The notes under the pieces are model-generated. The model saw only the letters and a program-made list of their open reading frames with translations, ran no database searches and was not told the DNA's origin. A stretch of DNA of 64,000 bases, from positions 1-64,000 of the forward strand of contig JAQBZO010000007.1 of assembly GCA_027622195.1 (NCBI GenBank), read 5' to 3'. The position numbers were made by a program, and so were the translations under genes. This stretch comes from Planctomycetota bacterium (GTDB lineage Bacteria; Planctomycetota; Phycisphaerae; Phycisphaerales; SM1A02). Of this stretch, positions 1 through 64,000 are shown in pieces (position 1 is the stretch's first letter; every line of letters begins with the position of its first letter).

Positions 1-825
1 GTCCTTCGCATCAATGTCAACGGCGATGACTTTCCTGCCGACGCGAATAAGAACTACTCGATTCCCCCGACGAATCCCTTCGTTGGCATCGCAGGTGAAG
101 ACGAGATCTTTGCTCGCGGAATGCGCAATCCGTTCCGTGCCAGTTTCGACTCTGGCACAGGAGTCCTCTGGATCGGAGATGTCGGAGGCACCCTGCGCGA
201 AGAGATTGATACGCTTGACCCCGCACTTCATATGGCCGCCAATTTCGGGTGGAACTGCGCCGAAGGCACCTCATGCACCACGAATGCCAACTGCACATGC
301 GGTGGAACTCTTCGCGCACCTGTGTACGACTACCTGCACTCGGTTGGACTGTGTATTACAGGTGGATCGGTCTACCGCGGCTGCGCCATGGCTGACTTCG
401 TTGGAGATTATTTTTTCGCTGATTACCAGAACAACAAGATCTTTTCTGGAACAGTGACCGCATCCAACGGACTCACAGCGGTGATCGAACGCACGGCGCA
501 ATTCGCAGGAGGAAACACCTCCATCACTTCGATCTGCGAAGGGGGCGACGGAGAGTTGTATGTCACGAATCACACGGCAGGAACGGTGCGAAGACTTGTG
601 CAGAGCCCGGCTCCTCCTGACACGAATGGTGATGGAATCCCCGATGTGTGTCAGTGTCCAAGTGACATCATTGAGAATCAGATTGTCGATGGCGCGGACT
701 TGGGTGTGCTCCTTTCCGAGTGGGGACCCGCTCTGCCAACGACACTGAGCGACATCGACGGCAGCGGCATCGTCGACGGAGTGGACATCGGCATCATGCT
801 GTCCAACTGGGGACCGTGCCCATAA
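1..825 (+). CDS. PQQ-dependent sugar (glucose/sorbosone) dehydrogenase-like protein, 5' truncated by window, with C-terminal dockerin-like repeats
   Basis: Frame 1 is open from base 1 (VLRINVNGDDFPADANKNYSIPPTNPFVG...EIFARGMRNPFRASFD), typical of soluble PQQ sugar dehydrogenases; C-terminus DTNGDGIPDVCQCPSD...VDGADLGVLLSEWG...DIDGSGIVDGVDIGIMLSNWGPCP. Confidence 0.85.
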   Translation, partial: VLRINVNGDDFPADANKNYSIPPTNPFVGIAGEDEIFARGMRNPFRASFDSGTGVLWIGDVGGTLREEIDTLDPALHMAANFGWNCAEGTSCTTNANCTCGGTLRAPVYDYLHSVGLCITGGSVYRGCAMADFVGDYFFADYQNNKIFSGTVTASNGLTAVIERTAQFAGGNTSITSICEGGDGELYVTNHTAGTVRRLVQSPAPPDTNGDGIPDVCQCPSDIIENQIVDGADLGVLLSEWGPALPTTLSDIDGSGIVDGVDIGIMLSNWGPCP

Positions 826-888
826 ACAAGAAGTTCGTATATTTCGTGAATGAGCAATCCAATTGAACCGATACGGCGCTGAAGGTCT

Positions 889-1347
889 ATGATTCCCCAC
901 ACTCGCATGGTCAGTTACCGAACGATCTCAAGATTATTGGCTGTTGTGTTGCTGATTTGTCAAGCGACCATCGGTACAGCACGCGGTCAAGTGGTGTGCC
1001 TTTCGACCATGGCGCATGATGAGGTGAACGATCACAAGTGTGTCCATGAGGATTGCACTCCGATCGATCAGCATGCGCATGAAGTGTCTGTTGTGGTCGA
1101 TCCGCAACACGATCCTTGCGACCACTGCATCCATGTGGAGAGTGTTGATCATCCATCTCAGATTCGACAACGAGCCTGCGAGGGCGAGCTCAATGTTTTT
1201 GCGCCAGCGATGCCTTGTGGTTGGTTCGAAGTGTCCATGCCTTGGGCGCTCGAAGTCACTCCAATCCGCCACGCTCGGTTTCATCCACCCGATCCCGAAG
1301 AGTGCGCGCAGCAACTTTCACTGCGCGTCACTCGGCTCTTGATCTAA
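889..1347 (+). CDS. Small exported His/Cys-rich protein of unknown function upstream of the metal efflux operon
   Basis: Open frame with hydrophobic N-terminus (LLAVVLLICQATIGTARG) then HDEVNDHKCVHEDC...DQHAHE...HDPCDHCIHVE; same strand and just upstream of efflux genes. Confidence 0.6.
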   Translation: MIPHTRMVSYRTISRLLAVVLLICQATIGTARGQVVCLSTMAHDEVNDHKCVHEDCTPIDQHAHEVSVVVDPQHDPCDHCIHVESVDHPSQIRQRACEGELNVFAPAMPCGWFEVSMPWALEVTPIRHARFHPPDPEECAQQLSLRVTRLLI

Positions 1348-1431
1348 GACACGAATGGTGATGATCGCACGCTTTTTGCGTGTGTTGTTGCTTTTCTCGT
1401 GTTCGGTCAATTGAATCGGAAGGAATCACCC

Positions 1432-2769
1432 GTGAAATCTCACTTTCCCACGTCTCTGTGGATGACGGTCTCGATCGCTGCGATCCTGCATGGATGCGCT
1501 TCCTATGAACCGCAACCACTCGATCCTTCGGCGGCAATGCGGCAACTTGAAGATCGCACCACAGTGGTGACTGAACGCGACAACCCCACCAACTCAATCG
1601 GACTCACGCTCGCCGAAGGCGAGACGGTGGCACTGCTCTACAACCCAGCCCTGCGAATCGCACGACTTGAGGCTGGAGTCGCGAAAGCCACCGCTGAACA
1701 CGCTGGACTCTGGAGCGATCCCGTCACGGGCATCAATTTCAACGACGTCTCGCAGGTCGCGAGTCCGGGCTCCACACTCGGTGGACAAATCGCGCTGACG
1801 ATTCCGATCTCTGGGCGACTCGAAGCGGAAACCGATCGCGCCAATGCATCCCTCTTCGCCGCCCTCGCGACCGTCCAATCATCTGAATGGACAACGCGCA
1901 TTGCATTGCGGCGTGCCTTTGCGGTGTGGACGAATACACGACTCCGCATCGACACTGTTGCACAGACCGTTGCGGTCATCACTCAGATCGCCGGAATCGT
2001 GCACCGAATGGAACAAGTCGGGGAAATGCCTCGTGTCGAAGCAAGACTCTTCCAACTTGAAGTCGCCATCGCCCAAGCACAATCGAACCAACTCACTGGG
2101 CAACTTTTTGAAAGAGAAGTCGAGATCAAAAGCATTCTCGGACTCGCTCCTTGGGCCGCCATTGCGCTCGCTCCGGCGATCATGCCTTCGTGGGAATCGC
2201 TCGACTTGGCAACGCTGCGGAAAGAGATGACGGCGAGAAGCCCGCTCATTGAAGCACTCCGCGCTGAATATGCAGTGGCCGAAGCATCACTCAATGTCGA
2301 AATCCGCAAGCAGTATCCAGACATTGAGGTTGGACCCGCCTACAACACCGATGGCACGAACGACTTCACAGTCGGCGTCACCCTTCCACTCCCACTCTGG
2401 AATCGCAACCGACAGGGAGTTGCAACGGCGAAGGCAGAGCGTGAACTGATGCGGGTTCGATTCGATGCGACGATTGAGTTGCAACTTGCCGATCTCGAAT
2501 CTGCCTCGGCGGTGTGTCAAAGGACAGCAAAGCAGCGAACCGCACTCGAAAGAGACATCGCCCCACTCGCCGCGCAACAGTCCGAAGAAGTTCAGAACAT
2601 TGCTCGGCTTGGCGAAGTGAACACATTGCTCTTGCTTGAATCATTGAAACGGACCCAAGAGGCGCAACTTTCCCTCATTGACGCACGCGAAGCAGAATGG
2701 ATTGCGATGATCCATCTTGAGGGATTGATTGGACCTGCTCCACGAAACGAGGTTGCCCATGCACGCTAA
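1432..2769 (+). CDS. TolC-family outer membrane efflux protein (CzcC-like lipoprotein)
   Basis: ORF 1399-2769; likely GTG start 1432 giving VKSHFPTSLWMTVSIAAILHGCASYEPQ (lipobox); duplicated TolC-type helices; GPAYNTDGTNDFTVGVTLPLPLWNRNRQG. Confidence 0.85.
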   Translation: MKSHFPTSLWMTVSIAAILHGCASYEPQPLDPSAAMRQLEDRTTVVTERDNPTNSIGLTLAEGETVALLYNPALRIARLEAGVAKATAEHAGLWSDPVTGINFNDVSQVASPGSTLGGQIALTIPISGRLEAETDRANASLFAALATVQSSEWTTRIALRRAFAVWTNTRLRIDTVAQTVAVITQIAGIVHRMEQVGEMPRVEARLFQLEVAIAQAQSNQLTGQLFEREVEIKSILGLAPWAAIALAPAIMPSWESLDLATLRKEMTARSPLIEALRAEYAVAEASLNVEIRKQYPDIEVGPAYNTDGTNDFTVGVTLPLPLWNRNRQGVATAKAERELMRVRFDATIELQLADLESASAVCQRTAKQRTALERDIAPLAAQQSEEVQNIARLGEVNTLLLLESLKRTQEAQLSLIDAREAEWIAMIHLEGLIGPAPRNEVAHAR

Positions 2770-4135
2770 TGCCACCCTACATTCCTTCACCGCTCGACTC
2801 GCACTCGTTGCAACCGTAACCCTAAATGGCTGTACCGCCGAAGACGCACCATCTCCTTCAGCAGATGTGCACCAAGCTCCCCCCGCAGTCGCGAGTGAAT
2901 CACCAACCAATCGTGTCGATATCCCCGCTTCGGTGCGGCTCAATCTCGGGATTACATTCGCGAAGGTCGAGTCTCGCGCCGTGGCGCAAACTCTTCGAGT
3001 TCCTGGTCGATTCGAAGTGTTGCCCACCGCTCGGAGACAGTATCGCGCTCCGCTTGAAGGCCAAGTGGACCTCCTCGTGAACCAGTATCAAAGGGTGAAC
3101 GCGGGAGAAACACTCTTTCGCGTCCACTCGCCACAGTGGGGAGCGCTTCATGAGCAGATCACCGCCATGCAAGCGCGGGTTGAGTCCATGGTTCCCCTGC
3201 GAGAAGCGCATCGAATCCACGAGGCGAGCATCGCATCGCGTGTTTCCTTGTGGCAAGCGCGACTCGAGCAACTCGAAATACTTCGCATGGCCGGCGGAGG
3301 AAGTGCTTCTGAAACAACGAGCACGCGCGAGTCGATCATCTCAGCCACCGCAGAACTTGCTGAAGTGAAGGAGCAAGAGGCTGAGCTCCACGCACAACAG
3401 AAATTGTTCGAGTCCGAACTTCGGTCACTCACCGCTCGGCGCGCACTCGTGTTGCAGTCTTTGGATTCGACGGCATCATCGTCTGGCGCAGACTGGACCA
3501 ACCGCTACGACATGGCGGCGCAAGCTCCAGGAGTCATTGAGTCGCTTGACGTCGTGAGCGGAGGACTCGTTGCTGACTCTGGACTTGTACTCGTCATCGT
3601 TCAACCCGAACTGATTCGGTTTCGAGCTCGCGCATTGCAATCCGACCTCGGGCGGCTCCACGATGGACTTGCTTCAATCATTGTGCCGCCTCAGGGAGGA
3701 TCCATTCCGCTTCAAGATTCAATGAGTGGTTCGCTTCAAATCGGGCTCTCTGCTGATCCAGACGAGCGCACGATAGACCTCATCGTTCAACCATCGTCCA
3801 TCGCCAGTTGGGCGCGCGCTGGAGTCTCGGCGCACCTCGAGATCACCCTCGAGGGTGGCGAAACCGAACTCGCTATTCCCCTTTCTTCGGTCGTGCGCGA
3901 TGGGGTCACCCCCATCATTTTCCGCCGCGATCCTGCGAATCCTGACAAGGTGATTCGCCTCGAGGCCGATCTTGGAATCACGGATGGACGATGGATTGTC
4001 ATCAAGAGCGGCGTGAAGGAAGGTGACGAGATTGTGCTCGACGGGAACTATCAACTCATGCTCGCCACCGCTGGAAATGCTCCACAAGGCGGACACTTTC
4101 ACTCAGACGGAACATTTCATGAAGGGAAGGACTGA
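2759..4135 (+). CDS. RND efflux periplasmic adaptor (CzcB-like), lipoprotein
   Basis: Start ATG 2759 overlapping the previous gene; LNGC lipobox; APLEGQVDLLVNQYQRVNAGETLFRVHSPQW; C-term VKEGDEIVLDGNYQLML. Confidence 0.88.
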   Translation: MHANATLHSFTARLALVATVTLNGCTAEDAPSPSADVHQAPPAVASESPTNRVDIPASVRLNLGITFAKVESRAVAQTLRVPGRFEVLPTARRQYRAPLEGQVDLLVNQYQRVNAGETLFRVHSPQWGALHEQITAMQARVESMVPLREAHRIHEASIASRVSLWQARLEQLEILRMAGGGSASETTSTRESIISATAELAEVKEQEAELHAQQKLFESELRSLTARRALVLQSLDSTASSSGADWTNRYDMAAQAPGVIESLDVVSGGLVADSGLVLVIVQPELIRFRARALQSDLGRLHDGLASIIVPPQGGSIPLQDSMSGSLQIGLSADPDERTIDLIVQPSSIASWARAGVSAHLEITLEGGETELAIPLSSVVRDGVTPIIFRRDPANPDKVIRLEADLGITDGRWIVIKSGVKEGDEIVLDGNYQLMLATAGNAPQGGHFHSDGTFHEGKD

Positions 4136-7100
4136 TGCTCGCCCGCCTCATCGCTTTCTCTCTTCGCAATAGTTCTCTCGTGATGCTGACTGCTGGAATG
4201 TTGGTGGTCTTGGTTGGCGTGAAACTCAACGACATCCCCGTTGATGTCTTTCCAGAACTGAATGCGCCCACCGTCGTGGTGATGACCGAAGCGGGAGGAC
4301 TCGCAGCAGACGAAGTTGAATTGAATGTCACCTTCCCAATCGAAACGGCAGTGAATGGCCTTCCGGGCACCCGTCGCGTTCGATCGGCGAGCGCAACGAG
4401 CCTGTCGATTGTGTGGGTTGAGTTCGACTGGGGCACTGATATTTTTCGCGCGAGACAACTCGTCGCCGAGCGACTCGCCGCAGTGCGAGAGTCGCTTCCT
4501 CCAGAGACGCATGCGGAAATCACTCCCGTCACGAGCATCACGGGCGAAATCATGCTGCTGGCTCTCTCTTCGCCTGATGGGAGTGTCGATCCGCTTGAAC
4601 TTCGCGCCTTCGCCGAGTTCGAGTTGCGCAACAAGATTCTCGCCGTGTCGGGTGTTGCGCAGGTCGTCGCGATTGGTGGATCACTTCCGCAGTTTCAGGT
4701 CAACGTGCGTCCCGATCAACTCGCCCTCTACGGACTCACCATCAGCGAGGTCGTCGATGCCGCGCGCGGCTCGCACAGCACCGCGAGTGCTGGATACCTC
4801 TCGAACTTCGACCATCAAGAACTTCCGATTCGACAGATGGCTCGCGTGCGGAGTGTCGACGATGTCAAGAGCACTCTCGTCAAGATCCATCACGGCGCAC
4901 CGATCACGATCGGGCAGGTCGCCGATGTCGTTCTGGGATCGGCACCACGCCGAGGCACCGCCGCGGATCAAGGCCTTTCGGCAGTCGTGGTGAGTGTCCA
5001 GAAATCACCTGGAGCCAACACGCTCGGGCTGACCGACAAGGTTGATGCCGTTCTTGATCAAGTTGAAGCGTCCATGCCCAAGGGGATGATCCTCAACCGT
5101 GATCCATTCCGCGCGTCGAGGTTCATTGATCGATCGATCAGCAATGTGGTTCGCGTGCTCGTTGAGGCGAGCGTGATCGTCGGCATCATCCTCATTCTGT
5201 TTCTACTCAATGTACGAACGACCATCATTACCCTCACTGCTCTTCCGCTCTCGCTTGCGGTGTCACTCCCTCTTCTTTGGGTTTGGGGACTCTCGATCAA
5301 TGTCATGACACTCGGCGGACTTGCCGTCGCCATCGGCGCACTCGTCGATGATGCCATCATCGATGTCGAGAATGTCTTTCGTCGGCTCAAACTCAATGAA
5401 GCACTTCCCCCCCACGAGCGCAAGGGGTTCGTGGACGTCATCTATTCGGCGAGCAATGAAATCCGTTCGTCCATGGTTTTTGCAACGGTCATCATCTGCA
5501 TGGTCTTCATTCCATTGCTCTTTCTCGACGGGATGGAGGGACGATTCTTCCGACCTCTGGGCATCGCCTACATCCTTTCGATCATGGCATCACTCGTTGT
5601 GGCGCTCACCGTCACACCCGCGCTCTGCAAGTTGCTCTTGCGTGGCACTCTTTCGCGAGGCGGTGCTGATGACCATGACGGATTCCTCGTGCGATGGCTC
5701 AAGGATGGATACGAGCCGCTCCTTCGAGTGTGCCTTCGCCACCGCGCGATGGTGTTGTCGGGAGCGGGCGCGTTGACCGTTTTCTCTCTCTTCCTCGCGA
5801 CCACTTTCGGCACCTCATTTCTTCCTGCATTCAAAGAGGGAACATTCACCGTCTTTCTGATGGCTCCTCCAGGAACTTCACTCATCGAGAGCGATCGCTT
5901 GGCTGGAGGAATCGAATCACAACTCATCGAGATCGCAGGCGTCAAGAGTGTGACACGGCGCACTGGACGGGCAGAGCGTGACGAGCATGCAGAACCCGCA
6001 TCGAGTTCTGAAGTGGAGGTCACTGTCGAAGAGGATGCTGACCAAGAAGCTGTTCGCCAGTCGATTGAGCGGATCATCGCCAATGTCCCTGGGGTGACGA
6101 CGATGATCGGGCAACCCATCGAACACCGTCTTTCGCATGTTCTCTCGGGAACCCCTGCGGCAATCGCCATCAATGTGTACGGCGATGACCTCGATGTACT
6201 GCGCCAACTTGCCGCCAAGATCGAAGTCGAATTGAAGTCAATCCCTGGAACACGCGATGTTGCCGCGAACCGCGAGGTGATGATCAACTCGTTGCCGATT
6301 CGATATCGACCACACGATCTCGCCGCCGCTGGGCTCACTCCTGCTGGTGCCGCGATGCAAGTTCGGCAAGCTCTCTTTGGAGAAACAGTCGCAGAGGTCA
6401 ATCAAGGTGTTCGTCGATACGACCTCGTCGTTCGGTTGGATGAGAGTGAGCGAGAGCGCATTGATCAAATCGCTGACCTTCAGTTGCACGGATCGAGTGC
6501 CGATGGACGGGGAGCGATCGTTCGACTTCGAGACGTTGCTGACATCGGACCCGAGCGCACAAGCAACCTTATCGCTCGCGAAAATACACAGCGCAAGGCG
6601 GTCATCTCGACCAACATTGCCGACGGATACAACCTCGGAGACCTCGTCGCGGCGGTTCGCAGTCGGGTGGATCCCATCGTGAATGATGTTGGGTATTCGG
6701 TCCACTACGGTGGTCAGTTTGAGGCGCAACAGTCCGCAAGCCACACCATTTCCGTCATGGGCATTGGAGTGGCTCTCGTCATGTTTCTCTTGCTCCAGTA
6801 CTCAACTGGAAAGTCACGCACGGCCCTCTTGGTCATGCTCAACCTTCCCCTCGCCCTCATCGGAGGCATCGTGGCGATTTACATCAGCGAGTCTCCATCG
6901 ATACTCTCAAACACGCTGTCTCTGATCGGACTCAGCACAGATCGTTACATCGCGCCGGTTATCTCAATCGCAAGTATGGTTGGATTCGTGACCCTCTTCG
7001 GAATCGCGGTGCGCAACGGCATCCTGCTCGTGAATCACTTCGACCATTTGCAAAAGGCGGAAGGGAAGTCCATCAGCACTTCGATCATCCAAGGATCGAT

Positions 7101-7320
7101 GGAGCGGCTCGTGCCCATCGTGATGACCGCGCTGACCGCCGCACTCGGTCTGGTCCCTCTCGCACTCGCCAAAGGCAAACCTGGAAGCGAACTCCTCGCT
7201 CCACTCGCTATCGTCGTGCTCGGTGGATTGTTGTCGTCCACCATTCTGAATCTTTTCGTTGTTCCCGCTGGTTATGCCCTGATGTTCGGGGCTCACAAGA
7301 AAGAAAGTTCCCCATCATGA
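4135..7320 (+). CDS. Heavy-metal-type RND efflux permease (CzcA/CusA family)
   Basis: 1061 aa; DIPVDVFPELNAPTVVVMTEAGGLAADEVE, GALVDDAIIDVENVFRR, C-term GLLSSTILNLFVVPAGYALM. Confidence 0.92.
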   Translation: MLARLIAFSLRNSSLVMLTAGMLVVLVGVKLNDIPVDVFPELNAPTVVVMTEAGGLAADEVELNVTFPIETAVNGLPGTRRVRSASATSLSIVWVEFDWGTDIFRARQLVAERLAAVRESLPPETHAEITPVTSITGEIMLLALSSPDGSVDPLELRAFAEFELRNKILAVSGVAQVVAIGGSLPQFQVNVRPDQLALYGLTISEVVDAARGSHSTASAGYLSNFDHQELPIRQMARVRSVDDVKSTLVKIHHGAPITIGQVADVVLGSAPRRGTAADQGLSAVVVSVQKSPGANTLGLTDKVDAVLDQVEASMPKGMILNRDPFRASRFIDRSISNVVRVLVEASVIVGIILILFLLNVRTTIITLTALPLSLAVSLPLLWVWGLSINVMTLGGLAVAIGALVDDAIIDVENVFRRLKLNEALPPHERKGFVDVIYSASNEIRSSMVFATVIICMVFIPLLFLDGMEGRFFRPLGIAYILSIMASLVVALTVTPALCKLLLRGTLSRGGADDHDGFLVRWLKDGYEPLLRVCLRHRAMVLSGAGALTVFSLFLATTFGTSFLPAFKEGTFTVFLMAPPGTSLIESDRLAGGIESQLIEIAGVKSVTRRTGRAERDEHAEPASSSEVEVTVEEDADQEAVRQSIERIIANVPGVTTMIGQPIEHRLSHVLSGTPAAIAINVYGDDLDVLRQLAAKIEVELKSIPGTRDVAANREVMINSLPIRYRPHDLAAAGLTPAGAAMQVRQALFGETVAEVNQGVRRYDLVVRLDESERERIDQIADLQLHGSSADGRGAIVRLRDVADIGPERTSNLIARENTQRKAVISTNIADGYNLGDLVAAVRSRVDPIVNDVGYSVHYGGQFEAQQSASHTISVMGIGVALVMFLLLQYSTGKSRTALLVMLNLPLALIGGIVAIYISESPSILSNTLSLIGLSTDRYIAPVISIASMVGFVTLFGIAVRNGILLVNHFDHLQKAEGKSISTSIIQGSMERLVPIVMTALTAALGLVPLALAKGKPGSELLAPLAIVVLGGLLSSTILNLFVVPAGYALMFGAHKKESSPS

Positions 7321-7826
7321 AGTCATTGAATGCCATCGTCTGCTCATCGTTTGTCACCACGCTCTCGGTCTTGATTGGCTGTGGAGACAAAACACCCGCC
7401 CCGCAGCCGGCGACCACCGCACCCACTGCGGCTGCCGATGATCACGGACACGATGATCACGGACACGATGATCACGGAGGACACGTCCCCGCGCCGGTCG
7501 TCGACCTCGGCTCTACCACGATCGGACCATTTCAAATCATCGCGCAGCGCGATGCCGGCGCCGTTGTGGCTGGTGGAGAGATCGCAGTCGATGTCGACGT
7601 GACGAGCACCACCACAAAGGCAATCGCTGTTCGGTTTTGGGTAGGAACCGAGGATGCGAAGGGATCGATGAAGGCGAAGGCTGACATTGAGAATCCAACG
7701 AGTCCGAACCGCTGGCACACCCATGTTGAACTTCCAAGTCCAATGACGAGCGATGCTCGCCTGTGGATTGAAATCGAAACGGCGAGCGGCGAGCGGTCGA
7801 CGGGATCTGTGGTGATTAGTTCGTAG
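7317..7826 (+). CDS. His/Asp-rich lipoprotein, putative periplasmic metal-binding accessory of the RND system
   Basis: ATGA overlap with the permease gene; VLIGCGDK lipobox; DDHGHDDHGHDDHGGH tract. Confidence 0.7.
   Translation: MKSLNAIVCSSFVTTLSVLIGCGDKTPAPQPATTAPTAAADDHGHDDHGHDDHGGHVPAPVVDLGSTTIGPFQIIAQRDAGAVVAGGEIAVDVDVTSTTTKAIAVRFWVGTEDAKGSMKAKADIENPTSPNRWHTHVELPSPMTSDARLWIEIETASGERSTGSVVISS
7437..7478 (+). repeat. 15-bp tandem repeat (GATGATCACGGACAC), ~2.8 copies, encoding DDHGH
   Basis: Direct reading: gatgatcacggacac gatgatcacggacac gatgatcacgga. Confidence 0.95.
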
Positions 7827-7859
7827 CACACCTGCACCGTTTCAGATATTCCTGATCCG

Positions 7860-8337
7860 ATGGAGCCGGTAAAGCAACCGATGCCTGCAGGCGAACGAGA
7901 GGTCGTGGTGTCCACAAGGACCATTCGGAACGGCGCGACAAGTCGCTGATTTTCTGGTGACACGCGCGAATGAAATCACGAATTCTGCTCTCGAGCGTGC
8001 GCGAAACGCTGCTGAATCCAACCTCGTCGCGATCGATGCATCCATTCAATTCGAAAGCGAAGTCCTTCCAACTCAGCTCGCAGTGCATACAAATGTGAAT
8101 GCCTACGCGCTGCTCCAGCATGTCTCCGACCTTCGGAAGGAACGTGTGAGAGTCGCTGCAGAAGTCGCTGGAATGGAAGGCGTTTCCATCATCTCCCAAA
8201 GTGCCACGAGTGCATCCTTCTCGCTCCAATTGGCATTGGTCGGGGCGGCTGCGGCGGGTCTCTTCGCAGCGGCGGCGACCGCTTGGCTTCTGCACTTTGT
8301 ACGCAGTGTCAGATCGGCGATCAGGGCCACGCACTGA
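7860..8337 (+). pseudogene. Probable frameshifted/truncated Wzz-like (chain-length determinant) remnant
   Basis: Frame 0 MEPVKQPMPAGEREVVVSTRTIRNG followed in frame 1 by TARQVADFLVTRANEITNSALERARNAAESN...ISQSATSASFSLQLALVGAAAAGLFAAAATAWLL; the two halves read as one protein if one nucleotide is skipped near 7930-7945; adjacent to polysaccharide genes. Confidence 0.5.
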
Positions 8338-8351
8338 TCGTGGGCGATGGC

Positions 8352-9179
8352 TCAACGTGAAGCGAAGTGAGATGTCTCAAGTACTGATGGAAGTGCGGCA
8401 ATGACATCGATCGTGGACAATGGATTGGCAACCGTCTTCACAATCTCTAGTGGACTGACGCGGTGGACCACGCCAGACTTCATGTCGATCGAGACGAACG
8501 CATATCCAGCATTCAATAGAAGATCGAGCACCTCTTGCGGTGTCGATCCTGAGCGTTGAGCCATTCCTGTGGAGAGTTCAATACAGATCGTGGGATGCCA
8601 CCGAGCAATCGTCTGCGCCGCACCGCGCAGCACAGCGTGTTCGTGTCCTTCGACATCGATCTTGATGAAATCGACGCGAGAGAGATTCTGTTCTTCAACA
8701 ATTCGATCAAGCGTGCTCTTCTCAAGAGTAATTGTTCGGCACTGTGCAATCCGGCCGTAATTCATACTGGTGTCCTGACGACCGATGAAACCAATCAGGG
8801 TGAATGGGCGACCGTTGGCCGCAATGGGAATCTCAAACGAGGCAGTGCCGCAGGAATCAGAGACGGCACGATGAACGATCGTGGCGTTTGCGTGCTGCGC
8901 CATCGTCCAGCGCGCGACCTTCGCGTTCCGTGAAAATGCTTCGCAGAGCACGATATTGGAGAGGGGACGTCGAGCGACTTCGAGTCCAAAGCGACCCTCA
9001 TGCGCTCCGACATCGATGACTACTCCGCCACGAGGCAGAAGAGGATCGAGAGCGCGAACGGCATTCTTGAACTTACGGTGAAATCGGATCCTCAACTTCT
9101 GCCGAAACTCGTTCAGAAAACCAAGACCTTCATCACACTGTTCGTCAGATCGAAGATTGGAATGTTCGTTCGTTGTCAT
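8352..9179 (-). CDS. FkbM-family methyltransferase
   Basis: VVIDVGAHEGRFGLEVARR, VDFIKIDVEGHEHAVLRGA, PTICIELS; likely start MTTNEHSN at 9179. Confidence 0.85.
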   Translation of the reverse strand: MTTNEHSNLRSDEQCDEGLGFLNEFRQKLRIRFHRKFKNAVRALDPLLPRGGVVIDVGAHEGRFGLEVARRPLSNIVLCEAFSRNAKVARWTMAQHANATIVHRAVSDSCGTASFEIPIAANGRPFTLIGFIGRQDTSMNYGRIAQCRTITLEKSTLDRIVEEQNLSRVDFIKIDVEGHEHAVLRGAAQTIARWHPTICIELSTGMAQRSGSTPQEVLDLLLNAGYAFVSIDMKSGVVHRVSPLEIVKTVANPLSTIDVIAALPSVLETSHFASR

Positions 9180-9201
9180 TGCAGTACCCTTCAACCGACG
9201 C

Positions 9202-10209
9202 ATGTCCGCCGTCCTTGCGCAATCTTCGACCTCGATTGAGCCTACTGTTTCGGTAGCGCTGCGCGCTGGACTGGGCAATCAACTCTTCCAGTGGGCCGCT
9301 GGACACGCGATCGCTCTCGACTGGGATGCGGCTCCACCACACCTCGACACGCGGATGTTCGATCGGCCCCTGTGGCGGCGAATGTTTTTATCGGCGCGAT
9401 CCGCGGTACGGCAATTCGTCTCGAGTTCGGATCAACGGTACTTGTATCGAATGTACGACCGCAAGCCGGAACTCGCCGAACTTGGAGTCGAATTCCCAGC
9501 ATCGTGCGGAGCCACGATGGGATGTGCCGATCTCCGGCGCGCGTGGAAGGATCTCGGAGGGAGCCATCTTTCGGGTCGCCGCATTATTCGATCTTTCGCC
9601 GATGCGAAGTCTGTGATGGTTGAGCCTGTGCTCATCGCCGGATGGCTTCAGTCCGAACAGCTCTTCCTCCATCGACGGCGCGAGATACTTGCGGCTCTTT
9701 CGGTCGAGCCGACGACCGAGTTCTTTCAACGATGGAAGCCGCTACTTCAGCAAGCTGGATCAGTCGCTGTTCATGTGCGCCGGGGCGATCGCCTCAAGTG
9801 GGGCAATCGCCAATTCACCGTGCAATCGCGCGAGTACTTCAATGAGGCTGCCTCCTTCATCCGCAGCAAGGTGGCGAATGCTCAGTTTTTTGTCTTCACC
9901 GACGACCCCAAGTGGGTGCGCGATTCGCTGGAGTTGCCCGGGGGATTCGCTCTCGTGAGTGGAGAGGAGAACAGCTCCGCCATCGACGATTTCTCACTCA
10001 TGCGGCTCGCGCGTCATTCGTGCATCACGAGCACGTTCAGTTGGTGGACCGCTTGGCTTGGCGAACAGCCTAATTCAATCATCATCGCGCCGAAGTGGTG
10101 GCTTCACGAGGACATCCAACCCATCGATTTTATTCCAAGTCGGTGGACCGTGATCGATGTCCCGCCGATTCCTCAGCGTGCCGAGTTCGTTGGATTTCGT
10201 GCGCGGTGA
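9202..10209 (+). CDS. Alpha-1,2-fucosyltransferase-like glycosyltransferase (GT11)
   Basis: RAGLGNQLFQWAAGHAIAL and VAVHVRRGDRLKWGN motifs; C-term SCITSTFSWWTAWLG. Confidence 0.88.
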   Translation: MSAVLAQSSTSIEPTVSVALRAGLGNQLFQWAAGHAIALDWDAAPPHLDTRMFDRPLWRRMFLSARSAVRQFVSSSDQRYLYRMYDRKPELAELGVEFPASCGATMGCADLRRAWKDLGGSHLSGRRIIRSFADAKSVMVEPVLIAGWLQSEQLFLHRRREILAALSVEPTTEFFQRWKPLLQQAGSVAVHVRRGDRLKWGNRQFTVQSREYFNEAASFIRSKVANAQFFVFTDDPKWVRDSLELPGGFALVSGEENSSAIDDFSLMRLARHSCITSTFSWWTAWLGEQPNSIIIAPKWWLHEDIQPIDFIPSRWTVIDVPPIPQRAEFVGFRAR

Positions 10210-10921
10210 GATACTTGATCATCGTGGCCATTGAGAGCACGCACGACAACTCAAATCCTCGCCACCCGTCAAGGAAGGCGCCCTGGAAAAAGTAGTAACG
10301 GAGAAACGTCCACGGTGGGTGGAAGATGACGCGCCACGCCGAGCCTGATTTCGCTTGACTGCGACCTGCGAACTGCGCGTACTTCAGGTTTCTCGCGAAG
10401 CAGTCGTTGACATCGGTCCAACTTTCGTGTCGGCACACACCACCAATCCGAACGATTGTCCCGTCGATGTCGAGCCTTTCATGCACAACGCGCGAGATCA
10501 TTCGACCCCGACCGCGGCGGAAAAGGCGCGCAACCGTGTGCCCCCACTCGATGTGAACATATCCACCCTTGTACCAATGGCGGCGGCGGAATCGAGCCCC
10601 AGAAATCTCTTCGGGCGCATCGTCGAGGAGGCGTTGGATCGAACGCACGAGGTCGGGCTCAAGGATTTCGTCGCTATCCAGAAGCAGAATCCAGTCTTCG
10701 CTCTGAATCTGGTCGATCGCGAATTGTTTTTGCGCAGCAAATCCGCGCCAAGGTTCGCGAATGACTTCCGCTCCGAGTGATTCGCAGATTTCGCAAGTGC
10801 GATCTTTGCTTCCGGAATCGACGACGACGACGCGGTTGGCGACTGCTCGAACAGAGTCGACGCACGCACGAATTGTCCGTTCGTTATCGCAAGTCGTGAT
10901 CGTCACCGCGAGTGATGCCAT
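10130..10921 (-). CDS. Family 2 glycosyltransferase (WaaE/KdtX-like)
   Basis: MASLAVTITTCDNERTIRACVDSVRAVANRVVVVDSGSKDRT...WILLLDSDEILEPDL; 3' end overlaps the GT11 gene by 80 bp. Confidence 0.85.
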   Translation of the reverse strand: MASLAVTITTCDNERTIRACVDSVRAVANRVVVVDSGSKDRTCEICESLGAEVIREPWRGFAAQKQFAIDQIQSEDWILLLDSDEILEPDLVRSIQRLLDDAPEEISGARFRRRHWYKGGYVHIEWGHTVARLFRRGRGRMISRVVHERLDIDGTIVRIGGVCRHESWTDVNDCFARNLKYAQFAGRSQAKSGSAWRVIFHPPWTFLRYYFFQGAFLDGWRGFELSCVLSMATMIKYLTAHEIQRTRHAEESAGHRSRSTDLE

Positions 10922-10969
10922 GCAGAGCGACCACTCTACCTCCCGACGCCCTGTAGCATCGTCGTCGAC

Positions 10970-11686
10970 ATGGTGAACATCATCTGTATGAAATGGGGCA
11001 CACTCTTTGGACCAGAGACTGTGAACCGACTTGGCTCGATGGTGCGCCGCCACATCAAGAGACCTCATCGATTTGTCTGCTTCACTGACAACCCCGCGGG
11101 GATCGACTCCGAGGTCGAGATTCGACCGATTCCGGCGTTCCCAGTCGTATCGGGACCAGATCGATGTTGGAGAAAAATTGCAACATTTGGTTCTCCTCTC
11201 TCAGACCTCAAGGGACCAACCTTGTTTCTTGACCTCGACATCGTGATCGTCGACAGCCTCGATCCATTCTTCGATTATCCCGGCGAGGTGTGCATCATCA
11301 AGGAGTGGGCTCGACCCAACGAACCCACAGGTAATTCATCGGTGTATCGCTTCGAGGCGGGCGCTCATCCCTACGTGCTCGAACGATTTGTTCGTGACCA
11401 CGACTCGATTCGACATCAAGTGAGCAATGAACAGGAATACATTTCGCGCGAGATTGCAGGGCGCGGAACTCTGACCTACTGGCCTGACGCGTGGTGTCCG
11501 AGTTTCAAACATCACTGTCTTCCGCGGTTTCCCATGAATTGGTTGCGCGAGGCTCCCCTCCCAGCGGGCGCACGGGTGGTCATTTTTCACGGACATCCAA
11601 AGCCCGATGAGGCCGCCGCTGGGTGTTGCCACAAACTATGGCGCAAAGTGCGCCCGACCCAGTGGGTCGCACGACATTATGTCTAG
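10970..11686 (+). CDS. Glycosyltransferase-like protein of the polysaccharide locus
   Basis: MVNIICMKWGTLFGPETVNRLGSMVRRHIKRPHRFVCFTDN...LFLDLDIVIVDSLDPFF (DxD-like motif). Confidence 0.7.
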   Translation: MVNIICMKWGTLFGPETVNRLGSMVRRHIKRPHRFVCFTDNPAGIDSEVEIRPIPAFPVVSGPDRCWRKIATFGSPLSDLKGPTLFLDLDIVIVDSLDPFFDYPGEVCIIKEWARPNEPTGNSSVYRFEAGAHPYVLERFVRDHDSIRHQVSNEQEYISREIAGRGTLTYWPDAWCPSFKHHCLPRFPMNWLREAPLPAGARVVIFHGHPKPDEAAAGCCHKLWRKVRPTQWVARHYV

Positions 11687-12917
11687 CGCGGCGGGCGAGA
11701 ATCGACTTCGAGACATTGGCATTCGGTGTCATGTGGTGCTTTCGTGTCTGTTGTGTTTCATGCTTCCGTTTTCGAAGCCGGGCGAGTCCATTCTTCTTGC
11801 TGCGACGTCTGTCTCAGCACTCATTCACTGGCATGACTTCCTTCCGAGTTGGAAGGTCCTCTGTCGCCACTGGGGCATTCGATTGCTGATCGGGTGGGTG
11901 GTCTGGTCCTCACTCAGTTTGACATGGAGCACGAACACTGAACAGGGGCTGCACGATCTTCGTGGACATCGGATGATTCTTGTGCCGTTCTTGATCTGGC
12001 CAGCCTTGTCCTACTGGCGGGCTCTCGTAGCAGCCATCGTGGTCGGATCAATCGGGCAGGTCGCCATTCAGTTCGCACAAGTGGTTGGATGGCTCGGCGA
12101 CAATGCCCACGGATTGAACACGCGATTCGGCGGCGCGCTCGGCCTCTTCGCGACAGGCACATGGTGCGCAGCCTCCGCGACATTCGTCTTCGCCGCCGCG
12201 CTTACACGCCGTATTCAACCGCGAGCTTGGAACCTCTTCGTCGCCGCGCCCCTCTTCGTCCTGCTCGTCTACGGGGTTCTCAAGACGGGTGGACGAGGTT
12301 CTCTCATCGCACTCACCTGCGGAATCATTGCCACCGTCATCGCATCACTCGGATTCGTCCGCCTTCGCACGATCGCGTTCACGATTGGAGTTGTTGGACT
12401 CGTTGCGTCGGCGATTGTCTTCTCCAGTTCACAAGTCGCCACGTTGCGCACGCTGTCACTCGGAGACACATCGCGTGTGCTGCTCGCTCGCGTGGCGATG
12501 GATGGGTGGTCCCAAGCACCCATTCAGGGACTCGGACGAGGCTCCTATCCGACCTATAAGAGAGAAGCACTCACGAACAACGCCGAAGCGTTCGAAGTGT
12601 CCGACCCCCTTCTGGTCGAGGGTGTGCTGGCGCTCGAACGGACCCACAGCGTGTACACGCAAACCCTCGCGGACACGGGAATCGTGGGATTCGCACTCCT
12701 CATTGGCTCGGTTTTCGTCGCGCTCAAGGAGGGTTGGACGAAACGGAGAACCTCCCCCCTCTTTCTCGGGCTTTTCAGCGTCGCGATAGTGTGGCTTGCG
12801 ATGGGCGCCACGGACTCGATTGAACTCAATAGTTCGCTCTTTGCCCTTGTCTGCATCCTGATATCGTGGGGCGCGGCGCCCGCCGAAGAGGTGCTAAACT
12901 GTCCATCCCCCGCGTGA
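11679..12917 (+). CDS. O-antigen ligase/polymerase-like membrane protein
   Basis: Multiple hydrophobic segments; GVLKTGGRGSLIALTCGIIATVIA; APIQGLGRGSYPTY...ERTHSVYTQTLADTGIVGFAL typical of the Wzy/WaaL C-terminus. Confidence 0.8.
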   Translation: MSSAAGENRLRDIGIRCHVVLSCLLCFMLPFSKPGESILLAATSVSALIHWHDFLPSWKVLCRHWGIRLLIGWVVWSSLSLTWSTNTEQGLHDLRGHRMILVPFLIWPALSYWRALVAAIVVGSIGQVAIQFAQVVGWLGDNAHGLNTRFGGALGLFATGTWCAASATFVFAAALTRRIQPRAWNLFVAAPLFVLLVYGVLKTGGRGSLIALTCGIIATVIASLGFVRLRTIAFTIGVVGLVASAIVFSSSQVATLRTLSLGDTSRVLLARVAMDGWSQAPIQGLGRGSYPTYKREALTNNAEAFEVSDPLLVEGVLALERTHSVYTQTLADTGIVGFALLIGSVFVALKEGWTKRRTSPLFLGLFSVAIVWLAMGATDSIELNSSLFALVCILISWGAAPAEEVLNCPSPA

Positions 12918-12927
12918 GTGCGCGGGG
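12908..12927 (+). terminator. Candidate stem-loop (7-bp stem, 6-nt loop) at the end of the O-antigen ligase gene
   Basis: CCCCGCG-tgagtg-CGCGGGG; no strong T tract follows. Confidence 0.35.
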
Positions 12928-12945
12928 CTTCAATCGGAACCCACT

Positions 12946-13446
12946 ATGCGCCTTCTTACTCTGCTCGCATCGTCGATCCTTCTCCTCTCCGCCTGTGCCA
13001 GTCAGCCAACCGCCGGTGAGGCGAGTGGCAAGGTGGATGTGCCCTCGGACTGGTTCGCTGTCCCTGCGAAAGATTGGCGTTACCAAGCGCTCTCTCCTGA
13101 GACGAAGTCGATGCTTGCGACCACGCAGGCAACGATGCTCGCCGAGCAGTCGAGCAGCGCCTACCAGTTTTTTCTGGAGTATTCGACTGCGACGAAGAGC
13201 CTTATCTCCAAGACGAACGAGTCGGCAACGCGCAATTTCTTGAGCAGTTGGATAGTCGTCTCACGAAATCTCACTCCAGAGATGGATGGCCTCGAGCAGG
13301 ACTGGAACGACTACACACGAAACGACAACGCCATCAACAACGCCAACGGCCGCGCGCTTCGCGACGACTGGGCGCGCATGTGGATGATGGACAAGCCAAC
13401 GACGTTGACTCCACTTCCGTTGTCGAATGCGACCGGCAATCCGTAA
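12946..13446 (+). CDS. Small lipoprotein of unknown function
   Basis: MRLLTLLASSILLLSACASQPTAGE signal peptide and lipobox. Confidence 0.6.
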   Translation: MRLLTLLASSILLLSACASQPTAGEASGKVDVPSDWFAVPAKDWRYQALSPETKSMLATTQATMLAEQSSSAYQFFLEYSTATKSLISKTNESATRNFLSSWIVVSRNLTPEMDGLEQDWNDYTRNDNAINNANGRALRDDWARMWMMDKPTTLTPLPLSNATGNP

Positions 13447-13519
13447 TCGACGCGGACGTTAGTGGGCGAGTCTCGCTGAAACGGCGAACATCGCGCACTC
13501 CACGACAATCAACTGCGCA

Positions 13520-14860
13520 TTAAGCGCGATGAATGACGGCGCGGGCTCCCGCGATCGCACCCGCACCCGCCGCACGCATTGCATTGCGCGTATCGACCAC
13601 GAGTGGTGCGTGGCGCGCGATGAGTGTGTAATCCACCGCATCGTGGTCGGTCACGATGAGGACACAGTCGCAACTCGACAGTCCCTCGGATGAGAGCGAC
13701 ACACTCGCGAGTTCAATCGAGTGATCGCGCATGCAAGGGAACTTCGCGATGTGCGGATCGTGATAGGTCACCTCGGCGCCACGACCCATGAGCAGTTCAA
13801 TGATTTCTGCGGCGGGAGTTTCGCGGCCATCGTCGATGTTTTTCTTGTACGCCACTCCGACCACGAGGACACGAGAGCCGCGCATCGACTTCGACTGACC
13901 ATTGAGTGCCTGCTGCACTTGATCCACAACATAATGAGGCATCGAGGTATTCACTTCGCCAGCGAGTTCAATGAATCTTGTTGAGAGTCCAAGTTCTTTC
14001 GCTTTCCAAGTGAGGTAAAAGGGATCGATCGGAATGCAATGTCCGCCGAGTCCAGGTCCTGGGTAGAAGGGCATGAATCCAAACGGCTTCGTGCTCGCCG
14101 CAGAGATGACTTCCCACACATCGATGTTCATGCGATCGAGAACGATCTTCATTTCATTGACCAGTGCAATGTTGACGCATCGAAAAATGTTCTCGAGCAA
14201 CTTCGCGGTCTCTGCGACCTCGGCGGTCGACACAAGGTGCGCCTGCTGAACGATGTGGCTATAAAAAGCGAGGGCAAGACGGCCGCTGACTTGATCCGTA
14301 CCGCCGACCAGTTTGGGAATCACCGCAGCACTTCGCCCAGCACTGCCGGGATCCTCTCGCTCAGGGCTATAGGCGAGGAAATAATCCTCGTTCCGACGAA
14401 GTCCAGTCGCGTCCAGAATCGGTCCCATCTCGTCGCGCGTTGTGCCTGGGTAGGTCGTGCTCTCGAGGATCACCAATTGACCAAGTCGAAGAGTGCCCGC
14501 CACGAGTCGTGTCGAATCGAGCACATAGGTGAGGTCTGGCTCGCGATGCGCTCCAAGCGGCGTAGGTACGCAAAGCAAAATGATGTCCGCACGAACGAGC
14601 GCACTTCCATCGGTGGTCGCCTCGAACGCAGAATCGGCCTGCAGTGCCTTGAAAAAATCAGCGCCGAGGTGCTGGATGTAGGGACGACCGATTCGAAGGG
14701 CGTCGATTTTCTTCTGATCGACATCGACCCCGATGACCGAAAATCCGCCATCTCGAATGGCTCGAACAAGTGGAAGACCGACATAACCGAGCCCAACGAC
14801 TCCGATGATCGCCGTTTTCGACTCAATCCGCCCCATTAGTGACTCTGCTGCGCTTGGCAT
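13520..14860 (-). CDS. UDP-sugar 6-dehydrogenase, WbpA/UDP-HexNAc dehydrogenase type
   Basis: AIIGVVGLGYVGLPLVRA, PGPGLGGHCIPIDPFYLTWKAKE, VLVVGVAYKKNIDDGRETPA. Confidence 0.88.
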   Translation of the reverse strand: MPSAAESLMGRIESKTAIIGVVGLGYVGLPLVRAIRDGGFSVIGVDVDQKKIDALRIGRPYIQHLGADFFKALQADSAFEATTDGSALVRADIILLCVPTPLGAHREPDLTYVLDSTRLVAGTLRLGQLVILESTTYPGTTRDEMGPILDATGLRRNEDYFLAYSPEREDPGSAGRSAAVIPKLVGGTDQVSGRLALAFYSHIVQQAHLVSTAEVAETAKLLENIFRCVNIALVNEMKIVLDRMNIDVWEVISAASTKPFGFMPFYPGPGLGGHCIPIDPFYLTWKAKELGLSTRFIELAGEVNTSMPHYVVDQVQQALNGQSKSMRGSRVLVVGVAYKKNIDDGRETPAAEIIELLMGRGAEVTYHDPHIAKFPCMRDHSIELASVSLSSEGLSSCDCVLIVTDHDAVDYTLIARHAPLVVDTRNAMRAAGAGAIAGARAVIHRA

Positions 14861-14927
14861 AGTCGAAGAATGGTACAGGCACAACTGACTGAAGTCGTCG
14901 ACGCCACTCACGGCGCACTCGGCTATA

Positions 14928-14944
14928 TAGTGGTCTCACCACTA
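14928..14944. promoter_or_regulatory. Perfect inverted repeat TAGTGGT-CTC-ACCACTA abutting the livJ/K-like start codon, with an upstream TATATA
   Basis: Direct reading of ggctatatagtggtctcaccactATG; right arm ends on the A of ATG at 14944. Confidence 0.5.
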
Positions 14945-16197
14945 TGAAGAAATCCACGATCGTCGCTTCGCCGCTCGCGTTCCTCTTGGTTGGAAGCCTT
15001 GCGATACCCGCCGTTGGCGGTGATCTCGTTGGCACACTCAAAATTGTCTCGAGCCTTCCTCGAACGGGAAGCGCGAATGCCCAGACGACCAGCATCGTCA
15101 ACGGGATTCGCATGGCGATCGACGAAGTCAACGGAATGGTCGATGGTTACACGATTGCTTATGAAGACTGGGACGATGCGAGCCCGCAGCGTGGTAATTG
15201 GGATCCGGCGGTCGAGGGAGAGAATGCGAAGAAGGCGGCTCGCGACGACGAAATCATCGGCTACATCGGGACTTTCAATTCGGGTGCTGCGAAGATCGCG
15301 ATGCCAATCCTGAACAAGGCAGGACTCGTGATGATTAGCCCAGCGAATACGTACCCAGGACTCACCAAGCCAGGACTCGGCGAGGCGAATGAGCCACGCG
15401 TCTACCGTCCATCGGGAACGATCAACTACTTCAGGATCGTTCCAACCGACGATTTGCAGGGGGCGGTGGCCGCCGACTGGGCAAAGGAGTTAGGCGCCAC
15501 TCGCGTCTTTGTCTTGCACGACCGCGAGCTCTATGGCAAAGGCATTGCCGATGTGTTTGTCCATCACTCCAAGGAAATCGGCACAGAGATTGTTGGTGCA
15601 GAAGGCATTGACACGAAGGCTTCGAACTACCGATCGCTCTGTACCAAGATTCGCGCGACGAATCCTCAGCTCGTCTTCTTCGGAGGCACCACACAGACCA
15701 ATGCTGGGCAAATCGTGAAGGACCTTCGCGGCGCGGGCATCACCGTTCCGTTTATGGTTCCCGATGGATGCTTTGAGAATGCCTTCATTGAGGCAGCGGG
15801 CGCCGACAATGTCAACGGCAGCGCGTATATCACCTTCGGCGGACTTCCTGCAGAAGAGATGACGGGACGCGGAGCTGAATTCGTCAAGGCGTATGTGGTG
15901 AAGTATGGAATCAAACCCGAGGCGTACTCTGCGTACGGATATGAGTGCTGCAAGGTGCTCCTCGAAGCGATTCGACGCGCACCCGTCAAAGATCGGGCTG
16001 GAATCCTGAAGGCTGTCAGCGAAACGAAAGACTTCGACGGTGCTCTTGGCGTTTGGAGTTTTGATGCGAACGGCGATACATCCAACCGAACGTTGAGCGG
16101 ACAGACCGTCAAGGATGGCAAGTTCGCATTCGTAAAGGTACTTGGTCGATCGGACGCGCCCGCAGTGAGTCCCGCTGCAACGGATGCGGCAAAGTAG
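14944..16197 (+). CDS. Branched-chain amino-acid-type ABC transporter substrate-binding protein
   Basis: Signal peptide; GTLKIVSSLPRTGSANAQTTSIVNGIRMAIDEVNG...MVISPANTYPGLTKPG...GYECCKVLLEAIRRA. Confidence 0.88.
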   Translation: MKKSTIVASPLAFLLVGSLAIPAVGGDLVGTLKIVSSLPRTGSANAQTTSIVNGIRMAIDEVNGMVDGYTIAYEDWDDASPQRGNWDPAVEGENAKKAARDDEIIGYIGTFNSGAAKIAMPILNKAGLVMISPANTYPGLTKPGLGEANEPRVYRPSGTINYFRIVPTDDLQGAVAADWAKELGATRVFVLHDRELYGKGIADVFVHHSKEIGTEIVGAEGIDTKASNYRSLCTKIRATNPQLVFFGGTTQTNAGQIVKDLRGAGITVPFMVPDGCFENAFIEAAGADNVNGSAYITFGGLPAEEMTGRGAEFVKAYVVKYGIKPEAYSAYGYECCKVLLEAIRRAPVKDRAGILKAVSETKDFDGALGVWSFDANGDTSNRTLSGQTVKDGKFAFVKVLGRSDAPAVSPAATDAAK

Positions 16198-16224
16198 TCC
16201 GCTCGAAGGACAATCGACCCCGCC

Positions 16225-17181
16225 ATGACTGATACTGAGGTTTTGCTCCAACAGGTCATCACCGGCCTTTCGAACGGAATGATCATTGCGCTGATCGCCA
16301 TCGGTTACACGATGGTGTACGGCATCATTGAACTCATCAACTTCGCGCATGGAGATCTCTTCATGCTCGGTTCATTCCTCGCGCTCACGCTCTTGGGGGC
16401 GCTAGGACTCGAAGCGGTCGAGGGAGTTGGCACATGGGCGACGATTGGACTCCTCCTCGTCACCTCTGCCGGATTCTGCGGCACACTCAATGTCGTCATT
16501 GATCGATTCGCCTACAGACCGCTGCGGAAGTCACCAAAACTCTCACTGCTTGTTGCGGCGATCGGATGCTCCTTCATTCTCGTCAACATCGGATTGTTCT
16601 GGGGAGGCATCCCGATGGATGTCTTCTCGATGGGACGCGCCGCGGCGGCTCCGAAGAATTTTCCAAACCTCCTTGGACATGACAACCTGCTCGGTGATTC
16701 CGCGATCCTCCTGACGCGCGGCGACCTTCTTGTCGTGGTCGTCACGGTTCCGTTGATGATTGGATTGACCATGCTTGTGCGACTCACCCGTCTCGGCAAG
16801 GCGATGCGCGCCGTCGCGCAGAATCCATCCGCCGCCGCGCTGATGGGCATCGATGTCAATCGCGTCATCAGTTCGACATTCTTCATCGGCGGCGCACTCG
16901 GCGGATTCGCGAGCGTCGTTTACGCTCTCTACAACAACACCATCTCATTCCAGATGGGCTATCGCTCAGGCATGGATGCATTCACTGCCGCAGTGCTCGG
17001 CGGGATTGGTTCTCTGCCCGGCGCCGTACTTGGCGGCCTGCTCATCGGGCTTATGCGTGCGATGAGTGACCAGTACATCGCCGCGCATTGGACCAACACG
17101 ATTGTCTTCAGCGTGTTGATACTCATCCTGATTTTCCGGCCGAGCGGACTCCTCGGCTTCAAGTTGAGAGAGAAGGTCTAA
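16225..17181 (+). CDS. livH: Branched-chain amino acid ABC permease, LivH family
   Basis: LSNGMIIALIAIGYTMVYGIIELINFAHGDLFMLGSF; FTAAVLGGIGSLPGAVLGGLLIGL. Confidence 0.9.
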   Translation: MTDTEVLLQQVITGLSNGMIIALIAIGYTMVYGIIELINFAHGDLFMLGSFLALTLLGALGLEAVEGVGTWATIGLLLVTSAGFCGTLNVVIDRFAYRPLRKSPKLSLLVAAIGCSFILVNIGLFWGGIPMDVFSMGRAAAAPKNFPNLLGHDNLLGDSAILLTRGDLLVVVVTVPLMIGLTMLVRLTRLGKAMRAVAQNPSAAALMGIDVNRVISSTFFIGGALGGFASVVYALYNNTISFQMGYRSGMDAFTAAVLGGIGSLPGAVLGGLLIGLMRAMSDQYIAAHWTNTIVFSVLILILIFRPSGLLGFKLREKV

Positions 17182-17183
17182 CG

Positions 17184-18275
17184 ATGCACTTATCGTCTCT
17201 TCGCTCTCGGTGGATTCGTCCTACTCCACTTTTGCTCGGAGCCGCAGCGCTTTGGCCCCTTGCCGATGCATTTCTTCCCGCTGGGATGCAAGTCATCGAG
17301 CCGCTTCGCACCGTTTTCATTTATGCAATCCTCGCATTGGGTCTGAACGTAGTCACTGGATTCACTGGACTGCTCAACCTCGGCGTCGCGGCATTCATGG
17401 CGATCGGCGCGTATGCGTTTGGCATTTTGACTTGCGAAATCTATCCCTTCCAAATTGGGTTCTGGCCCGCGCTCTTCGCCACACTCGGCATCGGTGCCTT
17501 CGCAGGGTTTTTGCTTGGCGCACCGCTCCTTCGATTACGCGGCGATTACCTCGCCATCGTCACATTGGGATTCGGCGAGATCGTGCAAGATGTCTTGAAA
17601 AACCTCGACGGCATCACCAAGGGAACGCAGGGTATCAATCCACTTCCAGGGCCGACCTTTCTTGCGAGTGCGTCCGAAGAGAGTGGATCATCCTTCTTCG
17701 GACTCACTTGGCGCGAACTTGGTGTCGAAGACAGCACGGCCTGGTACTACACATTGTGGACGCTGCTCGTGTTGTGCATCATTGCGGTTCGACATCTCGA
17801 GCGTTCTCGAACAGGACGCGCATGGCTGAGTGTTCGCGAAGACGAACTCGCTTCGCGCGCGATGGGGATTCGAGTCGACCGAGTCAAGTTGATCGCGTTT
17901 TCAACGGGGGCCTCACTCGCTGCCTTCGCTGGAGCACTCGCCGCGAGCGGTCTGAGCTCGACAGGAGAACCAGCGAACTACGATTTTCAGATATCGATCT
18001 TGGCGGTCTGCATCGTGATCGTCGGCGGAGTGGGCAGCGTGTCGGGCATACTCGTGGGCGCGCTCGTGATGATCGGCATCAATTCGATCGTCCTCTCAAA
18101 GGCTGCGGATTGGATCGCGGCTTCTGGACTCTCGTCGAGCGACAACGTCCTCCTCTCACCATCGAACTGGAAGTTTCTTCTCTTTGGATTGGCGCTTGTG
18201 CTCATGGTGCACCTTCGACCCCAGGGCATCCTGCCTCCGAGCCTTGAAGATGAACCGGGAGGCGACGAGGCATGA
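17184..18275 (+). CDS. livM: Branched-chain amino acid ABC permease, LivM family
   Basis: FIYAILALGLNVVTGFTGLLNLGVAAFMAIGAY; RGDYLAIVTLGFGEIVQ; start ATG 17184. Confidence 0.88.
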   Translation: MHLSSLRSRWIRPTPLLLGAAALWPLADAFLPAGMQVIEPLRTVFIYAILALGLNVVTGFTGLLNLGVAAFMAIGAYAFGILTCEIYPFQIGFWPALFATLGIGAFAGFLLGAPLLRLRGDYLAIVTLGFGEIVQDVLKNLDGITKGTQGINPLPGPTFLASASEESGSSFFGLTWRELGVEDSTAWYYTLWTLLVLCIIAVRHLERSRTGRAWLSVREDELASRAMGIRVDRVKLIAFSTGASLAAFAGALAASGLSSTGEPANYDFQISILAVCIVIVGGVGSVSGILVGALVMIGINSIVLSKAADWIAASGLSSSDNVLLSPSNWKFLLFGLALVLMVHLRPQGILPPSLEDEPGGDEA

Positions 18276-19339
18276 CGATCGCTCCGCCACACTCAACCTT
18301 CACGCCGCCGGCACTTGAAGTGCGCGAGGTAACCGTTCGATTTGGCGGTGTGGTGGCCAACGAACGAGTCTCGTTCTCTGTGAATCGAGGCGAGGTTTTT
18401 GCGGTGATCGGTCCCAATGGAGCTGGAAAGACAACGCTCTTCAATGCCATCACGGGTGTCCATCAACCATCGAGTGGGCAGGTGTTGATTCATGGGAATG
18501 ATGTGTGCTCTCCCATGAACATCAATATGGCTGTGCAGTTTGGACTCATCGCCGCGGCGAGTGCCATCGGCGCGGTCCTCGCAGTCAATGCTGATTCGCT
18601 CTGGGAAGCTTCGATCTCGAATGTATTCATCTACGACGAACCGTTCGATTGGACTGCTTCACTCCGCGCGTTGTGGGATGCGACGGGGAATCTGTCGATT
18701 CTGCATGGACCTGTGACTGCGGCGATCGGTGCCATGGTTGGATGTTCAGCGCGGGTCGTACTCTGGTGGCAATCACGCCGAGCAAGCGACGTCGTCGCGC
18801 GTGAAGGAGTCGCACGCACATTCCAAAACATTCGGCTGTTCACCGAGATGAGCCTCATTGAGAATGTGCTCGTCGGCATGGACTATCGACTTCGCACAGG
18901 ATTCTTCTCGGCACTCTTTCGCCTGCCTCGATTCTGGAGCGAGCGGAGAACTGCGCGCGCGAAGGCGGTCGAACTCTTGAAGTTCGTCGAACTGGCCGAT
19001 CGAAAGGGTGACGCTGCTGGCGGCTTGTCGTATGGTCACCGCCGCCGCCTCGAAATCGCGAGAGCACTCGCCTCTGATCCATCCCTCTTGCTGCTGGATG
19101 AACCAGCCGCTGGGATGAACCCTGCGGAAATCGCCTCGCTCATGCAACTCATCAGGCGCATTCGAGATCGAGGAGTGACTGTCGTCCTCATCGAACATCA
19201 CATGCAACTGGTGATGGGAATCAGTGATCGCATCGCCGTCCTTCAATACGGCAAGAAAATCGCTGAAGGTACTCCTGAAGAGGTGCGGAACGATCCGAAG
19301 TGCATCGAGGCCTACCTCGGTGCAGAGGAGGCGGCGTGA
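18272..19339 (+). CDS. livG: Branched-chain amino acid ABC ATPase, LivG family, with internal hydrophobic insertion
   Basis: GPNGAGKTTLFNAITG (Walker A), GVARTFQNIRLF (Q-loop), LSYGHRRRLEIARALASDPSLLLLDEPAAGMNP; extra ~90 aa between GQVLIHGNDV and RRASDVVAREGVARTFQ. Confidence 0.88.
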   Translation: MTIAPPHSTFTPPALEVREVTVRFGGVVANERVSFSVNRGEVFAVIGPNGAGKTTLFNAITGVHQPSSGQVLIHGNDVCSPMNINMAVQFGLIAAASAIGAVLAVNADSLWEASISNVFIYDEPFDWTASLRALWDATGNLSILHGPVTAAIGAMVGCSARVVLWWQSRRASDVVAREGVARTFQNIRLFTEMSLIENVLVGMDYRLRTGFFSALFRLPRFWSERRTARAKAVELLKFVELADRKGDAAGGLSYGHRRRLEIARALASDPSLLLLDEPAAGMNPAEIASLMQLIRRIRDRGVTVVLIEHHMQLVMGISDRIAVLQYGKKIAEGTPEEVRNDPKCIEAYLGAEEAA

Positions 19340-20064
19340 GCGGACAAGCGCCTTTGTTGATCGTCGATGAACTGCGCGCCAATTACGGCGCTGTCGAAGC
19401 ACTCCACAATGTTTCGCTTGAGGTACGCGAAGGAGAGATCGTTTCGGTCGTCGGCGCGAACGGTGCGGGCAAGTCCACCGCACTTCGCTGCATTTCGCGC
19501 CTCATGGACTCTCGCTCGAAGCGAATCGAATTCAAGGGTCGCGACCTTCGCAGTCTGAGTCCATCGGATGTCGTTGCGGCTGGGCTGGCTCATGTTCCCG
19601 AAGGACGACAAGTCTTTTCTCGACTCACTGTGCGCGAGAATCTCGAACTCGGCGCGTATCTCCGACGAGACTCCTCTGGCATCGCCAACGATCTTCGCTC
19701 AGTCGAGACGCTCTTTCCCATACTCGCCGAACGACGGACGCAGCACGCAGGCACCCTCTCCGGAGGAGAACAGCAGATGCTCGCCATCGGCCGTGCGATG
19801 ATGAGTCGTCCATCTCTTTTGATGATGGATGAACCATCGATGGGTATCGCGCCGATTCTGGTGGCGCGCATCTTCGCAGCAGTACGCGAACTTGCATCGC
19901 GTGGACTCACCGTGCTGCTCGTTGAACAGAACGCACGCGCAGCGCTCAAGATGAGTCGGCGTGGTTACGTCCTCGAGACGGGACGCACCACGATTACAGG
20001 AACAGGCGAAGAACTCCTCGCCGATGTTCGAGTTCGAAATGCGTACCTCGGTGAAGGGGTCTAG
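19336..20064 (+). CDS. livF: Branched-chain amino acid ABC ATPase, LivF family
   Basis: VVGANGAGKSTALRCISRL, LSGGEQQMLAIGRAMMSRPSLLMMDEPSMGIAPI; GTG start 19336 with GTGA overlap. Confidence 0.9.
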   Translation: MSGQAPLLIVDELRANYGAVEALHNVSLEVREGEIVSVVGANGAGKSTALRCISRLMDSRSKRIEFKGRDLRSLSPSDVVAAGLAHVPEGRQVFSRLTVRENLELGAYLRRDSSGIANDLRSVETLFPILAERRTQHAGTLSGGEQQMLAIGRAMMSRPSLLMMDEPSMGIAPILVARIFAAVRELASRGLTVLLVEQNARAALKMSRRGYVLETGRTTITGTGEELLADVRVRNAYLGEGV

Positions 20065-23000
20065 GCAGCCTCGGGAGACTCGGATGATTTCGCTTGTTTG
20101 CCCGCGAACCTCTCTCGCAGATTCTCGATCATCACAAACAACACGGGGACAACCAGCTGATCAATGATCGCTGATCCCAGCATGCCGCCGATGATCACGG
20201 TGCCGATGGACTGGCGACTGTTCGCTCCAGCACCGGTGGCGATGACGAGGGGAACAATGCCCAAAATGAAGGCGAACGATGTCATCAAGATCGGACGCAA
20301 TCGAATGTGCGACGCATTCACCGCAGCATCGAGAATCGACTCGCCACCCTCACGTCGCTTCTTCGCAAACTCGGTAATGAGGATTGCGTTTTTCGCCGCA
20401 AGCCCCACGAGCATGACGAGACCAATTTGCGCGTAGGTGTCGAGGGCGCGACCGCGCATCCACAGCGCGATCAGTGCTCCCAGTACCGCGAACGCCACGG
20501 CCAGAAGGACATTGAATGGAAGCGCCCAACTCTCGTACTGCGCAGCGAGGAAGAGGAAGACAGCGACGAGAGAGAGCATGAAGATGATCGCTGCGTATCC
20601 CTGCGATTCGATCTCTTGCAATGTCGTGCCTGTCCACTCGTACCCGATGCCGTCTGGCAGCGTGGCCTTCGCCACTTCTTCCACTGCGGCGATCGCATCG
20701 CCAGACGAGTAGCCGGGTGCTGAGGATCCGTTGACTTGCACCGTGTTGTAGGCGTTGTAATGGGTCGCGTTGTTGGTGCCAGAACCGATTGCAATCGTGC
20801 AGAATGCAGAGAGCGGTACAGGATCTCCATCCTTGTTCCTGACATACATCTTGATCGCGTCGCGCGCGATCATGCGGTCGCTCGAATCCGCTTGAATCAT
20901 CACGTTGTAGACCTGGCCGAATTCGTTGAAGTTGTTCACGAACGACTGGCCGAGCGTCTGCCCGAGCAACGAAAACACATCCGAGATAGCCACGCCGAGC
21001 AGTTGGGCCTTGGTGCGATCCACGCGCAATTGAAGAACAGGTGCCTCATTCGCGAACGGAGTCATCACGCGCATGACCTCTGGACGCTTCTCGAGCTGTG
21101 CGATGAAATCTCCAGCAGCATCAGAGAGAGGACCAAATCCAACGCTGTTGATGTCCTCTAATTGCAACTGGAATCCAGCCACATTGCCAAGACCTGGAAT
21201 CGGAGGCGGCGCGAATGGGAAGACCATCGCCTCAGGAATCGCCATGAGTTTCGGATACGCACGCTCGAGAATGGCGCGGATCGACCCGTCGCGCCCGAGT
21301 CGTTCGTCCCAAGGCTTGAGGACCGCAATGATGAACGCTGAATCGGTTTGCGACACCGAGGTCATCAGGTTGTACCCGTTGATCTCGATGACATTGGCCA
21401 CATTCGGATCTTGCGTGATGATTGCACGCGCCTGCTCAGAGACAGCCTTAGTTCGATCGAGCGATGATCCAAGCGGTAACTGAGCCCCCACCATGAACCA
21501 CCCTTGGTCCTCGTTGGGAATAAATCCCGTTGGTGTGTGTGCGAGAAGCACGGCAATGAGGACGACGGCTCCTGCAAAACCACCCGCGATGTACCCCCAT
21601 CGAATGCCGAACCATCGCACCATCGCGGCGTACACGGCGGTGAACCGTTCAAACTTCTCATTGAAGATGACGAACGGACGCCAACTCGGCTTATGCACTT
21701 TCTTTAGGAAGATGCCGCAGAGCGCCGGTGTCAGCGTCAGTGAATTGATGGCGCTGAGCGTGATGCTGAATGCAATCGTGAGGGCGAATTGGTTGTAGAG
21801 CTGCCCTGTGATGCCTGGGACAAAGGCTGCGGGAATGAAGACCGCGAGCAGAACGAGACTCGTCGCGATGATTGGACCCGCGACTTCCTTCATCGCGCGC
21901 TCTGCAGCAGTGCGCGAGTCGGGAGCGCCGAGTTCAAGTTGGCGGTACACGTTTTCGACCACCACGATCGAGTCGTCCACGACGAGTCCGATCGCGAGCA
22001 CGAGCCCGAGCAATGTGAGTGTGTTGATCGAGAATCCGAACACCTCCATAAAGGCGAATGTTCCGACGATGGCGACGGGTATCGCGATCATCGGAATCAA
22101 AGTGGCTCGCCAATCCTGAAGGAAGATGAAGATAACGAGAAGGACGAGAATCGCCGCCTCAATCAGTGTCTTCACGAGTTCATCAAGTGATGAACGCACG
22201 AAAGCAGTCGTGTCGTACACCACTTCGTAATCAATTCCAGGCGGAAAATAGGACTTCAGCCGCTCCATCTCGGCGCGCACACCATCGACGACCGCGAATG
22301 CATTCGCGTCAGGCAACTGATACACGCCAATTGTCGCTGTCGCACCACCGTTGAGGGTGGAATCAGTGAAGTACTGGTATGAACCGAGTTCGACTCGCGC
22401 GACATCCTTGAGACGCACCATCGCTCCATCGGCTCCAGCACGAACGATGATGTCTTCAAACTCCTTCGTCGACTCCAGTCGTCCCTTCGTCACCAGGTTG
22501 AGCGTGTACACAGGCTGTCCATCGGCAGGCATTCCACCAACACTGCCGACCGCGGCTTGATAATTCTGCAGTTTGACTGCATTCACCACATCGTTGCTCG
22601 AAAGTCCAAGCACCGTCAGCTTGTTGGGATCGATCCAAATGCGCATCGCATACTGCAGCAATCCGAACACGGTGACTTGTCCAACGCCTTCGATGCGCTG
22701 GATCGGTTGCTGCAAGACGATATTGGCATAGTTGGTGAGGAACTCGCTGTCGTATGTCCCATTCGGCGAGACCAGCGACACGAACACCGTCTGGTTCATG
22801 GACTGCTTCCTCACCGAGACACCGACCTCTTGCACTGCCTGGGGCAACTGCGCCATCGCCTGCTGCACACGATTCATCACATCGACGGATGCGAGATCTT
22901 CGTTTGTGCCCACGGCGAATGTGATGGTGATCTGCGAAAGCCCCGTCCCCGTGCTACTCGAGGACATGTACAGCATGTTCTCGGCACCGTTGATCTGCTG

Positions 23001-23198
23001 CTCAAGCGGAAGTGTTGTGGTTCCAGCAACGGTGAGTGCATCAGCTCCGTTGTAGGTGGCCTGCACCTGAACGGTGGGAGGAACAATCTGAGGAAACTGG
23101 GCCACGGGCAACGTGACGATCGCAATGATGCCCACGAAAAATATGACGAGTGAGATGACCGTTGAGAAGATCGGTCGGTGAATGAAGAATCGAAGCAT
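20061..23198 (-). CDS. HAE1-type RND multidrug efflux permease (AcrB/MexB-like)
   Basis: MLRFFIHRPIFSTVISLVIFFVGIIAIVTLPVAQFPQIVPPTVQVQATYNGADA; GLVVDDSIVVVENVYR; GAGANSRQSIGTVIIGGM. Confidence 0.93.
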   Translation of the reverse strand: MLRFFIHRPIFSTVISLVIFFVGIIAIVTLPVAQFPQIVPPTVQVQATYNGADALTVAGTTTLPLEQQINGAENMLYMSSSSTGTGLSQITITFAVGTNEDLASVDVMNRVQQAMAQLPQAVQEVGVSVRKQSMNQTVFVSLVSPNGTYDSEFLTNYANIVLQQPIQRIEGVGQVTVFGLLQYAMRIWIDPNKLTVLGLSSNDVVNAVKLQNYQAAVGSVGGMPADGQPVYTLNLVTKGRLESTKEFEDIIVRAGADGAMVRLKDVARVELGSYQYFTDSTLNGGATATIGVYQLPDANAFAVVDGVRAEMERLKSYFPPGIDYEVVYDTTAFVRSSLDELVKTLIEAAILVLLVIFIFLQDWRATLIPMIAIPVAIVGTFAFMEVFGFSINTLTLLGLVLAIGLVVDDSIVVVENVYRQLELGAPDSRTAAERAMKEVAGPIIATSLVLLAVFIPAAFVPGITGQLYNQFALTIAFSITLSAINSLTLTPALCGIFLKKVHKPSWRPFVIFNEKFERFTAVYAAMVRWFGIRWGYIAGGFAGAVVLIAVLLAHTPTGFIPNEDQGWFMVGAQLPLGSSLDRTKAVSEQARAIITQDPNVANVIEINGYNLMTSVSQTDSAFIIAVLKPWDERLGRDGSIRAILERAYPKLMAIPEAMVFPFAPPPIPGLGNVAGFQLQLEDINSVGFGPLSDAAGDFIAQLEKRPEVMRVMTPFANEAPVLQLRVDRTKAQLLGVAISDVFSLLGQTLGQSFVNNFNEFGQVYNVMIQADSSDRMIARDAIKMYVRNKDGDPVPLSAFCTIAIGSGTNNATHYNAYNTVQVNGSSAPGYSSGDAIAAVEEVAKATLPDGIGYEWTGTTLQEIESQGYAAIIFMLSLVAVFLFLAAQYESWALPFNVLLAVAFAVLGALIALWMRGRALDTYAQIGLVMLVGLAAKNAILITEFAKKRREGGESILDAAVNASHIRLRPILMTSFAFILGIVPLVIATGAGANSRQSIGTVIIGGMLGSAIIDQLVVPVLFVMIENLRERFAGKQAKSSESPEAA

Positions 23199-23201
23199 GG
23201 A

Positions 23202-24422
23202 TCAGTGCGCTCCGCCTGTGGTCGAACTCGATGCAGGATTGGGAGTCGTCGTTGGCGCATCACCTGGCTTGTCCACGTACGTCGCTGGTGCTTCAGTCAC
23301 CTTAGTTCCCTCGCGCAACTTTTGAAATCCAGCAGACACGATGCGGTCTCCTGCATTGATTCCTGCGGCGATGACCACCACGGTGCCGTCGCGCATCGTG
23401 GACGTCACAGCCACTGATTCCACCGAATCATCGCTCTTGATCCGCCACACGAAGAGTTGTGTTTCACGCGCCCACACCGCCTGAAGAGGAACAGTGATTG
23501 CGTTCTCAAGTTCAGTGAGCGTCACGCGCACTTCGGCCAGCGCGCCGGGAATAAAGACCCCCGTCGCATCTGGAAACTCGACACGCATCAACAGCGTGCC
23601 CGTGGATTGTCCGACCACGTTGTTATGGAAAACCACCTTGCCATGAGCGATCGGACCATCCATGCCGTACTGCACCGTCGCAGAAAGTTCTCCCTTTTGA
23701 AGAACGGACATGAAGACCGGCCACTCGGTGCTCGAAGGACTGAACTGAGCCCACATGGGACTCGTTTGGACCACGAGATTCAGGTCGGTCGCGTACCCAG
23801 GACCAACCATCGATCCTTCATACACATTGCTCTTCCCGAGAACACCATCGAGCGGACTGGCAATTTCACAGTAATTCACATTCAGTTGTTGAATCTCGAC
23901 CTGTGCCTGCGCGCTCTGCACTTGTCCTGCTGCTTGGACGGCACTCGTCACGAGTTTGTCAAAGTTCTGCTGCGAAATCGCCCCTGCTACGACGAGTGGC
24001 TGACTCCGAACCACTTCGTCATCTGCAAACATCTTGGAAGCAAGAGCCTCGATCAGTGATGCCTCAGCCGACTGCAGTTGCGCGACATACTGCGCCGAGT
24101 CGATTCGATACACCACATCGCCCATGTGCACCGCGGCGCCGTCTGGAATCTCTTGCCGAAGCAAGTATCCCGCAACGCGCGCCGTCAGTTGAACTGGACG
24201 AGGCGATGCGAGAACAGATGGATATCGATGCACGACTGGAATCGTTGATCTCTGCGCCACCGCGATACGCACAGGAATCACCGTCATCGTGGGAGCCACG
24301 AACGGCTTCTGTCCGCACGCCGCCGTTGCGGCAAGTGTCACGAAACCCAACATCCGCAGGGGGGACTTCCACTTGGACCAATGGAACAAGCGACGATTGC
24401 GATTGGTCGATTCATTCATCAT
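23202..24422 (-). CDS. RND efflux periplasmic adaptor (AcrA/MexA-like)
   Basis: PVVHRYPSVLASPRPVQLTARVAGYLLRQEIPDGAAVHMGDVVYRIDSAQY; INAGDRIVSAGFQKLREGTKV. Confidence 0.9.
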   Translation of the reverse strand: MMNESTNRNRRLFHWSKWKSPLRMLGFVTLAATAACGQKPFVAPTMTVIPVRIAVAQRSTIPVVHRYPSVLASPRPVQLTARVAGYLLRQEIPDGAAVHMGDVVYRIDSAQYVAQLQSAEASLIEALASKMFADDEVVRSQPLVVAGAISQQNFDKLVTSAVQAAGQVQSAQAQVEIQQLNVNYCEIASPLDGVLGKSNVYEGSMVGPGYATDLNLVVQTSPMWAQFSPSSTEWPVFMSVLQKGELSATVQYGMDGPIAHGKVVFHNNVVGQSTGTLLMRVEFPDATGVFIPGALAEVRVTLTELENAITVPLQAVWARETQLFVWRIKSDDSVESVAVTSTMRDGTVVVIAAGINAGDRIVSAGFQKLREGTKVTEAPATYVDKPGDAPTTTPNPASSSTTGGAH

Positions 24423-25912
24423 GCATCTCTCGGTTTCTTTTGAAGGACCGCCTCGGCATCGGCGTCGGGCGCACTCGCTTCCCAACCTCCCCCGAGCGAC
24501 TTGTACAGCGCAACAATGTCTTGTGCGAGCAATCCCCTCGCTTGGGCGACACCATCAGCCAGTGAAGCCTCAAGGTTGGCGATCTCAAGAACAGTCGTGA
24601 GATCGACGAGACCTTGTTGGTACTGCAACTCGGCAAGGTGAAGTGCGCTGAGCCCATCGGCAAGCGCGCCCTCTTGGAGCGTGAGCGCCGCACGCGACTG
24701 AACAACGTTCGCGGAGGCCGACTCAACATCGGCGATGGCGACGAGTACGGCGTTTCGATAATCAGCAAGCGCTGCATCGGCTCGAGCTTTCGCCTGCGCC
24801 ACCTGTGCATCGACGCGCCAACCCGAGAAGACATTCCAAGCGAGTGTTGGACCGAAGGAATACGCCTGATTCGACAAATCTCCCAGCCCGTTGAATGTGT
24901 TGGAAGAAATGTAAAAATTTCCAGAGAGGGTCAGTTGCGGAAAGTGCAGCGCCTCATTCGAGCCGATGGTCGCGATCGCGGCCGCGAGGTCTCTCTCCTT
25001 GCGGCGCACATCGGCACGCCGTTGCAGCAAACTCGCGGGAATCCCCACATCCAAGACGATTGGACCAGTCGGAGTGGGGACGATCCCACCGAGCGTTTCT
25101 TGCAACGGACCAACGGTCGTGCCGCACAGAACGGCGAGTGTGGATGTCGCACTCGCGAGTGCGCCCCGAAGCTGTGGAATCACTGCAGATTGTTTTTGGA
25201 GTTCAGCCTCAATGTGATCGACTGATATCTGCGATGTCGTGCCGTTCTTGAGTTGAAGCAGGGTGAGATCGCGAATGATGGTGAGATTGCCGACGACATC
25301 TTCCGCGACGAGAAGTCGCTGCTGAATCGTGCGGTATTGCATATAGGTTGATGCGATTTGAGCGCGCACTGAAACGAGTGTGCCACGAAAGAGATCCAGC
25401 GTGGCGGACGCCGATGCTGAAGAGGCTTCCACCTGACGAGCGATTCGACCCCACAGGTCGATCTCCCATGCGGACATCCCGACTCCGTAGGCATACACGT
25501 TGTACGGATCAAGGTCGACCCCTTGCGCAGCGACTTGAGTGAGATTCACTTTGGTGCGGTCATACTGCGCGCCAAGTCCAATCGATGGCCAGAATTGACT
25601 TTCAGTAATCCCAACCGATGCCCATGCAGCGCGCACATGCGCCAACGATGCGGCGAGCGACTGATTCGATTCATCTCCCTGCGCGATCAATTCAGTCAAC
25701 GTTGGATCATTGAATCGCTCCCACCAGAGTGTCAATTCAGGATCGCGCGGCGGAGTGAGGGTCTCGTTTGATCCAACGAAACCCGCGGGAAGATTCTCTT
25801 TCGGAGGCTCGTAGTTCGGACCCTGCTTGCACGAGACAAGGATTGAGGTCGCGAGAAGAATGCGAAGAGGCACTCTCGTTCCCAAGGGTTGGTTCACGAC
25901 AACAAATCTCAT
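24419..25912 (-). CDS. Efflux outer membrane lipoprotein (OprM/NodT family)
   Basis: ATSILVSCKQGPNYEPPKENLPAGF; GIPASLLQRRADVRRKERDLAAAIATIGSNEALHFPQLTLSG; likely start 25912. Confidence 0.9.
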   Translation of the reverse strand: MRFVVVNQPLGTRVPLRILLATSILVSCKQGPNYEPPKENLPAGFVGSNETLTPPRDPELTLWWERFNDPTLTELIAQGDESNQSLAASLAHVRAAWASVGITESQFWPSIGLGAQYDRTKVNLTQVAAQGVDLDPYNVYAYGVGMSAWEIDLWGRIARQVEASSASASATLDLFRGTLVSVRAQIASTYMQYRTIQQRLLVAEDVVGNLTIIRDLTLLQLKNGTTSQISVDHIEAELQKQSAVIPQLRGALASATSTLAVLCGTTVGPLQETLGGIVPTPTGPIVLDVGIPASLLQRRADVRRKERDLAAAIATIGSNEALHFPQLTLSGNFYISSNTFNGLGDLSNQAYSFGPTLAWNVFSGWRVDAQVAQAKARADAALADYRNAVLVAIADVESASANVVQSRAALTLQEGALADGLSALHLAELQYQQGLVDLTTVLEIANLEASLADGVAQARGLLAQDIVALYKSLGGGWEASAPDADAEAVLQKKPRDA

Positions 25913-25970
25913 GCGGTCGAAGCATATCGACAAGCAACAGTAACGAACACGAGATGATGTGTGTCCATGG

Positions 25971-25994
25971 TTTGGCTTGGGCTTTTTTGCCAAA
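25971..25994. promoter_or_regulatory. Inverted repeat TTTGGC-N12-GCCAAA 10 bp upstream of arnB
   Basis: Direct reading of tttggcttgggcttttttgccaaa in the efflux/arn divergent intergenic region. Confidence 0.4.
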
Positions 25995-26004
25995 ATCCAG
26001 TAAG

Positions 26005-27207
26005 ATGAATACCTTGTCATTTCAGCCCCGCCAGGATTTTCTGCCGTTCTGCCGCCCCGCCGTTTCCGAAGAGGACATCGCCGCGGTGGTCGCTGTTCTT
26101 CGCTCAGGTTGGATCACCTCCGGACCGCAGGTTGTGGCGCTTGAAGATGCGATTCGCGCGCGCACGGGCGCACCCGAGTGCATCCTCTTTACTTCAGGAA
26201 CGGCGGCAATGCACCTGCTGTTTCTGGCACTTGGAATCGGTCCTGGCGACGAGGTCATAACCCCTTCCATGACATGGGTAAGCACGTGCAACTTGGTTGA
26301 GTTGTGTGGCGCACGCAGTGTTTTTGTGGATGTTGACCGCAACACATTGCTCGCCTCTGCTGAGTCGATTGAGCGAGCGATCACCCCGAAGACGAAGGCG
26401 ATTATTCCAGTCCACTTTGCAGGTGCGCCTTGCGACATGGATTCGATCCGAGCGATCGCGAAGCAACGTGGAATCATGGTGATTGATGATGCGGCGCATG
26501 CGATTGGCACGAAGTACAAGGGACAGGAGATCGGTGCCGCGGGCACGTGTATTTTCTCGTTCCATCCCATCAAGAACATCACCACCGGTGAGGGTGGAGC
26601 GATCACGACCGATGACTCACAACTCGCTGCGCGGCTTCGCCGGCTGCGATTTCACGGACTCGCCGCTGATGCGTTCGAGCGCGGGCAGCAAGGGCGAAGT
26701 CCTCAAGTGGAAGTGCAGGATCCGGGCTTCAAGCAGAACCTCCCCGACATGAACGCTGCCCTAGGAGTCAGCCAAATGCGGCGGTTGGATCAGTTCATTG
26801 AACGACGCGCCCAGATCTCAACGCTCTATCGATCGTTGCTCTCGAGTGTGGACGGCATCGAGCCGCTGGATGTACCCACTTGGAACCACTCTCACGCGCG
26901 ACACATTTTCATTGTGCGTGTCTTGCCTGAGATCACGGGATTGACGCGCGATGAGTTCATGGCGAAACTCAAAGAGGTCAACATCGGTACGGGGTTGCAT
27001 TTCAAGTCGGCGCACATGCACCGCTGGTATCGAGAGAATCGTCCTGTCGCGGCTGGATCTCTCGAGAACTCGGAGTGGAACTCCAATCGAATGTGCACGA
27101 TTCCAATGTTTCCAGACATGACCGATGAGGATGTGCGCGGCGTTGTGGCTGCGATCCGATATGTCCTCTCAAAAACGCGTACGTGCGTTGGAGCGGAGAG
27201 GCAATGA
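26005..27207 (+). CDS. arnB: UDP-4-amino-4-deoxy-L-arabinose aminotransferase (DegT/DnrJ/EryC1/StrS family)
   Basis: [57 protein letters not shown]; first gene of an arn-type cluster. Confidence 0.9.
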
Positions 27208-28190
27208 CCATGCGAAGTGGCGTTTCCATCATCATTCCTGTTTACAACGAGTGCGACAACATCGCCGAACTCGTGCGTCGCGTCGTTGCCGTCGGGAACA
27301 CACTCGATCGTCCTTGGGAACTCGTGCTCGTCGATGACGGAAGCCGCGATGGTTCGTCCGAGATGGTGACCGAGTTGGCGGCGCAGAATCAGGGGCATAT
27401 CAAGGCACTGCTGCTCAATCGCAACTACGGTCAACACAATGCGATTCTCTGCGGATTCGCGCATGCGCAGGGGGACATCATGATCACTCTCGATGCCGAC
27501 TTGCAGAATCCACCCGAAGAGATTCCGCGCCTCGTCGCCAAGATTGACGAGGGGCACGATGTCGTCGGCACGGTGCGCATGGATCGGCAGGACCCACTCT
27601 TCCGCCGATGGCCGAGTCTCTTCATCAACCACCTCGTGCGTGCGACGACTGGGGTGATGATGCACGATTACGGTTGCATGCTGCGCGCCTACCGTCGGCG
27701 TGTTGTGCAGGCCATGTTGTCGTGCCGAGAGCGGAGCACCTTCATTCCAATCCTCGCGAATATGTTCGCAAAGCGCACCGCTGAGATCGAAGTGCGCCAT
27801 GCAGAGCGGGAGCATGGGGAGAGCAAGTACTCGTTCGTCAAGTTGATCAATTTGCAGTTCGATCTGTTGACCTGCATGACGACGACTCCACTTCGCATCT
27901 TGAGCTACGCCGGAGTGATAATCGCCGCTGCGGCGCTGTTTTTTGCCGCCACATTGCTCGTGCTGCGCCTCGCATTCGGCGCGGAATGGGCAGGAGACGG
28001 AGTCTTCACACTCTTCGCCGTTCTCTTCTTCTTCGTCGGAGCACAATTCCTCGCGATGGGATTGCTCGGCGAATACATCGGGCGCATCCATGCTGATGTG
28101 CGCGAGCGTCCCCGTTACATTCTGGACCGCATCGTCGGAGAGACGATGGGAGAAGTCCACACGAGTCCAATGCAGGAGATCCAGCAATGA
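27204..28190 (+). CDS. arnC: Undecaprenyl-phosphate 4-deoxy-4-formamido-L-arabinose transferase
   Basis: [69 protein letters not shown]; two C-terminal TM segments. Confidence 0.9.
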
Positions 28191-30190
28191 AGGTAGTTGT
28201 ATTCGCGTATCACGAAATCGGTGCAGCAGGACTTCGCGCCACCATCGCTAGCGGCATTGAAGTTGTTGCTGTCTTGACGCACCGCGATGATCCAAGTGAA
28301 GGACAGTGGTTCACATCCGTGGCACGCGAGGCGGCCGCGGCGGGGATTCCCGTTTTTGCGCCAGAGGATCCGAATCATCCACTTTGGCTCGACAAGATCC
28401 GCGCACTCCAACCCGACCTTCTTCTCTCATTCCACTACCGAGCCATGGTCGGTGCCGATCTGAGAGCCCTTTTTCCCAAGGGTTGCCTCAACTTACATGC
28501 ATCCCTTCTTCCGAAGTATCGCGGCCGCGCTCCGATCAACTGGGTGTTGGTGCGAGGTGAAACAGAAACGGGTGTGACACTGCATCACATGACTGATGCT
28601 GCTGATGCGGGTGACATCGTCGCGCAGAAGCGCGTCACCATCACGCGATTGGACAACGCACTTTCGCTCACGCGCAAACTCGCGCAGAGCGCCGCCGCCC
28701 TGCTCGCTGAAACTTTGCCGAAGTTGGCCAATGGAACTGCGACGCGCACGCCGCAAGATGAGTCCGATGCCACAACCGTTGGACGGCGCCGCCCCGAAGA
28801 TGGTCGAGTCGATTGGAATCAACCAGCAGAAGCGATTCGCAACCTCACGCGCGCCGTGGCTCATCCATGGCCTGGTGCTTTTACACATGTCGCCGATCGA
28901 AAAGTATTTCTTTGGGCGGCGAACACCGTGGATGGAGTGGGTATGGCTGGAGAAGTGCTCTCCGTCGATCCACTCGTCGTCGCGTGTGGAACAGGTGCGC
29001 TCGAAATCACCGAAGGACAAGTGGCGGATGGAGTGTGGTCCACCGGAACCCAACTCGCCGCCGAGCTCAATCTCGTTCCTAGTATGCGCCTTGTTCGGCG
29101 CACTGCACCTACTGCGAAGAGCCGCACCAGCGTGCTCGTTCTCGGCGTCAACGGCTTCATCGGAAGCCATCTGTGTGAACGATTGCTCGCCGACGGTTTG
29201 CACGAGGTGTATGGACTCGACCTTCGATCCGACAATCTTGGCACCATCGCTTCGCATCCTGACTTCCACTTCATCGAAGGAGACATCTCAATCAATCGCG
29301 AATGGATCGAATACCACGTTCGCAAGTGCGACGTCATCCTTCCCCTTGTGGCGATCGCGACTCCGATGGAGTATGTCCGCAACCCACTCCGCGTCTTTGA
29401 ACTCGACTTTGAAGAAAACTTGCGTGTCATCCGCGACTGCGTGAAATACGGCAAGCGACTCCTCTTCCCATCGACGAGCGAGGTGTACGGGATGTGCACC
29501 GATTCGGCGTTCGACGAAGATTCGTCCAATCTCATTACTGGACCGATCAATCGACAACGGTGGATCTACTCGAGTTCGAAGCAACTTCTTGACCGCGTCA
29601 TCTGGGCCTACGGAGCGCAGCGCAATCTGCGATTCTCGCTCTTCCGTCCGTTCAATTGGATCGGACCTCGCCTCGATTCACTCGACAGCGCGCGCGTCGG
29701 GTCGAGCCGCGCAATCACTCAGCTCATTCTCAATCTCGTCGAGGGCACTCCCATCCTGCTCGTCGATGGAGGCTCTCAGAAGCGTTGCTTCACCGATGTC
29801 GATGAAGGAGTGGACTGCCTGTATCGAATGATCCGCAATGAGGGCAACCGATGCGATGGCCAGATCGTCAACATCGGTAATCCTGAGAATGAAGCGAGCA
29901 TTCGACAACTCGCCGAGATGCTCGTCGCCGCGTTTGACGCGCATCCTCTGCGACATCACTTCCCTCCGTTTGCTGGATACCGCGTCATCGAGAGCGGTCG
30001 CTACTACGGCAAGGGTTATGAGGATGTGCAGCACAGAAGTCCGTCCATTCGCAACGCACGACGACTCACTGGGTGGAATCCTGTGATTACCACCGAAGAA
30101 TCCGTTGTGCGAACACTCGATTGGTTCGTCAGACAGCACGCGCAGTCACACGGATTGACTACTGCTCCTGTCTGCGAGAGCGCGCGCTAG
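28187..30190 (+). CDS. arnA: Bifunctional UDP-4-amino-4-deoxy-L-arabinose formyltransferase / UDP-glucuronate oxidative decarboxylase
   Basis: N-domain [35 protein letters not shown]-domain [17 protein letters not shown]...[16 protein letters not shown]...[11 protein letters not shown]; 667 aa. Confidence 0.95.
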
Positions 30191-30193
30191 GCG

Positions 30194-31090
30194 ATGTCCA
30201 TCGGACTTCGCATCGATGTCGATACGTGGAGGGGAACGCGAGACGGCGTCCCTGCACTCCTTCGAACACTCGACGCCCACGGCATTCGTGCCACGTGGTA
30301 TTTCACCCTCGGCCCCGACAACATGGGACGTCACATTCGTCGGATGTTGCGTCCTTCCTTCGCGTTGAAAATGATGCGGTCGAAGGCGGCGAGTCTGTAC
30401 GGATGGGACATTCTGCTGCGCGGCACACTCTGGCCAGGTCCTCGCATTGGCGAAGGTCTCCGCTCCACGATCAGAATGCCCATTTCGGCCGGACATGAAT
30501 TCGGCGTGCATGCGTGGGACCATCACTGGTGGCAGATGAATGCTGGGCGTGCCTCTGTCGCTCAGATGATGGAGCAACTCGACCGCGCGCACGATGCACT
30601 CGCCGAGATTGCTGGCAGCGCACCACAGAGTGCGGCGAGTCCAGGTTGGCGTTGTACCGATGCGATTCTCGCGGCGAAGTCGACGCGGCCCTATTCATTT
30701 CATTCGGACACGCGTGGCGCGGCGTTGCCCTACCGTGTTCGTGTGAATGGAACGCTTCTCACTCCTGCGCAGATTCCAGTCGATTTGCCAACCTACGACG
30801 AACTCGTTGGACACAACGGCGTCGACGATTCTAATTTCAATGATCGCATGGTCGCACTGCTTGCCGATGGGAATCCTCATGTCCTCACCATTCATGCAGA
30901 GAGCGAAGGTGGACGCAAAGCCGCCCTCTTCTCGGATTTTCTCGCGCGCGCGAAGGCGAATGGACATTCCTTTGTTCCGCTCGGCGAGTATCTCGCCACC
31001 GAAGGGTGCAACCGTGAGGGATCCATCGCACGAGGCGTGATCGCAGGTCGCGATGATTGGCTTGCCGTACCAGCAGGAGTCACCCAGTGA
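30194..31090 (+). CDS. arnD: 4-deoxy-4-formamido-L-arabinose-phosphoundecaprenol deformylase (polysaccharide deacetylase family)
   Basis: GLRIDVDTWRGTRDGVPALLRTLDAHGIRATWYFTLGPDNMGRHIRR; GHEFGVHAWDHHWWQ. Confidence 0.92.
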   Translation: MSIGLRIDVDTWRGTRDGVPALLRTLDAHGIRATWYFTLGPDNMGRHIRRMLRPSFALKMMRSKAASLYGWDILLRGTLWPGPRIGEGLRSTIRMPISAGHEFGVHAWDHHWWQMNAGRASVAQMMEQLDRAHDALAEIAGSAPQSAASPGWRCTDAILAAKSTRPYSFHSDTRGAALPYRVRVNGTLLTPAQIPVDLPTYDELVGHNGVDDSNFNDRMVALLADGNPHVLTIHAESEGGRKAALFSDFLARAKANGHSFVPLGEYLATEGCNREGSIARGVIAGRDDWLAVPAGVTQ

Positions 31091-32760
31091 CCTGGACACG
31101 CGCCGCGCTCATTGTGATTGCCGTGTGGATCGTGGCTGATGTGTTGACACTCGGCGTACGCCCACTGATCGCACCCGATGAAACTCGGTACGCCCTCATC
31201 GGTTGGGAGATGATCTCATCTGGCGATTGGTTCTCGCTGCGGATGGATGGATTTCGTTACTACGAAAAACCACCGATGGGATACTGGCTCACCGCTGCGA
31301 GTTTCAACACCTTCGGTGTCAACGCATTCGCGCTGCGGCTTCCAATGTCACTCTCAGCACTCGGCACCGCAGCACTCACCGCGCTTCTCGTCTATCGATG
31401 GAAACGCAACATCACACTCGCGTGCATCGGCGCACTCGTCTCACTCACGATGCTCCTGCCCATCATTCTCGCTGGCACTGCCGTACTCGATGGACCGTTT
31501 TCATTCTTCCTCACCGGTTGCCTCGTCTGCTACCTCGCTGGCATGCAATCCACCACGCGCTCACGCATCGGGTGGATGCTCGCGTGCGGCGTCTTTGCGG
31601 GACTCGCCTTTCTCACCAAGGGATTCCTCGCGTTCGCCGTCCCTGCACTCGCCGTCATCCCGTGGCTCGTCTGGACAAAGCGGTGGCGCGCCCTCTTTTC
31701 TTCTCCATGGATTCCACTCGTTGCCGTCGCCATCACCGCTGCGCCTGCTGCTTGGATTCTGCACCAACACGAGCCTCGTTTCTGGCACGAGTTTTTCTGG
31801 ACTGAACATGTCCGCCGTTTCCTCCAGCCCGACGAGAATCAACACGCTAAGCCATGGTGGTTGTATTTCGCAATGCTGCCACTGGCGATCATTCCATGGA
31901 CTCTCAACATTCCATTCGCACTTCGTGGACTCTCTCGCACAGCACTGAGCGACGACACCGTGCGATTCCTGTTGAGTTGGATCGTCGCACCGCTTCTCTT
32001 CTTTTCGGCGGCGAGTGGAAAACTGCCAACCTACATTCTTCCACTCTTCCCCCCCATCGCCGCACTGCTCGCAGTAGGACTCTTTGACTACTTCGCATCG
32101 CCCGCAGGGAAGATCACCCTCGCTCGCAAGAACAAAACAGGATTCTTCGCACTCGTGGCAATCGCCTCCATCATCGGCGCCGCGCTCGCGACAGGAGTCG
32201 GCGGATTCGGTGCTTCCACCCTGTGGAGCGACGGGCCGTTCGTGCGCACTCTTCTCTTCGTCACGATGCTCGTTGCCTGGGGACTCGCTGACCTCGCAGC
32301 CCAATACTCGCATGAACGAGGACGACGACTCCTCCTCATGGGGTGTGTACCTGCTCTTCTCGCGTTATCGATTCCAATTCTGTTCCCGACGGGGCGACTC
32401 CTTCCCTACAAGGCTCCCGAACCATTTCTCAACCAAGCGAAAACGCAGTTGAGGAGTGCTTCTGCTGTCTTCTCTGATGTCTCATTCGCCAATGCGGCCG
32501 CCTTCGTTGGACGTCGTGCCGATGTCGTCATCGTTGGACCTCCAAGTGAATTTGACAATGAACTCAATGATCCGCATGAAGCAACGCGGCGAATCTCGTG
32601 GAACGATCTTCCCACTCGAATCAGTGAAGCTAGAACGCACGGCGATGTGATTCTGGTGGCAGGCCACGACACACTTCCAGCGTCGCTCCCCGCCGGCGCA
32701 ACCATGCTCGTGTCATTGAATGGTTGCCAGATCGCGCTGTGGTCTGCGACTGCACCGTAG
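31087..32760 (+). CDS. arnT: L-Ara4N transferase to lipid A (GT83, ArnT family)
   Basis: LIAPDETRYALIGWEMISSGDWFSLRMDGFRYYEKPPMGYWLTAASFNTFGVNAFALRLP; many TM segments; GTGA overlap with arnD. Confidence 0.9.
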   Translation: MTWTRAALIVIAVWIVADVLTLGVRPLIAPDETRYALIGWEMISSGDWFSLRMDGFRYYEKPPMGYWLTAASFNTFGVNAFALRLPMSLSALGTAALTALLVYRWKRNITLACIGALVSLTMLLPIILAGTAVLDGPFSFFLTGCLVCYLAGMQSTTRSRIGWMLACGVFAGLAFLTKGFLAFAVPALAVIPWLVWTKRWRALFSSPWIPLVAVAITAAPAAWILHQHEPRFWHEFFWTEHVRRFLQPDENQHAKPWWLYFAMLPLAIIPWTLNIPFALRGLSRTALSDDTVRFLLSWIVAPLLFFSAASGKLPTYILPLFPPIAALLAVGLFDYFASPAGKITLARKNKTGFFALVAIASIIGAALATGVGGFGASTLWSDGPFVRTLLFVTMLVAWGLADLAAQYSHERGRRLLLMGCVPALLALSIPILFPTGRLLPYKAPEPFLNQAKTQLRSASAVFSDVSFANAAAFVGRRADVVIVGPPSEFDNELNDPHEATRRISWNDLPTRISEARTHGDVILVAGHDTLPASLPAGATMLVSLNGCQIALWSATAP

Positions 32761-32764
32761 AAAA

Positions 32765-33388
32765 TCAGTTGGCGCTTCCACCCTTGGGCTCATCCTTCGG
32801 AGGCGTCACATCCGCGGGCTTGTCCGATGCGTCAACGGGTTTCCCATCTGGCTTGTCCGCTGGCGTTTCTGCACTTTTTGCCACCTTCCTGACGGCCTTC
32901 GCGAAACCAGCGTCCATTGGAGAACCGATGTATGCGAGGATGCCCTTCGCATCCACAACGAATGCAACAGGAATGAATCGCTGCGCCGCCGCTTCCATCC
33001 ACTCCTTGCTCATGGATCGATCTGAATCGGCAGCAACTCGATAGCTCATCTTGTCGCCTTGACCTGCAACAAAACTGTCCAACACCGCTGGGTCAGGATT
33101 GCGCTCAGAAGCAGCGACACCGATCATGACGACGCCGGGATACTTCTTTTGCAGTTCGCTGAGATGAGGGATGCTCTTCACACACGGCGGGCACCACGTT
33201 GCCCAAAACTCGACCACATACGAAGTTCCCTCGTCGAGTGTTTTCACTTCATCACCCTTGATCCAACGCTCCACTGAAAGTGGTGGCGCCTTGCTTCCGA
33301 CCGTGAGTCCTTTGGCGGGAGTTGCACCGAGACAAACGATCGATCCGAGTGCGAGACCTACGAGTGCGATGAATCGTGAGTTCTTCAT
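32765..33388 (-). CDS. TlpA-like thioredoxin-fold protein
   Basis: VVEFWATWCPPCVKSIPHLSELQKKYPGVVMIGV; Pro/Asp/Lys-rich C-terminal tail. Confidence 0.85.
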   Translation of the reverse strand: MKNSRFIALVGLALGSIVCLGATPAKGLTVGSKAPPLSVERWIKGDEVKTLDEGTSYVVEFWATWCPPCVKSIPHLSELQKKYPGVVMIGVAASERNPDPAVLDSFVAGQGDKMSYRVAADSDRSMSKEWMEAAAQRFIPVAFVVDAKGILAYIGSPMDAGFAKAVRKVAKSAETPADKPDGKPVDASDKPADVTPPKDEPKGGSAN

Positions 33389-33507
33389 GACGGAAATCGT
33401 AGTCCGACCACTGTCGACCGCGAAACAGCACCTCCCACTCTCTAATTGGCTCTGGTAGCGTAAATGCTTCGCCATTCCCAACTGTCTGAACACTTGAAGG
33501 AGTCGAT

Positions 33508-34515
33508 TTGTCACACGAACTTGCGCACGACTTGCTCTCCGTTACCGAACAACCAGTTCCGCTCACCACGAAACAAATCCACCTCGCGATGTTGTCGGCG
33601 GTTGTATTTCCTCCTCTGGGAGTCATTGCAGCAATGGTGATGTTGTGGGGAGGATTGTTCTACTGGACCGACTTGTTCTTGTTGCTCGGGATGTATGCGA
33701 TCACGGGACTCGGCATCACCATTGGATACCACAGGCTCGTCACGCACAAGGCATTTACGACACCCACTCCACTCGCGATGTTTTTCATCGTGTGCGGAGC
33801 AATGGCTGCGCAAGGTCCAGTGATCTGGTGGGCCGCGACCCATCGACGGCACCATCAACACTCAGACTGCGAGCGCGATCCACATTCACCGCACGTGCGC
33901 CGAACTCCTGGATTCGTAGGATGGATCGCAGGATTCATGCACGCTCATTTCGGATGGTTGTTTCGAGACTCGAACGACAACAACTATTCCTATGTTCCTG
34001 ACCTGTTGAACTCTCCGTCCATCAGGCGAGTGAATCGATTGTTCCCGCTGTGCGTTGCATTTGGACTCATTCTCCCTGGGATCATCGGCGGCCTCGTCAC
34101 GATGACATGGACAGGCGCACTCCTCGGCACGGTGTGGGGCGGATTCGCGCGCATGTTTCTTCTACACCACGTGACATGGAGCATCAACTCGGTTTGCCAT
34201 GTGTGGGGTATGCGTGACTACCAATGCAACGACGAGAGTCGGAACAATCCCATCATGGGCATCTTGGCCTTCGGCGAGGGCTGGCACAACAATCACCACG
34301 CCTTTCCGACCAGTGCGCGACACGGGTTGAAGTGGTGGCAAATCGATATGAGTTGGATGATCATCCGATCGCTTCAGGTGATCGGACTTGCACAGCGTGT
34401 TCGACTGCCTACGCGCGAGCGCATGGCGGCTCGAGAGCGCGCACCTTCTCAATCATTGGACACAGATCATGCAAGAGTCCATCTGCAATGTCATAAATCC
34501 ATCCGTGCACAGTGA
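33508..34515 (+). CDS. Fatty acid (acyl-CoA delta-9-type) desaturase
   Basis: His boxes HRLVTH, HRRHHQHSD, HNNHHAFP; TTG start 33508 proposed by the ORF track, ATG 33589 is an alternative. Confidence 0.88.
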   Translation: MSHELAHDLLSVTEQPVPLTTKQIHLAMLSAVVFPPLGVIAAMVMLWGGLFYWTDLFLLLGMYAITGLGITIGYHRLVTHKAFTTPTPLAMFFIVCGAMAAQGPVIWWAATHRRHHQHSDCERDPHSPHVRRTPGFVGWIAGFMHAHFGWLFRDSNDNNYSYVPDLLNSPSIRRVNRLFPLCVAFGLILPGIIGGLVTMTWTGALLGTVWGGFARMFLLHHVTWSINSVCHVWGMRDYQCNDESRNNPIMGILAFGEGWHNNHHAFPTSARHGLKWWQIDMSWMIIRSLQVIGLAQRVRLPTRERMAARERAPSQSLDTDHARVHLQCHKSIRAQ

Positions 34516-35032
34516 CGCCGCGCGCGGCTGGATGCTGCAGGATCGGTGATTCTCGAACATGCACCACTTGTACTGCGACATTGAGTTCGCACAACTTGCG
34601 AGCTTGGCCTGCTGCGGTCGGCTCACTCTCTATATCACTGCGATAAAACTTGGCGATATCGCGAACATGTCGAATCCAATGATCGAAGAATCGACCCGCG
34701 CTCGGAGCGAGTGCTGAGTTCACTCCCCCACACCCGTAGTGACCACAGACGATGATGTCCTTGATCTTGAGTTCATTCACCGCGTAGTCGATCACCGAGA
34801 GGCAATTCAAATCGCTATGAACAACAAGATTGGCGACGTTGCGGTGCACAAAGACTTCGCCAGGCATGAGCCCGATGATCTCGTTGGCAGGCACGCGACT
34901 GTCTGAGCAGCCAATCCAAAGAAACTTTGGCCGCTGTTGGGCAGTGAGACTCCCAAAAAACACTGGGTGAGTGCGATGAATGCCCTCAGCCCACACTCGA
35001 TTGTTCGTAAGCAGGTGGCTGAGATCCGACAT
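34409..35032 (-). CDS. Beta-carbonic anhydrase
   Basis: CSDSRVPANEIIGLMPGEVFVHRNVANLV; CGHYGCGGV; C-term VHGWIYDIADGLL. Confidence 0.93.
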   Translation of the reverse strand: MSDLSHLLTNNRVWAEGIHRTHPVFFGSLTAQQRPKFLWIGCSDSRVPANEIIGLMPGEVFVHRNVANLVVHSDLNCLSVIDYAVNELKIKDIIVCGHYGCGGVNSALAPSAGRFFDHWIRHVRDIAKFYRSDIESEPTAAGQARKLCELNVAVQVVHVRESPILQHPAARGVTVHGWIYDIADGLLHDLCPMIEKVRALEPPCARA

Positions 35033-35081
35033 GGGATGAATCGTATCCGACCGCAACCGAGTCGCGCATTCGCCTTGCAAA

Positions 35082-35621
35082 CTAGCCGTCGTTCCCATCG
35101 ATCCTCGGTCGCACCAACCATGGCGCGAAGATCCACAGGTACAACGCGAACGCGACACTCCACGCCGTCGCCGCGACCAACAGCGAGAGGTGCACTTCAC
35201 TCGGCGCGATGAGATACTTGTGATCGACCGCGCCTGTCACTGCATCACGAGGACACCCCGCTTGAATCCAACTTCGAAACCCGGATCGAGCCATCGGCTT
35301 TCGGATGCGTCGGTCTCCGTAGAAGCGTCGAACGAGTTCGAGTCCGTTCTGACAACGACGGGGATCCCAGCGCGCCGTCGACTCATTGCCAAGAAGATCA
35401 GTCGCCTTGCCGTATCCATATGTTGGTGAGACGCGCGTGACGACTCCATTCTTGACGTGAGCCCAAAGCAAACAGTTGTGCGTGTCGTTGATGAACTTCA
35501 ATCCGCCGACGACTTGGTCGATGGCAGTTGGCACGAGTGCTGCCGCAGCCATGTGCGAAATGAAGGTGCGGCGAGTGGGCGGACGGATCGAGTCTTGCGC
35601 ATCTGGCGTCGGAATCTCCAA
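35082..35621 (-). pseudogene. Chimeric remnant: N-terminal fragment of NarG/NxrA-like molybdopterin oxidoreductase joined to a C-terminal NnrS-like segment
   Basis: Tat-like [98 protein letters not shown] resembles the NarG/NxrA N-terminus; tail [29 protein letters not shown] resembles the NnrS C-terminus. Confidence 0.6.
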
Positions 35622-35724
35622 GGAGTGACGGGCGCGACAGAGTGCAGGGTAGAACCAATTCCAAGAAACATCAGGATATGTGGATCGAGTTGCTGGCTTG
35701 TCGTTTTTGGTTTGCTGCTCGTCA

Positions 35725-36744
35725 TCAACTTGGTTCGTGGCAACTCAGGCAGTGAAGGCTGCCGAGTCCAACGACGAGATGTCTTGCCCGAATGGGAACG
35801 ACTCGAACATTCGACATCGATGATTCAATCACTCGACACGCAATGTCATCACTTGCGCCACCAAAGACGGGAACAAACACCGTCCCATTCGCGATAAGAA
35901 AATTCGCGTGGCTTGCAGGGATCATGCTGCGCCCTCCGGGGCCGAATCGATCTGCCGGAAAGTCGTAGTAGATCGGATCTGGAACGGGAAGCGCGATGAG
36001 ATCGAACGGATCTTGGTTCTCGTCACGGGCGTTCGCCAGCGCATTCCAGTTCGCTTCAAGCACCGAGTGATCGACATGATCCGCGGGTGCTCTGAGTGCG
36101 ACGATTGCATCCCGTCTCACGAATCGGGCGATGTCGTCAATGTGCCCGTCGGTGTCATCTCCTCGAATGCCACCGGGGAGCCACACCACATTCGATGTTC
36201 CAAGCGCGTCGTGCAATGTTTGCACCATTGATTCACGCGTTCGATCTCCGCGATTCGCGTTGTCGAGGCATTGTGTGGTGGTCAATACCGTCCCCGTGCC
36301 ATTGACATCAATTGATCCTCCCTCAAGCACCACGTCATGCTTCCACATGGGGATCGACCACCTCTCGCGAATGTGTGTCGGCACACCATCATCTTGATCG
36401 CGCACCTCGTATTTATCACCCCAACCATTGAAACGGAAATCGTGCCCCGCGATGCGTCCATCAGGGTGTCGCACAAAGATGGGACCAAAATCACGAATCC
36501 ATGAATCGTTCGTCTCAATCCCTGCCTCTTGACAATCGACGACCTCGACAACCTTCGACAGCGCATCGCGCCACGCATCCCACTCGCTCTGCGCTTGCGC
36601 AAGACACCCCGGCCATGTTTCTTCATTGTGCGGGCGGACAAGCCACACGCGTCGAAGTGGACTCCACTCGGCGGGCATTGAAAGCCCGCACGCGCTCGCC
36701 GTCGAGGACAACAACAAGTTCGCATCCTCTCTCGCAACACTCAT
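35725..36744 (-). CDS. aguA: Agmatine deiminase
   Basis: [69 protein letters not shown]-term GSLHCLS. Confidence 0.9.
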
Positions 36745-37632
36745 GCCGTGCCATCCAACATTCGACTCTGCAATCCTGAATAGGCATCGACGCGCCGATC
36801 GCGAAGGAATGGCCATCCTCGGCGCATCTCTTCGATGCGCGCCCGATCGCACTCGTGAACGATGACCGCTTGTTCCGTCTGCGATGCCTCGGCGACGACG
36901 ACTCCTCCGGGATCGATGACCATGCTCGTGCCCCAGAAGGTGAGATCGGCCTCGGTACCAATTCGATTGACTGCGGCCACCCAGACTCCATTCGCAATCG
37001 CGTGCGCGCGGTGCATCGTGATCCACGCATCGCGTTGTTGCGCGCGGTCGGCAAGAGTCTCTTGGTGATACCAACCAATCGCCGTTGGATACACAATCAG
37101 TTCCGCTCCACGCAGCGCGGTCAATCGCGCCGCCTCTGGATACCACTGGTCCCAGCAGACGAGGAGTCCTGTTTCTGCGACTCCAGAAACCACTTGAAAT
37201 CCTCGGTCTCCAGGGGTGAAATAGAACTTCTCGAAGAATCGAGGATCGTCTGGAATGTGCATCTTGCGATACATCCCGATGATCTCACCCGAGGCATCGA
37301 GGTACACACTCGTGTTATGGAAAAGTCCAGGGGCGCGGCGCTCATACAAACTCACAGTGATCTCGACACGCAGTTCGCGAGCGAGTGACGATGCGAAGGT
37401 CGTCGTCGGACCCGGAATCGACTCGGCGAGATCCATCCACTTTGGATCTTCGACCTGACAGAAATAATGTCCGCCAAAGAGTTCTTGGCTGACAATCAAC
37501 TGCGCGCCCTTCCCCGCGGCCTCGCGTGCGAGTGTCGCGAATGTGGCGTGCACTTCGTCACGCGTTGCGCCAATGGGACTCGCATGCTGCAGGAGTCCAA
37601 TTCGAAATGAAGAAGTGCGATTAGTCGTCATC
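36741..37632 (-). CDS. aguB: N-carbamoylputrescine amidase (nitrilase superfamily)
   Basis: LIVSQELFGGHYFCQ; YRKMHIPDDPRFFEKFYFTPGDRGFQV; GLLVCWDQWYPEAARLTAL; ATGA overlap with aguA. Confidence 0.9.
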
Positions 37633-37650
37633 GAACGAGCAATGTTACGC

Positions 37651-39000
37651 CTAAAAAGTGACCGTCGTACGAAGGCCGACGACGAACACATCATCCAATG
37701 TCGGTGCGTTGATTGGCTTCGGGATGAATTGGAAATCGACAGTGAATTGAATGCTCGGAGTGAGTTGAGTGCGCACAAACAACTCGATCAAGTCCTGCGA
37801 CCCCCCTGTGGCAGCCCAACTCGTACCGCCTCCAAGTCCGACGGCGACCGCGCCTTTAGACCCAAAGAGATTTGTGAAGTACACACCCGCCATGGCTTCG
37901 TTTTGAATCGTGGTCACGAGTGGATCGGCGTAGGACCACTGTGCGAACGCCGCGAAGTCTGGCCGGAGTTCTGCGTGCGCGAGGACCCACGCACCAGGGC
38001 GAATCTCGCTGAGCACATCGCCGACCGCATTCACATTGGTCAGACATCCGCCTGCTGCGATTCGGCTTGGGCCTCCGCCAGGATAATCGAGCACGAATCC
38101 AAACTCTGATCCCACAAAGAATCCGCCTGTCGGAATATCTGAGAATCCTGTTGAGTCTGACAATCCACCGACGGGAGAGGTGATGATGGTGTTGATGTAC
38201 GACCACTCGGTGCATTGAATCTGCAGCGCTGCTCCAGGTGCGTAGTTTTGAAAACCGAGTGGAAGGGCATCGGATCCATCGAGCGGAGCCGCGAGGAACA
38301 AAGTGGTTTCATCGTTAGCGTATGGATTCCCATCGATGTAATCATTCGGATCGATCCTTCCGATCGTGGCCAAGACATCGGGTGATCCGAGTTCTTGGAC
38401 GAGCATGAGTCGAAGCCACTTTTCTGATGCCACAGAAAAATCAGCGTCGAGCGTCACGAGCGATCCGATCTGTTCTCCGAGTGGTGGCGAACCGTCCAAG
38501 ACCGAATTCACTCGACCTTGCGCAACGAAACTTGTATGGCCGAGCCCATCAATCTTGCCCAAAGCAACGGTCAATCCAACCTGAAACCGATTGATTCCTG
38601 ATCCTCCGTCGTATCCAGGCAGGTACTTGTTCGCCCACTGATACACAGTCGTGTCATAGATCGCCCACTTGATCCCGTGGTCTGCCGAATACTGCATCAA
38701 GTTTCGTACAGGAGAGAAGGCCAGTTCTGGCCAAAAGGGATCGATCAGGGCGATGTCGGTAGGTTGACCGAGCGTTCCTGGCTGCTCTTTGAGGAGTTCC
38801 AGAGCGTGCGCCGCTGATTCTTTCGAACCGACCTGCGCGACGCCTTCCAAGTTTCGAAACCCTGCGAAATCGCGGAGTGCTCGACACATCACTGGATCGT
38901 CGCGGTCGGGCGGATCAGCATGCGCAACCCTCACGCAGCCGAGCAAGAGCACGAGACAGGACCACGCGCCAATGAGCGTCATGAACTTTCGTTCGGTCAT
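37651..39000 (-). CDS. OprB-like carbohydrate porin / outer membrane beta-barrel
   Basis: Signal peptide; LDYPGGGPSRIAAGG, AHAELRPDFAAFAQWSYADP, C-terminal ...LRTTVTF ending in an aromatic residue. Confidence 0.6.
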   Translation of the reverse strand: MTERKFMTLIGAWSCLVLLLGCVRVAHADPPDRDDPVMCRALRDFAGFRNLEGVAQVGSKESAAHALELLKEQPGTLGQPTDIALIDPFWPELAFSPVRNLMQYSADHGIKWAIYDTTVYQWANKYLPGYDGGSGINRFQVGLTVALGKIDGLGHTSFVAQGRVNSVLDGSPPLGEQIGSLVTLDADFSVASEKWLRLMLVQELGSPDVLATIGRIDPNDYIDGNPYANDETTLFLAAPLDGSDALPLGFQNYAPGAALQIQCTEWSYINTIITSPVGGLSDSTGFSDIPTGGFFVGSEFGFVLDYPGGGPSRIAAGGCLTNVNAVGDVLSEIRPGAWVLAHAELRPDFAAFAQWSYADPLVTTIQNEAMAGVYFTNLFGSKGAVAVGLGGGTSWAATGGSQDLIELFVRTQLTPSIQFTVDFQFIPKPINAPTLDDVFVVGLRTTVTF

Positions 39001-39920
39001 GGGATGCTGCGATCAAGGTTCTCGAGCACAAGAAACACAATGGGGCAATCGGCGCGATCGGTCGTGATTCGCGCAACAATGCGAGTCCAGTATCCGTCTG
39101 CGTCGAAACTGAAGTTGGGCAGGTGTCCACTGTCCGAATCCTCGGCCATGTCTGGATCACTGCAATGTTGCGCCGCGTACGCATCGATCGCAGTCCAGTC
39201 CCAACTGAGCGTTTGTTGAAACGATGGAGCGGCTTCTTCCGATGCGATACACGGGGGATCGCTCGCGAGAATCGAAAACGGCTCATTGTCTTCTGAGACC
39301 AAGATCATCCGCCCGCAATCAGTCTCCTCTCCCGTCACGCGCCGAACCAGGCCTGGCGCAGGATGCATCGATCCACCCACTTCAAACTTCAATTCAAGTG
39401 GAGGACCAGGCCGCGCACTCTTTCCCTCTTCCTCAACAATGAACTGAATCGTCTGGGTTTTTCCACCCCAGCTGACCCACGGCTCAATCGTGGCGGTGAA
39501 GGCGCGTCGTTCACCGGGCGCGATGTCGAATGATGGTGGCAGATCGCTTGAGGTGCATCCGCATGTGGCACTCCAGTGAATCACCCTCAGAAGCGTCTCT
39601 CCATCATTGACCAATTCGGCGCGCGTCGAAAGGATGCGCGGAACCTCGCATGGAGTCCACAATCCCAAATCAACTTCGGGCGGTTGAATCGACATTCGAG
39701 GAGGAGGTTCGACTGGACCGGGCACTCTCGGACTCGGCGCACCGAGTGTCATGAGGAGCAAGGTGTCGGACGACAGCACCACGATGGCGACGACCATCAC
39801 GACTGTCGCACAAGCAAGGGTGAGCTTCACCACAGGACTCAACGAACTGCGTCGTGGTGTTGTTTCTGAATCACCCAACTCCTTCAACCTTCCACCCACC
39901 TCTGTAGTTGGCGCGGACAA
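38997..39920 (-). CDS. Membrane-anchored DUF1573-like protein
   Basis: N-terminal TM segment; LVNDGETLLRVIHWSATCGCTSSDLPPSFDIAPGERRAFTATIE. Confidence 0.65.
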   Translation of the reverse strand: MSAPTTEVGGRLKELGDSETTPRRSSLSPVVKLTLACATVVMVVAIVVLSSDTLLLMTLGAPSPRVPGPVEPPPRMSIQPPEVDLGLWTPCEVPRILSTRAELVNDGETLLRVIHWSATCGCTSSDLPPSFDIAPGERRAFTATIEPWVSWGGKTQTIQFIVEEEGKSARPGPPLELKFEVGGSMHPAPGLVRRVTGEETDCGRMILVSEDNEPFSILASDPPCIASEEAAPSFQQTLSWDWTAIDAYAAQHCSDPDMAEDSDSGHLPNFSFDADGYWTRIVARITTDRADCPIVFLVLENLDRSIP

Positions 39921-41256
39921 GTGACTGCGCTGCGGGATTGTTGAAAGTCATCTCTTTTGCATTCCAAGCCAGCGTTGGCCCCGGATTCAATCCACCCACC
40001 ACTCCGCAAAGCACAATCTCGGTCATCGGTCCGCTGAATGAGAATGGAGTTCGCGTCGTGCCACTTCCCATGCACGCATCAACCCATTCATGCCAGTGAT
40101 CGATGGGGGCGAGTTCGGGCGGAGTGAATGCAGGCTTCTCTCCGGGGCAGAACACATGCACATCACCAGGATGACACACCACCAATGTTCCGCGCTCGCA
40201 CACAAAAATGGTGGCTCCATCACTCGAACGCTTGGGCATATCGAAGTCCGCTGGCACATGTGGAATCGCAGCTGGCGCAGGAACTCGACCTCCGTCGTAC
40301 CAATAAATCGAGAACGGCTTCCCACCCGATGCGGCATTCCCCTCAAATCCAATTTCCACTGTTTCGCTCAGTGGGAACTGATCGCTTGTGAGATCTGAGA
40401 CATCCCCGCGCACCGTGATGGGCGCGGTCAACTTGAGTGCCTTCGCGGGCGCATCGAAGAAGTGGCACGCCATGTCTCCGAGTGCTCCCGTTCCAAAATC
40501 GCGGAATCCACGCCACTTGAAGGGTGCATAGGTGGCCTCCTTGAACGGTCGCATCGCAGCAACATTGATCCAACTCTCCCAGTCGAGATTGGCTGGCACA
40601 GGATCGGATCCCACTGGACGCGGTTCTCCTTGCGGCCACCAACCCGCAGGACGATTCGTCCAGATATGCACGGCAGAGACAGGACCAAGAACGCCCGACT
40701 CAATCCACGCCATCGCGAGTCGTCGTCCAACATTCGCGTGGTTTTGAATTCCCATCTGCGTGACCACGCGACTCTTGTCAGCCACTTCGCGCATCATGCG
40801 CGCCTCGTGCAGATTGTGCGTGAGCGGTTTTTGACAATACACATGCTTGCCAAGTCGCATCGCTTGCACCGCCACGGGAGCGTGCGCGTGGTCTGGAGTT
40901 GAGACCACCACGGCATCAACCGATCCACCCATCGCCGCGAGGAATGCGCGGTAATCGGTGAAGCATGATGCGTCGTCGACCTGATACGCGATTGCCGTCT
41001 TCTTGAGAGTGTCGCGGTTCACATCGCAGAGCGCAGTGACCTTGACCCCAGGATGCGAAGCAATGCTGCGCAGATCGGTCGCGCCCATTCCGCCGCATCC
41101 AACACATCCCACTTGCAACCTGCCATTCAACCCGCGAGATGAAGCGAATCGTTGTGGCAGCAGGAGCGTTGTGGCACCAATCGCACCAACGGTCAGGATG
41201 AATCGTCGGCGAGTGAATTCCGAAAGAGTTGGTTGGATATGGTGGATCTTCGACAT
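39871..41256 (-). CDS. Gfo/Idh/MocA-family oxidoreductase
   Basis: Tat-like RRRFILTVGAIGATTLL; VGCVGCGGMGATDLRSIASHPGVKVTALCDV; ADHAHAPVAVQAMRLGKHVYCQKPLTHNLHEARMM. Confidence 0.92.
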   Translation of the reverse strand: MSKIHHIQPTLSEFTRRRFILTVGAIGATTLLLPQRFASSRGLNGRLQVGCVGCGGMGATDLRSIASHPGVKVTALCDVNRDTLKKTAIAYQVDDASCFTDYRAFLAAMGGSVDAVVVSTPDHAHAPVAVQAMRLGKHVYCQKPLTHNLHEARMMREVADKSRVVTQMGIQNHANVGRRLAMAWIESGVLGPVSAVHIWTNRPAGWWPQGEPRPVGSDPVPANLDWESWINVAAMRPFKEATYAPFKWRGFRDFGTGALGDMACHFFDAPAKALKLTAPITVRGDVSDLTSDQFPLSETVEIGFEGNAASGGKPFSIYWYDGGRVPAPAAIPHVPADFDMPKRSSDGATIFVCERGTLVVCHPGDVHVFCPGEKPAFTPPELAPIDHWHEWVDACMGSGTTRTPFSFSGPMTEIVLCGVVGGLNPGPTLAWNAKEMTFNNPAAQSLVRANYRGGWKVEGVG

Positions 41257-41320
41257 GGCTTAATCTCCTAGAGGGTGGAGCGTAGTCCTGCTTTCGTAGA
41301 CAGGGAGCAGTGCGATGCGG

Positions 41321-42463
41321 TCAAGAAGTCAAAAATCTCTTTGGCGACAAGAAACCAAGAGGCAGCGTGGTCGTCCCCATGGTCACGAAGTCAGCCATCG
41401 CCTCGCCGACCACGGGCATGAACTTGAATCCGTGTCCAGAAAAACCTGATGCCACAAAAATGCGCGCGCGCTCGCCGCGAGCGCCAATCATGAAGTGTGA
41501 ATCGGGAGAGTTGGAATACAAACATGTTGCCGTTGCGCCAACGGGACCGGCACATCCTGGCACACGTCGCTTCACGGATTGGGCAATCTCGAGACACTCA
41601 CTCTCGGTCGCGTCGATGCGTGGCGCGTTGGGGTCCACGATGGTCCCGATGACATGCCTCGCCACTTTGAGTCCTGCGGGGAGTGTTTGATCATCGCCGA
41701 CGGGGCATCCATATAAAAAACCTTCTGGAGCATCAAGACAAAATGTCGGAAGAGTCCCCTCGCGCGCCGCGTGAGCGTCATCGGAGTCGATCCATGCGAT
41801 CACCTGTCGCGTGACGCGAATCGGTGCGCGGGGCCACGGCGCAAGTCGATCGCTCCACGCCCCAGCAGTCACGACAACTCGATCGGCATGAAGCTCTGCA
41901 CTCTCTGTGGTGACCACCACGCCGTCAACTCGCTCCTCTATAGAACGCACGGCAACAGACTCACGCACGGTGGCGCCGTTTTGCTCTGCAATCTCGAGCG
42001 CAGCGAAGACTGCTTGTTCAGGTCTTGCGAATCCTGCCGTCGGTTCGAAATAGCCGACCCAATTGGATTCCATCGCAAACATCGGAAACCGTGCGGTGAC
42101 TTCCGCAGCAGTCCAGTCGGAGTGGTCAATGCGAAATCGTTTCGCAGAGTCAGAGGTGCGAGAGACGACTTCGGACCCACGGGGTCCTCCGATGAGAAGT
42201 CCCGTCTCGTGAACAATTCGTCTCCCCGACAACTGTTCGAGTGCCATCCAGCCCGCCCTCGCACGCAGCAACAACGGCACATAGTCATCGTGCTCGAAGT
42301 ACGCGGTTCGAATGACGCGCGATTGTCCGTGCGAAGACCCCCGATCATGGCCGCGCGAGAACTGCTCGAGTCCAAGGGGGCGGACTCCACGCAGCGCAAG
42401 GTGACAGAGCGTCGACGAACCCATCGTGCCAAGTCCAATAACTATGCAGGGCCACCGCTCCAT
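41321..42463 (-). CDS. Sarcosine oxidase / N-methyltryptophan oxidase-like FAD oxidoreductase
   Basis: CIVIGLGTMGSSTLCHLALRGVRPLGLEQFSRGHDRGSSHGQSRVIRTAYFEH; FVASGFSGHGFKFMPVVGE. Confidence 0.9.
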   Translation of the reverse strand: MERWPCIVIGLGTMGSSTLCHLALRGVRPLGLEQFSRGHDRGSSHGQSRVIRTAYFEHDDYVPLLLRARAGWMALEQLSGRRIVHETGLLIGGPRGSEVVSRTSDSAKRFRIDHSDWTAAEVTARFPMFAMESNWVGYFEPTAGFARPEQAVFAALEIAEQNGATVRESVAVRSIEERVDGVVVTTESAELHADRVVVTAGAWSDRLAPWPRAPIRVTRQVIAWIDSDDAHAAREGTLPTFCLDAPEGFLYGCPVGDDQTLPAGLKVARHVIGTIVDPNAPRIDATESECLEIAQSVKRRVPGCAGPVGATATCLYSNSPDSHFMIGARGERARIFVASGFSGHGFKFMPVVGEAMADFVTMGTTTLPLGFLSPKRFLTS

Positions 42464-42524
42464 GAGGGCAGACTATCCCGAGCCTGATCGAACATGCACT
42501 CCGAGGTACCATAGACCGTTCGCG

Positions 42525-44429
42525 ATGTCGCACGAAATCGCCGATTCATCCCACTCCAACGCCCGCTCTAGGATCGGCACGATCAAGCCGGGATTGGTCA
42601 TCGCCGCGGTCGGAGTGGTCTTCGGCGACATCGGAACGAGCCCCCTTTACGCGCTTGAAGAGTGCTTTGACTCGGTGCACGGCGTCGCGCCAGACACCGC
42701 GAATGTGCTCGGCGTTCTCGGACTCGTCTTCTGGTCACTCGTCCTCGTGATCGGCGTCAAGTATTGCCTCTTCTTGCTCAAAGCTCACAACAAAGGTGAG
42801 GGCGGCATTTTCGCACTCTTGGGACTGCTCATTCCAAAGGGCAGAGGATTCGCATCGGCAGGACGATGGATCGTCCTCGGTGCAATCGCGGGAAGCGCCC
42901 TCCTCTACGCAGACGGCGTCATCACTCCAGCCATCTCAGTTTTGTCGGCCGTGGAAGGACTCCAACAACTTTCGCCGAAACTCAACCCGTTCATCGTCCC
43001 CATCACCATCGCCATCATCATCCTGATTTTTTCGATGCAGCAATTGGGGACGGGACGAATCGGAAGACTCTTCGGTCCCATCATGCTCCTTTGGTTCATC
43101 GCCATCGGCGTATGCGGCGTCTTGGGAATCATGCGAGCACCGATCGTGTTGGAGGGAATCAATCCGATCCACGCGCTCCACCTCGCGCAGACGAATCCAC
43201 TCGGAACATTCTTGATCTTGGGAAGCGTCATGCTCTGCGTGACTGGTGGCGAAGCGCTTTACGCAGACCTCGGGCACTTTGGACGCAAGCCGATGATCGC
43301 ATCGTGGTACGCGATTGTCCTCCCGTCGCTCCTTCTCAACTACTTCGGACAGGGAGCGGTCATTCACCTTAATCCAGCGGCAGCAGCTGATCCCTTCTTC
43401 GCCCTTGTACCGAAGGATTTCATGCTCCCGATGATCATTCTCGCGGCAAGCGCGGCAGTCATCGCGTCCCAGTCGATCATCACGGGGGTGTTTTCCCTCA
43501 CTCAAGGAGCCGTTGCTCTGGGAATACTTCCTCGCCTTCGGATCATCCATACAAGCGAACATGGCGGACAAGTCTTCGTGCCATCAGCCAATGTTCTTTG
43601 CGGCATCGCCTGCGTGCTACTCGTCATCACCTTTCGCACTTCAGATTCTCTCGCCCATGCGTACGGACTCTCAGTCGCTGCGGGCATGGTCACTGTGACG
43701 CTTCTCTATGCGATCTATAAGGCAAGAACGTCCTGGTCACCGCTGCAAGTCTGGCTCTTCCTCGGTTGTTTCTTGACGATTGACTTGCTCTTCTTGAGTG
43801 CGAGCATGCTCAAGATTCCTGCGGGTGGATGGGTCACCATCTTGATGGCGATCACTCTCTTCACCATCATGCGCGTGTGGACGGCAGGTCGAATGGTGCT
43901 CGCAAGCAGGTTCGCAAACCAATCGATTCCTCTCGATCAACTGATCAACAGCCTTCAGAATCATCCGCCCGTTCGTGTTTCAGGTACCGCCATCTTCCTG
44001 ACACCCATCTCGAACGGGGTGCCTCCCACATTGCTGCACCACCTCAAGCACATGAAGGTGCTGCATGCCCAAGTCGCCATTCTCAGCATTGTGCCGAGCG
44101 AAGAGCCCTATGTTGAAGATGATTCCCGACTCGAGGTTGAACCGCTGCGCGAAGGATTCTGGAAAATCAAAGCCCACATGGGATTCCTTGACCAGCTCGA
44201 TGTTCCAGCGCTCGTGCGACAAGCGGCAGACAGCGGGTTCATCACCGCCGAAGGAAACACAACTTACTTCTTGGGTCGAACCATCGTGACGGCACGCGGA
44301 ACCTGCAAACTTTCTCGCCTCTCGAAACGATTGTTCTGCGCACTCGCGAGCATGTCGAGTTCGAATCCTCTCTACTTCGCGATTCCGCCAGGCCGCATGG
44401 TTGAACTCGGCATCCAAGTCGACTTGTAA
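42525..44429 (+). CDS. kup: KUP-family potassium uptake protein
   Basis: AAVGVVFGDIGTSPLYALEECF; KYCLFLLKAHNKGEGGIFALLGLL; MLCVTGGEALYADLGHFGRKPM. Confidence 0.95.
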   Translation: MSHEIADSSHSNARSRIGTIKPGLVIAAVGVVFGDIGTSPLYALEECFDSVHGVAPDTANVLGVLGLVFWSLVLVIGVKYCLFLLKAHNKGEGGIFALLGLLIPKGRGFASAGRWIVLGAIAGSALLYADGVITPAISVLSAVEGLQQLSPKLNPFIVPITIAIIILIFSMQQLGTGRIGRLFGPIMLLWFIAIGVCGVLGIMRAPIVLEGINPIHALHLAQTNPLGTFLILGSVMLCVTGGEALYADLGHFGRKPMIASWYAIVLPSLLLNYFGQGAVIHLNPAAAADPFFALVPKDFMLPMIILAASAAVIASQSIITGVFSLTQGAVALGILPRLRIIHTSEHGGQVFVPSANVLCGIACVLLVITFRTSDSLAHAYGLSVAAGMVTVTLLYAIYKARTSWSPLQVWLFLGCFLTIDLLFLSASMLKIPAGGWVTILMAITLFTIMRVWTAGRMVLASRFANQSIPLDQLINSLQNHPPVRVSGTAIFLTPISNGVPPTLLHHLKHMKVLHAQVAILSIVPSEEPYVEDDSRLEVEPLREGFWKIKAHMGFLDQLDVPALVRQAADSGFITAEGNTTYFLGRTIVTARGTCKLSRLSKRLFCALASMSSSNPLYFAIPPGRMVELGIQVDL

Positions 44430-44443
44430 CCTCTCACCGAGCC

Positions 44444-45379
44444 ATGGACATCGCCCATTTCAATCTTTGGATCGGATTCCTCGCCGTCGCGGCGCTGCTC
44501 ATCGCCATCGACATGATTTCGTCAAGGCGACTTCACGAAGTTTCAATTCGCATGGCGGCGTTGCATTTGGCTGGATGGATCGCGGCGGCAACGGGTATTG
44601 GAATCGCCACCTACTTCTTGATGACCCCTCTCGCAGCGGCACAGTATGCCACTGCGTACTTGGTCGAGATCGCCCTCTCGGTCGACAATGTCTTCGTCTT
44701 CGCCGTGATTTTTGCTGCCTTCAAGACCACTGCCTCGGCTCAGCGCCGCGCCCTCTTGTGGGGCGTTGTCGGCGCGATCGTCCTTCGAGCACTCTGCATC
44801 CTCGGAGGGATCGCACTCCTGAATGAATTCGATTGGTTGAAGTTCCTCTTCGGAGCAATCCTCGTTCTTACCGCGATCAAACTGCTCGTCCAATCGGCCG
44901 AGCCCGCCCACGTCGCGGACAACGGGATGGTCCGTTTTTTCAAGCGGGTGATCCCACTTTCAGATGACTACGACGGCGATAAGTTCTTTACCAGACTCGC
45001 GGGATCATCCAAGCGCGTTGCAACACCGTTGCTTCTCGTCGTGTTGGTCATCGAGTTCAGCGATCTTGTCTTTGCCATCGATTCGATCCCAGCGGTCATC
45101 GGCATCACGAACGAACCATTGATCGCCTTCAGTTCGAACATCATGGCGATTCTTGGACTTCGCGCCCTGTACTTCGTCGTGGCTGGAGTGCTCCATTCAT
45201 TCGAGTCGCTGAAGTATGGGCTCTCGTTGGTCCTCCTGCTCATCGGCATCAAACTCTTTGTAGAGCCGATGGGATTCCATGTCGAACCAATGTGGATGCT
45301 CGCTGGTATCGGATCGATTCTCGGGGCGAATGCGTTGATCGCCCTCCTCCCCGCGCGTCCAAGTGGCTCGCACCAATAA
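44444..45379 (+). CDS. TerC/Alx-family integral membrane protein
   Basis: AYLVEIALSVDNVFVFAVIFAAF; FSDLVFAIDSIPAVIGITNEPLIAFSSNIMAILGLRALYF. Confidence 0.92.
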   Translation: MDIAHFNLWIGFLAVAALLIAIDMISSRRLHEVSIRMAALHLAGWIAAATGIGIATYFLMTPLAAAQYATAYLVEIALSVDNVFVFAVIFAAFKTTASAQRRALLWGVVGAIVLRALCILGGIALLNEFDWLKFLFGAILVLTAIKLLVQSAEPAHVADNGMVRFFKRVIPLSDDYDGDKFFTRLAGSSKRVATPLLLVVLVIEFSDLVFAIDSIPAVIGITNEPLIAFSSNIMAILGLRALYFVVAGVLHSFESLKYGLSLVLLLIGIKLFVEPMGFHVEPMWMLAGIGSILGANALIALLPARPSGSHQ

Positions 45380-45422
45380 CTTGTTCGCTGTTTTGGGGAG
45401 GTTCGTTGCTACACTGACCTCG

Positions 45423-47192
45423 ATGATCCGCTTGAGCAACCATTCCGGCATCACATGGGCTGCGGCTCTGGTTGGATTGCTCTTCTTGGCGTCATGCGAT
45501 GACGGATCGTCGACGGCAACGAACGGTTCGCCGGACTCGGTCGACGGATCGCCCCTCGGCAGCGGTGCGCAAGCGACCTCTCTTCTCAAGCAAATGAGTC
45601 AACGAGAACCCCTCGCGATTTCGGCCGCCGAAGTCATCCGAATCTTGGTTCCTGCAGCACGGGCGGGGAACGACGATGCCGCCCTCGCCGCCGCGCACAT
45701 TCTGCTTCACGGCGAAGGAGTGCCCGTCGATCGCTCACTCGGACAGACAATGCTCGAAATCGCCGCGACTCGTGGCTCTGGCGAAGCGGCCTATCGTCTC
45801 TCAGCGTCGATCGCAGAGTTGAGTCCAGAGGGATGGAAGGATGCAGCATCGCGCCAATGGGAATCTCGCGCTGCCGAATTGAATCATCCTGCCGCACTTC
45901 GAACTCTGGCGAATCACACCTTCGAAGAGACTGATCCGAAAACGCAAAGTGATGCGGCGATCGCACTTCTTGTGAGAGCTGCCGATGCTGGAGATTCCAT
46001 CGCTCAGTTCCAGCTCGCAGCGCGACTCTTGCGTGGTGATGGCATCGCACACGACGCGCCTCGAGCAATCTCTTTACTTGAACTGGCATCGCGCGAGGAT
46101 GTCCTTGAAGCGCAAATCCTTCTCGCGGTCACACTCGATGAGGGCGTCTTCACGGATCGTGATCCCACGAGTGCCGTGGGTTGGTACTTGCTTGCAGGTG
46201 CAGCGGGCAACCCGATGGCTCAGTTGCGTGTGGCGCAGATGTATCGCGATGGAGATGGACTGACACCTGATGCGGTTCAAGCCGCTGAATGGTTCGCGAA
46301 GGCCGCTGCACAGGGTGCTCCACGCGCGGAAGCTGCTCTGGGCGCGCTCTACTCAACGGGAACTGGAGTGCAGCGCGATGGTGCTGTAGCAGAGAAATAT
46401 CTTCGCTCCGCCGCCGAAAAAGGCGACCGCGAATCACAACTCATGCTCGGTCGCCTCTATCAAACGGGCGATGTATTCGCCGCCAACATGCGCGATAGTG
46501 CGTATTGGTTCAGCCAAGCAGTGCGTGACGGAGACCAAGATGCGCAGTATGAACTCGCACGCATGTTCGTTCACGGATCAGGCGTTGAAAGAGATCCTGT
46601 CGAGGCCGCGCGACTCTTTGGACTTTCATCAGCACAAGGAAATCCAGAGGCTTGTTTCGCGATGGGCACGATGCACGAGTTCGGAGAAGTGCTCCCCCGT
46701 TCGGATGCTGAAGCACTCAAGATGTACGAAATCGCTTGCGCTGATGAGATTCCCGATGCGCACTATGGCATCGCTCGAGTCATTCTGCGCAGCGCTCGCT
46801 CCACGGCGATGGAACGAGAAGCGGCTCCGCATCTGCTCTTCGCAGCAGAGCGCGGACTCGACGGCGCGCAACTTGATCTTGGACGCATGTGCCGCGACGG
46901 ACGCGGTGTCGGATACGACCGCGTTGCTGCGTACGCCTGGATGAATCTCGCCGCAGGCATCGGCAACGGGCAGGCCGCTCGCGAACGGGATGTCCTGGCG
47001 CCATTGATGAGCCAATCCGAGATTGGTGCTGCTCAGCAAGTCAGTCTCACGCTGCTCAAGGTCACACCCGACGAAGCGCAAGCCAATCGATTGCGATTCC
47101 GTCCACCTGGACAAAACCGCGCGGGCGGAGACAAGCAGTTGACTGCTCCTTATGGCCGCGGTTCGTCGCGCTCTCGCAACCATTCCAAATGA
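45423..47192 (+). CDS. Sel1-like repeat lipoprotein
   Basis: LLFLASCDDG lipobox; repeated AxxGxxxAQxxLAxxxxxGxGVxxDxxxA motifs. Confidence 0.88.
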   Translation: MIRLSNHSGITWAAALVGLLFLASCDDGSSTATNGSPDSVDGSPLGSGAQATSLLKQMSQREPLAISAAEVIRILVPAARAGNDDAALAAAHILLHGEGVPVDRSLGQTMLEIAATRGSGEAAYRLSASIAELSPEGWKDAASRQWESRAAELNHPAALRTLANHTFEETDPKTQSDAAIALLVRAADAGDSIAQFQLAARLLRGDGIAHDAPRAISLLELASREDVLEAQILLAVTLDEGVFTDRDPTSAVGWYLLAGAAGNPMAQLRVAQMYRDGDGLTPDAVQAAEWFAKAAAQGAPRAEAALGALYSTGTGVQRDGAVAEKYLRSAAEKGDRESQLMLGRLYQTGDVFAANMRDSAYWFSQAVRDGDQDAQYELARMFVHGSGVERDPVEAARLFGLSSAQGNPEACFAMGTMHEFGEVLPRSDAEALKMYEIACADEIPDAHYGIARVILRSARSTAMEREAAPHLLFAAERGLDGAQLDLGRMCRDGRGVGYDRVAAYAWMNLAAGIGNGQAARERDVLAPLMSQSEIGAAQQVSLTLLKVTPDEAQANRLRFRPPGQNRAGGDKQLTAPYGRGSSRSRNHSK

Positions 47193-48163
47193 ATGCAACG
47201 CAGTGCTCCCTCTTCGGGGATGACGACCTATCGAAACATCGTCCCGTCGCACTTGCACCCATTGATCCCGAAGTCACACGACTCGCTTCCGCGTTGCCTC
47301 GGTTCATTCGTCTGGGAACAAGTTCGTGGTCCTTCCCAGGTTGGCGAGGGATGATTTGGGATCGATCCACTTCAGAGTCAACACTCGCCCGCGCTGGTCT
47401 TGGTGTGTATGCGAGTCATCCACTCCTTCGCACCGTTGGCATCGACAAAACTTTTTACCGCCCACCGATCGAGCGCGATCTTCGGCAGATGGCGGAGCAG
47501 GTGCCAGACGACTTTCGCTTCTTGATGAAGGTTCCAGAAGTCATCGTCTCGAAGCGACCCATGCATGGAGAGGCGCAGTTCCTCGATGTCCGTTTTGCCT
47601 GTGAACACGTAGTGGATCCATTCATCAATGGACTCGGCTCGAAGGGAGGACCACTCCTCTTTCAGTTTCCACCGCTTGGACTTCGCACGCTCGATACTGC
47701 AAAGCAGATGACCGACGACATCGGCGCATTCTTGCGGCAACTTCCGCGCGGACCGCTGTATGCCGTTGAAGTGCGCGATGCGATTCTCTTGGGTACTCCG
47801 TGGAGTGATATGTTGCGGAGTGCCGGCGCCGTGCATTGCTACAACGTCCATCCGACGATGCCGACTCCCATTGAACAGATGCGCCAATCCCCTCCTGAGC
47901 CATCTGCACCCATCGTGTGTCGATGGATGCTGCATGGAACCCTCACCTACGACGAAGCGGTCACGCGCTACGAACCGTTCGATCGGATGGTCGACCCAGA
48001 CCCAGTGTCTCGAGATGCCTTCGCAGCAATACTCGCTCGTGCATCGCAACAAGGGCGCGAGACCTTCCTCATTATCAACAACAAGGCTGAGGGGAGCGCG
48101 CCGCTCTCGATCGCACTGCTCGCCAAAGCCATTCTCGCGCGTGGGGGTACGCTGCGCTCATGA
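47189..48163 (+). CDS. DUF72 (YecE-like) protein
   Basis: RLGTSSWSFPGWRGMIW...LRTVGIDKTFYRPP; DDFRFLMKVPEVI; ATGA overlap with the preceding gene. Confidence 0.85.
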   Translation: MNATQCSLFGDDDLSKHRPVALAPIDPEVTRLASALPRFIRLGTSSWSFPGWRGMIWDRSTSESTLARAGLGVYASHPLLRTVGIDKTFYRPPIERDLRQMAEQVPDDFRFLMKVPEVIVSKRPMHGEAQFLDVRFACEHVVDPFINGLGSKGGPLLFQFPPLGLRTLDTAKQMTDDIGAFLRQLPRGPLYAVEVRDAILLGTPWSDMLRSAGAVHCYNVHPTMPTPIEQMRQSPPEPSAPIVCRWMLHGTLTYDEAVTRYEPFDRMVDPDPVSRDAFAAILARASQQGRETFLIINNKAEGSAPLSIALLAKAILARGGTLRS

Positions 48164-48567
48164 TTGGAAGAACCCATGTGCATCAGACGACCGTTCGTTT
48201 TGGACGAACCGATGCGGCGGGTGTTATTTATTTTGCGCACGCTCTCGATCTCGCGCACGAGGCGTACGAATCGCTTCTTGAAGAGGCTGGATTCCCACTC
48301 GAAGTGTTCTTGCGTCCTCAATCGGTGAGACTTCCCATCATTCGGAGCGAGGCGGACTTTCGACTTCCGATGCGAACAGGAGACCGACTGCGCATCGAGA
48401 TCACCGTCAGTCACATCGGAGCGAAAAGTTTTACGACATCGAGTCGGATTTTGCTCGCGAAAGAAGGAGTGGTCGCCGCGCAGGTCACCCTGTATCACTG
48501 CTGCGTCTACCCTGATGGACATGCGGCAACCGACATTCCAGAGTGGCTTCGCGACGCGCTGAGTTGA
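48160..48567 (+). CDS. Hotdog acyl-CoA thioesterase, candidate DHNA-CoA thioesterase
   Basis: TTVRFGRTDAAGVIYFAHALDLAHEAYESLLEEAGF resembles 4-HBA-CoA/DHNA-CoA thioesterases; abuts menE convergently. Confidence 0.75.
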   Translation: MIGRTHVHQTTVRFGRTDAAGVIYFAHALDLAHEAYESLLEEAGFPLEVFLRPQSVRLPIIRSEADFRLPMRTGDRLRIEITVSHIGAKSFTTSSRILLAKEGVVAAQVTLYHCCVYPDGHAATDIPEWLRDALS

Positions 48568-48573
48568 TTGAGT

Positions 48574-49761
48574 TCATCGAACCGAGTGGGGCCATGCTCG
48601 CTGCAGTTGTTGTGCAGCCGCTTGTTTCGAGAGCCCTGCCCTCTTGATCTTGCCGCTGAGTTCGATCCCCTCTGGCATTCGAAACACCTCTCGCGGCACG
48701 CAGTGCGGAGGAAGTGACGCGCGCGCTGCATCGATGAGTGCCTCCCAATCCGCAGCCGCATCGTGTGGAACAAGAGCAGTGGTCTGCGTTCCCCATTCCA
48801 TGTGGGGAATGCCCACGATCACTGTTCCCACTGGCCATCCGAGTGGAGTAATCAGCTGCTCGACCTCTTCGGGCTGAACATTTTCTCCACCCGAAAGAAA
48901 CGCCAAGTCTGCGCGACCTGTGATGAATACCGATCCATCCAGGATGTACCCACGATCGCGTGTCGAGAACCATCCATCGGCATCGATGAGGGGCACGATG
49001 CTCTCATGGCGCACGATCCAAGGGGCGATGCAAGCGCAGCGCACACGAAGAGATCCCGAATGATCGGCGACGACCTCCACGTGGTCGAGCGGTTGTCCTG
49101 CGAACGATTCGTCCTCTGTTCCAGTCGATCGTCCTGTCGAGATTTGCGATGCAGTCTCTGTCATTCCCCATGTCATCGAAATGGGAATCCCCTGCCCGAC
49201 CGCAGCGTCGCGCACGGCGCGGGGACATGGAGCACCGCCCACGAGAACGGTACGAAGTTCTCCGAGTCGCTTCGCACTCGGCTCATGCAACAACCTCGAG
49301 AGTTGTGTTGGGACAACCGACAGATGGGTAATGGACTCGTGCGCGAGGAGATCATCGCTCATCGCACTCGGACCAGCGCCGACGATGATTCGCGCGTTCG
49401 ATATCCAACAACGGCAGGCGAGCGCGACCGCACCAACATGCCACAGTGGAAGGGACAAGAGCCACCCATCATTCGAAGAGAGTGGAGTACGCATGCATGC
49501 TGCGCGCGCGGCCAGCTCGATGGATTCCCACGGCATCGCAACCCACGACCGTTCGTTGGTCGACCCACTCGTGCCGATGAATACTCCCGATCCCGCCAAC
49601 GATGTCGCGCGCTCCATCGCGTTGAGGAGTCTCGTTGCAGTCGATGCCCCGTCGTGCGGAGATAGGAGAGCGATCCAACCCGATCTCTCATCAAAGGCTC
49701 GGCGAAGTGCAACGAGCGTCTCCTGCGTCTTCGCGCCGTCGAGCGGCACGATCGCATTCAC
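48574..49761 (-). CDS. menE: o-Succinylbenzoate-CoA ligase
   Basis: IGTSGSTNERSWVAM, MTWGMTETASQIS, FITGRADLAFLSGGENVQPEEVEQ; GTG start 49761 gives GTGA overlap with menC. Confidence 0.85.
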   Translation of the reverse strand: MNAIVPLDGAKTQETLVALRRAFDERSGWIALLSPHDGASTATRLLNAMERATSLAGSGVFIGTSGSTNERSWVAMPWESIELAARAACMRTPLSSNDGWLLSLPLWHVGAVALACRCWISNARIIVGAGPSAMSDDLLAHESITHLSVVPTQLSRLLHEPSAKRLGELRTVLVGGAPCPRAVRDAAVGQGIPISMTWGMTETASQISTGRSTGTEDESFAGQPLDHVEVVADHSGSLRVRCACIAPWIVRHESIVPLIDADGWFSTRDRGYILDGSVFITGRADLAFLSGGENVQPEEVEQLITPLGWPVGTVIVGIPHMEWGTQTTALVPHDAAADWEALIDAARASLPPHCVPREVFRMPEGIELSGKIKRAGLSKQAAAQQLQRAWPHSVR

Positions 49762-50804
49762 AAGAGCGACTCCAATGGCACGAACACAAGTTGCGGAGAT
49801 GGAAGTGGTCGATCGAAGATCATCCGCCCGCCCTGAATAATCGGATGACGGCAAAACTCACTCGTGAACAAGTCGGATGTGGCGAGTCCGTGATCACGGT
49901 CTTGAGTGCCCATTATCGCCGCGACGCGACCGAGGAGTTCGAGGGTGAACGATGTTTCAAAGAGATTCGAAAACACCGTATCGCAACCCTGAATCCTGCC
50001 TTGCGTAATGACCGACTCGAGTTCTTGCAGCGGACCCACCAGACTCGGCTTGACCACTTGAACAACAATCCCTTCAGCACCCCGCACTTCGTCGACGCAC
50101 TCCCGCTCGAGCAGCGTTTCGTCAATCGCCATGGGGAGTCCAGTCTTCCGAGCCAGTTCAGGAAGTTCTGTCGGCTCACTCAGTGGATCTTCGACATACT
50201 CAATCTGGCTTGGACCGATCGTATGCAAGAGTCGATACGCATCTTCAAACGTCATGGACCGATTCCCATCGAGGCGAATACGTCCCTCAGGTCCGAGATG
50301 CGATCGGAAACATTCCACAAGTGCTGTTTCTTCGCTGACGGAGCGCCGACCGAACTTGAGTTTGATCGTGCGAAACCCTGTAAAGCGACCGGTTTTCCAA
50401 GCGGCTTCGGCTGCGTCAACTGTTCCTTCAAACAGCGCATTGACTCCGACTGATCGAGCCTGTGGCGTGAATGCGAGGTTGAATTCCGCAGCGAGTTCAG
50501 CATCGCACATGACCATCGCACAGCTGAGTCCGAAACTTGCGCTCGGACACGCAGGACAACCACCTGATGAGATAGCTTCTGCAGCGCTTCGAAGCGCGTC
50601 GATCGGTGATTCGCGATGGAATCCCACGAGCGGAGCGATCTCTCCGAAACCGACGAGTCCATTGTGTTCCATTCGCAGGATGAAGCCAGTGCGCTCCCTC
50701 ACTTCGACTCGCGAAGTGCGAAAAGGAGTACCCAGCGTGTGCGAAAACGGTGCGGCGAAACACTGCGCAAGGGTGACTCGTTGTGTGATCGCTACCTCTT
50801 TCAT
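49758..50804 (-). CDS. menC: o-Succinylbenzoate synthase (enolase superfamily)
   Basis: FRTIKLKFGRRS, IRLDGNRSMTFEDA, IEYVEDPLSEP, LPMAIDETL; position within men cluster. Confidence 0.87.
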   Translation of the reverse strand: MKEVAITQRVTLAQCFAAPFSHTLGTPFRTSRVEVRERTGFILRMEHNGLVGFGEIAPLVGFHRESPIDALRSAAEAISSGGCPACPSASFGLSCAMVMCDAELAAEFNLAFTPQARSVGVNALFEGTVDAAEAAWKTGRFTGFRTIKLKFGRRSVSEETALVECFRSHLGPEGRIRLDGNRSMTFEDAYRLLHTIGPSQIEYVEDPLSEPTELPELARKTGLPMAIDETLLERECVDEVRGAEGIVVQVVKPSLVGPLQELESVITQGRIQGCDTVFSNLFETSFTLELLGRVAAIMGTQDRDHGLATSDLFTSEFCRHPIIQGGRMIFDRPLPSPQLVFVPLESLL

Positions 50805-51694
50805 AAGGCCAGTCCTGCACCAAAGAGAATGCCATAGGCAATGAGCGCCACGCCGATTTGTCCGAGGACACGATTGAGGGCGACGCCATCGAGTCCGCAG
50901 ACGATGCGATAAAGCGCGGGGACCAATGCTGCGCATGGAATACAAGCGAGCACCACGCCGGTGTGTGATTCATTGGTGCCGTAGAGGAAGGCAACCACAC
51001 CAGCACCCACGACACAGAGCACCACTTGAGAGCGGGCGAAACAAGTTCCGCATCGAACAGCAAGCGTGCGCTTATTCGCGAGGCGGTCTGTCTCGACATC
51101 ACGGAGATTGTTGACCGCGAGCAACGCGGTGGACAATAATCCCGCGCCAACACCCGCGCCTGCGGCTTCGATCGACCACTCTCCTGTTTGTGCTGCGACC
51201 GTTCCTGCCGTCGCGAGTGCTCCGAAAAAGAGGATGACCACAAGGTCGCCGGTGCCTGTGTATGAGAGCGGAATCGGACCTGCCGAATAGGCGAATGCAA
51301 AGAGCAGACTCGCCGCGGCGAGTGGTGCAAACCAGAAACTTCGTTCGGTGATGAGCCAGAACGCGCACGCCGCGGCCACCAAGACCAGTGCTCCGACCGC
51401 GAACCCAATCGCTCGCGGAGCAATCCATCCGCTCGAGACAACACGAGTGGGACCAACGCGATCGGGAGTGTCTGTCCCTCGCGCTGCATCCACCAGATCG
51501 TTCACAAGATTGGTCACGATTTGAATCGCGATTCCACCCGCGAGCGCGACCGAGAATCCAATGCCATCGAACTGCCCCGCGCCGAGCGTCCATCCCGCAC
51601 CGATGGCGCATGGAGCAAGAACGGCGGCGAGTGTCTTCGGACGAATCGCCGTTATCCAACGAACCGCGAACGAGGGATGATCGGCATCCGTCAT
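50801..51694 (-). CDS. menA: 1,4-dihydroxy-2-naphthoate polyprenyltransferase (UbiA family)
   Basis: [69 protein letters not shown]. Confidence 0.9.
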
Positions 51695-52512
51695 GGACGC
51701 CTCGTGAACTTCGAGAAGTCCGGCGGACGTTTCTCGAGCCATGCATTGCGTCCTTCTTGCCCCTCTTCACTCATATAGAAGAGCATCGTCGCATTGCCAG
51801 CGAGTTCTTGGAGTCCTGCTTGTCCATCGCAATCGGCATTGAGGGCAGCCTTGAGACATCGAAGTGCGATAGGCGAATTGGCCAAGATCTCTCGGCACCA
51901 TCCGACCGTGGTGGATTCAAGATCAGCGAGTGGCACCACTGCATTGACGAGTCCCATTTCGAGTGCTTGCGCGGCGTCATAGCTGCGGCACAGGAACCAC
52001 ATCTCACGCGCCCGCTTCTGCCCGATGATGCGCGCCATGTAACTCGCGCCATAGCCACCATCGAATGATCCAACTTTGGGACCCACTTGGCCGAAGCGTG
52101 CGTTCTCGGCCGCGATGGTGAGATCACACATCATGTGAAGGACGTGTCCGCCGCCAATGGCCCATCCCGCCACCGAGGCAATGATCGGCTTCGAACAGGT
52201 GCGTATCTCGCGCTGAAAGTCCAACACATTGAGGTGCTGCACGCCGACATCATCGTTGTAGCCCGCTTCACCACGGACGCGTTGATCTCCACCCGAGCAA
52301 AACGCATCGTCACCAACACCAGTCAGAATCACAACACCGATGAGCGGATCCATGCGCGCATCTTGAAGCGCTGCACGCATCTCTTCCACCGTTTTTGGAC
52401 GAAACGCATTGCGCACTTCGGGGCGATTGATTGAGATCTTGGCGATCCCCTCACCCTTTTGAAAGAGGATGTCTTCAAAGTGTCCGCACGATTGCCAGGA
52501 GGGAATGCTCAT
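51691..52512 (-). CDS. menB: 1,4-dihydroxy-2-naphthoyl-CoA synthase
   Basis: [87 protein letters not shown]. Confidence 0.95.
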
Positions 52513-53285
52513 TCGATGTGGCTCATAGGGGTGGATGCAACGGCGACCTGATGATGAGTCGCCTGTGCGCGAAGGATGGCGCGCGCACAAGCCGCTGGTT
52601 GTTCGAGATGCACGGCGTGTCCTGCCGATTCAATGAGGTCAGCGGCAGCAACTCCTGCCTCTTCCATTTCTTTGGCAATGGCGATGTACTTGTGATCCAT
52701 CGAACCAACGATTGTACGAATTGCGGCCGCGCTGCGGCGAATCGCCTGCTCATTCGTCGAACCGCGCCCTGGGCTGCACCCCTCCACGATCGCAGCCCAT
52801 TGATTCGCATCTCCCTCTTGGCGACGAGCAAGGACTGCGTCAAACGATTCGCTCATTCGAAGCGAATCAAAGAGTGGCTGCGCATACCACCCACGCAAGA
52901 ATGGTCCGAGTCCGCCTTCACGAATGTCCGAAGCGCGAGCCTGATCTTGCCCGAGTCGAGCAGCGCGAGCGATGGGATCGGTGAGGGCTGGACCTCCAGA
53001 GATGAGTATGACTTGACGGACGCGCTGGGGTGAGTGCTCCAATGCAGAGAGGGCGATGCGTGCACCGAGGCTGTATCCCACGAGAGTGACTAGGCCAACA
53101 GGCGCGCTCTGAAGAATTGCCTCGGCCAATGCGTCGATGCCTCTTGATTGGATGGATTCAGATGATGCGAGTTGCGCCACTTCAACGGCATGCCACCCTC
53201 GCGCGGCCTCACCACAATGCGTGCGAACAGCATCCCAATCCTGCGCGGCACCCAAGAAGCCATGGATCAAGATCGTGTGACTCAT
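52509..53285 (-). CDS. menH: Alpha/beta hydrolase, SHCHC synthase-like
   Basis: [45 protein letters not shown]; position between menD and menB. Confidence 0.85.
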
Positions 53286-55030
53286 ACAGTCGTGCGAAGC
53301 GCATCCCCCACGGTGTCCATCAGCACGCGCCTTCGTGCCACACTCGAGGCGCGATCAATCTTGACTTCAGTCAGTGTGCTTTGTGGCGACGCGAATGCAT
53401 CTGCGAGAGCCTTGTTCAGGACAGCGGTCGTTTCTGCCTTCCGATAGTCCAAAGAGCACTGCCGCGCCATTCCCTCAAAGTTTGTCCCATGCGGAGTGGC
53501 GAAGAGTTTTTCGAACAGGGATCGGTCCGCAGCGACGGGGAGTGCCTCGAAGATGCCTCCTCCATCATTGTTCACGATCACGACATGCACCGGACCCTTC
53601 ACACGGCGAATCAACTCGAAAGACGATGCGTCATGCCACGCAGCGAGATCACCAAGAAGAACAATCACGGGCGAAGCAGTCGCGATCGCGTGTCCCGCGG
53701 CCGTCGCGAGAATCCCGTCAATGCCACTCGCGCCTCGGTTCGCAGCGACGCGAAGGACTCGATCCGATGCGCCGCCAAAGGCATCGGCGTCTCGCACAGG
53801 CATGCTCGAACTCAACATCACCGTGCACTCTTCTGGTGCATTGAAGAAGACAGCACGCGCGACACTCGGCTCATCCAACGACTTGGATCCCTTCATCGTC
53901 AGCTGAGACTGCAACACCGATTGAACGGTCGCGTCAGCTCGTTGCCAACCGATGAGCGCGCCACTGTTGTTGCAATCTTTCCATCCATCCAATCCCGCCA
54001 ACTCGGCGAGTGAAATGGAAGCATGATCCATCGCAGCGTGGGCGGGATCGCAACGCATTCCTTGTCCAACCACAATGAGTTGCGGAGCCTTCGCACACCA
54101 TTCATCCACCTGTTTCCACGCACATGGTCCACCGATGCGAAGGACGACATCGGGCGCGCAGGCAGCGATCATCTCTGGAACACTTCGGAGGATGAGGGAT
54201 CCATGCACACACACTCGGTTCGACACATGGGGGAATCGAAGTCCGCTCGCAATGTCAGCGATGACCGGCCACGGCACGCGCTGTGCCAAGGCGCGTGCGT
54301 GATACACGGAATCTGGATCATCGAGTCCACCAACGACCAAAACGCCTCGGCGCGCCGCCGAGAACTTCGCTTCCAATTCACTTGCATCGCGCAACCCAAC
54401 ATGCTGAGAGTGCGTCTTTCGCCACGGTTCATTGCTGGACTTCCAACGACGAATTGATGCGCCCGTCGCGAATGACCACGGTTTTGATTCGAGCGATAAC
54501 GGCTCAGCAAAAGCGCAGTTGATGTGAACGGGGCCAGCATTTGGACCCGTCGCATGGGCGATCGCTTGATCGATGGTCGAAAGGAAGAGACGCGGATCGC
54601 ATCCACTCAATGGCGCGGGAAGATCGATCGACCAGCGCACGAACGAACCGAAGAGTTGTGATTGGCGAATCGTCTGATTCGCGCCACAATCCAGGAGTTC
54701 CACAGGACGATCCGCGGTGAGGATGATCATCGGAGTTCCGCGCTGCGATGCCTCGACCACGGCGGGATAGAGATTCACCGCCGCTGTCCCACTCGTGGTC
54801 ATGACGACCGCTGCAGTCCCAGTGGCGCGCGCCATTCCGAGTGCGCAAAATCCTGCCGACCGCTCGTCGATCACCATCGTGAGCTGCATCGTCGCGCATC
54901 GCTCAGCAGCGATGACGAGGAGCGCACTGCGCGAGCCGGGGCTGGCCACAGCGTGTCGAATCCCCTGCCGAGCACATTCCTCCAAGAGAAGGGACGCGCA
55001 TGCAGCATTGATGTTCGGCCAGTCGCTCAT
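53282..55030 (-). CDS. menD: SEPHCHC synthase
   Basis: GIRHAVASPGSRSALLVIAAE; GMARATGTAAVVMTTSGTAAVNLYPAVVEASQRGTPMIILTADRPVELLDCGANQTIRQ; VIVNNDGGGIFEALP. Confidence 0.95.
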   Translation of the reverse strand: MSDWPNINAACASLLLEECARQGIRHAVASPGSRSALLVIAAERCATMQLTMVIDERSAGFCALGMARATGTAAVVMTTSGTAAVNLYPAVVEASQRGTPMIILTADRPVELLDCGANQTIRQSQLFGSFVRWSIDLPAPLSGCDPRLFLSTIDQAIAHATGPNAGPVHINCAFAEPLSLESKPWSFATGASIRRWKSSNEPWRKTHSQHVGLRDASELEAKFSAARRGVLVVGGLDDPDSVYHARALAQRVPWPVIADIASGLRFPHVSNRVCVHGSLILRSVPEMIAACAPDVVLRIGGPCAWKQVDEWCAKAPQLIVVGQGMRCDPAHAAMDHASISLAELAGLDGWKDCNNSGALIGWQRADATVQSVLQSQLTMKGSKSLDEPSVARAVFFNAPEECTVMLSSSMPVRDADAFGGASDRVLRVAANRGASGIDGILATAAGHAIATASPVIVLLGDLAAWHDASSFELIRRVKGPVHVVIVNNDGGGIFEALPVAADRSLFEKLFATPHGTNFEGMARQCSLDYRKAETTAVLNKALADAFASPQSTLTEVKIDRASSVARRRVLMDTVGDALRTTV

Positions 55031-56415
55031 TGTGCAGAAGAACTCGGTCGTAACAGTGCGTCAAATGTCTCGAGTTTTCTCGCTGTTTCGAGCCACTCTG
55101 CATCGGCATCGGATCCCTCGACGATTCCCGCTCCTGCGAACGCCATCACACGCGAATCTCGAATCAACGCTGACCGAATCCCCACTGCGAAATCGCTTGC
55201 CGCGCCACACGCGACGCCGACCACTCCTGCATAGAGCCCGCGCGGAGTCGATTCGCAAAGACGAATCGCTTCCATCGCCTTCGAGGCAGGAACGCCGCAC
55301 ACTGCTGGAGTCGGATGCAACGCCTCAATGATGGCTTCGTCATCCACCCCCTCGAACAACGCTCCGCGCACTTCAGTCACGAGGTGCTGCACATGCGTGA
55401 GACGCACCACGCGAGGTTGTGATTGCCAACTCAGTTCCGTCGAGAGAGGACGAAGCGCATCATCGATGTGACGAACGGTGATCTCGTGCTCTCGGCGATT
55501 TTTTTCGCTTCGCAACAGGCGCGCCGCCAATTGTTCATCCGCCTCTGGAGTGGGGCCTCGTCCGCAGGTGCCCGCAACGGCGTGGCTCTCGATGATGCGT
55601 CCACGCCGACGAACGAGTCGCTCGGGAGTGGCCATGACGAATGCGGTTCCCGCGCGCGGTTCAACAACACTGAGGTAGGCCGTTGGCTCTTCGGTTCGCA
55701 GTCGAACCAAGACAGAGAATGGATCAACGGGCGTCGGTTGTTCATAGCACCGCGTCCGCGCGAGCACGATTTTTTGCGCCACGCCCGTCTCGATCAGTCC
55801 AAGCACTCGCTCCATTGAATCAGCCCATACGGCGGGATTGTCATCGCCTGCAAGAGCGAATCGTTCCGCGGTCGCGATGGTTGTTGTTGCACGAACAGCC
55901 GCGAGCGCGCGAAGTGCACCCTTCACATCACCGCACACCGTCAATCCAACGCTGCACCGTCCACCTTCGCGACGAATGTCGATCCGCGGAATCACGACAC
56001 GCCGCGCACCAAAGTCGCTCCATTCACCGACCGCGGTCGTGCCGAGGTCGAACATGGACCAGGCAAATCCGACAGGACCGGTGCATGTGGCCGAGCGCGT
56101 GCTCAAAGACAAAAGGTCGGCCACGGCCTCATCTCTCAGAGAGTCTCCGAAGCACGCGATACCGATGCCAGCGACTTCATACTCAGAACCAGCTCCAACG
56201 CCGCCGCATGATCTGAAATACCAGCGCCGTCCCGCCACTTGGCTTGCGCACCATGAAAGTGGATCAGTCAACCCAACCGAAGCGCGAATATGAAGATGCG
56301 CACACTCGTCGGTGACGTGCTCGAGTCGGTCGGCGATCGCGTCGAATCCCTCGGCAAGGTCAGCACATTCCGAGATCCACTCCAACACCGCTTTTTGATG
56401 GTGAATCACCGACAT
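55027..56415 (-). CDS. menF: Isochorismate synthase
   Basis: VAQKIVLARTRCYE; PTAYLSVVEPRAGTAFVMATPERLVRRRGRIIESHAVAGTCGRG; HPTPAVCGVPASKAMEAIR. Confidence 0.92.
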   Translation of the reverse strand: MSVIHHQKAVLEWISECADLAEGFDAIADRLEHVTDECAHLHIRASVGLTDPLSWCASQVAGRRWYFRSCGGVGAGSEYEVAGIGIACFGDSLRDEAVADLLSLSTRSATCTGPVGFAWSMFDLGTTAVGEWSDFGARRVVIPRIDIRREGGRCSVGLTVCGDVKGALRALAAVRATTTIATAERFALAGDDNPAVWADSMERVLGLIETGVAQKIVLARTRCYEQPTPVDPFSVLVRLRTEEPTAYLSVVEPRAGTAFVMATPERLVRRRGRIIESHAVAGTCGRGPTPEADEQLAARLLRSEKNRREHEITVRHIDDALRPLSTELSWQSQPRVVRLTHVQHLVTEVRGALFEGVDDEAIIEALHPTPAVCGVPASKAMEAIRLCESTPRGLYAGVVGVACGAASDFAVGIRSALIRDSRVMAFAGAGIVEGSDADAEWLETARKLETFDALLRPSSSAQ

Positions 56416-56589
56416 AAGGGGTTGGGGATGATATGAACAACGTCGGCTCGTCCAAAGGAGAGACCACTAATTGTGTTATCGGACTTCGTTCTGCATCATC
56501 TCCCCCGTCCGCTCCACTCGACCTTGGTTTCTTGCCAGAACACCCGTTCCCGCTTGGCGGTTGCCGTAGCCATTACGATCCATCCTCCC

Positions 56590-57843
56590 ATGAATTTTCG
56601 CCGTCGAAAACGAGCCATCCATCACGCTGAAGCGCACGCTGACGGAACTCCTCCTGCGGCGATCGTTTCGCGCGAAGGGATTCCTCAGGGTGAGGCTGAA
56701 CTCCTTCACGACGAGAATGCGATCAACGAATTCGCGAACCACATTCGAGTGATGGGGAGTTTTGCGTTCGACACCGAGTTCATTGGTGAAGAGTCTTTCT
56801 ATCCTCAGATCTGTCTCGTGCAAGTGGCGACCTTCGATCGCATTGCGCTGATTGATCCGCTCGAAGTGGCCGACCTCGGTTTGATTTGGGATCTTGTCAC
56901 CGGACACGAAGTCGAGTGCATCGTCCATGCGGGTGGACAAGACATCGTCTCGGCGCAACGATTCGCTAATCGCACCGCGCAGAACATCATCGACACCCAA
57001 GTTGCTGCGGGATTACTCTCGATGCCTTGGCCAACATCGCTGTCGAACACGATTCATGCGATCATCGACCATCGCATCGCGAAGGGACATACCTTCACCG
57101 AGTGGGCGGAGCGTCCTCTCTCTCCGAGCCAGTTGTCGTATGCGGCGGATGACGTGCGCTACCTTCCATTGATCTGGAAGACTATGAAAACCCGCCTCGA
57201 AGAGGCTGGTCGATTGGACTGGGTTCGACGCGAGTGCGCAGCATGCATGGTGTCGAACGATGCATTTGATCCAGATGGACAAGTGCGCCGAGCGTGCAGG
57301 GGGCTCACGCTGCGTCCACGCACGATGACGATTTTGCGCGAATTGGTCATTGCACGACATGACATTGCGAAACTTGCCGACGCGCCGCCACGAGCGTTAA
57401 TTCCAGATTCAGTACTGCTTGACACAGCACGCACCAAGCCAACTACCGCCGCGGAACTTGATGAACTGCGAGGCATGCCGCGACCTGTGGTGTCGTCGTA
57501 TGGTGATCGATTGCTCGCGGCGATCGCCCACGGTGTGGCGCAACCGACCGAGCGCGACGCAGATTGGATTCCACAGAAAGAAGACGCAGGAGATCGCATG
57601 TCGGTCGATGCGCTCTGGTCCATCATCACGATGCGCTGCATCGCCACAGGGATGGCTCCATCGATGCTCCTTTCACGCAGCGAACTCGCTCAGTGGTATT
57701 TGCGACGCCGCCGCGGTTCTCACGCGCCGCTCTTTGCCAGCGATGATTGGCGCGATGAGGCACTTGGACGTTGGCTCACAGGATTCCTCGCCGGGGAAGA
57801 GCGTTTTGAGATTGGTTGGAGCGGTAACGGTCCTTCAGCCTGA
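56590..57843 (+). CDS. Ribonuclease D-like 3'-5' exonuclease with HRDC-type C-terminus
   Basis: FAFDTEFIGEESFYPQICLVQVAT; VHAGGQDIVSAQRF; QLSYAADDVRYLPLIW. Confidence 0.9.
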   Translation: MNFRRRKRAIHHAEAHADGTPPAAIVSREGIPQGEAELLHDENAINEFANHIRVMGSFAFDTEFIGEESFYPQICLVQVATFDRIALIDPLEVADLGLIWDLVTGHEVECIVHAGGQDIVSAQRFANRTAQNIIDTQVAAGLLSMPWPTSLSNTIHAIIDHRIAKGHTFTEWAERPLSPSQLSYAADDVRYLPLIWKTMKTRLEEAGRLDWVRRECAACMVSNDAFDPDGQVRRACRGLTLRPRTMTILRELVIARHDIAKLADAPPRALIPDSVLLDTARTKPTTAAELDELRGMPRPVVSSYGDRLLAAIAHGVAQPTERDADWIPQKEDAGDRMSVDALWSIITMRCIATGMAPSMLLSRSELAQWYLRRRRGSHAPLFASDDWRDEALGRWLTGFLAGEERFEIGWSGNGPSA

Positions 57844-57860
57844 CGACCTCAGAACCTAGA

Positions 57861-59171
57861 ATGGCGACTGCCGTGAATCACTGGAACTTCACCCCTCCAC
57901 CACCATCCGACTTGGGCGACCATGAAGTCCGACAAGAGACATCGCATCTCGAAGGACGCTCGATCGCACTTCTGGTTTCTGGCGGCATCGCAGCGATGAA
58001 GGCACCGATGGTCGCTCGCGCCCTTCGTCGCCAGGGCGCGCAAGTCACTGCCTTTCTTTCAGCGGATGCGCTGCGCTATGTCACCGCCGACACCATGGCG
58101 TGGAGTACGAACCGACCCGTCATCACCTCGCTTTCTCCGCGGGCCGAGCATCTTTCGGACGCCGAGCATTTTGACCTCTATCTCGTGGCTCCCGCCACCT
58201 ACAACACCATTGGCAAGTGTGCGCAAGGCATCGCTGACGGATTGCTCAGCGCGACACTTGCGAGCGCGATCGGTCGCATGGAGCGCGGTGGTTGCCGACT
58301 CCTCTTCGCCCCCACCATGCACGGCTCGATGCACAATTCCATTCTCACTCGCAACATGATGACGCTGCGTGAACTGGGTGTTGAATTCATCGCGCCACGC
58401 GAGGATGCTGGAAAACACAATCTTCCTGACGAAGAACGCATCGTCTGGGCCGTCTGCTCATCCCTCTCAACGAGTTCGCTGAGTCAACAGTCCATCCTGA
58501 TCACAGGTGGACCGATTCCAGTTCCACTCGATAGTGTGCGAACGATTTCGAATCGCTTCACGGGTCGACTCAGCATCGAGATCGCACGCGAATTGACACT
58601 GCGCGGAGCGAAGGCACATCTCATTCTGGGAAGTGGAAGCGCTCCTGCACCAGCGTGGATTTCGCACGAGATCGTCTCGAGTCTGGATCACTACAGCGAG
58701 GCGGTGCTCTCTCGATTGGATGCCACTCCACACGCCGCATGTGTTCTCTCTGCCGCGGCGGCGGACTTTGTGCCAGAGAGCGTGCGTGTCGGCAAGGTCT
58801 CGAGTCACACACCGTGGACGATCTCTCTCTCAGCCGCTCCAAAGGTGATCGATCGCGTGCGTGGTCGCCATCCGTCACTCTTCCTTTGTGGATTCAAGTA
58901 CGAAGAAGGCATCTCGGTCGACCAACTCCTCGCGATTGGACAAGATCGCGCGGCACGCGACGGCGCATGCGTCGCAAGTCTCGGTAATGATTTCCCCGTG
59001 CAACAGGACGGTCACTCTTCTCACAGTCAAGTGAGTTGGATTTGCACACGACATGCTGAACCGAAGCGCGTCGAAGGCAAGCGATCGATCGCCGTGGCGA
59101 TTGCCGATCTCCTTGAAATCGCCACTACTTCGACCGTTGGTGCAAGAGCGAGAGACGCGCAGATCCGTTGA
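57861..59171 (+). CDS. coaBC: Divergent CoaBC-type phosphopantothenoylcysteine decarboxylase/synthetase
   Basis: IALLVSGGIAAMKAPMVARALRRQGAQVTAFLS; YLVAPATYNTIGKCAQGIADGLLS; ITGGPIPVPLDSVRTISNRFTGRL. Confidence 0.8.
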   Translation: MATAVNHWNFTPPPPSDLGDHEVRQETSHLEGRSIALLVSGGIAAMKAPMVARALRRQGAQVTAFLSADALRYVTADTMAWSTNRPVITSLSPRAEHLSDAEHFDLYLVAPATYNTIGKCAQGIADGLLSATLASAIGRMERGGCRLLFAPTMHGSMHNSILTRNMMTLRELGVEFIAPREDAGKHNLPDEERIVWAVCSSLSTSSLSQQSILITGGPIPVPLDSVRTISNRFTGRLSIEIARELTLRGAKAHLILGSGSAPAPAWISHEIVSSLDHYSEAVLSRLDATPHAACVLSAAAADFVPESVRVGKVSSHTPWTISLSAAPKVIDRVRGRHPSLFLCGFKYEEGISVDQLLAIGQDRAARDGACVASLGNDFPVQQDGHSSHSQVSWICTRHAEPKRVEGKRSIAVAIADLLEIATTSTVGARARDAQIR

Positions 59172-61413
59172 TCTCTCCAGCGCGGCGCAGCGCCTCGACT
59201 CCGATTCCGAAGTAAAGATCACACCGCGACGATCCTCGAATGGCTCCGCCCCGATCGGTGCAGACCACGAGCAGCGTGCGATGGATTCCATCAATCGTCA
59301 TCTCAAGAATCGCTGGCGCTCCTGGTGGTGCAATGGATGGATCGACCGCCACGCTGTGCATCGGAATGAGTTTCGGCCCAGTCTGTGATGGGGGAAACGC
59401 TTCAGCAGAAACCTCTCGCCAATACACATGCCTCGCATTCTCATTCATGCGTGCGCGCACCGCATTGGGATCACGATCCCAGATCGCGCGAATCCCTTCG
59501 AGCGAAACTTCGCTCTGCGCAATCACTCCATCACGGACCAACAAACGCGCAAGACTCGAATACGGAAGTTCATTCGTGCCATCGTGTGCAAGATGAAGAC
59601 TCTCACCGTTGCCAAGGCGAATGACAACCGTGCCGTTCACTTCGGCAAGGTAACCCTCGAGCGTATGAGTCGCCCACGCCAGCACATCGCTCGGATTCGA
59701 CATCGCCTCCGCGCGCGCGATGCCAGGCTCTCGATGCGCCAATGTGACCGGACGACTCAGCAGTGGCCACCACGTTTTCTCAGCGGGCGGAATCTCACTG
59801 CCACGATGCCCATTGATTTCAGGTGTCGCATATCCCGTGAGTTGGAGTGTCTCTCCCTCTGTCGTCGGGGACATCACCAATTGCGACTCGATGACCCCGC
59901 GTTGGCTGGGGGACGCAATCCACTCACCGACCAGATGGAGCGTCTTCTCGGTGATGGACGAATCAAACCCATGCTCAACACACGCTCGTTCTCCCGCAGA
60001 AGAATCAACCAGAGCGGTTGCTCCACCGATCGCCTCCTTCATCGCGGCCATCGACTCGGCACCAATGTCAAGGCACTTCCAAGGCACTTCCAGCACAGGC
60101 CAATGCGCTGAAGAAGTTGAGACAGGAGCCGCGACCGAGTCAATCACTCGGTTGCAGTACACCTCGCCCTTCGCGTCGACAAATCGCACGCGCAGTTCTG
60201 CCCCGTGCGCATCATCGCGCGCCGAGAGCAACGCCATCATGTTCGCGTGTCCGAAACTCGCTTCAACCCAAGTGCTCGGAGTCCACAGCGACGCATCGTG
60301 CACTTTGGCATGCATTGGACTCGACACGATTTCAATCAAGTCATATCCAACCGTAGCAGCGGTGGGATGGCGAAGGATGCGACTGTTATGAACATCTCCA
60401 CTTGCGAGCACAACGCCTGTGACTTGTTCCTTCCCCAGGAATTGCGTCATGCGCGCATACTCTTCCGGATACATCCCCCAGAAATCTGTCTTGAGTGGGC
60501 GCACAGCACTGTTCCATACCAATCCACACGCCAACAGCTTCCACCGTTTGGTGCTCGCCTTGAGTCCTTTCTCAAGCCATGACCACTGCTCTGCACCAAG
60601 GAGTCCCCACTTCTCGGAGTCTTGCTCAGATCGCTCGGTGCGCGAAAACCAACGCGTATCGAGAACGAACACTTCGACGGGTCCGCACTCAAACTTGAAA
60701 TAGATCCCTTGATCTCGAGCCCCCGCGGTTGGATTGTGATGCCAAGCGAGAAATGCTCGACGCGATTTCTCTTTCCCTTCGAGCCGTCCATCGGTGTCAT
60801 TCTTGCCGAAGTCGTGATCGTCCCATGTTGCGTAGAGAGGACGATCACGCAGCAAACTTTGCATGGAACCCATTCCCAAAAACTCTCCGTAGCGCTTCAG
60901 CTGCGTTGCCAAGTCAGTCGTGTCGATGTACGGCGTGTCACCGAGAAGGAGCACTGCGTCGGGATGCCATCTTTCGATCTCGGCGCAGATCGCTTGACTT
61001 CCAACATCTTCAGCTGAGCAAGAACCAATCGCAATGGTCGATCGCGTGTCACTCAGCGGGCGCGTGTTGATGAACCCTCCGACATGCCCGCCAATGGGAG
61101 TGCCATCGGCCATCGCCACCTCGTACCGATACCGCTTCGCTGGCTCGAGTCCTTTTACATCCCAGTGAATGATCAACGGGTCCGGCTCAGCCCGAGTACC
61201 CAATGCGGCAGCAACGACGGCATCGGTCGTCCCGTCATGAATCACGAGAGTCGGCGCAACGGTTGCCCCCTCGACTCGCGCCCACACCGCTGCCGACGAC
61301 GTGGTGACGGCGCCGACGAACGGACCATGTGTGGTTGACAGAGAATCCGCGATTGGCCCGCCCTTCAAGGACGCTGCGGCGATGACCATCACGACAATTT
61401 TTTGAGTGAGCAC
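59125..61413 (-). CDS. Fusion protein: N-terminal PhoD-like phosphodiesterase/alkaline phosphatase + C-terminal MltA/3D-domain lytic transglycosylase
   Basis: PhoD: IAIGSCSAED, LLGDTPYID, YATWDDHDFGKNDTDG, VLASGDVHNSRIL. MltA: LTGYATPEINGHR, AEVNGTVVIRLGNGESLHLAHDGTNELPYSSLARLLVRDG, VVCTDRGGAIRGSSRCDLYFGIGVEALRRAG. Single uninterrupted frame; start GTG 61413 or ATG 61389. Confidence 0.87.
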   Translation of the reverse strand: MLTQKIVVMVIAAASLKGGPIADSLSTTHGPFVGAVTTSSAAVWARVEGATVAPTLVIHDGTTDAVVAAALGTRAEPDPLIIHWDVKGLEPAKRYRYEVAMADGTPIGGHVGGFINTRPLSDTRSTIAIGSCSAEDVGSQAICAEIERWHPDAVLLLGDTPYIDTTDLATQLKRYGEFLGMGSMQSLLRDRPLYATWDDHDFGKNDTDGRLEGKEKSRRAFLAWHHNPTAGARDQGIYFKFECGPVEVFVLDTRWFSRTERSEQDSEKWGLLGAEQWSWLEKGLKASTKRWKLLACGLVWNSAVRPLKTDFWGMYPEEYARMTQFLGKEQVTGVVLASGDVHNSRILRHPTAATVGYDLIEIVSSPMHAKVHDASLWTPSTWVEASFGHANMMALLSARDDAHGAELRVRFVDAKGEVYCNRVIDSVAAPVSTSSAHWPVLEVPWKCLDIGAESMAAMKEAIGGATALVDSSAGERACVEHGFDSSITEKTLHLVGEWIASPSQRGVIESQLVMSPTTEGETLQLTGYATPEINGHRGSEIPPAEKTWWPLLSRPVTLAHREPGIARAEAMSNPSDVLAWATHTLEGYLAEVNGTVVIRLGNGESLHLAHDGTNELPYSSLARLLVRDGVIAQSEVSLEGIRAIWDRDPNAVRARMNENARHVYWREVSAEAFPPSQTGPKLIPMHSVAVDPSIAPPGAPAILEMTIDGIHRTLLVVCTDRGGAIRGSSRCDLYFGIGVEALRRAGEINGSARLSLLHQRSK

Positions 61414-61449
61414 GAACGAGTTATACCGAACCGAATACGATGGTCTGCG

Positions 61450-63897
61450 ATGATCGACCAGGGCGCGACAATTGATTCCGCAGCGATGCCGCCTGATCCG
61501 CGGCGTCCGAAACGACCTGCCTCGCACGACGAGGAGGCGACGATGCCTCTTGAGAAAGAGTCCACCCGAATGCTCGCAGGAACAGGCACGGGCACCTACC
61601 GCCTGATGCGCATTCTCGGCGAGGGTGGTTTCGGCTCCGTGTGGCTCGCCGAACAAACGGCACCGCTGCGACGCGAGGTCGCGCTCAAAATTCTCAAGCA
61701 TGGAATGGACTCCGAAGCGATCGTCGCTCGGTTCGAGACAGAACGGCGAGTTCTTGCTCTCCTTGACCATCCTTCTCTTTCGCGCGTCCTCGATGCGGGC
61801 AAGACTCCTGATGGACTTCCATTCTTCGCAATGGAGTATGTCCGCGGAGACCCGCTCGACACCTACGCCGATTCACAGAGTCTCGACCTCCGAACTCGCG
61901 TCGAACTCCTCATTCAAGTGTGCGAGGCGGTTCAGCACGCGCACTCTAAGGGTCTCGTTCACCGAGATCTCAAGCCAGGCAACATTCTTGTCGGACCCGA
62001 AGGAAAGTCACACCGAGCAAAAGTCATCGACTTCGGTATCGCGAAGGTGCTGCACAGCGCGGCGTCCGACGACTCGGCCACGATGGTGGGACAGATTCTC
62101 GGCACACCCGCCTACATGGCTCCCGAACAAGCATCACCTGGCGCGGTCGATGTGGACACGCGCGCCGATGTCTATGCACTCGGTGTGGTGTTGTACGAAA
62201 CGCTCACAGGATCCCTTCCGTTCCCACGAGACCTGCTTCGCACGGCGGGAATGCAAGAGTGGCAGAGACAGCTCTCTGACATCATTCCGATGCGTCCAAG
62301 CGCACGCGTCAAAACTCGAATCGGATCATCGACTCCCGAAGACACCGCCGCATTCATCCAACAAAGACGCGACACGCTCAACGGACTCTTCTCCACGATG
62401 CACCGCGACCTGGACTGGATCGTCATGCGCTGCCTCGAGAAGAATCGCGACCGACGATACGCCAGCGCTGCAGCTCTCGCCGATGATCTGCGCCGTTACC
62501 TGCGCGGAGACCCCGTTGAAGCGGGTCCTCCCACGCTCCGCTATCGCTCAAGTAAGTTTGTCAAGCGTTACAAGGTCGCCGTGGTCACTGCAGTCACTGC
62601 TGTGGGATTGCTCATCACGGCAACCGTGTTCTCGACCCTGATGTGGACTCGAAGCGAGACGGCGCTCCGCCGAGCGCAGGCAACACTTGGCACTTTTGTT
62701 GGATCGCTCTCGACCGCGAGTCCCGATTCGGGTGGAACCACATCAATGGCGTTCGGCGAGTTCATGAACTCCGTCGAAAAAAATGCCGCGCAGTCGCTCG
62801 CTGAAGAGCCATCGGTTGCAGCCACACTGCTTCACCTCATTGGAACACTTCGACTCTCGGCGTTCGACCATGTTGGCGCTGAGCGAGCACTCTCTCAGGC
62901 AGTCTCGCTTCGGAGGAACGATTCTTCAAACAGCGTTTCTCAAGCGACGCTCGGCCAGTCTCTTCATGACTATGGACGATCACTCTATTTTCTGAAGAGA
63001 TACGAGCACTCGCGCCTCGCCTACGAAGAAGCCCTGTCCATTTGGATCATAAATGTTGATCCAAGCCACGAGGCTGAGACACTGCTCCATCTTGGTTCGG
63101 TGTATGCCGCGCTCGTCCAGCCAGACGCTTCCGGGAAGTCGTTTGACGCTGCGATTGCGAGATTGACCGAGCATCATGGCGAAATCCACGTGGACGTCGC
63201 CGGTGCCTACTTCTCACGCGGACAACAAGCGCTTCGAACAGGACAATTGGAGGACGCTCTTGCCGACTATACGAACACCGTTGAGATTCTCCAGCGCGCT
63301 GTGAAAGAGCCAGAATATCGGCTTGGACGGGCACTCGGCGGTCTCGCAGGACTGCAAGCCAAGTTGAACCAAGTCGGAGCATCAACCGCAAACTACAAGC
63401 GGAGCATTCAGAATCTTGAAGCCACTCTCGGCGCAGAGCACCCTTCTCTTCTCAACACCAAGGAAGACTTTGCACGCCTTCTTCTCGACTGGGGCGATGC
63501 AGCCCAAGCATCAACCGTCCTCGACACCGTCGTGCCTCCAAGGCGCCGCCAGGGCGATAAGCCAACCGCACTTCTCAGAACTCTCGAACTCAATGCGATC
63601 GCGCATCTTCGAAACAGCGACTTCAATGGAGCCGTTGCCATTGCGAACCGCGCTCTCGACCTTCAGCGCGAGTTGTCCCCTGCCGGAGGACTCGTGACAG
63701 CACGAATCTTGTTGCTGGTCGCGAATGCCATGATGAAACTCAACGATCCACAAGCCACGATCATGCGATTCATAGACGAGGCGATTACTGAGTGTGAGCG
63801 TGCGGGAGAACCTGGCGCCGAGCTCCTCAAAACTGCGCACGCTGACCGAGAAATACTCCTCGCAATGTCCAACACTAGCCCGCCTATTTCAAAGTGA
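61450..63897 (+). CDS. Membrane-anchored Ser/Thr protein kinase with TPR-like C-terminal region
   Basis: ILGEGGFGSVWLAEQ, LVHRDLKPGNILVG, VIDFGIAKV; TM segment VVTAVTAVGLLITATVFSTLMW; helical repeats downstream. Confidence 0.92.
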   Translation: MIDQGATIDSAAMPPDPRRPKRPASHDEEATMPLEKESTRMLAGTGTGTYRLMRILGEGGFGSVWLAEQTAPLRREVALKILKHGMDSEAIVARFETERRVLALLDHPSLSRVLDAGKTPDGLPFFAMEYVRGDPLDTYADSQSLDLRTRVELLIQVCEAVQHAHSKGLVHRDLKPGNILVGPEGKSHRAKVIDFGIAKVLHSAASDDSATMVGQILGTPAYMAPEQASPGAVDVDTRADVYALGVVLYETLTGSLPFPRDLLRTAGMQEWQRQLSDIIPMRPSARVKTRIGSSTPEDTAAFIQQRRDTLNGLFSTMHRDLDWIVMRCLEKNRDRRYASAAALADDLRRYLRGDPVEAGPPTLRYRSSKFVKRYKVAVVTAVTAVGLLITATVFSTLMWTRSETALRRAQATLGTFVGSLSTASPDSGGTTSMAFGEFMNSVEKNAAQSLAEEPSVAATLLHLIGTLRLSAFDHVGAERALSQAVSLRRNDSSNSVSQATLGQSLHDYGRSLYFLKRYEHSRLAYEEALSIWIINVDPSHEAETLLHLGSVYAALVQPDASGKSFDAAIARLTEHHGEIHVDVAGAYFSRGQQALRTGQLEDALADYTNTVEILQRAVKEPEYRLGRALGGLAGLQAKLNQVGASTANYKRSIQNLEATLGAEHPSLLNTKEDFARLLLDWGDAAQASTVLDTVVPPRRRQGDKPTALLRTLELNAIAHLRNSDFNGAVAIANRALDLQRELSPAGGLVTARILLLVANAMMKLNDPQATIMRFIDEAITECERAGEPGAELLKTAHADREILLAMSNTSPPISK

Positions 63898-64000
63898 CGA
63901 GTCGACCGACCTGCGTGAACGCGAGGCGGATTTCAACCTTCGACACATCCAACTTCAGCCATTTGGCCGCGACTTCGCGGTAGACGCCCAGTTGCGACCG
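63884..64000 (-). CDS. C-terminal fragment of a probable AddA/UvrD-type helicase-nuclease (truncated by window)
   Basis: 38 codons before TAG: RSQLGVYREVAAKWLKLDVSKVEIRLAFTQVGRLVTLK, resembling the end of PD-(D/E)XK AddA/RecB nuclease domains. Confidence 0.5.
   Translation of the reverse strand, partial: RSQLGVYREVAAKWLKLDVSKVEIRLAFTQVGRLVTLK

Follow-up and report, generated by a model that had tools for sequence, protein, structure and literature searches.

On the minus strand of a Planctomycetota contig, one open reading frame joins a PhoD-type phosphoesterase to an MltA-type lytic transglycosylase, and we consider it reasonably probable that the product is a conserved exported envelope enzyme with two activities, whose halves would share one phosphate-bearing glycan as their target. 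The window, i.e., the whole stretch of DNA that was analysed, covers 64,000 nucleotides of contig JAQBZO010000007.1, which sequence hits place in Planctomycetota and, judging from the named relatives, probably in Phycisphaerales. An earlier note made from its letters alone had claimed a single frame with PhoD motifs followed by those of MltA and its 3D domain; every motif quoted there was present, and open reading frame analysis gave one uninterrupted frame of 762 codons (minus-strand 59125-61413). The stop-to-stop length of this frame is 915 codons; it remains open as far as 61770, overlapping the kinase gene that runs divergently, and the GTG at 61413 is a plausible start because a hydrophobic segment comes next. 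Residues 428-525, at about 60.13 to 59.84 kb, make up the linker together with the N-terminal section of the MltA half. The features of the gene and its neighbours are collected in Table 1.

Table 1. Coordinates of the PhoD-MltA fusion gene, its parts and its neighbours in the window
Feature	Position	Strand	Remarks
PhoD-MltA fusion open reading frame	59125..61413	-	762 codons followed by a stop; GTG taken as start
N-terminal hydrophobic export signal LTQKIVVMVIAAASLKGG	61354..61413	-	without lipobox; read from the sequence; helix 2-16 in the model
PhoD N-terminal beta domain, residues 29-104	61102..61329	-	weak PhoD_N/DUF7800 match, below cut-off; strands in the model
PhoD catalytic domain, residues 130-374	60292..61026	-	C132, D159, Y162, D198, D199, N205, D206, D340, H342
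Linker and N-terminal part of MltA domain, residues 428-525	59839..60132	-	profile-profile match
MltA-specific insert domain, residues 566-666	59416..59718	-	Pfam PF03562
3D domain, residues 687-757	59143..59355	-	Pfam PF06725; D691, D720, catalytic-type D732
Serine/threonine kinase with TPR repeats, divergent from fusion	61402..63897	+	conserved neighbour in g1, g2
CoaBC-type flavoprotein (Flavoprotein and DFP), convergent with fusion	57861..59171	+	conserved neighbour
RNase D-like 3'-5' exonuclease with HRDC domain	56473..57843	+	conserved neighbour

For the N-terminal half, the Pfam PhoD model (PF09423) matched residues 130-374 of the 762 amino acids with an E-value of 1.1e-26 and 94.3 bits against a cut-off of 27, and a match by sequence to the PhoD structure 2yeq was also obtained (E 5e-10). 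The structure model showed a PhoD fold with pLDDT mostly 85-95 over residues 30-427, and its best match in the PDB was again 2yeq. In the alignment of intact fusions, the ligands C132, D159, D198, D199, N205, D206 and D340 and their partners Y162 and H342 were invariant in 8/8 proteins, and H342 and N205/D206 were nearly invariant among 20 PhoD relatives too. The Fe/Ca ligands of Bacillus subtilis PhoD are C180, D207, D265, D266, N271, N272 and D436, the need for which is known from mutation, and replacement of Asn-272 by Asp in other PhoD members is an allowed change (PMC4223295). The ligand set of the fusion corresponds to this set when N205/D206 are equated with N271/N272, which assumes a one-residue insertion before the ND pair in a stretch that phmmer aligned gap-free. 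Judging from these residues, the PhoD domain may function as a metal-dependent phosphodiesterase or phosphatase.

The C-terminal part, which the earlier note had read as MltA with a 3D domain, matched both Pfam models and solved structures. The MltA insert model (PF03562) matched residues 566-666 (E 8.8e-18, 65.3 bits against a cut-off of 24.3), the 3D model (PF06725) matched residues 687-757 (E 6.8e-15, 55.5 bits against a cut-off of 23.8), and by sequence the C-terminal half matched the MltA structures 6qk4 (7e-24) and 2gae (2e-17). In an hhalign comparison with other MltAs of the order, the probability was 100 over 312 columns with the N-terminal part included, and as judged by this profile match an entire MltA is present in the fusion, with nothing of the N-terminal region missing. 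Residues D691, D720, D732, T526, Y528 and Y618 were invariant in 8/8 intact fusions in the alignment; the first four are the equivalents of D261, D297, catalytic D308 and T99 of Escherichia coli MltA (PMC4499186), and the two tyrosines are those of Tyr121 and Tyr200 of MltA in precursor numbering (PMC8562663). Two substrate contacts of E. coli MltA, Gln162 and Ser164, are absent in the alignment, being replaced by N593 and T595. The Asn is also invariant at the Q162 position in other and housekeeping MltAs of the lineage and thus does not exclude MltA membership, and Thr at the S164 position was seen in the window protein only. The score against the NCBIfam model for murein transglycosylase A (NF008366) was 93.9 bits, below the equivalog cut-off of 242, and by NCBI's rule the MltA half is a relative, not a same-function orthologue, of that family. 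A separate housekeeping MltA, distinct from the fused one, is present in the same genomes. The structure model is of low confidence in the MltA half (mean pLDDT about 30-50), so that the mutual orientation of the two sites cannot be read from it; it is reliable for the PhoD half only, because its alignment was without MltA relatives. The MltA domain is probably a complete lytic transglycosylase, which would cut MurNAc-GlcNAc bonds to give 1,6-anhydro-MurNAc.

Seven relatives carry the same fused frame, i.e., G001 and G002 of the same genus, G003 of genus g2, and G018, G150, G154 and G156 of genus g17, so that together with the genome of the window (G000) eight intact fusions come from three genera (g1, g2 and g17) of one family, with 35-60% identity per domain in whole-genome searches of relatives. 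The junction, at which a frameshift or stop could have separated two genes, is thus read through in independent assemblies. An artefact of assembly or annotation, in which a missing stop or a frameshift merged neighbouring genes, might be suspected from the contig ends that lie inside the fusion gene in 5 of 9 g17 genomes (G151, G152, G153, G155 and G157; L135-L139, L162 and L163); the eight intact frames and the gene order kinase - fusion - CoaBC - RNase D, which is kept in g1 and g2, make it scarcely credible, however, and it was ruled out by the recurrence of the same frame in independent genomes. The frames of G151 and G155 cross the junction and are then cut short by the end of a contig; G152 has its halves on separate contigs with overlapping ends. 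Two contig ends in G151 overlap with small differences, as expected from strain variation.

Both halves are under purifying selection; in comparisons among four g17 genomes, dN/dS was 0.09-0.17 in the PhoD part and 0.10-0.27 in the MltA part, with most values near 0.1-0.2, and 0.17-0.36 in the linker. That the PhoD half is a pseudo-enzyme, whose sole task would be binding or capping in the service of MltA, is very unlikely, since none of the metal ligands varies and selection on the domain is purifying, and direct support for this explanation was not found. Outside g1, g2 and g17, no fusion was found among the matches listed in the class sample (397 genomes, MltA profile) or in the phylum sample (392 genomes, whole fusion profile), where two candidates were scored per genome and rare fusions may be missed, and no relative of the MltA half was found in viral contigs. 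Long frames in g60 and in G006/G008 were considered as further PhoD-MltA fusions and rejected, as their N-terminal domains differ. In the open-licence literature, PhoD and MltA occurred together in one paper, each named once, and no description of the pairing was found, nor of Planctomycetes with PhoD plus a lytic transglycosylase; the architecture thus appears to be undescribed, its novelty lying in a new joining of two known enzymes.

The fused MltA domains formed one group in the tree (support 92/88, and 95/87 without two long branches), which is separate from the housekeeping MltAs and adjoins stand-alone lipoprotein MltAs of the sister genera g33 and g54. The PhoD domains also formed one group, including an unfused gene of G158 as sister to G003. 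In G158 (genus g2, 55% complete) the same locus has a PhoD gene without MltA that ends next to CoaBC, and elsewhere in the genome a single MltA-type match, similar to the housekeeping copy, was found; this genome does without the MltA half, and the coupling is therefore not indispensable. A separate fusion in G003 was not rejected in tree tests (AU p 0.43 and 0.40), and a single fusion origin followed by one loss of MltA in G158 is favoured as the simplest account of these trees. PhoD of the same subfamily was also found behind a type I phosphodiesterase/nucleotide pyrophosphatase domain (L034 1964-5023, with similar frames in L124 and L131), and also behind a 3-keto-disaccharide hydrolase domain (L010 700-2673 by Pfam, L012 697-2700 by similar sequence). 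These partners fit a role on phosphate-bearing glycans.

The same data bear on whether the two enzymes need share a substrate at all, as two useful exported proteins could have been joined by chance and have only export and anchoring in common. The PhoD without MltA at the same locus in G158, the several unrelated partners to which the PhoD subfamily is joined, and the poorly conserved linker are what such neutral tethering would lead one to expect, but the fusion has been kept over three genera at the identities given above with purifying selection on both halves, and we regard this explanation as rather unlikely.

Regarding the gene neighbourhood, the fusion and the convergent CoaBC-type gene share 47 bases at their 3' ends (window 59125-59171), and a chorismate-binding enzyme gene (window 55027-56415) adjoins the RNase D-like gene, a block with synteny in G001 and G002. 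Two genomes, G002 and G003, have the fusion gene downstream of PSD/DUF1592-type and DUF1552 genes (L156 9617-13557 and L157 3678-7382), with the stop/start overlaps GTGA and TGATG indicating a translationally coupled operon that includes the fusion; this gene pair does not adjoin the fusion in the window or in G001. What is left of the pair in G158 is a chimera of the two, 214 codons long, next to the MltA-less PhoD (L164 1966-2610). DUF1552/DUF1592 proteins as a general partner of PhoD were rejected, since only G002 and G003 have them as neighbours on the same strand, apart from the remnant in G158.

As judged by eye and not with a signal-peptide predictor, lipobox-like signals are present in 6/6 g17 fusion proteins with the N-terminus read; the signals of G001, G002, G003 and the window are Sec-like and show no clear lipobox. 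The periplasm is the most likely place of action of the fusion, which would be tethered to a membrane in g17, and in g1 and g2 probably be soluble or only loosely bound. The earlier note had proposed an exported bifunctional enzyme that couples phosphate scavenging, or the removal of a phosphodiester-linked envelope polymer, to peptidoglycan turnover. The genuine fusion, the export-type signals and the intact residues of both active sites uphold the exported bifunctional enzyme, whereas its proposed roles stay conjectural. LCP ligases (PF03816), the enzymes by which polymers of the teichoic-acid type are attached, were found in 0 of 61 genomes of the lineage by a search that was positive in seven control genomes, a result that weakens the case for removal of a teichoic-acid-like polymer. 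To our knowledge, no phosphodiester-linked wall polymer is known in this lineage. Phosphate scavenging lacks regulatory support, in that no E. coli-type Pho box was present in the window, although this consensus may not apply in Planctomycetota.

In the reading that we favour, the joining would be explained by a common target, where PhoD would strip a phosphoester from a wall-associated sugar or oligosaccharide and MltA would cut the chain, and as a coupled result either the C6-OH would be unblocked for the transglycosylase, or phosphate and amino sugar would be freed together. The 1,6-anhydro ring that lytic transglycosylases close on MurNAc requires a free C6-OH; some Gram-negatives have an esterase that removes acetyl groups from this MurNAc C6, where teichoic acids are attached too (PMC6174289). 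A more specific form, in which PhoD clears a phosphoester or polymer from MurNAc C6 so that the fused MltA can close its 1,6-anhydro ring, would make the protein a self-unblocking lytic transglycosylase and give evidence for an unknown phosphodiester-linked wall modification in a lineage where LCP ligases were not found; it seems quite improbable. Nutrient scavenging is possible but somewhat unlikely; here, wall material from other bacteria or from the cell's own turnover would be digested, PhoD would liberate phosphate and MltA amino-sugar fragments, and no unblocking would take place. The housekeeping MltA in the genome leaves the fused MltA free to specialise, and two related genomes have the fusion coupled in one operon to planctomycete genes of the PSD/CBM60 and DUF1552 types; both observations speak for scavenging. 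Moreover, PhoD enzymes release phosphate, that of B. subtilis having been proposed to free teichoic-acid phosphate in starvation (PMC4223295), and Bdellovibrio secretes an MltA acting on foreign peptidoglycan (PMC10127604). Against it stand the lipobox-like signals in g17, which speak for a cell-bound enzyme, and the want of a Pho box in the window, within the limits of the E. coli consensus.

Two enzymes that are well known singly are thus found in one exported protein, and the pairing has been kept over three genera. If the common substrate that we favour is correct, one would expect phosphate on the peptidoglycan, or close to it, in Planctomycetota, the wall chemistry of which is little studied. 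Related genomes offer natural comparisons, namely the fused gene, the MltA-less PhoD at the same locus and the stand-alone MltA.

Several known systems can be compared with the fusion. The O-acetyl-peptidoglycan esterase Ape and lytic transglycosylases (PMC6174289) would offer an analogy in which a block at C6 is removed first, although the bond that Ape hydrolyses is an acetyl ester instead of a phosphoester, and that paper does not describe it as transglycosylase-fused. Similar to the fusion, the Sps/YuiC proteins of Firmicutes carry a 3D-type transglycosylase domain within varied multidomain proteins, joined to LysM, G5 or SH3 domains (PMC4499186); the partners named there are not phosphoesterases, however, and YuiC is without the MltA insert domain. 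The nearest tree relatives of the fused MltA, the stand-alone short MltA lipoproteins of g33 and g54 (L140-L148), differ in being unfused, and PhoD, where found there, is a separate gene on another contig. With E. coli MltA and GNA33 (PF03562 and PF06725) the fusion shares a whole MltA, the three 3D aspartates and the equivalents of T99 and Y101, whereas in comparison to E. coli MltA the fused copy is a divergent second MltA of the family with Asn for Q162, placed C-terminally on a PhoD protein. The PhoD half resembles B. subtilis PhoD (2YEQ; PF09423) in fold (Foldseek E 5e-22), Fe/Ca ligand set and export; it differs in having about 18% identity to it in the fold alignment, an extra residue before the ND ligands, and no modelled C-terminal capping helix, the MltA domain being found at that end.
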